Shown in pieces: positions 1 through 57,551 of a DNA stretch of 57,551 nucleotides. Under the pieces are notes generated by a model, which saw only the letters and a list, made by a program, of their open reading frames with translations, was not told the DNA's origin and searched no databases. A program made the translations under genes and the position numbers. Source of the DNA: Basidiobolus meristosporus CBS 931.73 (taxonomy: Eukaryota > Basidiobolomycota > Basidiobolomycetes > Basidiobolales > Basidiobolaceae); the NCBI GenBank assembly GCA_002104905.1, contig MCFE01000563.1, positions 1 through 57,551 on the forward strand, given 5' to 3'. Position 1 is the first letter of the stretch. Each line of letters opens with the position of its first letter.

Positions 1-247
1 AACACTTACTATAACAGGAAGGTGTTCACACCCTTATTTTATAACATATTGTCTATTATCTAAGCCCCCTCAAGTAATATATATACCTATCCAATTGAAC
101 CAAGAGAGAGAACAAGAACATCTGGACAGAAGGAACACAAGTCTTTATTACCTTGCTACATTCTATCAGAAGCTATTCTGAACCAAGTGGTACTGACTTG
201 ACCTAGCAGCTCTCCTACTCACTAAATACAGTCAGTAATAACCCACA
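1..247 (+). repeat. 5' LTR (partial) of gypsy element A
   Basis: The last ~75 bases (about 173-247) match the bases just before 5312 (gaaccaagtggtactgactt, then a shared cagtcagtaataaccc block), as expected for the two LTRs of one element. The LTR ends in CA at 247 and its start lies left of the window. A primer-binding-site-like stretch beginning TGG follows at 252-268. The two LTR copies are diverged and only share their ends, so the element is old. Confidence 0.6.
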
Positions 248-251
248 TATT

Positions 252-268
252 TGGTGCTGTCTCTGCGG
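252..268 (+). other. Candidate primer binding site of gypsy A
   Basis: Four bases after the LTR end a 17-base stretch, TGGTGCTGTCTCTGCGG, begins with TGG. This is the complement of a tRNA 3' CCA end and the usual minus-strand primer site of Ty3/gypsy elements. The priming tRNA was not identified. Confidence 0.45.
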
Positions 269-329
269 AAATAAGCACAGGTGAGGTAATAACTACTACA
301 ATCAAGCTAAAAATATACAAGGGAAAGAG

Positions 330-3300
330 AGAGAAAGCCCTTGGGTTGTTCCATAAGTTTAAGAGAGTTTTTGTTGATGCAGGTTGAGATGACAATAAGA
401 AAGTAAGGGAGTTTGCAAGACATATGGTAGAGTCAGCATGGCAATGGCATTATGGGTTGGAAAACACAGTTAAGGACAACTGGATGACTAGAAGAAGCCT
501 ACAAGACATGCTTTCTGTATGCCAAAGAATACCACTACAAAGCCCTTCTACTGTCCTCACAGAAGAAAAGCAGTGAGAGCTATGAAGCCTATGCTGAACT
601 GCTTGCCAACAAGTTTGATGTCTCCCAAAGGACAAAATTGCCAAACAACAGCTCATGCGGTGTTACATCATGGGCTTAGGCAGCAAAGTAATATGTAGGG
701 CATCCAACAAATAGCAGGGATGTAAAATGTTGCAAGAGTTGATCAAACAAGTACAAGGGGTTATCTTGCTATGGGGGCTACCTTATAGTGATACAAATGA
801 TTGAAGGACAGGGATTCCCCATAAGAAAGAAAAAATTGCCTCCCCAAAAGACCATGAGTTAGAGGAATTATGGCAAAAGGTCCAAGAACTCTTGATCCAC
901 AATATCTAAGAAGTCCACAAAGAAGGTAATTAACTCTGGGAAGCTGTTGTAGATCTAAAGGCCCAGGTACATGCCCTGACCCAACAGATGGAACCACTGC
1001 AACAACAGTGCCTGTGTTATGTATGTGGAGAGGTAGGCCACTGAGCACACAAATGTCAAAAACAGTGCAGACAAGGACTCATACCAGACAGAAAAGAGAA
1101 GAAGGCGTCAAAAGACAGTGTTTCTGGCCAGGAGGCCAACAGGACTTAGTCAATCTAAGGCCTCTGGTCCGAACAATCAATGTGCAGAAAACAAAGCATC
1201 AACATGATGCCTCTAGAGAGGAGGCAATGGAACCTATAGTAGAGGTTCTGTCAAAAGGAAAGAGTGCAGAATTAGGTGAAGAAGTACAGAATGGCCCTTG
1301 GGAAGAAGTGTTGAAGCAAGTAAAGAACGCTAGTACGTCTTCCCACAGACTATTCCTCATAATGAAGGTACTAGAGCAAACCAAGGCAAACCTCCCAATA
1401 CCAGTTTACTGGGACTTGACCTGGCTCTAGTCAAGGAACTGATAGAGGGATTGAAGGAGATAATGACCTCTCATGTCAACCAGACAGTCCTACAAAAACT
1501 GGATAAAGGTACATATGTTAAGGTGTGTATAGAGAATAAGGAGAGTCATCAGCTACATTGATCATGTCAGGGTCATTAGCAAAAATCTGAAGTTAGATAT
1601 GGTCACCAACAACACCATTTGTATACCGCTAGCAAATGACCAACAGGACACAACAGTAGGAGTGGTGCATAATTGCCTCATCCAGCTAGGCAACTTCATT
1701 ATACACCAAGATGTTGTGGTCCTACCTGTTGCCGCCAATGACTTACTCATTGGTAAGAGTTGGTTTATCCAGCATAAGACAGACATACTCTACAGTGCAT
1801 CTGAGCTCAGGTGGGATACCAAGAGTATTCCACTGATTCATATCACCAATGAGAGTGAGGTGCATAGCAACAGTGTGACAATCAAAGAGGTGAAACCATT
1901 GCAGTCTCCAATTGTCACACAAAAGGTGATGAAATACCACAGACCAGTGAGATGGTGATATCAATAGAGACACCAATAGCTTATTTGACAAGTGGAAGAA
2001 TGATAACCACAACAAAGAAATTCAAGCAACTGGAAGGAATCTTGATCCGTAAAGTATGGATATTGCCAGAATTTAAAACTCAAAGTCTGAAGTGCTTAGT
2101 GGTTAACAACAGGCAACACATGGTGACATTGCCTAGAGGAGTGCCATTGTTAAACCTGGAGGAAGTTGACAGACACAACCAAGGACCGCCTACAAACAAG
2201 GAACCAGAAAAAGAACTCCCCAAATCAGATGTGGACCCCGGTCAACCGCCTGAGTTACAAGACAAGTTCCTAGAAGGAGTACACCTGCTTGCTGGAGTAT
2301 TCTCTAAGAACCAAATAATTGGTCATATACCTGGGGTATATCACCAAATCCACCTTGCCAACAAGTACCCCATCAAGCAAAAACCCTATAGGAACATGAA
2401 AATTGACACAGACTGTATCAAAGAGGCAATTGAAACTTTATCAAAAGACAACATCATTACAGAGAGCCAGTTTCCATGGGCCTCCCCAGTAGTGGTAGCC
2501 CCAAAGAAAGACAGAAAGCAATGCTTTTGCAATGACTACCAAAAACTGAATGCCATCATCCAGAAGGACATGTATCCACTACCACAAATAGACAACCTCT
2601 TGGACAGATTAATTGAAGCTAAATATCTTAGCTCTCTTGGATTAATCTCAGGGTATTGGCAAGTAGAAGTAGCTCCAAAAAATTGACCCAAAGCCACTTT
2701 TATAACATTATTTGGATTATACAAATGGAACTGACTACCCTTTGCTTGTGCAATGCTCCCACTACAGTCCAAAGGATGATCAACAAGGTGCTAGGAAATT
2801 TACAATGTGAGTGCGCTCTTGTGTATCTGGACAACATCACAATATATTCTCCCAATGTAGAAGTACATATAAGCGATGTGCAACATATCCTGATAGCCCT
2901 CCTCAAGAACCAACTCAAACTACATCCCAAGAAGTGACATCTCCTGTATACAAAATTGTTGTTCCTGGGCCACAAGATCTTGGCATATGGGATATACCTA
3001 TTCATTTCACTCCTAAAAGCCTTTCAAGATACACCCGCACCAAAGGATATCAATGCAGTGTTGGGATTCCTAAGATTAGTCGGCAGATATTGCCACTTTG
3101 TCAAAAACTTTGCAACAATAGCAGCCCCCCTGTACAAATTGATGCAAAAAGGCCAGTGCTTTGTGTGGTCAGAGCCTCAAAAGAGAGCATTCAATCAGCT
3201 GAAACATTCCTTAATGTCACCTCCAGTGGTACATTTTCCCAATTGGGATGCAAGATTTTTTATTTACTGTAATGGAAGTCTCAACAGTATAGGTTCCATA

Positions 3301-4860
3301 CTGGGAAAATACCACAAACCTGGCAAATTCCACCCTATTAGTTACGTGAGCCATTTGCCAAACAAACACAGATGTCATTATCCTGTTACCAAGATAGAAT
3401 GTCTGGGTGTTTTTTATTCAATTAGACATTTCAATACATGCATGCATGGTTGCCAATTCACAATAGTAAAAGACAACAGCTTTCTGGTCTAGCTGATGAA
3501 TACTAACAACTTTACCAGTCAACTAGCCTGTTGGGCCCTCCAACTACAAGAATACAACTTCAAAATAGTTCATTGCACTGGCAAGAAACACCAGGATGCA
3601 GACTACCTCATTTGCTATCCTGTTTGCCAAGTACGCATTGGCAATGACTACAAGAATATAATCTGCTTTAAAAGAAGAGGGAAGTGTTCCAAACATGTTG
3701 TTACAATCAAGCAGAAGAGAGACTCTTAAGGAAATGGTGTCAGTACAAAGTACACAAAAACCAGTTATGGTTCCTTCAAGGACAGTTCAGAGTTGAGGTA
3801 CCCTTGGTAACTGCCTGCAAAGAAATCATACAAGAAAGACATATGTCATTAGGACATGCTAACCCCTAACAACATATATGATGTTGAGAAAGACATTTTA
3901 CTGGAAAAAAATGATGACCAACGTCATGAATATGTTACAACAATGCTCCACCTGTGAAAGATTTAACCAGAGTCAGAAGATAGGGACAACCACACCAACA
4001 CCACTTGACGCACCCTTCCACCAGGTAGGGATTGACTTTGTTGGCCCCTTTGTGAAAGCAAAGAAAGGAGAACAATACATTATAATTGGTACTGAATATA
4101 TCTCAAAGTGGGTAGAACCCCAAGCCATTCAAAATAAAGATCAGAAGACAACCACCTGATTCATTCTGGAACACCTCATCTGCTGGCATGAATATCCTCA
4201 GATACTCCTGTCTGACAATGATGGTTCCTTCCTGAACAGCACTGTGGCCCATTTGTGCAAAATGATGGGCATGATATAGGTCTTCATGGCTGCATATCAT
4301 CCCCCAACCAACAGATTAACCAAGAGGATGAGCCAAACATGTTGCCACATACTAGTGAAGCTTCACTAGGAGCTTCCCCATTCATGGGCCAAGCTGCTCC
4401 CACTGACACTTCTAGCAATGTGTACAATACCAAATAAACAGCAGGTTTCTCCCTGTACAAGGTTCTGTATGGACAAAGGCCCAAGTGGTGTGAAGAAGCT
4501 GGATTGACAATGGAAGGTGTCCCCTTGACAACACATAGCAACTTTGTAGAAAGGTTGATAAACCATATTGCCTACCAATATATAAAAGTATTTGAAAATG
4601 TTGACAAGCACCTTCCCCCTCCACCCAAAAATGAGAAACTAACAGGACAAAAGTGAAAACCAGGTGATTAAGTGTGGTACAACCAAACCGTTGCAGGACT
4701 CAAGTTTTGCCCACAATTCATACCCCAATGGATTGGCCCTTGCACCATTATTAGTTTGTACCACAGGCCAAAGTACACCATCACCCTGAGCAATTAGACA
4801 ATCAGCAACATAGCCCAGCCCATCTGACACCATTTCATAATGATTGGTGGGTCATCACTG
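330..4860 (+). pseudogene. Gypsy A gag-pol, heavily decayed
   Basis: A Ty3/gypsy gag-pol is readable in pieces across several frames. A CX2CX4HX4C zinc knuckle lies at 1013-1054 but contains an in-frame TGA at 1040. Aspartic-protease-like sequence follows at about 1600-1760. Reverse transcriptase runs about 2240-2940, with conserved WASPVVVAPKKD and DYQKLN segments. Its catalytic motif reads YLDN (about 2824) instead of YLDD. RNase H follows (about 3030-3490), then the integrase zinc region and core (about 3830-4160, VGIDFVGPF). Stops and frame changes occur throughout, so it cannot be autonomous. It sits inside a Tnp2 transposon relic that resumes at 5313. Confidence 0.85.
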
Positions 4861-4879
4861 AAACCAAAGTGTAATTAAA

Positions 4880-5204
4880 CAATTATCAGGATAACGGTAG
4901 AGGAAGACATGGGATACATACAAAGTTTATTAGAGGAGATTTTAGTCAATATAGATACAAATGATATGCGCAAGGAAGTTTACCTAAAAGGGAGAACAAA
5001 AGAATGCATATGGAAAGCGGCAAAGGAAACAGTTCACCCAAAACTGGTGATACCCCTCTCACTAGCAAGAACCAGGATGATATCAAAAACAAGACCAACC
5101 TGCAAGTGTTGAGAGACATGGTACAAGCATTACATGCTACAAGAACCACCTCTGAAGAGTTGTTTGCCAGAGCAGTCACATTGATACAAGACATCATCAG
5201 AGAG
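4880..5204 (+). other. 3' non-pol region of gypsy A, function unclear
   Basis: This stretch lies between the integrase remnant and the LTR end. Two overlapping short frames (4909-5112 and 5004-5246) show no domain I recognise. It does not match the visible part of the 5' LTR, so it is either unique 3' sequence or LTR sequence whose partner lies outside the window. Confidence 0.3.
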
Positions 5205-5312
5205 GGACAAGACAAGTTTGCTAAGTTCTATTGGAAACTATTCTGAACCAAGTGGTACTGACTTGACCTACAAGCTCTCCCACTCACAAAGTACAGTCAG
5301 TAATAACCCACA
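5205..5312 (+). repeat. 3' LTR remnant of gypsy A
   Basis: This stretch matches the window's first LTR over its last ~100 bases and ends at the same ACCCACA. Tnp2-transposon sequence starts directly after it, which marks the insertion edge. Confidence 0.55.
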
Positions 5313-7430
5313 CATGGCATGAATGAAAAACCATCATGCAGCTGGCAACAATTGACCCGCTGATCATCCTATTGCCTGTATGAGTTAGCAGTAGCATGGC
5401 ATTGACATCTGAAAATGTCACTATTCCAAGGTGTCCAAGTTGTCAGGAATCCACCACCATTGGGGGAAAACATTGTCCACACTCTGGATGTATTATGGTA
5501 ATACCTTGTCTAAAGAAGCACATGCAGTCTAACAAATATTGTAAAGCTATAATGTGCTGCACTCAGGATCAATTAAGCACAAACCTGTCCAATTTATTTG
5601 ATAGCATAATATTACAAACTGCTAAGAAGCAAGGACTAACTTGAAGGTAAGTATGGCCATGCCTTTGACTTGGCACTTGGTGGATTTTCATTAAGCAAGT
5701 ATTCTACCAGCAGATCCTGCTAGCTAGTGAATCTCATCAACCTGAGTTTGCAACCTATCTTATGGTATGTTAGCAGAAATCTGATGGTAGTCTCACTGGT
5801 GTGTAGGCCTATATTACCGTCCAGCCAGGATAGCTACCTGTAGCCACTGATGGATGAGTTTTGTGGGCATTCCATTGGGATAACAGCAAATGGCTATCAT
5901 TCAAAGTGCATATAATCATCTGCATTAGAGATACCCCAGCCATCAGCAAGATAGCTGGCTTTTTTTTGCACAATGTACAGTATTGCTGTCAAATGTGTGA
6001 GATCCAGGGGAATTACTCCAGAACTCACACACATTGTTAAGACCCAAACACTAACACTAAGAGCATCATCTCTCCGCAAAGAGATTGTTCAGAAGTCAAC
6101 ATTCAACTTCAGCAAAGTTGGCAAGCTATAAGCCATTGGCCAAAATATGGAATTAATTGAAACTGGAGATACTTACAATAGAGGGTAAATCTAAAAGAAC
6201 TGGCAAGATATTGCAGAGTATTTGCTACTTTAAGAACTTCTAATGGGCTATGAGCAACATTTATACAAAAATGCAATAATGGAAGTGCAAGGACTGGATG
6301 CACTGAATATATATTCATACAAATAGCCTTCTGAAGCAATTTATACCCACAACACACTAGAGGTATTGTGAGTCATATATGAGCATTGTAGGAATATTTA
6401 TCTAGAAGTTAATCACCAATGCCAACTTAACTCATCTATAGCTTTTGTGCAAGGAGTTTGTGGCAAAATTTGAGTGGCTATACTACAAACATAAAGCTGA
6501 ATGCAAAGATCTCTGCTGCTATTGTGTCCATTTGCTACTCCATATTACTTGGTGTGCTGAGAATATTGGACCTTACTTCACCTTTTGGGAGTTTCCTATG
6601 GAACAGATGTGTGAGGAGATAGGGGGACAAGTCAAGTTATAAGTACTACCATATCCAATCTCATCAAGTATATTACCTTCAAGTCCATCATGGATGCAGT
6701 GAGTTGGCACATGAAGTGCAGGCAGGAAGCACTGTAATATATTGAGGACAGATATTCTCATGGAGATACTTATGCCAGTAGCTTTTACCAGCTAAGCAGT
6801 CCCAATGCGTGGATAATTAGTTAAGTAATGTAAAGCTGGGTTAGGGGCAACAAGCAACTAGCTCTTGTTAGGAAAACTATACCATAGTAAGCCAGGTTTC
6901 CCTTGGCTACAGGCCAATTTCTACACCATTCAACGCAGAATTTGCACAAACAAGAGCCAGTACACACCTATAAATGTGACTAGAATCCATCAGGCAGAAG
7001 GAATACATTTGCTAAATACCAAAAAGTACTTTGCAGATGTTCAGGGGGTATTCATGGCATAGGTGGTAGCAACCAAACATATGTTTGCAAGATGTATATG
7101 TTACCAGCAATACAAGATATATGGCAGCTTAACAAATATCACATCAATGAGCTGCAAAGTTGTTGTCATAGACAAATGCCAATTGTAGCAAGTGTGCTCA
7201 TTTGTGGAGATTAGTAAGCTGGAGGCTATAGTATTTTTTGATTCAAGCTCTGTGGCAAATACTCAAGGTATTAGTGGGTAATCAAGTAAAGAGGGGTGGT
7301 TTTACTGTGGAATATATGATTGGCACAAGGGGAGGTAGAAAATGGACATTCAAGGCAAGTGGATGTACTGTGTGGTTAGATCCACTCAAAAATTTATAGA
7401 AAGCCACAAAACTGCAACAATGCCATCCTT
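5313..7430 (+). pseudogene. Tnp2-type (CACTA) transposase relic, copy 1
   Basis: Reading frames at 5396-5644 and 6445-6642 are recognisably Tnp2-family transposase. The first has a cysteine/histidine segment (PRCPSCQESTTIGGKHC) and the second the family's conserved FWEFPMEQMC-like stretch. The whole block is paralogous to 21.25-22.9 kb and, reversed, to 10.6-11.3 kb. Its 5' part is missing because gypsy A interrupts it. Multiple stops and indels make it a dead copy. Tnp2 proteins cut and paste CACTA/EnSpm elements. Terminal inverted repeats were not found. Confidence 0.7.
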
Positions 7431-8149
7431 GGTGTAGGGACTATAGTGATGGATTTGAATATTTATTCAGTAGTATAGTGGTATCAACCAAGTCTTTTAA
7501 GAGATATTTACGAAACCAATGTGATTGTTGAGCTTCCATATATCTTGCATGATGCATCTTGAATTGCATTGACACAGATCATATTACATCAGTTGCAGAT
7601 TTCCTGTTTGCTGATAGTTTTGTGACTAACTCATCAGTAAAGTCACTAGCTCATTGTTGGAGAATGCTTTTTACAATATAATGATGGGATAAATGGCAAT
7701 TGATGGGTATTTAAACATAATGCATGGAAAAACTGATGAATCAAGTTGATTATGCCAAATCAGTTTGTATCACCTTCACTTGATCACATACCAATTTTGA
7801 TATGACCTACTCATCTGAATAGTCTTTTCCCTCAATCCCATCACTACCACTGGACTTACTATTAACACATTAGAGGAGATTTATACCAAGTACTGAGGGT
7901 CATTTACCCCAATTTACTCAAGAAGATCCCTTGTTAAGCTTCTCTGCTATCACAAGAGCTATTGCCCCACAAGCTTTCATCCCACCCTTCATGGCACTGT
8001 GGTTGTGTATAGGTCCAAGGGAGAGATACGTCCAACACTTCTCAAGTGTTTTGTGTGTGGGGTGTTCACTGGGTGCGATAACCTCTGGCAAAAGCTTGCT
8101 AGGAATACTTGGGTTCTGTCTCTAATCTAATGTGAAGGGGAATAAAGCC
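7431..8149 (+). other. AT-rich sequence without a recognised gene
   Basis: No reading frame here resembles a known family. It bridges the Tnp2 relic and a repeat that matches the leader of the chromovirus further right. Probably decayed transposon DNA. Confidence 0.4.
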
Positions 8150-8703
8150 ACAAGCTTGTCAAGGGAAAACTATTGAGCTACAATCCCCAACTTAGTTGGC
8201 ATCTTAACAAAAGTATGTGCTGGGTTCAGCGTCCTTTGAGATGACAACGTATTAAAGCTTCCAAAGTCAAAACAACTGTAAACTCCACCAGCAGGGACTT
8301 GATAAGAATGCAGCTGTGGTCAATAGTTACAAAGACAGAAAAGTATCTTTGCCTGTACAAGAACAAACTTGGAAAAGAATCAAATATAATAAAAGATACC
8401 TACTCTGAGTATTCCTCACAAGTAGTGCCTCCAAGGTCAGTTGGCTGTCAGCGCGGTTTCCTGGGAGTGTCCTGTGGTCTGGGGTTGGAAGTTCAGGTAG
8501 CAGCAGGTAGCAGTGATCATACTAATCAACAAGTCGGTATATTGATAAAAGGGATGATGATTTATTGTAGAGGGATAGCCTCCCTTATATACTTTTCTCA
8601 CTGGCTAAGTGATTACTAATCATGGTGTTCCAGAAGCTTCCGGAGATCAATAGAAATCTTAATGACATCAGAATAACCTAAGAATGTTCTAAGTAGGTGC
8701 CAG
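8150..8703 (+). repeat. Chromovirus-type leader and LTR-like relic
   Basis: 8160-8425 is clearly similar to 18700-18965, the untranslated leader of the chromovirus at 13.65-19.55 kb. Shared words include ctacaatccccaactta, gtaaactccaccagcaggg and tatctttgcct. 8500-8700 then resembles 19980-20170 (cagtgatca, gggataGcctccctt-like and aatgacatca words). This is therefore a second, diverged family of the same kind with its coding region lost, or a non-autonomous derivative. No protein is encoded. Confidence 0.55.
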
Positions 8704-9088
8704 TGTAGTGGGGTGACAGTGACACCCACTGACAGATGTGCTCATTCCCTTATTTTCTACTTCCCTATATCCCTACTACACTCATTTTAGTTTTATCCCA
8801 TTTGTCTTACCCAATCAGTACTATCCCATAAGCTGGTTGACTATCACACCTGCTTACCTTATTGCATAAGTTACCCCTCACTTTATGTAAGATTACTAGC
8901 TACAAGTGCTTCTATATTAGGCAAGTACCCGCGCCAGTACCTGTGACACAGGATCAACCCGTGTCACCATCCCTACCATTTCCATACCATATATGGTAAA
9001 ACTAAAATAAGTGTAGTAGAGATATAGGGAAGTAGAAAATAAGGGAATGAGCACATCTGTCAGTGGGTGTCACTGTCACCCCACTACA
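8704..9088. mobile_element. 385-bp foldback/MITE-like element with 92-bp inverted arms
   Basis: Bases 8704-8795 and the reverse complement of 8997-9088 match over 92 positions with two differences, both transitions. The ends read TGTAGTGGGG and CCCCACTACA. The ~200-bp interior resembles 20245-20470 in inverted orientation (ccatatatggta and the gtacctgcctaat-like word). Flanks gtgccag and gcaccag could be a decayed target duplication. No reading frame is present, so it is non-autonomous. Which transposase mobilised it is unknown. Confidence 0.8.
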
Positions 9089-9695
9089 GCACCAGAGGTC
9101 CTAGAAGCTTTCAATCCCAACTGACAGCAATGGAGAACCACCTTGCAGAGTGTATGAATGACTTAGAGCAGCTTGGATTACTAGGTACAAAAGCTCCAAT
9201 AGACTCCCATAACACAGTGTTGGGCAACAGGTTCCATATCAGGAGTACTTTGGATACCTTCCCAGTCAGGATAAGAAGATCATTTAGAGGGCAGATGCAC
9301 TTTTATTCTGGCAAATACAAGGTACACTGCAGGAAGTTTGAAGTACTGTCTGACATAGAGGGTATCATCATCTGATTTAGTGGGCCATCTGCTAAATATA
9401 GGCATGACAAAGTACTCTGTGTAGAGAATCATCCAGAATTTTAGTAGAGCAGAGAAGTGTATGACACACATAGCTTATAAAGTAGAGATTTGCCTTAGAT
9501 TAGAATTTATTACATTTCATAGGAAGCCAAGGGATGGAGTGCTTAGCAGGAAGCAGACACTCTACAATGAGATATTTTATCATTTCAGAGTGAGAGTAGA
9601 GCATATACTTGAAGAACTAAAGAGTCTCAGTATAGTAGCAGGTAAATGTGGAGGAAAATCATTTGAAGGCAAAAATAGCTGGACAGATAAATAGT
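9089..9695 (+). pseudogene. DDE_Tnp_4 (Harbinger/IS5-like) transposase relic
   Basis: The frame at 9067-9375 contains STLDTFPVRI followed by HFYSGKYKVHCRKFEVLSD. The family signature is an aspartate, then YYSGKxKxHxxKxQ. After a frame break, 9461-9694 reads KPRDGVLSRKQTLYNEIFYH followed by FRVRVEHILEELK. This is the C-terminal block carrying the catalytic glutamate (VEH). In this family the protein excises and inserts PIF/Harbinger-type DNA transposons. In-frame stops after SDIEGIII and between the two blocks show it is dead. Confidence 0.75.
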
Positions 9696-10019
9696 TAAGA
9701 TACTTATTAATACACAGTATACTCACACAAGAAGACATCTACTGAGCAAAATGTGTCTGGAGCATTATCAAGAGTACATATAGCAAGAAAAGCACTGTTC
9801 TGAGCAACAAAAGTAAGAGTGAGTAGATATAATGGTAACTGTTTCCTCCCACTAGTATGACTTTAAAGATTTGAGTGCCAGATAGTGCCATAGAGTGCCA
9901 GATTGATCTGGCACTATGAACAGGCTGGCACTGTTTAGCACTATCCAATGGAACATGTCTGTCAGTTTGTTTGAATGAAATGTAACAGAATTGATTCAAT
10001 CAGGAAGTAAGGAGTGTGA
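9696..10019. other. Intergenic stretch with clustered AGTGCCA/TGGCACT repeats
   Basis: No gene is visible. Three AGTGCCA words lie exactly 10 bp apart (9874, 9884, 9894). Two inverted TGGCACT words follow (9909, 9926). Such short direct and inverted arrays are typical of the subterminal regions of CACTA transposons, and a reversed Tnp2 copy lies immediately to the right. Confidence 0.5.
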
Positions 10020-10290
10020 AGAAGGGGCAATGGCCAATCACTGCACAAGATTGTAGGAGGTGATTGAGTGCATAGGATAAGAAAGTAAGAAAATTGGCAG
10101 AAAACCAATCAAGAGCCACTGATACATTGTTGTGTTAAGAAACTTTGACCAAGTTATTTGTGGAATCTGGGGTACTATTAGTTTTAAATGGTCTCTGTGC
10201 AGTGTCCTGAAGGGATCAATACCTTTTATACACAGAATTGTAATATTTTGGTGCCCTTTTGATGGGATTATCACTATATCTTGATAGGAT
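10020..10290. repeat. Dispersed repeat, also at 34075-34370
   Basis: This block and 34075-34370 share a series of words in the same order, including ggcagaaaaccaatca, tcaatacc and ttttgatgggat. No protein family is recognisable. The 34-kb copy is GC-richer and abuts a decayed copia LTR. Confidence 0.6.
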
Positions 10291-10589
10291 TACAGCTTGT
10301 AGGAAGCCAAGGAATGCCTGATGAAACTAATTTGATCCTGTGGGTGGATCCAGTCCAGGTCAGGTGTCAGGATCCTGTTTGGAAACTATGATAATATTGG
10401 CAGCTTGGAGTCAATGACCCCTGTCAAAATCTTATGATGGAATCCCAACAGCATTTGGCTAATTTTACTGCCAAATAGAGTTATAAAACTTGGCAGGGTT
10501 TGATTGGTATTGTAGCTTTAGTTGCATGGCATTGTGGTAGTCTTCATGTGCTCTAAAACAGTCTTAGATTGATCTAACTAGCCAGTATA

Positions 10590-11318
10590 TCAAGTTGCCT
10601 CATATGAAATAAAACTTAATGGTGCTTTGGTGGCCTCTTTGCAGGTCTCTAATGGTATCATTATGGCTGTATGGTGGCCTACGTCTGGCTTTATATTAGA
10701 CTTGTTTGGTTGGATAGCACCACATTGAGCCATGAGTGTCAAATGATGCCATAGTGTGCCAGAGAGGCCAAGTGAGCCTATACTTGGCCACAGAGTGTGA
10801 AACATAGATCTGCATCTTCATGCAAAGCATCCCCTGTGTTTCACCTATGATGCAGGAGAAAATCCATTTTTCAACCTTTTTTTTTAGGTCAATGTTGTAC
10901 AGGATGTGCAATAGCACTAAAGGATTGAAGATATATATCTGGTACTCAATACCCATGGCACTCTGAATCTAGCTCCTATGGCTTGTAACATGTCACAAAA
11001 ATGCATGGCACTATCTTGGTCCACTGGTACTATCTGGCACTATAAGCGCTTTGTATTGATCTTACTTTAGGGCTAATATTTAAACATTATGCCGGATACC
11101 CAAAGACCTTTTTGGTGTTTTGCCAATATATTCCTTTACCCTGCCAGATCTTATTCACCCCTATAAATGTGCACTGACTCTTGTTATGTGGGTTCTGTAT
11201 TGAATGGTATAGAAACTGACCTCTGACCAGGAGAAACTCTATAGCCTCTTGTGGAGTTCTCCTGATAAAATTTAGTTGCTTGTTGCACCCAACCCAGCTT
11301 TGCATTACTTGACTGATT
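10590..11318 (-). pseudogene. Tnp2-element 3' region, reversed copy 3
   Basis: Read on the minus strand, this parallels 22375-23030 and 6836-7430. QSWVGCNKQL at 11.3 kb corresponds to QNWVGCNKQL at 22.38 kb, and a shared block near 10620-10680 translates on the plus strand as NGALVASLQVSNGIIMAVWW. Only the 3' part of the transposon remains. It is cut on its right edge by the copia LTR at 11319. Confidence 0.6.
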
Positions 11319-11665
11319 TGTTGTAAAAATTTGTAAATCCACCTAATTACTCACCTAACTTAGTCACTTTGATCATTACCTTCAGATCCTAGAGAATACT
11401 GACCAAATTTCTTCCTGGGATATACTTAGAATATTTTCACCAAAATACCAGGTACCCAGAACATGAAAATTCTCAAAGTTGTCCAAACAGCCCCAAACTT
11501 TGCATATATGTTCTTGGGACCTTCCTCAACCTATTCTACGTGTTTGTAATGCCAAGATCACTTAATAGTAAAAATACTACTTTTACATTTAATTGTCATT
11601 AAGTGAAAACCATATAATCTACTTGTCCTCCAAATCATATTCAATATCTCCAGACTCTTATAGCA
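11319..11665 (+). repeat. 5' LTR of copia IV
   Basis: This ~347-bp LTR starts TGTTGTAAAA and ends TATAGCA (TTACAACA in sister copies). It matches the 3' LTR at 19620-19969 and the other copia LTRs of the window. Its TATA region and internal inverted repeat are decayed relative to copia I. Confidence 0.85.
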
Positions 11666-13650
11666 GGTTATGAGCCCCAAGCTGTCTTGCTCTGCAAGGT
11701 CTACTACTGCTACTACTGGAATTTTTCCCTCTGTTGAAAGTTGGATGGATCTAACTTCCAACTGTGGAAGGTGAAGATGAAGATGCTGCTACAAGAAAGA
11801 GGCCTTTGGTATATTGTCATGGGAGAAGAATGCCCTCCTAAAAATTTGGGAGAGGAGCCCTTTAGGTATCAGAAGAAAGAAAAAAGTTCCTTCAACTGCA
11901 TTTGTCTTAAGGTTAAAGACAAATTTCTAATTCAATGCTCAACAGCAAAAACAGCAAAGAATGCCTGGAAGGTGTTAGCAGATATCCACTAGTCATGATC
12001 AGCTGCTAAGAAAAAGTATTTGAGACAAATATTTCTTTACTACAAAGATGCTGCCAGGAGAAGGATTGAAAAATCTAATAGTCATAATTACCCTGCTGGT
12101 AGATGAGACAGAATCTGTGGGTGTACTAATTACTTGTTACAATGTGATAGTAACCATCCTGAATAGCCCTCAGACAAAGTTTTGGAGATCTGCAATGACT
12201 GAGGAATATCAGGCCTTGATGGAAAATCAAACTTGGAACTTTGTCAAATTACCAATCACACAAAAATCAATTGTATGCTGAAGAGTCTTTAAGACAAAAC
12301 ACAAGGCTGATGGTACAATTGAAAGATACAAAGCAACACTTGTAGCCAATGGATACTCTCAAACAAAAGGACATGACTATAGTAACACCTTTGCACCAGT
12401 AGCAAGTTTAATTCCATTAGATTAGTATTGGCCATTGCAGCCAAATATAAGCTTTTTATTCATCAAATGGATGAAAAACTGCATTTCTGAATAGAGAACT
12501 TGATGAGGGTATGTATATGGACCAGCCTGATGGGCATGTTGACCAAGATAACTCCCATTTGGTCTGCATGCTTAAAAAGTCTCTATATGGTCTCAAACAA
12601 CCACCAAGAGCCTGGAATTGCATGATGGATTCTTATTTGGAATCTTTAAGTTTCCAAAGGAGTAATGCTATCTATAGTACATAATATAAGCCTGATAGAG
12701 TAAATCCAGTTCTATTAGCTCTGTATGTTGATGATCTTATTATAGCCACTGATAATCTAGAAACATTGGAAGAGACTAAATGCAGCCTATCTAAGAGGTT
12801 AAGATGTATGATCTAGGAGAACTCAGTTATTACTTATGGATTAAGTTCTCCATAGATAGAAGTACCCAGACTATTACTCTAAGCCAGTCCAAGTATATTC
12901 AAGACATACTAAAGAAGTACAAAATGGAAGACTGTAAACTGGCAGCTACCCCAATGAGGACAAACCTTAACTTGGTCAAACTCAACCAAATCAAGAGAGC
13001 ATGGTGCCATCTTAAAGCCCTGACTTTCCTTATCCACCTGTGATTGGCAGTCTGATATATATTATGCTTGGAACACATCCAGATATCTCATATTCAGTAG
13101 GAGTTGTCAGCCCACATAATCAGATCTATGGATTTGCGCATATTGCAGCAGTTAAGCAGATTTTTAGATACCTAAGAGGAACTGCTGATATCTGCTAAAG
13201 ATACACTTATTAGGACTCAGATCAGGATCTTGTGGGATGCTCTGATGCTGATTGGGGACAAAATTTGGAAGACAGAAGATCCACCACAAGATACATCTTC
13301 TTTACTGTAAAGGAGCAATTTTATGGAACTGAAGAAAGCAGCCAACCATAGCACTTTCTACCACATAGGCAGAGTACATGACAGCCTCTGAAGCTACAAA
13401 AGAAGCAATGTGGTTAAGGAAGCTTTTACGGATTTAGGCCTATGTCAAAAAATGCCTATTACTTTATTTCAAGATAATCAAGGGTGTATACCATTAGGTA
13501 GAAATCCAACTTTTTGTACTAGAACAAAGCACATAGATATTAGACTTCATTTCATACGTGAAGCTATAGAGAGTAACTTAATTAGCTTTGTATACTGTCC
13601 TTCAGATGAAATGGTTGCAGATATATTTACCAAACCATTAGCTAGGGACA
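11666..13650 (+). pseudogene. Copia IV gag-pol, internally deleted, left part
   Basis: The 12-base primer site GGTTATGAGCCC (11666-11677) is followed by gag matching copia I up to about 12150. The sequence then jumps to the pol region just before reverse transcriptase. Both edges share AATAGCC, so ~1.9 kb covering most of gag, protease and integrase was lost at a microhomology. The rest covers reverse transcriptase (LYVDDLIIA near 12720-12750) and RNase H, up to MVADIFTKPLA at 13610-13640. It has many stops and frameshifts. The chromovirus interrupts it after 13650. Confidence 0.85.
13646..13650 (+). repeat. Target-site duplication GGACA (left)
   Basis: GGACA precedes the chromovirus LTR here and follows its other LTR at 19554-19558. 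Intact copia sequence reads through this site. Confidence 0.85.
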
Positions 13651-14171
13651 TGTTATGAATAGACACAAGGCAGGAGGAAAAGCTAGGCACGGCAGGAAAG
13701 GACTTAGGTGTGGACCATCAAGGCAAGGCAGGATTCAAGGCAAGGCTGTTTATTCAAGACCTGTGTTTATCAGACTGAGGAATACTTAAGGGGGGATAGG
13801 ACTATATATACTTTTTGGCTATATTGATGCCGAGAGATGTTAGCTAATACTAATGGGGTTGTGGGGTGAGGCACAGCAATGGTGCTGGGGATAATGACAT
13901 AGATGACATGGTACTGAGACAGGATGGGGAAATGGATTGGGTCACCTGATCATGTGGCCAAGTCATGTGACCTGGTATTTCCATATATGGTACTGGACTA
14001 TAAAAAATACAATGGAAAGCTTCCATGGAATGTTCCATTGTGTAACAATGATTTGGAATGGTCAGGAACTTTCTGGAAGGTGGTAGAAGGTTCCGGAAGG
14101 AATCTCTTGGAAATTGAGCTGGGAAGCTGAAACTTGGCATGGGTGTTCATGGTTGTCATGTGATCATGACA
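13651..14171 (-). repeat. 3' LTR of gypsy B
   Basis: 521 bp, TGTTATGAAT to ATCATGACA on the plus strand. It carries a TATATATA stretch near 13804. Compared with 19033-19553 it differs at 11 sites, all transitions. Confidence 0.93.
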
Positions 14172-17100
14172 CTATTCTCCTCTTCCAGGCGGAGCTCTGT
14201 TTCCCTTTGGGGCAGGTTTTGCAGGATATTGTTGGTGGAACTGGGTAACTAGTTCTTGACAATTAGTGAGATGTGTAGCTGGTTCCCATGTTTGGTCACT
14301 TGGGCCATAACCAATCCAGTCTACTAAGTAGTACAGCTTTGACCGGATATACTTGGAGTCTAGAATCTGTTTAACTTCAAATTCTTGATGTTGGTCAACC
14401 TGGATAGCTTGGGGCTTTGCTTCTTGCCGGTTTGGCAATGTGTTCCTACAATACGGCTCCAGGAGGGACACATGGAAAGTATCATGGATTTTCATACTTG
14501 CTGGTAACTGTAGCTGATATACTATAGGGCTAAGCTTCTTCTTGATCTTGAGGGGACCAAGTTTCTTGAAATCCAACTTGTCACAAGGGCGGTTGGTGCT
14601 GATGTTTCTTCTGAGCAACCATACAGAATCTCCTTCATTACGATCAGGGCTGGGATGCCGTTTTAGATTGGCAAATTTCTTGTAGCTTTCCTGAGCTAAG
14701 GATAGCTCTTCCTTGAGGGTGTTCTGGATGTCCTGGATTGCTTGGGCATGTTCAGCTGCATGTGGGCTCATTGGGTTTGTTGGAATCTGGATATCAAACT
14801 GAGGGTGGAATCCATAGTTTGCATAGAATGGTGTAAAACCGGTTGCACTATGGCTTGAGTTGTTGTAGGCAAACTCAGCAATGGGGAGTAGATCAACCCA
14901 ATTGTCTTGCTGATAATTGATATAGCACCGGAGGTATTGCTCTAGAATCTGGTTGATTCTTTCAGTCTGGCCATCAGACTGTGGATGGAAGGCAGTAGAG
15001 AGCTTGACTTGAACACCAAGGTATTGCATGAAGTGTTTCCAAAACTTGGACACAAACTGTGGGCCTCTATCTGACACAATATCACTGGGGATACCATGAA
15101 GGCGGAAAATATTCTTCAGGACTAAAGCAGCAGTTTCTTTTGCATCAGTGTTCTTACAGCAAGGGATAAAGTGAGCCATCTTGGTCAGCCGGTCAGCCAC
15201 TACAAGTATAGCATTGAAGCCACATGACTCAGGGAGGTCAGTAATGAAGTCCATAGATATAGATCTCCATTGGTGTTCTGGGATAGGCAGGGGTTGAAGA
15301 AGTCCATAGGGCTGGTGTCTGGCTGGTTTTGCACGGTTGCAAATATCACAAGTCAGAATGTACTCTTTGATAAGAGTTATCATTCTAGGCCACCAGAAAT
15401 CTCTTTTGATAGCATTCAAGGTTTTGGCAGTACCAAAGTGGCCTGCAGCCATTGAATCATGCCAAGACTTAATGATGTCTAGCTGGGTGGCAAGGTCTGG
15501 GATATAAAGCTGCTGCTTGTGGTAGATGAGGTTGTTTACCAAATGCAGGTTCTGGATGTTTGGGAACTTGGGAGGGGGCCCAACTGGGGATTCCAGATAT
15601 TTCTTGATGGTGCTGGAAGTCATATCAGAGGCTTGGGATTCTGATATCCTTACTAGGAATGAAGGGATGACAAGACTTGAGGACTGGGTGGCAAGAATCT
15701 CAAAATGTTTCTTGCTCAGCAATGGGTGTTCCATTTGCCGAACAGGCATCATCTCCCTCTTCCAGGGCGTATTCCTTTTTTCTGGACAGGGCATCAGGCT
15801 TTCCTTGCTTTGCACCAGGTCTATAGGTGATAGTAAAGTCAAAGCTGGACAGGAAGAGTGACCATCTGGCTTGTCTCCGGTTTAGTACTTTGGAAGTTGC
15901 AAAGTACTCAAGGTTCTTATGGTCACAGAAGACTTTGATTTTGTGTTTTGCACCGTCCAGGTAGTGTCTCCATTGCTCAAAGGCTACAATGATGGCAAGC
16001 AACTCCTTATCATAGATATCATAGTTGATCTCTGCAGGGGAAAACTTCCAGAGAGTAGAATGCAATGGGGTGCAACACATTGTCCTCATCATACTGGGAG
16101 AGTATGGCACCAAGGGCAAAATCAGAAGCATCAGTCTCCACTATGAATTGCTTCTCAAGGTCAGGGTGGGCAAGCAGGGGGGCCTTCAGGAAAGATTTCT
16201 TGAGTTGGTTGAATGAGCTGGATTGCTCCTCATTCCAGGCAAAAGGTGTGTTCTTCTGGGTAAGCTTTGTCAGAGGGGTGACTATCTTGGAGTAGTTGGC
16301 TATGAACCTGCGATAGAAGTTGGCAAATCCCAGGAAGGATTGTACTTCCTTGACTGAGCTTGGAGTTTTCCAGGATTGGACTGAGTCAACTTTCTTTGGG
16401 TCCATTCTTGTTCCCTCAGGGCTGATGAGGTAACCAAGAAATTCCACTTCTCTCTGGTCAAATTCACACTTCTCTAACTTGGCATAGAGACCGGCAGAGT
16501 CTAGTTTTCTCAATACTTTCTTGACATGTTCATCATGTTCATCTTGGCTCTTGGAGTATATGAGAATATCATCAAGGTAGATTACCACAAACTGGTCAAG
16601 GTATTCACGGAATATGTCATTCATGAGGTGTTGAAACACAGCAGGGGCATTGGTGAGGCCAAATGGCATTACTTTGTACTCAAAGTGACCATATCTTGTG
16701 CAAAAGGCAGTTTTCCATTCATCACCAGGCTTGATTCTGACAAGATTGTAAGCTCCTCTCAAGTCTATCTTGGTGAAGACTTGGGCAGCAGATAGCTGAT
16801 CCAACAGTGTGTTGATCAGGGGCAGGGGGTAGCGGTTCTTGACTGTGATCTTATTCAAAGCACGGTAGTCCACACACATTCTGAGGGTGCCATCCTTCTT
16901 CTTGACAAAGAGGATTGGGGCTCCAGCAGGTGATTTGGAGTGCTGAATAAAACCCTTCTGGAGGTTTTCTTGAATATAACCATGGAGTTCTTTCAACTCC
17001 GGCTGGGAGAGGTTATATATTGGGCCAAATGGAGGGACTTTTCCATCTTCAAGGTCAATAGGGCAGTCATAAGGCCGATGGTCAGGGAGGAGTTCTGCTT

Positions 17101-17710
17101 TCTTCTTGTCAAAGACATGGGCAAACTCTTGGTACTTGGCTGGTATAGTTGCTGAGGGGGCTCCTTCAGCTGGCAAGGTATCTTGGGCTGTTGAACTGTT
17201 GGCAACCGTCTTTTCACGGTTATCAGGGTCTGGAGATTTCATGGAGTTGACTTGGTGGGATCTGGTGAATGACAGGATCTTGGATTTCCAATCAATACTT
17301 GGATTGTGGTAGCTCAACCATGAGCTTCCAAGCACAATAGGATAGTGTGGTGAGTTGATGATGTTGAAGGCAATTCTTTCTTGGTGGGCAGTACTGGACA
17401 GCTGGAGTAAGCATGTTTCATGGGTAACGGCACCAGAGGAGAGTGATCTTCCATCAATAACTTCTACTTGGACTGGACAGGATTTCAAGGTAACAGGAAT
17501 AGAGTGCTTCTGGACAAAGGCTTGGTCAATGAAACAGGATGAAGCACCGGAATCAATCAGGGCTAGGGCTGGGACAGGACTGGAGTCAGGGATCTGGATT
17601 TTGACAGGCATTCTCAAGGACTGGATAGATTTTGTGGCAAAGGAAGATTCTTGGATATGCTGGATTTTCATGGGTGGGTCCAGTTGCAAGCCTGTCAGTG
17701 CAACTGGACA
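14172..17710 (-). pseudogene. Gypsy B pol: protease, RT, RNase H, integrase, chromodomain
   Basis: Minus-strand frames 17689-16019, 16131-15700 and 15842-14172 form one polyprotein broken by two single-base shifts. Protease: [10 protein letters not shown] near 17.55 kb. Reverse transcriptase has an intact [11 protein letters not shown] near 16.57 kb. RNase H has [10 protein letters not shown] near 16.12 kb. Integrase has the HHCC region (about 15.3-15.46 kb) and core residues in SMDFITDLP and VSDRGPQF. The C-terminus (about 14.27-14.40 kb) is a chromodomain (YYLVDWIGYGPSDQTWEP), which in chromoviruses steers integration to marked chromatin. The frame enters pol by a -1 shift relative to gag, just before the gag stop at 17695. 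Confidence 0.92.
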
Positions 17711-18626
17711 TTGGAGTTTCCCGACAGATCTGAATCAGGTTGGTTGCTGGAGGACTGCATCAGCTTGAAGCTGGACTTCTTGTTGGGGCAGGACTTGGCA
17801 AAGTGACCTGGTTGGCCACAGTATAGACAGAGGTTGGCTTGTTGACGTCTGGACTTTTCACTCTTTGATAGTTTCTTGTATTTGGCACTATCAATCTGCA
17901 TAGGATCTTCTGGAGTGACTTGGGGAGCAGGAGGGGCTGGGACTGCAACAGGAATGTGTCTTTGACGGTTCTTTTGCTTCTTCTGGAATAGTCTGTTATC
18001 ACACCGGATTGCTTGGTGCATAGCTTCAACCAATGTATCTGGATCTGGGAGTGTGAGTAGCAGATCACAAACTTCATCATTGAGGCCATCTTGGAATTGG
18101 CTAATCAAGGCTGCTTGACCCCAGGAGCTGAGGTCACTGGAGAGTTGTCGGAATTCTGAGGCATAGACTGATGCTGGTTTGTTCCCTTGCTTGAGGGTCT
18201 TGATCTTGTTGGCAGCAGTTCTGGCTTGGTCAAGGTTACCAAATGTTAGCTCCATTTCAGTGAGAAAGCTTGGTAGTCTCTGAGGAGGGGAGAGTTGGTC
18301 TCCACTAATGGGGAGAACCACTTGAGAGCTGTACCAGTAAGCAGGTTGGAGATGAAACCAACTTTGGCCTGGTCAGTGGGGTACCGGTTGGGCTGGAGTG
18401 CAAGATTGTTCTTCACCATGTTGATGAAGCCACGGAATTCATTCTGAGAGCCATTGAACTTGGTAGCAGGAGTATACTTGGGTTCTTGGTAGACTGGGAC
18501 ATGGCTAGTTTGCTGGACACTTTGGTTCTGGAACTGAGCAAGAGTGTTTCTGAGGTCTGCATGGTCTTGCTGCAGTTGGGTAAAGGCAGCCATGAGCTGG
18601 GCAAAGTTCAGCTCTAGGTTGGACAT
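17695..18626 (-). pseudogene. Gypsy B gag (nucleocapsid)
   Basis: The first ATG is at 18626 (MSNLELNFAQ). Longer calls upstream use TTG and are not credible in a eukaryote. The capsid part (FNGSQNEFRGFINMVKNNLA, then KVGFISNLLTGTALKWFSPL) is typical retrotransposon gag. One single-base frameshift near 18.28 kb joins the two halves. A CCHC zinc knuckle (CLYCGQPGHFAKSC, about 17.79-17.83 kb) would bind the element's RNA. The frame ends at a TGA (17695) that overlaps pol. Confidence 0.88.
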
Positions 18627-19032
18627 GGTAGCAGAGGAAGGCGGATGAACTTGCAAGGAATACTGGAATATACTAAACTAGATTGTGGGTTTGTAAAGCC
18701 ACTAGTATGTCAAGAATACAACTATTGAGCCACAATCCCCAACTTAAATAAGTTAGCGTCACTTCAGAAGGTACTGGTTTCAACGTCCTTTGATAGAGTA
18801 TTGTACTAAAGCTTCCAATACTGTAACAACTGTAAACTCCACCAGCAGGGTAATAAAGTGAATGCAGCTTTGACCAATAGTTTTACAAAGATAAAGTATC
18901 TTTGCCTTTATAGGACAAGACTAGGGAAAGATGATGGGTGATACTTACGGTGAGTATTCCTTTTACAAGTTTTCTTCAAACTTTGGGCAGAAGGCAGGGA
19001 TCCACAGGTAAGTCAGGAGAGTCTGATAAAAC
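18627..19032 (-). other. Gypsy B leader
   Basis: Non-coding leader between gag and the 5' LTR. It matches 8160-8425 strongly, evidence that another member of this lineage sits at 8.2 kb. The bases next to the LTR (GTTTTATCAG on the minus strand) are not a canonical TGG-type primer site, so the primer is uncertain. Confidence 0.6.
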
Positions 19033-19553
19033 TGTTATGAATAGACACAAGGCAGGAGGAAAAGCTAGGCACGGCAGGAAAGGACTTAGGTGTGGACCAT
19101 CAAGGCAAGGCAGGATTCAAGGCAAGGCTGTTTATTCAAGACCTGTGTTTATCAGACTGAGGAATACTTAAGGGGGGATAGGACTATATATACTTTTTGG
19201 CTATATTGATGCCGAGAGATATTAGCTAATACTAATGGGGTTGTGGGGTGAGGCACAGCAATGGTGCTGGGGATAATGACATAGATGACACGGCACTGAG
19301 ACAGGATGGGGAAATGGATTGGGTCACCTGATCATGTGACTAAGTCATGTGACCTGGTATTTCCATATATGGTACTGGACTATGAAAAATACGATGGAAA
19401 GCTTCCATGGAATGTTCCATTGTGTAACAATGGTTTGGAATGGTCAGGAACTTTCTGGAAGGTGGTAGAAGGTTCCAGAAGGAATCTCTTAGAAATTGAG
19501 CTAGGAAGCTGAAACTTGGCATGGGTGTTCATGGTTGTCATGTGATCATGACA
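19033..19553 (-). repeat. 5' LTR of gypsy B
   Basis: 521 bp and the partner of 13651-14171. It is followed on the plus strand by GGACA and then by copia IV sequence that continues from 13645. Confidence 0.93.
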
Positions 19554-19969
19554 GGACAAGTTTGACTATCTTGGGTCAAAAATAGGACTAGTCAGTATGA
19601 ACATTTAGCTAAGTGGGAGTGTTGTAAAAAATTTGAAATTCCACCCATATATTCACCTAGCTTATTCACTTAGATCATTACCTTCAAATCCTAGATAATA
19701 CTGACCAAATTTCTTGTCAGGATTTACTTAGAATACTTTCACCAAAATACCAGGTACCCAGAACATGAAAATTCTGAAAGTTGTTCAAACAGCCCCAAAC
19801 TTTGTATATATGCTCTTGGGACCTTCCTTAGCCTATTCAACATGTTTGTAATGCCAAGATCATTTAATAGTACAAATAATACTTTTACATGCAATAAATC
19901 ATTGAGTGAAAACCACATAATCTACTTGTCCTTGCAATCACTACCAATATCTCCAAGACTCTTACAACA
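19554..19969 (+). repeat. Copia IV end: RNase H tail, polypurine tract and 3' LTR
   Basis: After the duplicated GGACA, copia coding sequence resumes and ends at TAG in the MNI-stop context. A GTGGGAG polypurine tract follows, then the LTR 19620-19969 (350 bp, TGTTGTAAAA to TTACAACA). No target duplication was found outside the copia LTRs. Confidence 0.85.
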
Positions 19970-20470
19970 GAAGGTAGGTGCAGTGATCAACTGCTAATCA
20001 GTAAGGGAGAAGTGTTACTGATAGATGGGATAACTTATTAATGAGGGATTGACTTCCCTTGAATATTATTCCAGAGTGCAAAGTGATTACTGATGGCAAG
20101 GTTCTATATGATGCCAGGCACCAGTGGAACTCTGGATGACATCACTATGAGCTAAAAGTACTCTAAGAAAGTCCTGGAAGGCTCTAAAAGGCACAGCACA
20201 TCCAACCAATCAGGGATCAGTAGTCTAAAGCTAGTGTAACATAGAGATACCATATATGATATGGAAATGGTGGGAATTGTAACACAGACTTGGGTTATAT
20301 GTCATGGGTACTGATACTGGTACCTGCCTAATGTAGATATACATACTGATCACTAAGCTGAGTAACATCTGAAATAACTAATGCTAATAACTAATCAGGG
20401 TAAACACCATATGGGGAAAATACACAAAATATGGGCTAAGTAGAATGGGATAATACTGATAAAATGAAAG
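19970..20470 (+). repeat. LTR-like repeat related to 8500-9060
   Basis: It matches the relic at 8500-8700 directly, and the foldback interior at 8796-8996 in inverted orientation (ccatatatgatatggaaatg; ggtacctgcctaatgtagat). No protein is encoded. It is probably an LTR or terminal piece of a gypsy family related to gypsy B. Confidence 0.5.
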
Positions 20471-23030
20471 ATGGAAAGTGCATCATAATAGCTATACCAA
20501 TATACCTGTCTGTGGAATGTATGTTAACCCTACCACAGCAATGTCTGCGGTACAAGACTGACTTAAACTCACATGAGTATTGACAAAAAAGTGATATAAT
20601 AACATTACATTGTTGCGTGCCAAACTGTTTGCCCTATGGTCAAGACCAATTTGATTCAATACCGTAAGAGAAGAGATCAAAGATCATATGACTATTGTAG
20701 CAAGCCTCTCAGCCATGAAACACACTGACAGCATAGGAAGCATTACAAGGATCACAGCCAGTGTTTTGTCACACTAGTCATATTTGACCATTCACCAGTC
20801 ATTACTGTACTCACAATATCTTGCCAGCCACTTGATATTTCTATTACAGCATCTGACCATACTTGTCACCCTGCACAAACTGAGTCAGGTGAGTTTTTGA
20901 CACCTTTAGGCTCACCCCAGCCTTCTGAATATGGCATACAGAGTGATAGCTCTGAAGAAGCAGGCTCACTGGTGGATTGTGTGCCTATCTTCCCTGACAA
21001 CAGTACCCTGCATGAGCCTTGCAAAGTCCCATTATGCAATGAAACAATACCCATGAAAAAAATGCCAAGGATACTTTATGGAGTCAAGTGAGTCCAGTAA
21101 TCTATCTACTAGTGGAAGATGTGATCTTGTGGCTAGATAAGTGGTGTGTTTACACTAATATCAGTAATGGGGGCTTTGAGGATTTTCAACTACTTCTTGC
21201 CAAAATCATCCCAGGATATACTCACCATGTACATAGTATAAATGCAATACCATCATGTGGCTGGCAACATATGATCTTGAGACTGTCCTGATATCAGTGT
21301 GTATTAACAGTTGCATGGTGCTCACATCAGAAAACACTATCAATGCAAGGTATCCAACTTGTCAGGAATCCACCACCATTGGGGGAAAGCATTGCTCACA
21401 CCCTGGATATATTCCAGTAATACCCTGTCTAAAGAAGCTCATGCAGTCCAACAAACATTGTAATGCTATTAAGCACCTCACTCAGTCTCAACCAGGCACA
21501 AACATAACAGATATACTTGATGGCAAACATTACAAACAGCTAAAAAGCAAGGGTTACTTTGAAGGTATGTATGACCATGCCTTTGCCTCAGCACTTTATG
21601 GATTCTCATCAAACAAGTACTCTGCCAGCAAATCCTGCTGGCCACTGATTCTCATCAACCTGAATCTGCTGCCTATCTTACAGTATTGGAGCAGATATCT
21701 GATGGTAGCCCCACTGGTATCTGGGCCTAAATTACTGTCCAACCTGGATAGCTACCTGTATCCATTTGGTGGATGAAATCTGTATGCTTTCCAGTGGGAT
21801 AACAGTAAGTGGCCATCATGAAAGTGCATATCACTATCTGCATTGGAGATACCCCAGCCATCAGCTAGATAGCTGGTTTTGTAGGAATAATGGATGGTGG
21901 TGCTATCAAATGTGTGAGATCCAGGGGACTTACTCCATAACTCACACATATTTTTGTTACTCAAACACCAGCACTAAGAACATCATCTTTCCACAGAGAG
22001 AACATACAGAAGTCAGTATGCAATTACAGCAAAGTTGGCAAGCTATAAGCCATTGGCTGGAATATGGAATTAATTGGAAACCAGAGATACTTAATATAGA
22101 TGGTATCTGCTGGAGCAAAAGCTTTTTGCTGGGAGCTATGCATTGGCTTTTCAACAATATCCCTATACTGATGACCAAGTTGTACATTAGGCATTGCAAG
22201 CTATATGAGCTCTTCAAGACACCAGAGAAATCTGAAATAGTTGGCATAATATTACAGAGTACTCATTACCTTAAGAACTTCTCATGGGCTCCAATAAACA
22301 TTCATATGCATATGCAACACATATATCCTATGACATTATGAAGCTAAGTAGCCCCAATGCATGGGTAATTAGTTAAGTAATGCAAAATTGGGTTGGATGC
22401 AATAAGCAGTTAATTTTATTAGGAAAACTCTACCAAGGTATCCCAGATTTCTCTTGGTCACAAGCTAATTCCCACACTATTCAATATGGAACTCACACAA
22501 ACAAAAGCCAGAGCGCACCTATAAGGGGACCAGAATCTAGCAGGGAGAATGAATATATTGACTAAATAACAAAAGGGTCTTTGCAGATATTCATGAGGTA
22601 TACTTAGCAGAAATGGTGGCAACCAAGCATATATTTTCATGATGTATATGTTACCAGCAATACAAGGTATATGGTAACTTTGCAAGCATGACACCAAATG
22701 CTGTAAAGTTGAGGTGATAGAAGTATGTATTTGTGGCTGATGTGCGCATTTGTAGAGATTAGTAAACAGGAGGCCAGAGTACTTTTTGATTCAAACTATT
22801 TGTGAAATACCCAAGGTAGTAGTGAGTGAGCAAATACAGAGGGGTGATTCTACAGTGGAATATATGAATTGCAAAAGGGGAGGTAGAAAAAGGAAATACC
22901 ATTTGGTAAATTGGTATGGTAGCATTATACAGAACTAGCTGTAGGCCACCATACAGCTGTTATAATGCCATCAGAGGCTTGCAATGAGGCAACCAAAGCA
23001 CCGTCAAGTTTTACCACATAAGGCAAGTGA
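20471..23030 (+). pseudogene. Tnp2-type (CACTA) transposase relic, copy 2
   Basis: This is the best-preserved Tnp2 copy. Frame 21255-21776 carries VCINSCMVLTSENT, the CQESTTIGGKHCSHPG cysteine/histidine segment, and IPCLKKLMQSNKHCNAIKH. It continues with ALYGFSSNKYSASKSCWPLI and GPKLLSNLDSYLYPF, the block that characterises Tnp2 transposases. The frame at 21766-22341 continues with CEIQGTYSITHTYF and ICWSKSFLLGAMHWLFNNIP. Upstream pieces (20897-21291) fit the N-terminal part. Several frame breaks disable it. It ends where a truncated copia starts near 23030. Confidence 0.75.
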
Positions 23031-24480
23031 AGAACTTTTTTACCCAATATCATGAAATTCCGATTAAGAAGGTTTTCATGGGTGGCAATTGAACACTTGA
23101 TGCAGTGCAAGAAGGAACTATCCAAGTAAACCTATGAAGCAGTGAGGGAAGCCATACATTGACTTTAAAAGAAGTACTCTATGTACCAGAAATAGCCAAG
23201 AACCTACTATCTGTAAGCAAGGCCTCTACAAAAGGACTCAGTTTCAGCTTTGAGAATTCTGGATGCAAGATCACTAATCAAAATGGTGCCCTTATTGCTT
23301 TGGGCATCAGAGATCAGAATCTCTACAAGTTGACTTATATTCCATCACATCTGGAAGCCAATATAAGTAACTTAAATGAAGAGACACCAATGCTTTGGCA
23401 CAGGATATTTGGGCACATCAATTTTGATTATTTGCGCAAAATGATCAAAGATCAGCTAATTTCTGGAGTAAAAATTGATCCCCCAGCTAATATGAAACAC
23501 TGTGAAGCCTGTATATATGGGAAACACGCTAGACAACCATTCAAGAGCTCTGGGTGGATCAATCCTAAGAAAAAATTAGATCTAATTCACCCAGATGTTG
23601 GTGGACCTATGCAAAATTTATCCTTAGGTGGGATGAAGTATTTAATCACTTTTATTGATGATTATACAAGATACACATGGGTCTACTTCATGGAGAGAAA
23701 GGAAGAAGCTCTGTCTAAGCTCAGGGAGTTTTAAGATATGGTGGTGAGAGAAACTGGTGGAAAAATCAAGAAAATATGCCCTGACAAGGGTAGAAAATAT
23801 ACCTCAAAACTCTTGATCCACTTCTGCAAAACTCATGGGATAAAGCAAGAGACTACTGTACCATACTCCCAACAGCAAAATGGAGTAGCAGAATGTGCTA
23901 ACAAATCAGTATTGATATGGCAAGATCTATGATCCATGAGCAAAAATTATCCTATGATTTTTGGGCAGAATCAGTTGCCATTACTGTATATCTTAAAAAA
24001 AGGAATCATAACAGAATACTTTGTTGTTCTACTCCATTTGAAGCATGGTATGGATACAGATCAAGTATGGAATATCTAAGAATACTTGGGTGTACAGCAT
24101 ATGCCAAGAAACTGCCCAGAAATCAGTCAAAATTTGAGCCAAAAAGTGTAAAATGCATATTTTTGAGCTACTGCAATGAAAGTAAAGCATACAGACTCTA
24201 CAATGCCAAAGCAAAGAAGCTAATCAAGTCCAGGGATGTGTTGTTTGATGAAAATTCAAAATTCTCATAAAAAATGATATCAGACAATGACAAAAATCTG
24301 ATCTCAAGTCCACCAATTGTCAGGATTGAATCAGAGCAAAACAATGAAAATCTTTTCACTCCAGAGGATTCAACAACTGTGGTTCAGCCAGAATCAGTGC
24401 CTATGAATATCCCAGAAGTGCTCATTCCAGTATCAAATGCCCAGGGATCCAATTGGACAAGAAATAACCCAAATAACTAT
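23030..24480 (+). pseudogene. Copia V fragment: protease-end, integrase, linker
   Basis: This is a 5'- and 3'-truncated copia copy. It starts within the sequence just after the protease active site (FTQYHEIPIKKVFMG-like) and runs through the integrase HHCC and DDE core (IHPDVGGPM and FIDDYTRYTW; the second core motif reads PDKGRKYTS instead of SDNGGEYTS). It stops at cccaaataactat, where the copia I LTR begins. A TAA at 23735 and further stops break it. It is clearly more diverged than copia I and II. Confidence 0.85.
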
Positions 24481-24827
24481 TGTAAAAATTCGTATTTTCC
24501 ACCTAAATATTCACCTAACTTAGTCACTTAGATCATCACCTTCCAATCCTAGAGAATACTGACCAAATTCCTTGTTGGGATTTACTTAGAATATTTTCAC
24601 CAAAATACCAGGTACCCAGAACATGAAAATTCTCAAAGTTGTCCAAACAGCCCCAAACTTTGCACACATGTTCTTGGGACCTTCCTTAACCTATTCTACG
24701 TGTTTGTAATGCCAAGACCATGTAAAAGTATAAATACTACTTTTACATTCAATAAATCATTAAGTGAAAACCACATAATCTACTTGTTCTCCAAATCACT
24801 TCCAATATCTCCAAGACTCTTACAACA
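24481..24827 (+). repeat. 5' LTR of copia I
   Basis: ~347 bp. TATA box TATAAATA at 24729-24736 lies inside a perfect 9-bp inverted repeat (GTAAAAGTA...TACTTTTAC, 24722-24746). AATAAA follows at 24751. It ends TTACAACA. Confidence 0.92.
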
Positions 24828-24839
24828 GGTTATGAGCCC
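24828..24839 (+). other. Copia I primer binding site (initiator tRNA-Met internal fragment)
   Basis: GGTTATGAGCCC is the complement of GGGCTCATAACC, the anticodon arm of eukaryotic initiator tRNA-Met. Priming by the 5' half of this tRNA is known for Drosophila copia. The gag ATG (24832) lies inside this site. The same 12-mer follows the LTR in copia IV and, on the minus strand, in copia II. Confidence 0.8.
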
Positions 24840-26745
24840 CGAGCTGTCACTCTCTGCAATGTCTACTACTGCTATTACTGGAATTTTTCCCTCTGCTGAA
24901 AAGTTGGATGGATCTAACTACCAAGTGTGGAAGGTGAAGATGAAGATGCTGCTACAAGAAAGAGGCCTTTGGGATATTGTCATGGGAGAAGAATGCCCTC
25001 CTAAAAACGTGGGAGAGGAAGCCTTAAAGTACCAGAAGAAAGAACAAAGTGCCTTTAACTGCATTTGCCTTAATGTCAAGGACAAATTGCTAATTCAATG
25101 CTCAAGAGCAAAAACGGCAAAGAATGCCTGGAAAGCATTAGAAGAAACCTACCAGTCATGTTCAGCTGCCAAGAAAATGTATCTGAGAAGAAAATTCTTT
25201 ACTACAAAGATGCTGCCAGGAGAAGAAATGAAAAATCTAATTAACAGAATTACCCTGCTGGTAGATGAGATGGAATCTGTGGGCGTACCAACTACTGATG
25301 AGGATGTGATAGTTACCATCCTGAATAGCCTGACAGACGAGTTTCAGGGCCTTGTATCAGCCCTAGAGTCCAGAACTGAAGATTTGACCTTAAATTACGT
25401 ATATGGAAGGCTCCTGGATGAAGAATTAAGAAAATCAAGCGTCAATAAGAAGGAAGAAGAAAATGCTTTAATAAGCAATGATAACCAACAAAGGAGGTAC
25501 CCAAGACCCTACAAAGGCAACAGCAACCTATTTTGCAACTACTGCAAAAGGAAAGGACACACATCAGACCGGTGTTTCAAAAAGAGAGATTATCAGCAAA
25601 AGAAGCCTGAATATGGAAATGCTGCAACAACTGAAGATAGACTATTCATATCTGCACTAAATATGACCACAAACAAGGATTCTCAGACGTGGTATATTGA
25701 CTCTGGAGCTTCTCAACACTTTACACACCAAAAAGAACTTTTTACCCAATATCAAGAAATTCCAATTAAGAAGGTTTTCATGGGTGACGATAGAACACTT
25801 GATGCAGTGGGAGAAGGAACTATTCAAGTAAACCTTAGAAGCAGTGAAGGAAGCCATACACTGACCTTTAAAGAAGTACTCTATGTACCAGAAATAGCCA
25901 AGAACCTACTCTCTGTAAGCAAGGCCACAGCAGAAGGACTCAGTTTCAGTTTTGACAATTCTGGATGCAGGATCACTGATCAAAATGGTGCTCATATTGC
26001 TTCGGGCATCAGAGATCAGAATCTATACAAGCTGACTTATATTCCATCATATTTGGAAGCCAATATAAGTAACTTAAATGAAGAAACACCAATGCTTTGG
26101 CACAGGAGATTTGGACACATCAATTTTGATTATTTGCGCAAAATGATCAAAGATCAGCTAATTTCTGGAGTGAAAATTGATCCCCCAGCTAATTTGGAGC
26201 ACTGTGAAGCCTGCATATATGGGAAACAAGCCAGACAACCGTTCAAGAGCTCTGGGTTAATCAAAACTAAGAAAAAATTAGATCTAATTCACTCAGATCT
26301 GTGTGGACCTATGCAAAATTTATCCTTAGGCGGGATGAAGTATTTAATCACTTTTATTGATGATTATACAAGATACACATGGGTCTACTTCATGGAGAGA
26401 AAGGAAGAAGCTCTGTCTAAGCTCAGGGAGTTTAAAGCCATGGTGGAGAGAGAAACTGGTGAAAAAATCAAGAAAATACGCTCTGACAATGGTGGAGAAT
26501 ATACCTCAAAACTCTTCATCCACATCTGCAAAATTCATGGGATAAAGCAAGAGACTACTGTACCATACTCCCCACAGCAAAATGGAGTAGCAGAACGAGC
26601 TAACAGATCAATAATTGATATGGCAAGATCTATGATCCATGATCAAAAATTATCCTATGATTTTTGGGCGGAATCAGTTGCCACTGCTGTATACCTTAAA
26701 AATAGGAGTTATAACAGAATACTTCGTGATTCTACTCCATTCTAG
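24832..26745 (+). pseudogene. Copia I gag-protease-integrase
   Basis: The start ATG at 24832 was chosen because upstream extensions run into the LTR from a GTG. From the N-terminus: copia gag (DGSNYQVWKVKMKMLLQERG, residue ~25); CCHC zinc knuckle CNYCKRKGHTSDRC near residue 233; protease WYIDSGASQH near 287; integrase HHCC from ~420 (HRRFGH...CEACIYGK); and core residues in FIDDYTRYTW (~507), IRSDNGGEYTS (~550) and NGVAERANR (~587). All catalytic residues look intact. The frame ends at a TAG created by a two-base insertion near 26740, where copia II reads through. Confidence 0.92.
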
Positions 26746-28803
26746 AAGCATGGTATGGATACAGACCAAGTGCAGAACATCTAAGAATATTTGGGTGCAC
26801 AGCATATGCCAAAAAACGGCCGGAAATCAGTCAAAATTTGAGCCAAAAAGTGTAAAATGCATATTTTTGGGCTACTGCAATGAGAGTAAGGCATACAGAC
26901 TCTACAATACCGAAGCAAAGAAGCTTATCAAGTCCAGGGATGTGTTGTTTGATGAAAATTCAAAATTTTCACAAAAAATGACATCAGATGATGACAAAAA
27001 TTTGATCTCAAGTCCACCAATTGTCAGGATTGAATCAGAGCAAAACAATGAAAATTTTTTCACTCCAGAGGACTCTACAACCGTGGTTCAGCCAGAATCA
27101 GTGCCCAGGAATATCCCAGAAGTGATCATTCCAGTATCAAATGCCCGGAGATCCAATCGGACAAGAAATAGCCCAAATTACTATATCAATGAGGGTACAA
27201 ACTTAGCCTATGCCTATTCAGTCCATATTGATGAACCCCAGACTGTAAAAGAGGCCCTAAATAGCCCTCAGACAAAGTTTTGGAGATCTGCAATGACTGA
27301 GGAATATCAGGCACTGATGGAAAATCAAACTTGGGACTTAGTCAAATTACCAATCAACCGAAAATCAATTGGATGCAGATGGGTCTTCAAGACAAAATAC
27401 AAGGCTGATGGTACAATTGAAAGATACAAAGCAAGACTTGTAGCCAAAGGATACTCTCAAACAAAAGGACTTGACTATACTGAGACCTTTGCACCGGTAG
27501 CCAAGTTTAATTCCATCAGATTAATATTGGCTATTGCAGCCAAATATAAGTTTTTTATTCATCAAATGGATGTAAAAACTGCATTTTTGAATGGAGAACT
27601 TGATGAGGACGTGTATATGGACCAGCCTGATGGGTTTGTTGACCAAGATAACCCCCATTTGGTCTGCAAGCTTAAAAAGTCACTATATGGTCTCAAACAA
27701 TCACCGAGAGCCTGGAATTGCAAGATAGATTCTTATTTGGAATCTTTGAGTTTCAAAAGGAGTAATGCTGACTATAGTATATACTATAAGCCAGATAGAG
27801 CAAATCCAGTTCTATTAGCTCTATATGTGGATGATCTTATTATAGCCGCCAATAACCTAGAAACATTGGAAGAGACTAAATCCAGCCTATCTAAGGAGTT
27901 CAAGATGTCCGATCTAGGAGAACTTAGTTACTACTTAGGGATTAAGTTCTCCATAGACAGAAGTACCCAGACTATTACCCTAAGCCAATCCAAGTATATT
28001 CAAGATATACTAAAGAAGTACAAAATGGAAGACTGTAAACCGGCAGCTACCCCAATGGAGACAAACCTTAACTTGGTCAAAACTCAACCAAATCAAGAGA
28101 GCTTGGTGCCATCTGAAAGCCCTGACTTTCCTTATCAATCTATGGTCGGCAGTCTGATGTATATCATGCTTGGAACACGTCCAGATATCTCATATTCAGT
28201 GGGAGTTGTCAGCCAACATAATCAGAATTATGGATCTGATCATATTGCAGCAGTTAAGCGGATTTTTAGATACCTAAAAGGAACTGCTGATATCTGCTTA
28301 AGATACACTTATAAGGATTCAGAACAGGATCTTGTGGGATACTCTGATGCTGATTGGGGACGAAATTTAGAAGACAGAAGATCCACCACAGGATACACCT
28401 TTCTTTACTGTAAAGGAGCATTTCATGGAATTCAAGAAAGCAACCAACCGTAGCACTTTCTACTACAGAGGCAGAGTATATGGCAGCCTGTGAAGCTACA
28501 AAAGAAGCAATGTGGTTAAGAAAGCTCTTTACAGATTTAGGCCTATGTCAAAAAACGCCTATTACTTTATTTCAAGATAATCAAGGATGTATACAATTAG
28601 GTAGAAATCCAACTTTTCATGCTAGAACCAAGCACATAGATATTAGACATCATTTCATACGTGAAGCTATAGAGAATAACTTAGTTAGCTTAGTTTACTG
28701 TCCTACAGATGAAATGATTGCAGACATATTTACCAAACCATTAGCTAGAGACAAGTTTGAATATCTTAGGTCAAAATTAGGACTAGTCAGTATGAACATT
28801 TAG
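26746..28803 (+). pseudogene. Copia I reverse transcriptase-RNase H
   Basis: The shifted frame to 28453 covers the linker and the copia reverse transcriptase: [36 protein letters not shown] and LYVDDLIIA (intact DD). RNase H starts with VGYSDADWG. A one-base loss in an A-run near 28425 breaks the frame, which resumes at 28480 with the RNase H end (KHIDIRHHFIREAIE, ADIFTKPLARD) and stops at 28803, just before the polypurine tract. Confidence 0.92.
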
Positions 28804-28814
28804 CTGAGTGGGAG

Positions 28815-29162
28815 TGTTGTAAAAATTCGTATTTCCACCTAAATATTCACCTAACTTAGTCACTTAGATCATCACCTTCAAATCCTAGAGAATACTGACC
28901 AAATTCCTTGTCGGGATTTACTTAGAATATTTTCACCAAAATACCAGGTACCCAGAACATGAAAATTCTCAAAGTTGTCCAAACAGCCCCAAACTTTGCA
29001 CACATGTTCTTGGGACCTTCCTTAACCTATTCTACGTGTTTGTAATGCCAAGACCATGTAAAAGTATAAATACTACTTTTACATTCAATAAATCATTAAG
29101 TGAAAACCACATAATCTACTTGTTCTCCAATCACTTCCAATATCTCCAAGACTCTTACAACA
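28815..29162 (+). repeat. 3' LTR of copia I
   Basis: 348 bp, TGTTGTAAAA to TTACAACA, preceded by the polypurine tract GAGTGGGAG. Very similar to the 5' LTR. It abuts the truncated LTR of copia II directly. Confidence 0.92.
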
Positions 29163-29450
29163 GTATTTACTTATGATTTATTGAATGTAAAAGTAGTATT
29201 TATACTTTTACCTGGTCTTGGCATTACAAACAGTAGAATAGGTTAAGGAAGGTCCCAAGACATGTGTGCAAAGTTTGGGCTGTTTGGACAACTTTGAGAA
29301 TTTTCATGTTCTGGGTACCTGGTATTTTGGTGAAAATATTCTAAGTAAATCCAACAAGGAATTTGGTCAGTATTCTCTAGGATTTGAAGGTAATGATCTA
29401 AGTGACTAAGTTAGGTGAATATTTAGGTGGAAATACAAATTTTTACAACA
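29163..29450 (-). repeat. 3' LTR of copia II, truncated
   Basis: It matches the LTR from the ACTTAATGATTTATTGAATG region to ACAACA (plus-strand reading) but lacks ~60 bp at its outer end. The first bases (GTATTTACTTATG) are slightly altered at the join with copia I. Confidence 0.88.
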
Positions 29451-29461
29451 CTCCCACTCAG

Positions 29462-30546
29462 CTAAATGTTCATACTGACTAGTCCTAATTTTGACCTAAG
29501 ATATTCAAACTTGTCTCTAGCTAATGGTTTGGTAAATATGTCTGCAATCATTTCATCTGTAGGACAGTAAACTAAGCTAACTAAGTTATTCTCTATAGCT
29601 TCACGTATGAAATGATGTCTAATATCTATGTGCTTGGTTCTAGCATGAAAAGTTGGATTTCTACCTAATTGTATACATCCTTGATTATCTTGAAATAAAG
29701 TAATAGGCGTTTTTTGACATAGGCCTAAATCTGTAAAAGCTTTCTTAACCACATTGCTTCTTTTGTAGCTTCACAGGCTGCCATATACTCTGCCTCTGTG
29801 GTAGAAAGTGCTACGGTTGGTTGCTTTCTTGAATTCCATGAAATTGCTCCTTTACAGTAAAGAAAGGTGTATCCTGTGGTGGATCTTCTGTCTTCTAAAT
29901 TTTGTCCCCAATCAGCATCAGAGTATCCCACAAGATCCTGTTCTGAATCCTTATAAGTGTATCTTAAGCAGATATCAGCAGTTCCTTTTAGGTATCTAAA
30001 AATCCGCTTAACTGCTGCAATATGATCAGATCCATAGTTCTGATTATGTTGGCTGACAACTCCCACTGAATATGAGATATCTGGACGTGTTCCAAGCATG
30101 ATATACATCAGACTGCCGACCATAGATTGATAAGGAAAGTCAGGGCTTTCAGATGGCACCAAGCTCTCTTGATTTGGTTGAGTTTTGACCAAGTTAAGGT
30201 TTGTCTCCATTGGGGTAGCTGCCGGTTTACAGTCTTCCATTTTGTACTTCTTTAGTATATCTTGAATATACTTGGATTGGCTTAGGGTAATAGTCTGGGT
30301 ACTTCTGTCTATGGAGAACTTAATCCCTAAGTAGTAACTAAGTTCTCCTAGATCGGACATCTTGAACTCCTTAGATAGGCTGGATTTAGTCTCTTCCAAT
30401 GTTTCTAGGTTATTGGCGGCTATAATAAGATCATCCACATATAGAGCTAATAGAACTGGATTTGCTCTATCTGGCTTATAGTATATACTATAGTCAGCAT
30501 TACTCTTTTGAAACTCAAAGATTCCAAATAAGAATCTATCTTGCAA
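29462..30546 (-). pseudogene. Copia II RT end and RNase H
   Basis: Frames 30546-29725 and 29752-29462 give the reverse transcriptase end (LYVDDLIIA near 30.43 kb), RNase H (VGYSDADWGQ) and the terminal ADIFTKPLARD. They are separated by a single-base loss near 29735 and entered through a single-base loss near 30510. Confidence 0.9.
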
Positions 30547-33430
30547 TTCCAGGCTCTTGGTGATTGTTTGAGACCATATAGTGACTTTTTAAGCTTGCAG
30601 ACCAAATGGGGGTTATCTTGGTCAACAAACCCATCAGGCTGGTCCATATACACGTCCTCATCAAGTTCTCCATTCAAAAATGCAGTTTTTACATCCATTT
30701 GATGAATAAAAAACTTATATTTGGCTGCAATAGCCAATATTAATCTGATGGAATTAAACTTGGCTACCGGTGCAAAGGTCTCAGTATAGTCAAGTCCTTT
30801 TGTTTGAGAGTATCCTTTGGCTACAAGTCTTGCTTTGTATCTTTCAATTGTACCATCAGCCTTGTATTTTGTCTTGAAGACCCATCTGCATCCAATTGAT
30901 TTTTGGTTGATTGGTAATTTGACTAAGTCCCAAGTTTGATTTTCCATCAGGGCCTGATATTCCTCAGTCATTGCAGATCTCCAAAACTTTGTCTGAGGGC
31001 TATTTAGGGCCTCTTTTACAGTCTGGGGTTCATCAATATGGACTGAATAGGCATAGGCTAAGTTTGTACCCTCATTGATATAGTAATTTGGGCTATTTCT
31101 TGTCCGATTGGATCTCCGGGCATTTGATACTGGAATGATCACTTCTGGGATATTCCTGGGCACTGATTCTGGCTGAACCACGGTTGTAGAGTCCTCTGGA
31201 GTGAAAAAATTTTCATTGTTTTGCTCTGATTCAATCCTGACAATTGGTGGACTTGAGATCAAATTTTTGTCATCATCTGATGTCATTTTTTGTGAAAATT
31301 TTGAATTTTCATCAAACAACACATCCCTGGACTTGATCAGCTTCTTTGCTTTGGTATTGTAGAGTCTGTATGCCTTACTCTCATTGCAGTAGCCCAAAAA
31401 TATGCATTTTACACTTTTTGGCTCAAATTTTGACTGATTTCCGGCCAGTTTTTTGGCATATGCTGTACACCCAAATATTCTTAGATGTTCTGCACTTGGT
31501 CTGTATCCATACCATGCTTCAAATGGAGTAGAATCACAAAGTATTCTGTTATAACTCCTATTTTTAAGATATACAGCAGTGGCAACTGATTCCGCCCAAA
31601 AATCATAGGATAATTTTTGATCATGGATCATAGATCTTGCCATATCAATTATTGATCTGTTAGCTCGTTCTGCTACTCCATTTTGCTGTGGGGAGTATGG
31701 TACAGTAGTCTCTTGCTTTATCCCATGAATTTTGCAGAAGTGGATGAAGAGTTTTGAGGTATATTCTCCACCATTGTCAGAGCGTATTTTCTTGATTTTT
31801 TCACCAGTTTCTCTCTCCACCATGGCTTTAAACTCCCTGAGCTTAGACAGAGCTTCTTCCTTTCTCTCCATGAAGTAGACCCATGTGTATCTTGTATAAT
31901 CATCAATAAAAGTGATTAAATACTTCATCCCGCCTAAGGATAAATTTTGCATAGGTCCACACAGATCTGAGTGAATTAGATCTAATTTTTTCTTAGTTTT
32001 GATTAACCCAGAGCTCTTGAACGGTTGTCTGGCTTGTTTCCCATATATGCAGGCTTCACAGTGCTCCAAATTAGCTGGGGGATCAATTTTCACTCCAGAA
32101 ATTAGCTGATCTTTGATCATTTTACGCAAATAATCAAAATTGATGTGTCCAAATCTCCTGTGCCAAAGCATTGGTGTTTCTTCATTTAAGTTACTTATAT
32201 TGGCTTCCAGATATGATGGAATATAAGTCAACTTGTATAGATTCTGATCTCTGATGCCCAAAGCAATATGGGCACCATTTTGATCAGTGATCCTGCATCC
32301 AGAATTGTCAAAACTGAAACTGAGTCCTTCTGCTGTGGCCTTGCTTACAGAGAGTAGGTTCTTGGCTATTTCTGGTACATAGAGTACTTCTTTAAAGGTC
32401 AGTGTATGGCTTCCTTCACTGCTTCTAAGGTTTACTTGGATAGTTCCTTCTCCCACTGCATCAAGTGTTCTATTGTCACCCATGAAAACCTTCTTAATTG
32501 GAATTTCTTGATATTGGGTAAAAAGTTCTTTTTGGTGTGTAAAGTGTTGAGAAGCTCCAGAGTCAATATACCACGTCTGAGAATCCTTGTTTGTGGTCAT
32601 ATTTAGTGCAGATATGAATAGTCTATCTTCAGTTGTTGCAGCATTTCCATATTCAGGCTTCTTTTGCTGATAATCTCTCTTTTTGAAACACCGGTCTGAT
32701 GTGTGTCCTTTCCTTTTGCAGTAGTTGCAAAATAGGTTGCTGTTGCCTTTGTAGGGTCTTGGGTACCTCCTTTGTTGGTTATCATTGCTTATTAAAGCAT
32801 TTTCTTCTTCCTTCTTATTGGCGCTTGATTTTCTTAATTCTTCATCCAGGAGCCTTCCATATACGTAATTTAAGGTCAAATCTTCAGTTCTGGACTCTAG
32901 GGCTGATACAAGGCCCTGAAACTTGTCTGTCAGGCTATTCAGGATGGTAACTATCACATCCTCATCAGTAGTTGGTACGCCCACAGATTCCATCTCATCT
33001 ACCAGCAGGGTAATTCTGTTAATTAGATTTTTCATTTCTTCTCCTGGCAGCATCTTTGTAGTAAAGAATTTTCTTCTCAGATACATTTTCTTGGCAGCTG
33101 AACATGACTGGTAGGTGTCTTCTAATGCTTCCAGGCATTCTTTGCCGTTTTTGCTCTTGAGCATTGAATTAGCAATTTGTCCTTGACATTAAGGCAAATG
33201 CAGTTAAAGGCACTTTGTTCTTTCTTCTGGTACTTTAAGGCTTCCTCTCCCACGTTTTTAGGAGGGCATTCTTCTCCCATGACAATATCCCAAAGGCCTC
33301 TTTCTTGTAGCAGCATCTTCATCTTCACCTTCCACACTTGGTAGTTAGATCCATCCAACTTTTCAGCAGAGGGAAAAATTCCAGTAATAGCAGTAGTAGA
33401 CATTGCAGAGAGTGACAGCTTGGGGCTCAT
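30447..33430 (-). pseudogene. Copia II gag-protease-integrase-RT
   Basis: ATG at 33430 lies inside the primer site, as in copia I. Gag reads from 33430 to about 33130. After one lost base the frame continues unbroken from 33164 to 30447, through the zinc knuckle, WYIDSGASQH, the integrase core and FIHQMDVKTAFLNGEL. Here the integrase-to-RT join that is broken in copia I is open, so copia II preserves the family's original frame at that point. Confidence 0.92.
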
Positions 33431-33434
33431 AACC

Positions 33435-33784
33435 TGTTGTAAGAGTCTTGGAGATATTGGAAGTGATTGGGAGAACAAGTAGATTATGTGGTTTTCACTT
33501 AATGATTTATTGAATGTAAAAGTAGTATTTATACTTTTACATGGTCTTGGCATTACAAACACGTAGAATAGGTTAAGGAAGGTCCCAAGAACATGTGTGC
33601 AAAGTTTGGGGCTGTTTGGACAACTTTGAGAATTTTCATGTTCTGGGTACCTGGTATTTTGGTGAAAATATTCTAAGTAAATCCCAACAAGGAATTTGGT
33701 CAGTATTCTCTAGGATTGGAAGGTGATGATCTAAGTGACTAAGTTAGGTGAATATTTAGGTGGAAAATACGAATTTTTACAACA
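33435..33784 (-). repeat. 5' LTR of copia II
   Basis: 350 bp, complete, TGTTG to CAACA in both readings. The TATA-containing inverted repeat (GTAAAAGTA/TACTTTTAC) is intact. Confidence 0.92.
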
Positions 33785-33845
33785 AAAACTGCATAATCTA
33801 CTTGTTCTCCCAATCACTTCCAATATCTTGAAGACTCTTACAACA
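33785..33845 (+). repeat. Copia LTR 3' fragment
   Basis: 61 bases match the LTR end (ataatctacttgttctccc to cttacaaca) on the plus strand. It is the right remainder of an older LTR into which the copia I/II block was placed. Confidence 0.85.
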
Positions 33846-34364
33846 ACCTGCAGGGCTCCCACCAAAGGCATGGGCAAAAGGCATTATGGCTGAGACATGT
33901 ATTGAATAGTGGTCTTTGATGGAGCTACATGTTGAGTGCAAAGTTGGGCTTAATTTTGGTATTAGGTATAGGGACCTGTTTAGGTCAATGCAATCTACAA
34001 CAGAGTTACCATTAGAGGTTCCACAGAAATATACCAATTGCATGCATGAAGAGTGAGATCACTGGTTGTGTCAGTTGGTAATAAGTGTGAAAAGAGGCGC
34101 TAGCCAATTAATATACACATATGCAGGAGACGGTTGAGTGTCTGGGATCACCAAGTGAGCGCAATGGCAGAAAACCAATCAAAGGCAACTTAGGGAACAT
34201 TGTGATGAGGAATTTTCACCAAGTTTTTTTGTGGAATTGAAGGTGCAATTTTTCTCCCACAGTTGTTGCACTGTGTCCTATTGGCATCAATACCCCTTGG
34301 TCACAGGATTGAAATTTTGCAACAGCCTTTTGATGGGATCATCACCGTTATTCTCATAGGGGTG
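33846..34364. other. Repeat-derived sequence without a gene
   Basis: The right half (34075-34364) is the second copy of the repeat at 10020-10290. The left half has no match that I can see, and no protein family is recognised. Confidence 0.5.
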
Positions 34365-34621
34365 ATATTCATACTTTGACATGGTCCTGGCAAAAAAACA
34401 CCTTGAATATGCTCAGGAAGATCCCGAGAAGATGTTTACAAAGTGCGAAGCTGTTGGGACAACCCTGAGATTTCCTATGTGGTGGGTACTTCATATTTCG
34501 GGGAAAATGTTCCAAACAAATCCCATCAAGGAACTGGGCGAGAATTCCCCAAGTTTCTTGGACTATGATCTAAGTGACCAAGTTGGGGGAGTGTTTAGGT
34601 GTGATCACGAAATTTACAACA
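34365..34621 (-). repeat. Ancient copia LTR remnant
   Basis: It aligns along its length with the inverted copia LTR, for example gacatggtcctggca, atctaagtgaccaagtt and the end tttacaaca. There are many differences, and it has noticeably more C and G than the young copies. Confidence 0.75.
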
Positions 34622-37079
34622 AGAAAGCCAAGTAGATTAGGATTTGGTCCAGCACCATGACTCCGGAGGTGAGTATCACACATGTACTCTTGGATGCGCC
34701 TCAACATGACTACAACGATCAACCACAAAAATGGTCGCCAACATTTGTTTGCGTCCAATCGGACAAAGGCTACCCATTCTTGGGTTGATTTGTGTTTGGG
34801 TCTAGTGAGGCAGATCGGGAACTATCCTGTTGACAGACTGCATAGCAATGGTTAGTGGGAGACGACTAGTGTGTATCGCACGAATGCTCTAGTCCAGTAG
34901 CCCAGTGCCAACCCCACCCGGGATCTTGCAACAAAGCGCAATTGATTCCGGCCTGGATTGGTTAAGAAGAACTCAATGAACATCTGGCCAGGCATTCCTG
35001 CGCAACTGCAATAGCAATGTCATCCGCACCAGAGCCAAATTTTGTCGGCGGCTAGGGAACCTCGTGGTGATAGAATATGAAGTGGTTCGCCAATAGAGTC
35101 CTGCGAAGTACATCATAGGTTGGGAGACGAGGTGCCAAAAATGATTTGATGGGTGGGTAAGCCACTTCGCAAGCTGTCCATCTTCTCGTGAATTCTATCG
35201 AATCCGCATCTGGACATTTGTTGGGGCAACGTTGTCGATTCTGCTCGGCCATTACTAATCTTTCCAAGGCGCATGGCAGTCCCGTGAGAATCGTCGCTTC
35301 AGGGGCCTACGTTTATCACCGCATTGAACGTCTCCAGCATACCCACAGTGAAGAAGCCAACCACAAATCGGTGCAGTTCGGAGGTCCCCATATCCTATTG
35401 GCCTTACAAGCGTTGCTCGACTTGTGAAGGTCTTGGTAAATTGCCAGATCCGGGGCAGGAAGTTGATAGCCCAAGCAAGGCCAGGCATACTTGGTATGGT
35501 TGGGTGTTTCGGGGGGGAATGGATTACCACAATGTGGCTTGAAGTTGGCCAGTGGAAGATTCCACTGGTGATATATTGGGTTCAACACCCGGCCAAAGAA
35601 TTACACTATACCTTCAAGGCGGAGTCTCACTGGAGCGTTGATTGTCAGCAGAAGACCTGTGGTTGGGTAGGGAAACTCTGAACTGATCGCTCACCAAACG
35701 CTGTCGTGGTATGCAGGACATGGTGAAGAGCGCCTTACCTGAGATTGATCGACTGCATTAGCGGTGGATTTGTGAAACGAATGGGATGACTCGAAACCTG
35801 TGCCAATTGGGCCTGGCTTCAGAAGGAATCCATATTTGGATGCGTCCACCATCGACTGGACCTTGGGAAGGCCGTCACCACGTGACCAGGGGACCCCGAT
35901 AAGTACCTACTAGAGATCGTCTACTTTCCATATTCCGATATATCATAAGCCACCCGCCATAAACAAGCGACAGATCAACCATCTACGCCACCTGGTCCCC
36001 GACACTAGACGACCGATGGGAAGGTTGGCAATGCCCAACACTCCTAGACGATGCATCAGGGGGATGCACTTTATTGACAAATGCGGGTGCAGTCGCTACC
36101 ATATCCGTTAAACCACCACAGAGATCATCTTCCAAGGAAGTTCCTCAACCAGTGGGCCCACCCATTCCCATGCCACGCACAAATACCGGCCACCAGAAGC
36201 CCGACCTTTTCCAGTTTCGATCAGAGAATGTCCGAATGGAAGCGTTTCCAATCAGTCGATAAGGAGCCACAAGTACGCTTCGGCATGGCGCTTCTCTTAG
36301 CCCAAGCAACCTTCGTCGCACTCTTGCCAAGGAGATGAGCCATGCGTGCCGAACAGCTCAAGTCCCGCGGGTGCAGACCAGCCAAGGGCTTGGATTTCAT
36401 GTTGAGATGGCCCAATCATCGTGGCCAGCGCAACCAGGCTGATGGATCCCACCCCATCCCCCAACGATCAAGGAATCTTTCGAGCTCACAACAAACAATG
36501 CCCAACCTCGACGGAAATGGCCGATTGGTGGGTATTTTTGGCTGTCTTACTTGTCTCTGGAGCCACGATTCGAATCTCACCGATTTGGGTGGGTCAAGTG
36601 GACCAATCTGCGCTCGATGTATCCAGACTCGAGGGTGGGCTCCTGGGCAATGGCTGCCAAGTGACGGTAGACTGGTGACAGAACAGCAGGTGTGCAGAAC
36701 ATCATCCCAAGGCGTTTCAACCAGGGAAGGGCCGAGAAGCATTCGACGGGTGGCTTCAGGAAGGTGTCTTGACCAAAACGGTTGGATCCCTCCAAAAGAC
36801 GCCCCGTTTGGAAACAAACGTCCCAAGGGTTGAGCCGATCCAGCCCAATCGGGCATCTCTACCATGGCCAGAAATCCGGTCGGGAACAGTGGTTGGAAGT
36901 GGTCTAGGGAAATGGCAGGGTTTATTTTACTTGGTTGTACCCTACGGGTGGGGCCCGCTCGCACGCATGTCATCACGACCGGGCGGCCCCGAATGTTTTG
37001 GGCGCATATTCAACAAAGGCATTGGCACTATACAGTCTATTTACATAGGTTTGGACCATTCGCGGGGTGGGTCAAGAAG
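34622..37079. other. GC-richer stretch without a recognised gene
   Basis: Many overlapping open frames exist on both strands, which is expected in GC-richer DNA. None shows a domain, signal or composition that singles it out. The longest (186 residues, minus strand, 36976-36416) has no recognisable motif. A plausible poly(A) signal for the next gene, AATAAA on the minus strand, lies at 36921-36926. Confidence 0.45.
36921..36926 (-). terminator. Candidate poly(A) signal of the arrestin gene
   Basis: AATAAA on the minus strand, 154 bp beyond the stop codon at 37080. Confidence 0.35.
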
Positions 37080-38090
37080 TCAATGGGAGGTATACATGGG
37101 GGACGGGGTGATGCTGGCTACGGAATCCACGCAGCTACTGACCACCTGGTACGCCGGTGGAAGCTCTATGGCATGGTACAATGGGAGCTGATCGCACCCG
37201 TCGGTGACGCTAAACGAGACGGTGTTGATGGGGATGTCGATGCACGCGAAGTCCACCACTCCCTCACTGGTGACGAAGTAGGTGCGGACACTTAGCTCGT
37301 GGTAGATCTCCACCAGCTCGTTGACACAGCTGTAATTCGTGCTCTCCGGGATTCGCACGATGGTGGACTTGGTGTGCTCACCGGGTGCGTACTGCTCGTT
37401 GGTGGAGTCGAGGATCTTCATGTATTTCGCCTGCATCAGGTGGTCGGGGTTGTTGTCGGAGGGAACGTGGAATTGGATGAACTCCTTGAGAGTGCAGGTG
37501 ACATTTCTCACCTGGATCGAGCTCTCCACCGCCGACATGGAGATCTGCACGTCGAACTTCTCCCCTGGTGTGTAGTCGGTGGTGGCCATGGAGATCTTGC
37601 AGTTGAGCTTGTTGAGCAAGCGTCTTTCGACCACAAGCTCCTCACAAGAGGGCCCATCGATGCCGTAAGGGCTGCGCTGCACGTAGACCGGCACCTCCGT
37701 CTTCAGGTCAGACATGGCGAAGGTGGTCTCCGCCACCGCTTTCAAGCAGTATTTGATCTTCCCGGGATCCCCGGCGAACGACTCCGGGAGATTCCCGGGC
37801 ACCAGGATCTGGAAGGGGATGGAGCGCTGACCAGTGTACACGTTGGGCCGTTTGTGTTGGACCAAGGTGATGGTTTGGTCGACTAGGTTGCGGCGGGTTT
37901 TTTTAAGGGTGCAAGGGATGGATAGCTTACCGCCGAAGTGAAGGTATATCCGACGTATTTTCAACGCCGACCTGGCGCTCACCACCACGCTTCCGCGTAG
38001 GGTCATTTCGGCGAGATCCTCGCTGCCGTACGCGCTGTTGTGTAGGGTGTCGTTTTGTAATATGATGCGAAGAGATGAGGATGAAAACAT
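37080..38090 (-). CDS. Alpha-arrestin-like protein with C-terminal PPxY
   Basis: 336 residues, single exon, ATG at 38090. Residues ~6-137 fit an arrestin-N beta-sandwich (RGSVVVSARSALKIRRIYLH; IPFQILVPGNLPESF). ~155-295 fit arrestin-C (LNCKISMATTDYTPGEKFDV; EIYHELSVRTYF). A PPAY motif at 311-314 matches the PPxY sites by which fungal arrestins recruit Rsp5/Nedd4-type ubiquitin ligases to plasma-membrane transporters. That role is known for the family and inferred here. It is shorter than typical yeast arrestins, having almost no tail beyond the PPxY. A TATA-like box lies ~70 bp upstream. Codon use is GC-rich, unlike the surrounding transposons. The frame on the opposite strand at 37299-37886 is a shadow. 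Confidence 0.88.
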   Translation of the reverse strand: MFSSSSLRIILQNDTLHNSAYGSEDLAEMTLRGSVVVSARSALKIRRIYLHFGGKLSIPCTLKKTRRNLVDQTITLVQHKRPNVYTGQRSIPFQILVPGNLPESFAGDPGKIKYCLKAVAETTFAMSDLKTEVPVYVQRSPYGIDGPSCEELVVERRLLNKLNCKISMATTDYTPGEKFDVQISMSAVESSIQVRNVTCTLKEFIQFHVPSDNNPDHLMQAKYMKILDSTNEQYAPGEHTKSTIVRIPESTNYSCVNELVEIYHELSVRTYFVTSEGVVDFACIDIPINTVSFSVTDGCDQLPLYHAIELPPAYQVVSSCVDSVASITPSPMYTSH

Positions 38091-38160
38091 CTTTGCAATG
38101 GAAAAGGCATAAACAAGGCACTCGAAGGCTGTTGGGTGGAGCTAGTGTCAAGCTTGGCGG

Positions 38161-38170
38161 CCTTTATATA
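38161..38170 (-). promoter_or_regulatory. TATA-like box of the arrestin gene
   Basis: TATATAAAGG on the minus strand, about 70-80 bp before the ATG at 38090. This spacing leaves room for a short 5' leader. Confidence 0.5.
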
Positions 38171-41100
38171 ACCAGCGTCTGCTTAAGCCGCACTCAGTTT
38201 GGCAATCGGCTACTTTAGATGGAGGCCGCCTCTTCGTAGCAGTCCTCATGCGGGAGCCCTCTTGTTGATCGATAGGCCCAAATCCACTGGCGTCAGTAGT
38301 GTTTTCCATTGCCATGGCCACAGGAGTGGATGGAGATCCCATCCTCGAGCAATTTTCTATTCTTGGCAACTCCTTCGCATCATTCGAGCTCGAGGCATGC
38401 CACCCATCTACTCAATACGACGAAGATATGAGAGGCCGAAGGCAGACTAGATTTTCGTGTCCCTATAGCTTAATCTTCACTGATAGTAAGTGTCGGTGGT
38501 TCAAACCGATTAGAATGTCTGGATTTGGTATGATAGACCGAGCAAACGATTCCCATATCGAGAAAATACCCGAGTTTCACAGCAAACAACCTAAGCGTGG
38601 AGGGCCCACTGGCAGTCGTCTCCAGGTTCTGGTGTACATATCCATCCCAGAGTGCAGGAACCTCATGCGTCGCTCGTCGGTGGGGAAGAAGAAGTGGGTC
38701 GCCGGAGCCCCTCTGCCTGGCACCCCATGCCCCAAAGCTGGATATCATGCCGAGAGATGGGGTGCCACCAACGCAGCGCGGGAAATGTGGCTTTGTTGCG
38801 GAGCATGACGAAAAGGTGAGTGCGCCGGTGCTGGTGGCACTTTTTCCAACGGCCCCTAATCAGCAGTCACCAGGAGCCTCTTGATTTGGCCAAGCTGGTT
38901 CTGAGAAAGATTCAGGCTGGTCAGCTTTAGCTTATCTTCCTCCCTATGTGCGGAGACACTTCGACATGTCCACATGTCGCAAATGAGCCTCACCGATACA
39001 TATGATCTCATAGGCTGCGCTGGGTTGTTGCTTGATGCGACAAAGCTGGGAAATTCGATTAGATTGGTATGAGAGTCATGATACTGCCAGTCCATACACA
39101 GGTTGCTGGTAACTGCTATTAATAGAAACCCACCGAAAGCCCTTGATAACGATAGGCAACATTTGGCAACTGGAATAAACACCATTAACCTTCGCTCGCC
39201 AGGATTTGAATCTCTACTTGGCACCCCGTTTTGGATGATTTCCCAATTCAAGTCCAAACAAGCTATGGGAAAATGTTCTCCACTCGCAGACTCCATTTTT
39301 GGGGGGTCGTCCCTTCGATGATATCATTCTCTTGCCATGGGGTGCCACAGCTGGATTCCCTCCACGGTGGAGAAGCAGCACGGCATTCTCCCGTCGGTCA
39401 CGAGCCACCCACTGAGTTATGCAAATTGGTTCAGATTTCCGGTTGTTGGTCTGGATACGCCATGATAACGGGGTCATTTTCAGGCGATCGGTTCTGGTGG
39501 GCGGATTGCCGATACGCTAGGTATCCTGCTCATTGGAGAGTGAGTGAAGTGTGGGGGCTAGACTGTGCAGAGATCCTGGCCAAACTGTGGCGGCGAAATG
39601 GATGCTGCTCTCTAGTGCTGGTCAAGTTTGCAGTGGCTGACCCGCACTCCCTACCTAGCTTTACCACCAACATGCATTCTTACCTGCCGCCTGGTGAGAG
39701 CGGCCCCAATGCAAGGTTGAGGGAAGCCTGATTCACGCAACCACTGTTCTCCACTGCAGGCGATACGATTCCGCAACCGTCGGAATCCGGCCATTTTAGG
39801 GCCCCACTGGCATACATCGTGGGCCGAGTTGAATCTGATTGAAACCGAATCCAACCGGATTGATTGTCGTCGATCTCGATCTTTTTGCAACCCTTGCGCT
39901 TCAGAAGACAGCGATGTCTGGGCGACATCCACCACGGAACGGTATTTGGGCCAGTTTGGTTAATGAATGCGTTCAAGATAGTAGTGTGATGAAGTGTCAG
40001 CCATGATATTATTCATAGCGTCCGACCTGCATCCTAAACTTAAAAACCCTAACCACCTTGATATGCTCCATGGAGTATCTGTTTAACAGATGGAGAGGCG
40101 CCCGGAGTGCCTGGCTTCCGCGCGACACCAAGTGATGCCGTCGTCGTAGGGTAGGTTGTAAACATTGTACACTAAATGGTGCAGATCTCGGATACTAGTT
40201 GGCAATTTCCAATATCGCTATTGCTCCAACTGGGCCTCCCAATCCGCTTGCATTCTTAGCAGGATGTCTGCTGCCGAGAGCTTTATCATGGCAGGATCTT
40301 ATCTACCTTTTCTGGTGCTTTCATCTGACGGCATACGCCCATTTCTTATCTCCAGCGTTATCTTGAAGAGCACAAAGTCATTGGAGATAGCCTTCAAACC
40401 TGCCGGAATTGGCAATCGTATTGGAATATCATACTCAAAGAAAAAGATACCTTGCGCACTTCATCTGCCTCGTGGGAAATGTTGAACCGCACGCTCGCTA
40501 CAATACCAGCATACTTTGCTCTCTTTACTATAGCACGTGTCGGTACAGGGATCAGGAAAACATGATATTGATCGTAATCTACCGGACGTACTCTAGATGC
40601 ACAAATAGCCTCTAGAATCTTCGCGAGATAAACTACTGTTACTGGTGTCAACAATCATCGTCACGGCTGACACCGTCTCTGAAAATGATGAGGCGTTAAG
40701 TTGGCTTCCCAGGACACTTCTACAGATTTACGCTACTTGTGAAATGCACAATCGGCCTCTCATCACACATCAAGTTTTGGCATATTTTCATTTCGCAACA
40801 TGAGCATCGAGGCCAAGTTGGCTTCTAACAAGCTGGTAGGTGGGAAATCCATATGTACGAGGAGCTGGTTGCAACATGCAGCTCTTTGGCACTGGCAGTA
40901 TGGCTTGGTCAGATTCCAAAGGAGATTTATGCTGGTATAGTCTTTTTGCAAGTACCTAGCGCTATATCTATATATCCGATCATCCTGATCTACACTTGTT
41001 CGGTATGCTCGATTCCTATTTCGATCTGGCTTGACTTGCACACATGCTATATCTGAAATCAGCTTGCTGGTGTATGCCAATACCAATTGTGGGCTACATG

Positions 41101-42296
41101 TTGTTGATAAAAGCCTCACAATAGGAGATATCTTGCCGATTGCGGCGCAGTACGTATTTGTATGCTGGTACACTAATAATCTTGGAGGATAGTAATGTAA
41201 CCTCGCGGCTTGCAAGGATTTGATGGGGTGAAAAGATTCGCTTAATATCTAAATTAATATTACCTACTTCGAATGTGTTGAATGCTTGCTGCTTTGCTCA
41301 GAGCAGCTTCACACTTCTGAAATGTGCCTCTAAAGAAAAAGGCAATATATCAGAAGAGATCAAACAATTCATGCCAGTGGTAAGTATTTAGATATATGCA
41401 GATATCATATGCCATCTGTTAGGGAGTCATAGTTACTGCAATCAATACGCTTTGCACTTAACAGCCGGCCTTGTTTATGTATGACTCACCTGCATATCTT
41501 TGATACCGTGCTCTTCATTAGGTCAGGGCCATTTGTTAACTCACGTTCCTCTTTAAGTGTATCAGATAAGGCATTTGTATAATAAAGCACTTAAAACCAT
41601 TTTGTGCCATTTTTCATGACATTGAACAAGAAGATCTTGGCTTTCTATCAGCTGGACTCATATTGCAGCTTTTCAGAACACACCAAGTCAAGTGCAAGCA
41701 CTAATTCCAAGATATTTGAGTAGGAACAGTGAGAGCAAAGTCTCTATCAAGGTTTCAGGAGGTAGTAAGTAGAGGTTGGGGTCTTTAGAGCTGTCCAACT
41801 GGCAACAATTTCCAAGACCCCAATATCAGAAGCATTGGTCAGTATCCAGCCCACCACTTATACTTTATACCTAGTGGTATGTTGAACCAAAGCCCAAGTC
41901 AACAAAGTAATACTGCTGTACAGTAAGAAACTAGGATAGAGCTAATATATAATATAGGGATTCTTCATATTAGTGTAATGAACCTGGATATTCACCTCTT
42001 GTAAGTTGTATGATGGTTGCACACCTTATCAACGCTATTGAAAGATAGAAGATACTGGAAAGGCCTTGAAGAGATAATGGCCAATGGTGTATTTTCTCAT
42101 AAAAAATTGGATAAATAGTTGAATCCAATCTCAGCACTTGTAAACAGGATTGGAGCTGTATCAATGTTAGCATGCATAATTTCTCTAGAAGTGGCATTAT
42201 TGTTGTGAGAGTTTTGAGTAAATTTGAAGCATTTGGGAGAGGTAGATTTTGCAGCCTTCATCAGATGCTGTATTGAGTAAAAAAGTAATATCTATA
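38171..42296. other. No recognised gene; GC-rich then AT-rich
   Basis: 38.2-40.1 kb is GC-richer and 40.1-42.3 kb is AT-richer. The longest ATG-initiated frame I noted is a minus-strand 146-residue frame (39296-38856), with no known domain. Other frames start with GTG or TTG or overlap each other. Nothing resembling a transposon protein or RNA gene was found. Confidence 0.4.
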
Positions 42297-42646
42297 CTAT
42301 TGTAAAAATTCGCATTTCCACCTAAATATTCACCTAACTTAGTCACTTAGATCATCACCTTCAAATCCTAGAGAATACTGACCAAATTCCTTGTCGGAAT
42401 TTACTTAGAATATTTTCACCAAAATACCAGGTACCCAGAACATGAAAATTCTCAAAGCTGTCCAAACAGCCCCAAACTTTGCACACATGCTCTTGAGACC
42501 TTCTGTAACCTATTCTGCGTGTTTGTAATGCCAAGACCAGGTAAAAGTATAAATACTACTTTTACATTCAATATATCATCAAGTGAAAACCACATAATCT
42601 ACTTGTTCTCCCAATCACTTCCAATATCTCCAAGACTCTTACAACA
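42297..42646 (+). repeat. Solo copia LTR
   Basis: It is almost identical to the copia I LTR, including the TATA inverted repeat, and ends TTACAACA. No internal sequence accompanies it, so LTR-LTR recombination is the likely origin. As in copia I, the first bases read CTATTGTAAAA rather than TGTTGTAAAA. Confidence 0.88.
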
Positions 42647-42650
42647 GAAA

Positions 42651-43651
42651 GGTCCCACATGTATGGGTAGATTTGGGACTCCATGTGCAACATTAGGATT
42701 TTCATGTTCTAGGCACCTGCTTTCTTAGTAAGATACTTTAGGTATATGCTAACAAGAAACTTAGGCTGAGCGCTTCTGGACTTATGGCCACTGCTCTAAG
42801 CTACTAAGCCAAGTTACTACCTATGGTACTCAAAAATATCTTACACCAAAGCATGTATTCCCATGATTCCAGGCAAGATATTCCCTTTGGTGCAAAGCAT
42901 GCTGAGATGCTCCAGATTCAATGTACCATATTTATAAATCTTATGAATTGATACATCTGCTTTTGTCTTATCAGAATGTACTTGTAGAATAGTGATTGGT
43001 GCTTTTCCAGAAGTGATATTCACTTCAAAAGGGGCTTTGTTTATCCATATTCTCCTGAGAGTTATTTTCAGCCTTGAGCTTGGTTTGCAAGGCCAACTGA
43101 TCTTTTGAGTGTCCTGAAACCTAATAAAAAGCCATCTGGCTCATCCTTGCACCTTTTTCTCTCAGCTCCATAGACAGCAGACATCAAGACTTCTGCATAG
43201 TACAACTTGCTACTATGTATACTACTATATTTGACAGATCCTGTTGAAGTCTCAGGGCTCTTCTGAGGTTTCTGGCCTAAGAACTTTGTACAAGAGGCTC
43301 CATGAAGCATATCTGCATTGGCAGATAATCCAAATAGAGCCTACATTAGTTTTGGCTCCATTGAGAAGTACCCTAGTTTGCTGTAGTAGTATTTGCCTAT
43401 TTTTTCTTCTTTTTCTTTTCCTGTTGATGACCCAGGGATGATTCCTTTAGTGCAACTGTTCTGGGCTTTCACAGTTTGGGGTATTTGGACAACTTTGAGA
43501 AAGTTTATAATCTGGGTACCTGACAATTTGGTGAATATATTCTAAGTAAATCCCAGTAAGAAATTTAGTCAGGACAGAATGCTAACCACAGAATAAGATC
43601 TATATGACTAAGTTAGCATGAATACTTAGGTCACAACTTAATAATTACAAC
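42651..43651 (-). pseudogene. Old copia relic with gag-protease junction
   Basis: 42651-42838 and 43469-43651 are decayed minus-strand copia LTR pieces (for example gattttcatgttctaggcac and tctgggtacctgac). Between them, minus-strand translation near 42.85-42.91 kb gives WYIESGASQHALHQREYL. This parallels the protease active site WYIDSGASQHFTHQKEL of copia I, with the catalytic aspartate changed to glutamate. A GHSKDQ segment upstream fits the zinc-knuckle region. Only ~1 kb remains. Confidence 0.7.
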
Positions 43652-46195
43652 ACTATTAGCATATAGCATTCTACATACCATGTATGTATAAATGCAATTA
43701 CTGGACCAAACTAGTTGTAAAGCAAGAAATAAACAGTCTCTATTGGTCTGAATCCCTTCCTGTATTGCCAAAGTCATCAGCAGACTTAGCAGGCCACGTT
43801 GAACAGCTAGCAACTATGCTTGATATCCGTAGAAATCTGAGCATGAATTGGAGTAGCTACAAATGAGTGAAATATCTCACCTGTTGGATAACACCTTACC
43901 CCTAGTTTTGGGTAGCCTGTGAATAGCTAAGAGAGTCTGTGTGCTCAAATATCTCTGGAATCTTGAGGAGCTGGCAAACATCCGGTAATGTCGGTTCTGG
44001 TAAAACAAGTTGATCTTACTACGGACAAATGGCTACATCATATTACACGAATTGTTAGGTGCCAAATAGATCTGTTTCATCATTTGCAACGGTTCCAACT
44101 GGTTGGCATGTTGAGTTTGTATGAAACGAGCAAAACTCTGCTGAGCCCGTGAAAAGCCAGGAATATTGGTATTTCAAAGAGGACATTGAATGTAGGGTCA
44201 GGGGAATAAGGCATGAATTCTTGGTATTTTCCCATACCTTGGTAACTATACCCATCAGCAGAACCCAAGCAAATGCTCTCAAGATTCAATGAAACATGAT
44301 GAAGTGGAACTGATGTTACATGAGTTGGTTAGGGGCAAATCTAGTCAATCAAAGATGTTTCTGATTGGGACAAAACTATCACCCACCCACACGAGCTCCC
44401 ATTAGCACTGGTCGAACATACTATCCAGATCTGGCCCCGTGCCCACAACCTCCTGGACATCAACCAAACTCCACCACAAGCGTATCAAATGGGTATCGTC
44501 TGATTGGGGTAATATCCTCGATCGGATACGAGCTCTTTTGATGATGACCAAGACGAGGGCGGTCTGTCCCCCAATACAACATCCCGTAGTGTACCCTGTC
44601 CAGTGCGGGCACTTCGAATACTGGTGGCAGTCGACGACTTGGGCTGGCCGCAATACCTGGGCTGCGACTCGTACCTCATGTCACTTGGCCAATGCCATCG
44701 CTGCCCCGCTCGACACCAATCATATGCGTTAAGAGATGCATCGGATTGCGTACAGAAATCAGATGACCTTCAGATAGGATTTAGAACAAGCGACAATCTA
44801 CCAAATATGGGGCGATGGGTTCGGTCATACCTGATTGGTGTAGGTACAAATCAAGATCGCACTCAATCCTGGCTAATTAACACGAATTCAGCAATCCCTA
44901 TCATGTTTAGCGGCGAGGAAGCCGTCCACTGGAATATTCTCCGGTCCACAAGACGCCCTGTAGTTGGTTCTACGTAGTTTTGGACAAAGTGCAAATCCGC
45001 CTTTCGAACCCGATCAGACCCAAAGTGATCCCTCCACGATGTTCCAAGCATTCCAAGTTTGCCCATGACGCGTGGCATACTGGGTCCAAATCTGCTTTTG
45101 TGCTTGGCATGAGGGAACCAATGCCAGGTTCTGGCTGGCTTCCTGGAATAGGCGAGGCATGTTGGAGGCCATACTCGCCTTACGCAGCCCCCCTCTGGTT
45201 ACCTGTAATCAGTCCAAACTTGTACACGATACTTACGGCGCATCCACTGGCATTGGCCCCGGATGGATCCCTCGGTCTCACCAAGGATGCATTAGGATAT
45301 AGATCGCTATTCGTTGGCAGCCATCAAAAAGTGGACTCAATACACTCGATGATGCTTTGGATCATCGAAGCGGGCACCAGCTGCATGGGAATCCAGTCTG
45401 GGTGCCTAATCTTCCAGGTGTCCCACACTTCCGACCTCTTGCTTCGCTGGCCAAGCATCATGGCTGCCTGGCGTTTGTTTGTTGCATCATCCTACCAGTC
45501 AGGCGCGATCTGAAGGGGCGTGGGTGGAGATAGAGACACCCTGGCAGCGCATTCCTACTGGCCATCACCCAATCTGTAACCTTACCCTCGTGATCCTATG
45601 CACCGTACATACTTATTCCAAACCATCCCACCACACCTGTTGTTCTGAGACCTACAGAAAAGGTGGTTAATCACCGTGAGATGGCCGCTTCGGGGCAGGG
45701 CACCGATGACCAGCAAGCCCATCCCCTCCACACCCCAAACTGACCATGCGGATCGAGGCTCTGCGTCGATAGGGATGCACCTGGATCTTGCCAACGTCTG
45801 CTTGGTGGTGATGGGCAGAGTTGGCCACATCAATGCAACCAAGGCTTCTCAGGGCGATCGAATGGGCCAACAACCACGTAGCCAATGGTAGGGTGGATAT
45901 GGCTGCCAAACCAAGGCCGACCTTTCCAATTCCAATGGCCAGATCTGAGTGGCTCCCGAGGATCAGAACCCCAGGTGAAATGCGAAATGCGCAGGGTGTA
46001 CGAGATGGGCCATGACTAAGGCAACCGGAAATAAGGTTTACGGATTTGGCGAGGGGCAGGCTTGGTAATGCTCCAAATGATCATGGATCTCCCCAACAAA
46101 CCAGTTGGCAGCGTTTGCGCAACCCCAAGTAGGATCCATTTGGTGCATTTGGAAAGCCGGATATGGGCCTCAATTAAGATCGAAATGTACAGTGA
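43652..46195. other. No recognised gene
   Basis: 43.65-44.35 kb is AT-rich and unassigned. 44.35-46.2 kb is GC-richer, with overlapping frames on both strands, none with recognisable domains. It contains no copia or gypsy sequence I can see. Confidence 0.4.
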
Positions 46196-46201
46196 TTTAT
46201 T
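46196..46201 (-). terminator. Candidate poly(A) signal of the sulfatase-like gene
   Basis: AATAAA on the minus strand, 108 bp beyond the stop codon at 46309. Confidence 0.4.
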
Positions 46202-46308
46202 TTGTGGTCAGTGGGATGGCAACTCGTACTAGTTGGATGATTACATTAGTATTAAGAATGATTCGTATTCGTACATTGGATTGGCCGCTGTATTCTAGGC
46301 CAGCTGAT

Positions 46309-48672
46309 TTATGCAGAGTGAAGAAAATGGTAGGCCTTGTTGATGTTCGTATTCCAGATCTCAGAAACCCTATCAGCGGCAACCGCCCATTCGTGCAACT
46401 CGGGGCTCAAGTCGTTGATCTGTCTGGGCTGGAGCTCGGTGGGGTCAGAGTAGAGATCGTAGTATGCCATTGAGCCATCGTTGAACTTCAGCAGCTTGTG
46501 GGTGCCGTAGCGCAGCGTCGTAGAGAAACCTCCGGGGGTAGCTAGCGACATGGTGATTCGCATGGGGTCGCTGGGCCCAGTGATGCTGGATCCTTCGTAA
46601 TCGAAGGCGCCTTGCTCTGCCTCGGGATCCTCCTTGAGAAGGTTTAGCATCGTCGGCAGGATGTCGAGATTGGTCCAATTGCCAAGGACCAGGTTGGTAG
46701 CGCCGCGTTGATACAGCGTTTGCAAGCGGCCATCTTGCTGTGCTTCGGGGCCATCCTTCTCGATCAGGTTCAGTCGGAACTGTTGCTTTAGATACTCCTG
46801 CACGCCACCGTTCGGCGAGTAGAACATAAGCGGTACATTGAATGCATATTCATACGGGTTTTGATGGGCATGCATGATGTGATGCTCGCGCAGAGAGACT
46901 CCGTGGTCCCCGACAAACATAAAGAGAGTCTCCTGGTAGGTCTTTGGATGGGCCTTCTCGAAGGAGGCCAGGAAGTCCTTCATGAAACCGTCAACATAGC
47001 GAATGCTGTTCAGATAGTCATTCACTGGGCCGTCGGCCTTCTCGAGATAGTCGATCTTGTTCCAGCTCTTCGGCTGGCCGTATGGATGATGCGCAGCGTT
47101 GTTGAGGTGAGTGAGGAAAAAGGGCTTGTTGGCGTCTTTTTGCTCGCCGATCCAGTCCACCATCTTGGGAATGATGATTTCGTCCTCGTATCCAAAGTAA
47201 TTGATTTCCTCGAACTTGCCGTTGGACAGCCTGGGGATATTGTCGTATTGGTCGAGCTCTCCACCGTTGATCAACTGCTTGTCGAGCACGAGGTCGAATC
47301 CGAATTTCTGCATTAGATTCCTTTGGTTGTCGAAGCCGCCGTCGGATGTTTGGAAATAGGCTGAGCCGTAGTCGGAGTGCTTCTTAAGAAGCTCTGGCAA
47401 GCATGTTTGGTAGAAGGGGTGGGTGCGTTCGGAGGCGCCCGGGGTACGAAGTGGCATCATGCCGCAATGGGTGGTTGTGAGTGATTTCAAAGTGTATCCC
47501 GAAAGAGACTTGGTGTATGGCATGTAGAAGCCTCCTCGTCGCATCAAATCCTCGAAAAACGGCGAGATACCGCTCTCGTATCCTTCAGCGCTGCTGGGGT
47601 TGCGAGTTTGGTTACGCTGCTCCTCTCTGAGCTTTGGTTCCAGCCGCTCGGAGAACTCGGAGAAATAGTCGAATGGGACTATATCATTGCGAGTGGTCTC
47701 GAGGATCATGAATACAACGTTCTTGATGGTCGAATTCTGGCTTCTTCGGAGAAAGTCAAAGTCTTGGTCTTGCATTGTCGAGTTTCGTCCGACCCGCATG
47801 CTCGAGAATTTGGTTACAAATTCATTGGTCGCATCGTACTTGAAACCCGTGATATTCAGAGAACCAGCATTCGCAACATGAGGATAAATCAGCATAATAC
47901 AGAGTGCTTTGGCGCCAAAGTTGCTATCGAGCTCTGACCAAGGGGCCGAGGGTCTGATGGTCAAACACAAAACGATGTAAGTTAGGAGGAGGGCAGTCAG
48001 TAGTCCGTATGCGGCGTTTCTCTTGGTCGCGACCAACAAAAGGGTTTCTCTTGACCAAGAGAGCTTGACCACATTTGGAGAATGCTTTGGCTCTGAATAC
48101 AGAGTCTCCTCAAAGAATGCCTCCTCGATCGCAGCGATCTCGTCAAGCTTGTTGTGTACAGGCATGTAGGGCTGACTTGCAGACGTCCTTGACATCTGAT
48201 AGCGCAAGGAGAAGTAGAAGAACAGCCAAAGCGCAAGAAGTCCCAAAGACATGATGACAAGTAAAGGCAGGTCGTGCACAGCCATTCCAGCTTGGGCAGC
48301 AGTAACATTGGCCAGCATGTCGCGCATAGTATACCAGTTGATCAGAGTCTCCGATTCGCGGTAGAACGTGATGGTCATGACGTTCGCCAGGTTGCTCCAA
48401 AGTGCGAGCAGGTACAGCACACCCGAGAAAACCCCACCCAACCACCGCAGCTTCCGAAAGCTCCCGCACAGCTCCATTAAGAACACAATCACCTGCAGGT
48501 ATGCCCAGTCGAAGAAAAGGCTGGAGGGGAACCAGAGAGCATCGCTGGGCTCTCGGCTCAGGTAATCCAAGGCTAACAGTAATTTGCATATGATGCACGA
48601 GATGAAGGTGGCAGAGATGAAGGCCTTTGCGAGAATTGAGATCCGGCCATAAAAGAGAAACAGAATACTCAT
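46309..48672 (-). CDS. Membrane-anchored LtaS-like sulfatase-superfamily enzyme
   Basis: 787 residues, one exon, ATG at 48672. About five hydrophobic segments (roughly 2-33, 52-72, 80-102, 132-157, 219-238) precede a large alkaline-phosphatase/sulfatase-fold domain (~315-775). Likely metal and active-site residues: Glu325 in MILETTRND; Ser397 in SGYTLKSLTT as nucleophile by analogy with the Thr of bacterial LtaS; Asp589-His590 in FVGDHG; and His597/His598 in REHH. There is no CxPxR sulfatase motif, so it should act without formylglycine, perhaps as a phosphotransferase or phosphodiesterase at a membrane. The substrate is unknown. The architecture matches lipoteichoic-acid-synthase-like proteins known from bacteria and some eukaryotes. 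Codon use is GC-rich like the arrestin gene. Confidence 0.9.
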   Translation of the reverse strand: MSILFLFYGRISILAKAFISATFISCIICKLLLALDYLSREPSDALWFPSSLFFDWAYLQVIVFLMELCGSFRKLRWLGGVFSGVLYLLALWSNLANVMTITFYRESETLINWYTMRDMLANVTAAQAGMAVHDLPLLVIMSLGLLALWLFFYFSLRYQMSRTSASQPYMPVHNKLDEIAAIEEAFFEETLYSEPKHSPNVVKLSWSRETLLLVATKRNAAYGLLTALLLTYIVLCLTIRPSAPWSELDSNFGAKALCIMLIYPHVANAGSLNITGFKYDATNEFVTKFSSMRVGRNSTMQDQDFDFLRRSQNSTIKNVVFMILETTRNDIVPFDYFSEFSERLEPKLREEQRNQTRNPSSAEGYESGISPFFEDLMRRGGFYMPYTKSLSGYTLKSLTTTHCGMMPLRTPGASERTHPFYQTCLPELLKKHSDYGSAYFQTSDGGFDNQRNLMQKFGFDLVLDKQLINGGELDQYDNIPRLSNGKFEEINYFGYEDEIIIPKMVDWIGEQKDANKPFFLTHLNNAAHHPYGQPKSWNKIDYLEKADGPVNDYLNSIRYVDGFMKDFLASFEKAHPKTYQETLFMFVGDHGVSLREHHIMHAHQNPYEYAFNVPLMFYSPNGGVQEYLKQQFRLNLIEKDGPEAQQDGRLQTLYQRGATNLVLGNWTNLDILPTMLNLLKEDPEAEQGAFDYEGSSITGPSDPMRITMSLATPGGFSTTLRYGTHKLLKFNDGSMAYYDLYSDPTELQPRQINDLSPELHEWAVAADRVSEIWNTNINKAYHFLHSA

Positions 48673-48700
48673 TGTAGTGGCTATTGGAAATGGGGGATCT

Positions 48701-48712
48701 CCAATTATATAG
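48701..48712 (-). promoter_or_regulatory. TATA-like box of the sulfatase-like gene
   Basis: CTATATAATTGG on the minus strand, 29-40 bp before the ATG. If used, the 5' leader would be very short. Confidence 0.4.
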
Positions 48713-51059
48713 TGAGGGCAGGAAAATGTTTCTGGCGAAGCTTATTGTTGTTACCTTACATAACCTTAAATATGCCTATATCTGAATATAGCATCTCACC
48801 AAACATACGGCCAAACCGTGATTTGGAATCTGTCCCACACATGCTCTCAGGTGCCAAGCAGCCAATAGTCAAATATGGATTGTGGCTAGTTGCAATGTTT
48901 CTATGCGGGCGGCAAGGAACACACACTTGATCCAGGTGCTATGGTGCTGTAGAACCGCTGCTTTCATGCTCCAGCAAGGATACACAGAGTCCTCGCTGGA
49001 TGGGTGTTGCTGTGACACATATTAATGAGATGCTGTTGGACGCGGTTTCCGAAGCCCACTGAATTCCCGTTCCTGGCCACTTGCGGGTGGTTACAAAAAC
49101 CGTGTACTCAATCACATGGTGGACCAATCTACTCCACATGGTACAAGAAATATCTGCCGTATGAAAGCTGTATTGATGCTATTGCTGAATCTTGATTTCC
49201 CATTTGGACGAAGGAATGTCTGTACACACACATCCCCGAAATGGACATTCCTAATTATCCCAATTCAATCCGGTCCAAGTGATCGCTAAAAATAGCCTGA
49301 TTGTGATTCCCGGATAGTTATTCTGACTTTCATCTATCCATCCGCACCGGTGCCTGATGGTTGCCCTCGCTGAACAGAAAATTCCGATAGTATTATGCGC
49401 CAAATTAATCAGTGGACAGGCGCCGATTCCTCAATTGGTCCTGACTCTTGTGATCGAAGTTGGTTCTGTACGAATTTAGAAGGAATTCGAAGGACAGCAA
49501 CCAAATAGCCATAGCAATCAAGACAATCTAGATGCTCCCAATTTGACTTAATACCCCTCCTTCTTGGTGGGGAGAAACCTTAGATGGCGCAAAAGTAGAC
49601 AATACTCCTCGTTTACACACGAATCCTGGATTCATTGTAGCCCACTGCTCAGCCAGGCTACCTTGCCGCCCGCTCGCCCTATGTGGCAACCACTGTCTGC
49701 CGCCTTCCTTCAAGGATGAAGGTGCTCTGACCCCTGTAGGCCACTACTCGTGGTCGAAGTGTGGCATAAGCAAGTAATTAAAGCCCACAAATTACCGCCG
49801 ATTTCCGGTGGTCATCATTGGTCAACTTGTCGCTTATTGCCTCAGCAGAAATCCAGATCTCAACCGAGAGCAATGCATATTGCTAATAACATGCCCAATT
49901 TGCGGAGCCAAATGATGGGGTCATAATTATGTTTACCGAAATTATAGAGATTGCGTGTCCAGAATAAGGAGCCAGCATTTCAATGTATCCCACATTGCAC
50001 CAGCGCTGTATTGGCTGTCGGATAGCTGCACTTGGGTGTTCTTTTGCTCCGGTAACAATAGGTTAACGGCTGAAATGCGCCTTTTAATGACGATCTTATC
50101 CTTGGGTAACATTACCATCCCTCAGTCCAAACCGATCCTCAAAGATTGGGCTGCTGTAGTGCGGGAATGATTATTTCCCACAAACTAAGCTTCAAAAGTA
50201 CACACGCATATATATTCATTTCCGAGTTGCGTGGTTGCACGAGACTCAATATGCCAGCGTTGTCAAGTCACATCGTAAACTTGCTCAGCCAGTTGGTACC
50301 TCGCACCTGAGTGCCGCCTGTGTAACATGTCATTTAAAACTCACGGATATGTTGATGATACTGCAGCAAATAACTCTTGTCATGGATGCCCTCTATTTCA
50401 GTATTCAACATGCATAGCATTACAAACACACATCGGCGTAATATCTATTATATCTATGGTCACTATATTGATTCTTCTAAAGAAAGCTGGTATCGTTTGT
50501 AGTTATAGGATGTATTGATATATCATCTTCGTCTGACTGTAGGATACTGAGTTCATGTTGCGTTTTGGGAGCAACTCCCTCTCGAGCCTCTAGGGCACTC
50601 AAAAAGCAGTAACTTGCAGATGGAGTCAAAGTCGCCCAAAAGCCTCCATAGTAAGAGTTGCTGATTTGATATTCATTCATCAGTTTTCTGACATTCCTAC
50701 CATTAACATATGACTATATGGTGGTGATGTGCACCACTTGCTGCCAGAAACAGTAAAGCTTTCATAATTATTAAGAATGCCAGCTGGCAGGACTTATATA
50801 TGTATTACAATGATAGGACTGCTGCCCTTTTTCATATAAGTTTTTAGTACTGAAGGTACCTTTGTTAGCTTACCCAATCAAGATCCCTTTTGATCAACAG
50901 TAGGCTAATATAGAAGTAATCAGTTGATATTAAACAACACTGGGAAGTGCTGTTTTGTATTCACACTGAGATATCTTCAGTTAGTCACTTGGACCCTCGT
51001 CTACGCTCAATTTCATTTTCTCGTCATGTTTTCGTCAGGACTTGCCGGTAATACTTACG
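48713..51059. other. No recognised gene
   Basis: Mixed composition. Only short frames without domains occur on either strand. No transposon similarity was seen. Confidence 0.4.
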
Positions 51060-51267
51060 CCAAAGCGTCAACTTCCCAGAATGACATGCCTCTCAACATT
51101 GTCTAAAAGACCCCAAGCTTTGCGCGCATGTTTGCAAGGCCTTTTTCGACATATTCCATAGGCTACGAAAATATAAATACAACCTACATTCAAAACCATC
51201 AAGTGAAAGTCACTTAATGTGCATGTTCTCCCGTTCACTTCCCACATGCCCAAAATCCTTGCAACAG
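51060..51267 (+). repeat. Ancient copia LTR remnant
   Basis: The right ~200 bases of a plus-strand copia LTR are recognisable: accccaagctttgcgcgcat, tataaatacaac, tcaagtgaaagtcac and the end ccttgcaaca. It is strongly diverged and retains CG dinucleotides absent from young copies. Confidence 0.7.
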
Positions 51268-51447
51268 GAGGGAGTAACCATGACCAGAACAAGAGACCAA
51301 CTACAAATGCGCAAATGAAAGCAATTAAGTTTTTGTATTGGTCAGGCTAGTATCGCATGTTATCAGGTTCATTAGTCACAACAACCTATCAACCGTCACA
51401 CCATAGTCCACTTAACAAGTATACAAACAGCCAGTTCGGCACCCAAT

Positions 51448-51481
<34 letters not shown>

Positions 51482-52828
51482 TATTTGCCAAAATCTTGGT
51501 GGTTAATTCTTTGGAATAGAGGAGGTACTGCAAGAGAAGTCCCCGGGTCACAAAATCAGCTTTCAACTTCGCACGAACATTCCTAAGATTAATCTCACTA
51601 TCTTAGCTGAATTTGGCCATCAAAGAAGTGTAATCTGAATTGTGCGGAAAATTCCATAAAAGAAATAGAATTCCGTCTGCAGTAAGAAGTAACGTGAATA
51701 AGGAAATGTAAACACGAGAATGGCATTACTGTATGGGTTTGATCCAGCTGTAACAAGACAATACAATGGATTCTGATGCTGTTGCGGATGGGCAAATTGC
51801 AGTAGAGAGTGCCGACCAGAAGATGGTTAGAAAATATATGACCGGTAAGGCGGCACCTTGTAATAATGCATAGCAGCTTAGGCATCACACTAAAATTGCG
51901 ATGTAATTGGTATTAGCCAGTTTGATTGATTGGCCAGAACGCCCCATATTAGATGTGCTTTCGGTGCTCTCCCAGCTCTCACTGGAAGCTTCATTCAATG
52001 GAAATCTGCCGTTGGATCATCAATCTCATCATTATCAAATCTGAATACAGTAGGTAGTATAGTTTTTACTGACTATCTCTCACAAGCTTGGAGATTAATA
52101 ATCAATATCTGGCTTCGGGCGACATTAGCAATGTATAGAATTCAATGCAGCGGTGATTGAACAATAGTCGATAAGTATATCATGTATCAATTTCCATCAA
52201 TATATTGCCTGAAATGACCGTGTGGTGTGCTGGGGTAGCTGGTATATTGGCAATCGTATTGAATTGTCTATCACAAATAGGATTTATTTCGGACTCCAAG
52301 CAGATGAAACGAACTTCAGCGCCTGTGATAATCAAATATCCAGCTCTGGTAATTGTGTCATACCAAGTGGAATTGCTCAATTTAGTGAAAGTATTCGGAG
52401 ATTTTTCCTCGGTAGCCCATAAGTATTACACAGTGACACCACGTATTTGCACCCTCAACAACTGCAAAGATTATATCTGTGAATAACTTAAAAAATGCTT
52501 GAGAAGTTGTGTGTCAATTGTAGCTTGTTACGGATGAGTTTGGAGATTTCGGTAACTTTCAGAATTTTGACTCTTTTGTTCTAGAAAATAAGCATTTAGT
52601 CCATAGATAAGAAGGCTCTGTAACTGGGATGATTCAGTAACAGGGCAATATAGCAACCTGTGCAAAGCTTGGGGTCATTTGTATAAACATAAAAGCTTAG
52701 CTCTTATCAGGAAATTTTCACAATCCTGTATAATGGTTAATAACCAAATGTAATTTCAATTTGAGATTAGCAATCAAGACAAATAGGAATTGAGCATTCA
52801 GATGCTGGGCTATTTACTTCAATCAGGC
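51268..52828. other. No recognised gene; AT microsatellite
   Basis: It holds an AT dinucleotide tract (51446-51484, one G interruption) and AT-rich unassigned DNA. A short stretch near 52660 vaguely recalls the copia LTR but does not extend. Confidence 0.4.
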
Positions 52829-53012
52829 TGAGGGGGGGAGACAGTCACAAACAGGTGAGAACTTTATTTGAGTTGACACAAAGAAGCCAGCGGTACTCTT
52901 GTAACTTAGATACAAGAGTGTGTAGCTGAGGGGAATTGGCAGGTAAGTTAATAAGTGTCAACAATAGCTCTTCAGTGCTGCAGATACTGTTCTGTGGGAA
53001 GGGGAGAGGGTA
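52829..53012 (-). mobile_element. Telomere-attached unit T1
   Basis: The plus strand begins with A and seven G, then a near-hairpin TCACA-AACA-GGTGA (52845-52858), TTTATT (AATAAA in sense) and aaagaagcca. The sense strand is minus, so this is a retroelement 3' end facing the centromere. The body matches T5 (tacaagagtgtgtagctgag). It is not coding. Its outer end runs into telomere-like repeats. Confidence 0.75.
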
Positions 53013-53026
53013 AGGTTAGGGTTGGG
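53013..53026 (+). repeat. Interstitial telomeric repeat
   Basis: AGGTTAGGGTTGGG, about two telomere units in the same orientation as the chromosome end, between T1 and a copia fragment. Evidence of a former chromosome end or a telomeric join. Confidence 0.65.
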
Positions 53027-53425
53027 CAATTCCAGGCTCCTGGTGATTGTCTGAGACCATGTAGAGATTTTTTACATTTGCAGACCAAATGGGGGTTATC
53101 TTGGTCAACAAACCCATCAGGCTGGTCCATATACATGTCCTCATCAAGTTCTCCATGCAAAAATGCAATTTTTACATCCATTTGATGAATAAAAAACTTA
53201 CATTTGGCTGCAATAGCCAATATCATTCTGATGGAACTAAACTTGGCTACCAGTGCAAATGTCTCAGTATATTCAAGTGCTTTTGTTTGAGAGTATCCTT
53301 TGGCCACAAGTTTTACTTTGTATTGTGCAATTGTACCATCAGCCTTGTATTTTGTCTTAAAGACCTATCTGCATCCAACTGATATTTGGTTGATTGGTAA
53401 TTTGACCAAGTCCCAAGTTTGATTT
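53027..53425 (-). pseudogene. Copia VI fragment (reverse transcriptase)
   Basis: The minus-strand frame covers the copia reverse transcriptase N-half, with AKGYSQTKALEYTETFALVA and FIHQMDVKIAFLHGELDED. Cut on both sides: telomere-like repeats on the left, the T2 tail on the right. Sister copies continue gattttcc where this one reads gatttaggggg. Confidence 0.88.
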
Positions 53426-53927
53426 AGGGGGAGGGAAAGTCACCAAGTAGGTGAAATTCTTATTTGAGTCAAGAACTAATATAAGTACAAATAAACTAGT
53501 CAACTAAAAAGTCTAGAACCTCTCTAATAAGTAATCTAATTTATATTTTGTTTCATCTCTAATGTTTGTTTCAATAAGGTAAAGCTCATCAGGGGTAAAT
53601 ATAAAACTCAAGGGTTTGGGAGGAAGTACAAATTGTAGATGTTTCCAATCAATATAATCTAAGAGGGGAACCCAGCCTGGGCTTAGGTGTAGTAACAAAG
53701 GTGTGTGGACTTGTAAGTAGCTCTGCCACATAGATCTTAGTTGGTCCTGTGCTAGTAGTCTTGGTTTCTCAGCTTTTCAAAGTTTTGAAGCAAGTTCTGT
53801 TACTACAACAGAGCCAACCAGGGTGTACTAGCAGGAAGATTTCAGAGAGGAGTTAGATTTAAGCCATTGTTTGATGGAGGGGCTATGTGATTTCTGAAGC
53901 TTAAACAGGAAGGAAGGACAGCAATAA
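53424..53927 (-). mobile_element. Telomere-attached unit T2
   Basis: It starts TTTAGGGGGAGGG on the plus strand, followed by hairpin TCACC-AAGTA-GGTGA (53440-53454) and CTTATT. A minus-strand reading frame ends 88 bp inside. The unit is interrupted on its right by the copia III LTR. Confidence 0.75.
53513..53790 (-). pseudogene. C-terminal part of an unrecognised T2 protein
   Basis: The minus-strand frame is open from just after a TGA (~53790) to the stop at 53513. It ends FTPDELYLIETNIRDETKYK and LDYLLERF. The IExxIRDxxKxK end resembles the end of the T3/T4 protein (FDIEDIRDTAKSKFIL), and both stops lie 85-100 bp from the junction. No family is recognised. The upstream stop suggests decay. 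Confidence 0.5.
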
Positions 53928-55590
53928 TGTTGTAAGAGTCTTGGAGATATTAGAAGTGATTTGGTGTACAAGTAGATTATGTGGTTTTCACTTAATGATT
54001 TATGGAATGGAAAGTAGTATTAATACTTTTACATGGTCTTGGCATGACAAGCACGTAGAATAGGTTAAGAAAGGTCCCATGAACATGTGTGCAAAGTTTG
54101 GGGCTGTTTGGACAACTTTGAGAATTTTCATGTTCTGGGTACCTGGTATTTTGGTGAAAATATTCTAAGTAAATCCCAACAAGGAATTTGGTCAGTATTC
54201 TCTAGGATTTGAAGGTGATGATCTAAGTGACTAAGTTAGGTGAATATTTAGGTGGAATTACAAATTTTTACAACACTCCCACTCAGCTAAATGTTCATAC
54301 TGACTAGTCCTAATTTTGACCTAAGATATTCAAACTTGTCTCTAGCTAATGGTTTGGTAAATATGTCTGCAATCATTTCATCTGTAGGACAGTAAACTAA
54401 GCTAACTAAGTTATTCTCTATAGCTTCATGTATGAAATGATGTCTAATATCTATGTGCTTGGTTCTAGCATGAAAAGTTGGATTTCTACCTAATAGTATA
54501 CATCCTTGATTATCTTGAAATAAAGTAATAGGCGTTTTTTGACATTGGCCTAAATCTGTAAACAGCTTTCTTAACCACATTGCTTCTTTTGTAGCTTCAC
54601 AGGCTGCCATATACTCTGACTCTGTAGTAGAAAGTGCTACGGTTGGTTGCTTTCTTGAATTCCATGAAATTGCTCCTTTACAGTAAAGAAAGGTGTATCC
54701 TGTGGTGGATCTTCTGTCTTCCAAATTTTGTCCCCAATCAGCATCAGAGTATCCCACAAGATCCTGTTCTGAATCCTTATAAGTGTATCTTAAGCAGATA
54801 TCAGCAGTTCCTTTTAGGTATCTAAAAATCCGCTTAACTGCTGCAATATGATCAGATCCATAATTCTGATTATGTTGTCTGACAGCTCCCACTGAATATG
54901 AGATATCTGGACATGTTCCAAGCATGATGTACATCAGACTGCCAACCATAGATTGATAAGGAAAGTCAGGGCTTTCAGATGGCACCAAGCTCTCTTGATT
55001 TGGTTGAGTTTTGACCAAGTTAAGGTTTGTCTCCATTGGGGTAGCTGCCAGTTTACAGTCTTCCATTTTGTACTTCTTTAGTATATCTTGAATATACTTG
55101 GATTGGCTTAGGGTAATAGTCTGGGTACTTCTGTCTATGGAGAACTTAATCCCTAAGTAGTAACTAAGTTCTCCTAGATTGGACATCTTGAACTCCTTAG
55201 ATAGGCTGGATTTAGTCTCTTCCAATGTTTCTAGGTTATTGGTGGCTATAATAAGATCATCCACATATAGAGCCAATAGAACTGGATTTGCTCTATCTGG
55301 CCTATAGTATATACTATAGTCAGCATTACTCCTTTTGAAACTCAAAGATTCCAAATAAGAATCTATCTTGCAATTCCAGGCTCTCGGTGATTGTTTGAGA
55401 CCATATAGTGACTTTTTAAGCTTGCAGACCAAATGGGGGTTATCTTGGTCAACAATCCCATCAGGCTGGTCCATTTACACGTCCTCATCAAGTTCTCCAT
55501 TCAAAAATGCAGTTTTTACATCCATTTGATGAATAAAAAACTTATATTTGGCTGCAATAGCCAATATTAATCTGATGGAATTAAACTTGG
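53928..55590 (-). mobile_element. Copia III, 5'-truncated at a unit junction
   Basis: A complete 3' LTR (53928-54275, 348 bp) and the RT/RNase H half of copia on the minus strand. It ends abruptly at 55590 (aaacttgg), where sister copies continue ctaccgg. Here the sequence goes straight into GTTAGGGGGG of T3. The copy therefore lost its 5' half at a chromosome end or break. Confidence 0.9.
54287..55590 (-). pseudogene. Copia III reverse transcriptase-RNase H
   Basis: A single frame is open from 55474 to 54287. It contains LYVDDLIIATNN, VGYSDADWGQ, KHIDIRHHFIHEAIE and ADIFTKPLARD, without the RNase H frameshifts seen in copia I and II. Upstream to 55590 the same frame reads through FFIHQMDVKTAFLNGEL, with one nonsense codon (Tyr to TAA, near 55475). 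Confidence 0.9.
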
Positions 55591-56400
55591 GTTAGGGGGG
55601 ATGATAATCACCACAGGGTGAAATCTTTATTTAAATTGTAAATAAAGAAGCCAAGTTAGAATATGAATATCTGAGATAAGGTAAACCTACAAGATAAACT
55701 TGGACTTTGCTGTATCCCTGATATCCTCAATATCAAAGTTTAGAGGAGAATGTAGCAAAACTGCTTGTTTGCTGTAGTATTTCTTGAGGAAGTTTGTGAC
55801 TTGAAGGGAAGGAGAGTTTTTCAACAAGCTGGTAAACCTTTTGAGGAGTTCTTTTTCCAGAGAGAATGGTACAAAGAGTGGAATGTCTAAATGATGTCTG
55901 AATATATGCTCTGAGAGCTCCCAATCCAGCATATTTTTGACTTCCTCTGTAAAATCTTCCACAATATCTTTGTCAAGAATGACTTCCAAGAGATCCCTGG
56001 CAATGTGCTGAATGTTAATAATCTTAGGCATATGAATACCTAGGTCCTTGAGGTAGTTTCTTTGTTCTGAAATTGGAAGATAGCCAGCATTTCTGCAATA
56101 GCAAACAGCCCAATTGGCAGTGGGAGGAGTATCAGGGCTGACAGGGAATCTTCTTCTGGTTTTAGGGTGCACTGGCTTAGGTGGCTGTCTTATTGGGAGG
56201 GCAGTGGACTTTGGATGAGCTTGAAGTGCTTGGGAGTATGTCTGAGTATGAATGTCAGGAGTTGCTGGTTGCTGATAGTGTTCAGATTGACTGGAAGAAG
56301 AGCTGGTTGAGGGGTTGCAAGGTAAGGAAGTAGCTGAAAGAGAAGTAGAGAGTGCTGGGTGAAGCTCAGAGAGAGTTTTGAAAAGAACCTGGATCTGGGT
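55591..56400 (-). mobile_element. Telomere-attached unit T3 (longest)
   Basis: The plus strand starts GTTAGGGGGG, then hairpin TCACC-ACAG-GGTGA (55608-55621), TTTATT (55626) and aaagaagcca. The sense strand is minus. 810 bp long, 5'-truncated on the right where the T4 tail begins. Most of it is one open reading frame. Confidence 0.8.
55687..56400 (-). CDS. Unrecognised protein of the telomere-attached element (5'-truncated)
   Basis: The minus-strand frame is open from the truncation point (56400) to the TAG or TAA stop at 55687, about 238 codons with no ATG needed. A start near 56172 would be GTG and is not credible. The N-terminal half is rich in Ser, Pro, Gln and Thr (low complexity). The C-terminal half has WAVCYCRNAGYLPISEQRNY and a charged, leucine-rich region (LDIPLFVPFSLEKELLKRF), ending FDIEDIRDTAKSKFIL. 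I see no reverse transcriptase, APE or restriction-like endonuclease motif. T4 carries the same C-terminus with few changes, mostly substitutions, which hints at coding constraint. It may be the tail of a larger retroelement protein or a separate ORF. Confidence 0.6.
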   Translation of the reverse strand, partial: TQIQVLFKTLSELHPALSTSLSATSLPCNPSTSSSSSQSEHYQQPATPDIHTQTYSQALQAHPKSTALPIRQPPKPVHPKTRRRFPVSPDTPPTANWAVCYCRNAGYLPISEQRNYLKDLGIHMPKIINIQHIARDLLEVILDKDIVEDFTEEVKNMLDWELSEHIFRHHLDIPLFVPFSLEKELLKRFTSLLKNSPSLQVTNFLKKYYSKQAVLLHSPLNFDIEDIRDTAKSKFIL

Positions 56401-56705
56401 TAGGGGGGGATGATAATCACCACAGGGTGAAATCTTTATTTAAATCATAAATAAAGAAGCCAAATTTGAATATGAATAGTTGAGATGCAGAAAGCCTACA
56501 AGATAAACTTGGACTTTGCTGTATCCCAAATATCCTCAATATTGAAGTCTAGAGGAGAATGTAGCAAAACTGCTTGTTCACTGTAGTATTTCTTGAGGAA
56601 GTTTGTGACTTGAAGGGAAGGAGAGTTTTTCAATAAGCTGGTAAACCTTTTGAGGAGTTCTTTTTCCAGAGAGAATGGTACAAAGAGTGGAATGTCCAAA
56701 TGATG
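56399..56705 (-). mobile_element. Telomere-attached unit T4
   Basis: The plus strand reads GGGTTA then seven G at the join, then hairpin TCACC-ACAG-GGTGA (56417-56430). It is ~95% similar by eye to the first 300 bp of T3 and carries the last 67 codons of the same frame (56699-56496). Truncated at aaatgatg, where T5 begins. Confidence 0.8.
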
Positions 56706-56829
56706 TTAGGGGGGGAGACAGTCACCAACAGGTGAAATCTTTATTTCAGTTGAAACAAAGAAGCCAGCGCTACTGTTGTAGCTTGATACAAGAGTGTGTA
56801 GCTGAGGGGAATTTGAAGGTAAGTTAATA
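56705..56829 (-). mobile_element. Telomere-attached unit T5
   Basis: TTA plus seven G, then hairpin TCACC-AACA-GGTGA (56722-56735), TTTATT and caaagaagccagcg. The 124-bp unit matches T1 to aagttaata, then stops where T6 starts. Confidence 0.78.
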
Positions 56830-56910
56830 GGGGAGGAAAGTCACCAAGTGGTGAAATCTTTATTTACTTATGACAAGTATCTAAAGAAGCCATGTTAATC
56901 TGAAGTTATT

Positions 56911-57029
56911 CCTAGAAAGCTAGGTCTGAGAGATATCTTCCTGGTAAGCCAGGTCTGAGGGTTGAGAAGCTGAGTGGTACTATATTTCCTAGTTAGCTAG
57001 GTCTGAGAGAGGTTTCCTGGAAAGCCAGG
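56911..57029. repeat. Four hairpin repeats with compensatory changes
   Basis: CCTAGAAAGCTAGG (56911-56924), CCTGGTAAGCCAGG (56940-56953), CCTAGTTAGCTAGG (56988-57001) and CCTGGAAAGCCAGG (57016-57029). Stems alternate CCTAG/CTAGG and CCTGG/CCAGG, so each A-T to G-C change is matched on the other arm. Three are followed by TCTGAG and the fourth by CCTGAG. Confidence 0.85.
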
Positions 57030-57287
57030 CCTGAGAAGTGAGAATCTGAATATATCTGAGCTAAGTTATACTGGTTTGCGGTAGCTGGATTGTGGCCGGA
57101 ATGGCCAGTAGACTGGGGGAACTGAGATGAATTTCTGGGCGATCACTGGCCAAATTTACTAGGCAAATCTGGCCAATTAGCATTTCAAGGATTTCAGCCA
57201 ATCAGAGCCTTTACTTTGCCCGATGGTTGATCAAGCCATCTCCCAATGAGCACACATCAATTTATTAATCAAATTTTGCTGGATCCA

Positions 57288-57341
57288 GGATTTGAACCCA
57301 CAACCATGGGTATGGAAGGGTTAGGGATAACCACAAGGCTA
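57288..57341 (-). promoter_or_regulatory. tRNA-like Pol III promoter (A and B boxes) of T6
   Basis: B box GGTTCAAATCC (57298-57288) matches GGTTCGANTCC with one change. A box TAGCCTTGTGG (57341-57331) matches the tRNA consensus with one change. Start-to-start spacing is 43 nt, as in a tRNA. The D-arm region (TAGCCTTGTGGTTA) looks tRNA-like. The anticodon stem does not pair, so it is not a functional tRNA. Confidence 0.7.
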
Positions 57342-57353
57342 AGTGTTCTTGGT

Positions 57354-57551
57354 TTAGGGTTAGGGTTAGGGTTAGGGTTAGGGTTAGGGTTAGGGTTAGG
57401 GTTAGGGTTAGGGTTAGGTTAGGGTTAGGGTTAGGGTTAGGGTTAGGGTTAGGGTTAGGGTTAGGGTTAGGGTTAGGGTTAGGGTTAGGGTTAGGGTTAG
57501 GGTTAGGGTTAGGGTTAGGGTTAGGGTTAGGGTTAGGGTTAGGGTTAGGGT
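57354..57551 (+). repeat. Telomere, (TTAGGG)n
   Basis: 198 bp of TTAGGG to the last base, with one 5-bp TTAGG unit near 57414-57418. The G-rich strand runs toward the window end, so this is the right chromosome terminus. Confidence 0.98.

Follow-up and report, generated by a model that had tools for sequence, protein, structure and literature searches.

Head-to-tail arrays of LINE, ORF1-only and SINE-like elements with a common 3′ tail at chromosome ends of Basidiobolus meristosporus

Described telomeric retroelements and the Basidiobolus arrays

To our knowledge, retroelements that build telomeres occur in few lineages, and HeT-A, a Gag-only element with a borrowed reverse transcriptase, is confined to flies that lack telomerase. 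The endonuclease of the silkworm elements SART1 and TRAS is of the APE type, and in stringent LINE/SINE pairs the SINE and its partner LINE have the same stem-loop tail at the 3′ end. Compared with such pairs, the elements presented here, from Basidiobolus meristosporus CBS 931.73, are telomere-bound as a set, and ORF1-only elements carry the same tail as well. In Drosophila, HeT-A, TART and TAHRE are arranged head-to-tail and in one orientation at chromosome ends, with a Gag/ORF1-only element beside elements that have APE endonuclease and reverse transcriptase (PMC5537684). The Basidiobolus arrays share both features, since within one telomeric system the ORF1-only families C and D lie beside families A and E, which comprise ORF1 and ORF2. 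Unlike Drosophila, which is devoid of telomerase (PMC5537684), Basidiobolus has TTAGGG caps and a TERT domain; in place of oligo(A) there is a C-tract tail with two predicted stem-loops, and two ORF1-only families are joined by a SINE-like member, S.

Among fungi, MoTeR1 and MoTeR2 of Magnaporthe and FoTeR of Fusarium likewise form telomeric arrays of truncated units with 5′ ends directed to the telomere, with short interstitial TTAGGG tracts, LTR element insertions and two element types with common ends (PMC7367193, PMC12857005). In FoTeR and MoTeR1 the endonuclease is restriction-like, and both fall in a group with CRE/SLACS (PMC7367193, PMC12857005). Instead of a single ORF with this endonuclease at the C-terminus and no APE domain, the Basidiobolus LINEs have two ORFs and traces of an N-terminal APE-type domain, and differ further by their ORF1-only and SINE-like partners and by the 1,658 tails. 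SART1/TRAS are, like the present LINEs, telomere-specific; stem-loops in the SART1 3′ UTR are needed for reverse transcription, and telomere-like RNA motifs were proposed to pair with the target (PMC7265360). They have a poly(A) tail, insert within the repeats and, in the text covered, are without an ORF1-only partner (PMC7265360), whereas in Basidiobolus the tail ends in a C-tract and the telomere repeat at unit junctions is mostly 4–14 nt long.

The terminal array and its tail

The window, i.e., the whole analysed stretch of 57,551 nucleotides (contig MCFE01000563.1), ends in 33 copies of TTAGGG (57354–57551, plus strand), and the six units preceding this terminal array all lie on the minus strand. 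Unit 1 (52832–53004) is an aged 3′ end of LINE family A, with a G-run at 52832–52838 and a mutated hairpin from 52845; its 52845–53004 part is 85.6% identical to the LINE A 3′ end. Unit 2 (53424–53919) is a LINE E 3′ end that begins with TTAGGGGG at 53424, has its hairpin from 53440 and matches the LINE E copy of locus L063 (90% over 480 bp). Unit 3 (55592–56397; 94% over 790 bp) is an ORF1-only element C without its 5′ part, with TTAGGGGGG from 55592 and the hairpin from 55608; inside it, 235 codons of the C-terminal part of the C ORF1 protein are encoded on the minus strand (55687–56394). Unit 4 (56400–56705, hairpin from 56417; 99% over 290 bp) is also an element C, cut at about 290 bp, and its tail is 96% identical to that of unit 3. 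It is followed by unit 5 (56706–56829, hairpin from 56722; 98% over 109 bp), a LINE A 3′ end cut at about 110 bp, and by unit 6 (56830–57353, hairpin from 56841; 96% over 513 bp), a full-length, telomere-capped SINE-like element S with a B-box-like GGTTCAAATCC near its 5′ end.

The first-pass annotation had described six units with a centromere-side G-run usually after TTA, a TCACC/GGTGA hairpin and TTTATT, five of them with aaagaagcca. All six are present with these features, aaagaagcca in five of six, but the first hairpin is mutated (TCACA), unit 2 has CTTATT in place of TTTATT, and the last G-run, the others generally following TTA, is preceded by AATA. TTTATT and aaagaagcca, listed there as separate motifs, are better read as the two arms of one second stem-loop. 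Comparison with family copies confirmed that units 4, 5 and 6 each begin at the cut of the preceding body.

Some apparent element body in the window is a copia LTR retrotransposon lying within the array. A minus-strand fragment (53026–53425) matches copia sequence elsewhere in the window at 92% over 400 bp, and a second minus-strand copy (53923–55590; 97.8% over 1669 bp), cut on its telomere side, adjoins unit 2 and holds an ORF (54287–55474) with an RVT_2 domain match (E=8e-40). Copia as part of a tail-bearing element was rejected, because the LTR element occurs in the arrays in both orientations and is cut by tails.

In the 89-Mb genome the tail hairpin pattern occurs 1,658 times, 1,519 on one strand and 139 on the other, against 0 and 0 in a reversed control, thus it is not due to chance. 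The family-A tail has 653 exact copies; with TTAGGG 0–8 nt upstream it gave 535 matches, 5 of 100 listed being second matches to an already counted tail. The expected concentration at chromosome ends was borne out: all 28 array places measured, out of 41 (six on contigs shorter than 40 kb and seven others were left aside), are at most 16 kb away from the contig end they face, and contig C667, among those left aside, has its array 1.2 kb from the end. The proposal that several bodies share one tail holds and extends to five families (A, E, C, D and S), with a tail that is, as judged from sequence, an RNA 3′ end with two stem-loops. One representative of each family, folded alone, gave the same two predicted stem-loops (z from −2.25 to −4.20). 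The stems are nearly invariant and covariation is weak, with one pair changed on both sides and at least as many in 455 of 500 shuffles; variation being too small, covariation was rejected as proof of the stems.

The G-run lies on the centromere side wherever a telomere marks the end. Tails in both orientations at non-telomeric sites, which would have spoken against telomere priming, did not emerge as a pattern, as just one of 41 contigs read (C726, two arrays with 3′ ends facing each other) has both, but 139 of the 1,658 tails lie on the opposite strand. Eight contigs that bear tails of this kind (C27, C80, C613, C595, C291, C142, C217 and C284), some of them beginning inside an element, have no telomere repeat at their left ends, nor has C1257, which has a reversed LINE. 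The other-strand tails of C291 and C217 may be relics; that C291 is a chromosome bearing an array at each end is unproved, its ends being without telomere repeat.

Coding and non-coding families with one tail

Members with a reverse transcriptase, called for as support, were found in both LINE A and LINE E, each consisting of ORF1 and an ORF2 for endonuclease and reverse transcriptase. The best 50 of 1,382 candidate copies of LINE A ORF2 are 98–100% identical, 47 of them without stops. In LINE E, ORF2 is complete and ORF1 is open for at least 527 codons; a supposed fixed stop in its ORF2 (‘1 TAG’) was rejected, being the natural stop in five copies read. The reverse transcriptase matches RVT_1 (E=2e-24), its best PDB match being human LINE-1 ORF2p (E=1e-12). 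Traces of an APE-type endonuclease lie N-terminal to it: PF14529 scores 27.5 against a cut-off of 27.4 in P0005, a relative of LINE E, thus just above, and the domain is below Pfam cut-offs in LINE A and P0001. Copies truncated at the 5′ side with intact 3′ ends, typical of LINEs, are seen in unit lengths and in the loci read.

Families C and D encode ORF1 alone and S encodes nothing. The C and D proteins are homologous to LINE A ORF1 (28–30% identity), as would be expected also if both families were dead deletion derivatives of LINEs carried as passive passengers. This is very unlikely: of 14 C copies extending to the start codon, 12 have an open frame of 265–266 codons (copies taken mostly from best matches to a C tail, which favours young ones), and dN/dS is 0.21 across 66 pairs of the 12 open copies and 0.107 in the C-terminal part, so that purifying selection acts on the protein. 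The C clade also takes in one protein of B. ranarum (support 98/99), and the N-terminal Cys-motif region of LINE ORF1 is missing from the C and D proteins, which again argues against dead derivatives. On account of the selection and the B. ranarum relative, C is likened to HeT-A. A Foldseek search with the C protein gave no match below 0.001 (best E 0.012), and LINE-1 ORF1p was not among the 50 matches listed in structure searches. S is 513–554 bp long in 11 of 12 full-length copies, and its 3′ tail aligns with that of the LINEs. Among eight distinct S heads, seven have a B box and four an A-like box with one mismatch; a tRNA gene in the head was rejected, as ARAGORN found none and Rfam matches were sub-threshold.

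Growth of the arrays and its meaning

Unit junctions consist of a cut body, telomere repeat and a G-run, and the repeat is 4–14 nt long in 112 of 116 junctions and never shorter than 4 nt; at contig ends it measures 102–243 nt (12 distinct ends). It could be argued that the LINE endonuclease nicks intact telomere repeats in the manner of SART/TRAS or MoTeR, the short TTAGGG being a remnant after cutting or loss, with no terminal priming. MoTeR and SART1 indeed insert into repeats (PMC7367193, PMC7265360), and ORF2 has an APE-type domain; however, random cuts in a telomere of 100–240 nt should leave long and varied tracts, and tract length depends on family, which together make this route unlikely. 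The tract differs between A and C or S and not between A and E; the comparison of A and C gives p=1e-4, or 3e-4 once junctions at SINE 5′ ends are set aside, with a 7-nt cut picked after seeing the data. A difference of this kind would follow if part of the tract were copied from the RNA 3′ end. Twelve of 85 closed units end in a run of at least four TTAGGG.

In locus L063 a plus-strand copia is missing its 3′ part, with the break lying precisely at a tail, hence in at least one case erosion preceded tail addition. A TERT RNA-binding domain is encoded at C880, one of two TERT matches having an internal stop. Among 127 tails read (70 of 95 loci) there are 126 distinct 45-bp upstream contexts and 112 distinct 15-bp cut points, which rules out an array made by one tandem duplication. 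The same diversity makes it highly improbable that arrays spread chiefly by recombination between ends (break-induced replication) with few true retrotranspositions, although this is known for some MoTeR arrays (PMC7367193) and two successive 120-bp units in L061 have the same cut; of the recurring cut points, the natural 5′ end of the SINE accounts for 11 occurrences and one site in the C leader for 4, and two further ones occur twice each.

The reading we prefer, with a probability of about 0.8, is a telomere-end-specific LINE system in which G-strand-primed machinery serves five families. The earlier idea of a telomere-primed array that extends chromosome ends is thereby supported, and stacked units, nearly all facing one way, suggest serial addition onto worn ends beside ordinary telomerase. 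LINEs A and E would supply ORF1p and ORF2p, the latter recognising the common RNA 3′ end (stem-loop I, stem-loop II, a short pyrimidine linker, the C-tract and CUAA). At an end short of telomere, the G-strand 3′ end, with one or two TTAGGG, would pair with the C-tract and CUAA and prime reverse transcription directly onto the chromosome end, placing the 3′ end of the unit toward the centromere. Telomerase would then cap the new 5′ end; later, erosion would shorten the unit and a further one would be joined to it. C, D and S, with the same tail, would borrow ORF2p in trans, C and D contributing their own ORF1-type protein, for which a role in finding the telomere is presumed.

Among the papers listed by searches on Basidiobolus telomeres or retrotransposons, telomeric LINE/SINE, MoTeR-like or ORF1-only telomeric elements, no description of such a system was seen (subscription journals and Repbase lay outside the scope), and PMC7466969 has 0 matches for ‘telomer’ and 0 for ‘retrotranspos’. 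As far as the searches reached, the novelty lies in this combination occurring in a fungus that has retained telomerase, the mode itself being known from HeT-A/TART, MoTeR and SART/TRAS. We tentatively consider, at somewhat less than even odds, that the HeT-A arrangement arose independently a second time: a telomere-seeking RNA-binding protein would come from the old families C and D and the reverse transcriptase from A and E, S would ride along, and the set as a whole would act as a standing back-up to telomerase on the great number of small chromosomes in Basidiobolus. The division of labour known from flies would recur in a fungus with telomerase, where the ORF1-only protein is conserved and a SINE-like element rides along. 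Which came first, the loss of telomerase or the domestication of the elements? What does an ORF1 protein alone do at the telomere? Both questions become testable here, where a single genome holds more than 1,000 chromosome-end additions, each with a legible cut and junction.

Families at the telomere-proximal array

The genome comprises 89.0 Mb in 1,311 contigs, and the contig forming the window terminates in 33 TTAGGG repeats. All six tail-bearing retroelement 3′ ends that the first-pass annotation had described next to this telomere (52829..57551) were found to be present, with small corrections needed. Numbered from the centromere side and compared with bodies from elsewhere in the genome, unit 1 is an old LINE A 3′ end (86% identity), separated by a 400-bp fragment of copia, an LTR retrotransposon, from unit 2, a LINE E 3′ end (90%) that is followed on the telomere side by a copia element. 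Units 3 and 4 are two pieces of the ORF1-only element C (94 and 99%), unit 5 is a 109-bp LINE A 3′ end (98%) and unit 6 is a full-length, telomere-capped copy of the SINE-like element S (96%). Within the LINE A pair and the C pair identity is higher nearer the telomere, as predicted by serial addition, with one reference copy each and a small sample. The window also holds two adjoining similar copia elements in opposite orientation (24553-28453, plus strand; 29725-33709, minus strand), of the same family as in the telomeric arrays, and an 810-aa open frame (46309-48741, minus strand) whose N-terminal part is hydrophobic and which carries a sulfatase domain (PF00884, E=2e-26).

LINE A ORF1 (523 aa from stop to stop at loci L072 and L074) contains a coiled coil, an N-terminus of CxxC...CxC type and a conserved C-terminal domain, and is followed by an ORF2 of ~922 aa in which RVT_1 and traces of an APE-type domain are present. 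The best-scoring 50 of 1,382 ORF2 candidates are 98-100% identical and 47 of these 50 are free of stops; therefore at least part of LINE A is young. Three LINE A tails stand in succession, 120 bp apart, at another locus (L061:5830-6190), where two units share an identical cut (ggtaa); the truncation points of units 1 and 5 in the window lie close to this place in the element. The second LINE, E, has an ORF1 that stays open for 527 codons or more, as far as the retrieved sequence of L085 extends, and an ORF2 ending at a natural stop; it is 51% identical to LINE A over 484 residues.

Element C (~1 kb) has a repeat-bearing 5′ leader and, immediately upstream of the tail, a single 266-aa ORF. Its protein has three matches in a set of 5.8 billion proteins, all from Basidiobolus ranarum (best 60% identity over 99%), and on this basis the genome is assigned to a Basidiobolus species. 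The related D ORF (44-55% identity, matches of at least 65 residues) is open at one locus, L026, and ORF2 was absent from the C and D units read. Both proteins resemble LINE A ORF1 in its C-terminal domain (28-30% identity for C) and are without its Cys-motif N-terminus. The C leader (L016, L017, L021, L006, L027) contains a ~115-bp tandem repeat, variable in copy number, that includes CCCTAACCCT and a splice-like motif ending in AG. Full-length S was found in 12 of 26 S units, 11 of these 12 measuring 513-554 bp. Among 8 distinct S heads, 7 have a B-box-like motif and 4 an A-like box.

The common tail and its junctions

One representative tail of each of the five families, folded alone, gave a common plan (z -2.25 to -4.20), in which UGGCU is followed by stem-loop I (UCUUUaUUU...AAAuAAAGA), stem-loop II (UCACC...GGUGA), a pyrimidine linker and the C-tract. 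The sequences aaagaagcca and TTTATT, initially listed as separate motifs, are both there, as the two arms of stem-loop I. Pairing is kept in 97.2% of cells, vs. 38-50% in slid versions, and covariation amounts to one pair changed on both sides, equalled in 455 of 500 shuffles; this pairing test is weak because the stem sequences are nearly invariant.

At 116 plus-strand junctions, not counting two whose linker could not be read, the telomere-like tract (three Gs of the G-run included) measures 4-14 nt in 112 cases and 16-18 nt in three, with a single tract of 39 nt; it is never below 4 nt and reaches at least TTAGGG at 103. At contig ends, the telomere repeat spans 102-243 nt (twelve distinct ends). 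With a 7-nt cut-off picked after the data had been seen, short tracts make up 25/38 junctions of A, 6/32 of C, 9/31 of S, 3/7 of D and 6/8 of E, so that A differs from C (p=1e-4) and from S (p=0.004), also when 12 junctions at SINE 5′ ends are removed (3e-4 and 0.006); no difference in tract length was seen between A and E (38 and 8 junctions). Such variation by family could be explained by template-encoded CUAA(CC), whereas the remains of a cut or worn telomere should be independent of the element.

Position and orientation in the genome

The hairpin pattern has 1,519 plus-strand and 139 minus-strand occurrences (reversed control 0 and 0), and family A accounts for 653 tails, with 535 TTAGGG-proximal matches. 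Six successive TTAGGG give 6,568 plus vs. 68 minus overlapping matches, ~100-fold (reversed control 0 and 11), and from this bias most contigs seem to be oriented telomere-right, an orientation apparently set before release. All 28 places measured, of 41 retrieved with the unit 4 tail, are at most 15.9 kb away from the contig end they face; the 16-kb limit was fixed after the data were seen, which makes the very small joint probability indicative only. Of 127 tails, read at 70 of 95 loci and spread over 41 contigs, 118 have plus and 9 minus orientation, the minus-strand tails being less clean; no telomere repeat was found at the left ends of eight contigs with minus tails (C27, C80, C613, C595, C291, C142, C217, C284) or of C1257, which bears a reversed LINE. 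Both orientations meet in one contig of the 41, C726, where two arrays ~275 bp apart (59000-62500) have their 3′ ends facing, contrary to the rule, as a product of fusion, of inversion or of misassembly.

Proposed addition to worn chromosome ends

At locus L063 a plus-orientation copia is cut inside its coding region exactly at the tail start. Since this copia is without its 3′ side, which is impossible by its 5′ truncation, loss of the chromosome end preceded addition of the tail. The shortest units (37-44 bp, with a 19-bp remnant at L036) are compatible with repeated loss or aborted synthesis, and four or more TTAGGG abut 12 of 85 closed units. Two stretches match the TERT RNA-binding domain at E 1.6e-8 and 9.7e-7, with ~50 bp between them; a stop inside one of the matches is what an intron would produce. 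These matches show that the genome encodes telomerase.

The simplest account is that the LINE ORF2 protein (endonuclease-reverse transcriptase) would reverse-transcribe from an end primer on worn chromosome ends, with the TTAGGG overhang pairing with the C-tract/CUAA of the element RNA, and that telomerase would then cap the new end. The main rival, less probable, is nicking by the LINE endonuclease within telomere repeats, which the endonuclease-like domain that ORF2 retains would permit. In the LINE-1 endonuclease a metal-binding catalytic Glu stands at the position of the Asp in LIDVQL/LIDVKL/LIDVKI, and this Asp is found in the four N-termini examined, those of LINE A (L072:1-200) and LINE E (L085:1-415), minus strand, and of P0001 and P0003, which may be a sign of a changed or dispensable endonuclease in the APE domain of this LINE clade.

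Open-licence PMC literature, covered mostly at listing level, yielded no description of LINEs at Basidiobolus telomeres, of a SINE bound to telomeres or of ORF1-only elements at telomeres in organisms other than Drosophila. The system does not belong to MoTeR/FoTeR, as the Basidiobolus LINEs have two ORFs and an APE-type domain. In mode it is related to HeT-A/TART (PMC5537684), MoTeR (PMC7367193), FoTeR (PMC12857005) and SART/TRAS (PMC7265360); while in flies such elements have replaced telomerase, the Basidiobolus system is not a telomerase replacement.
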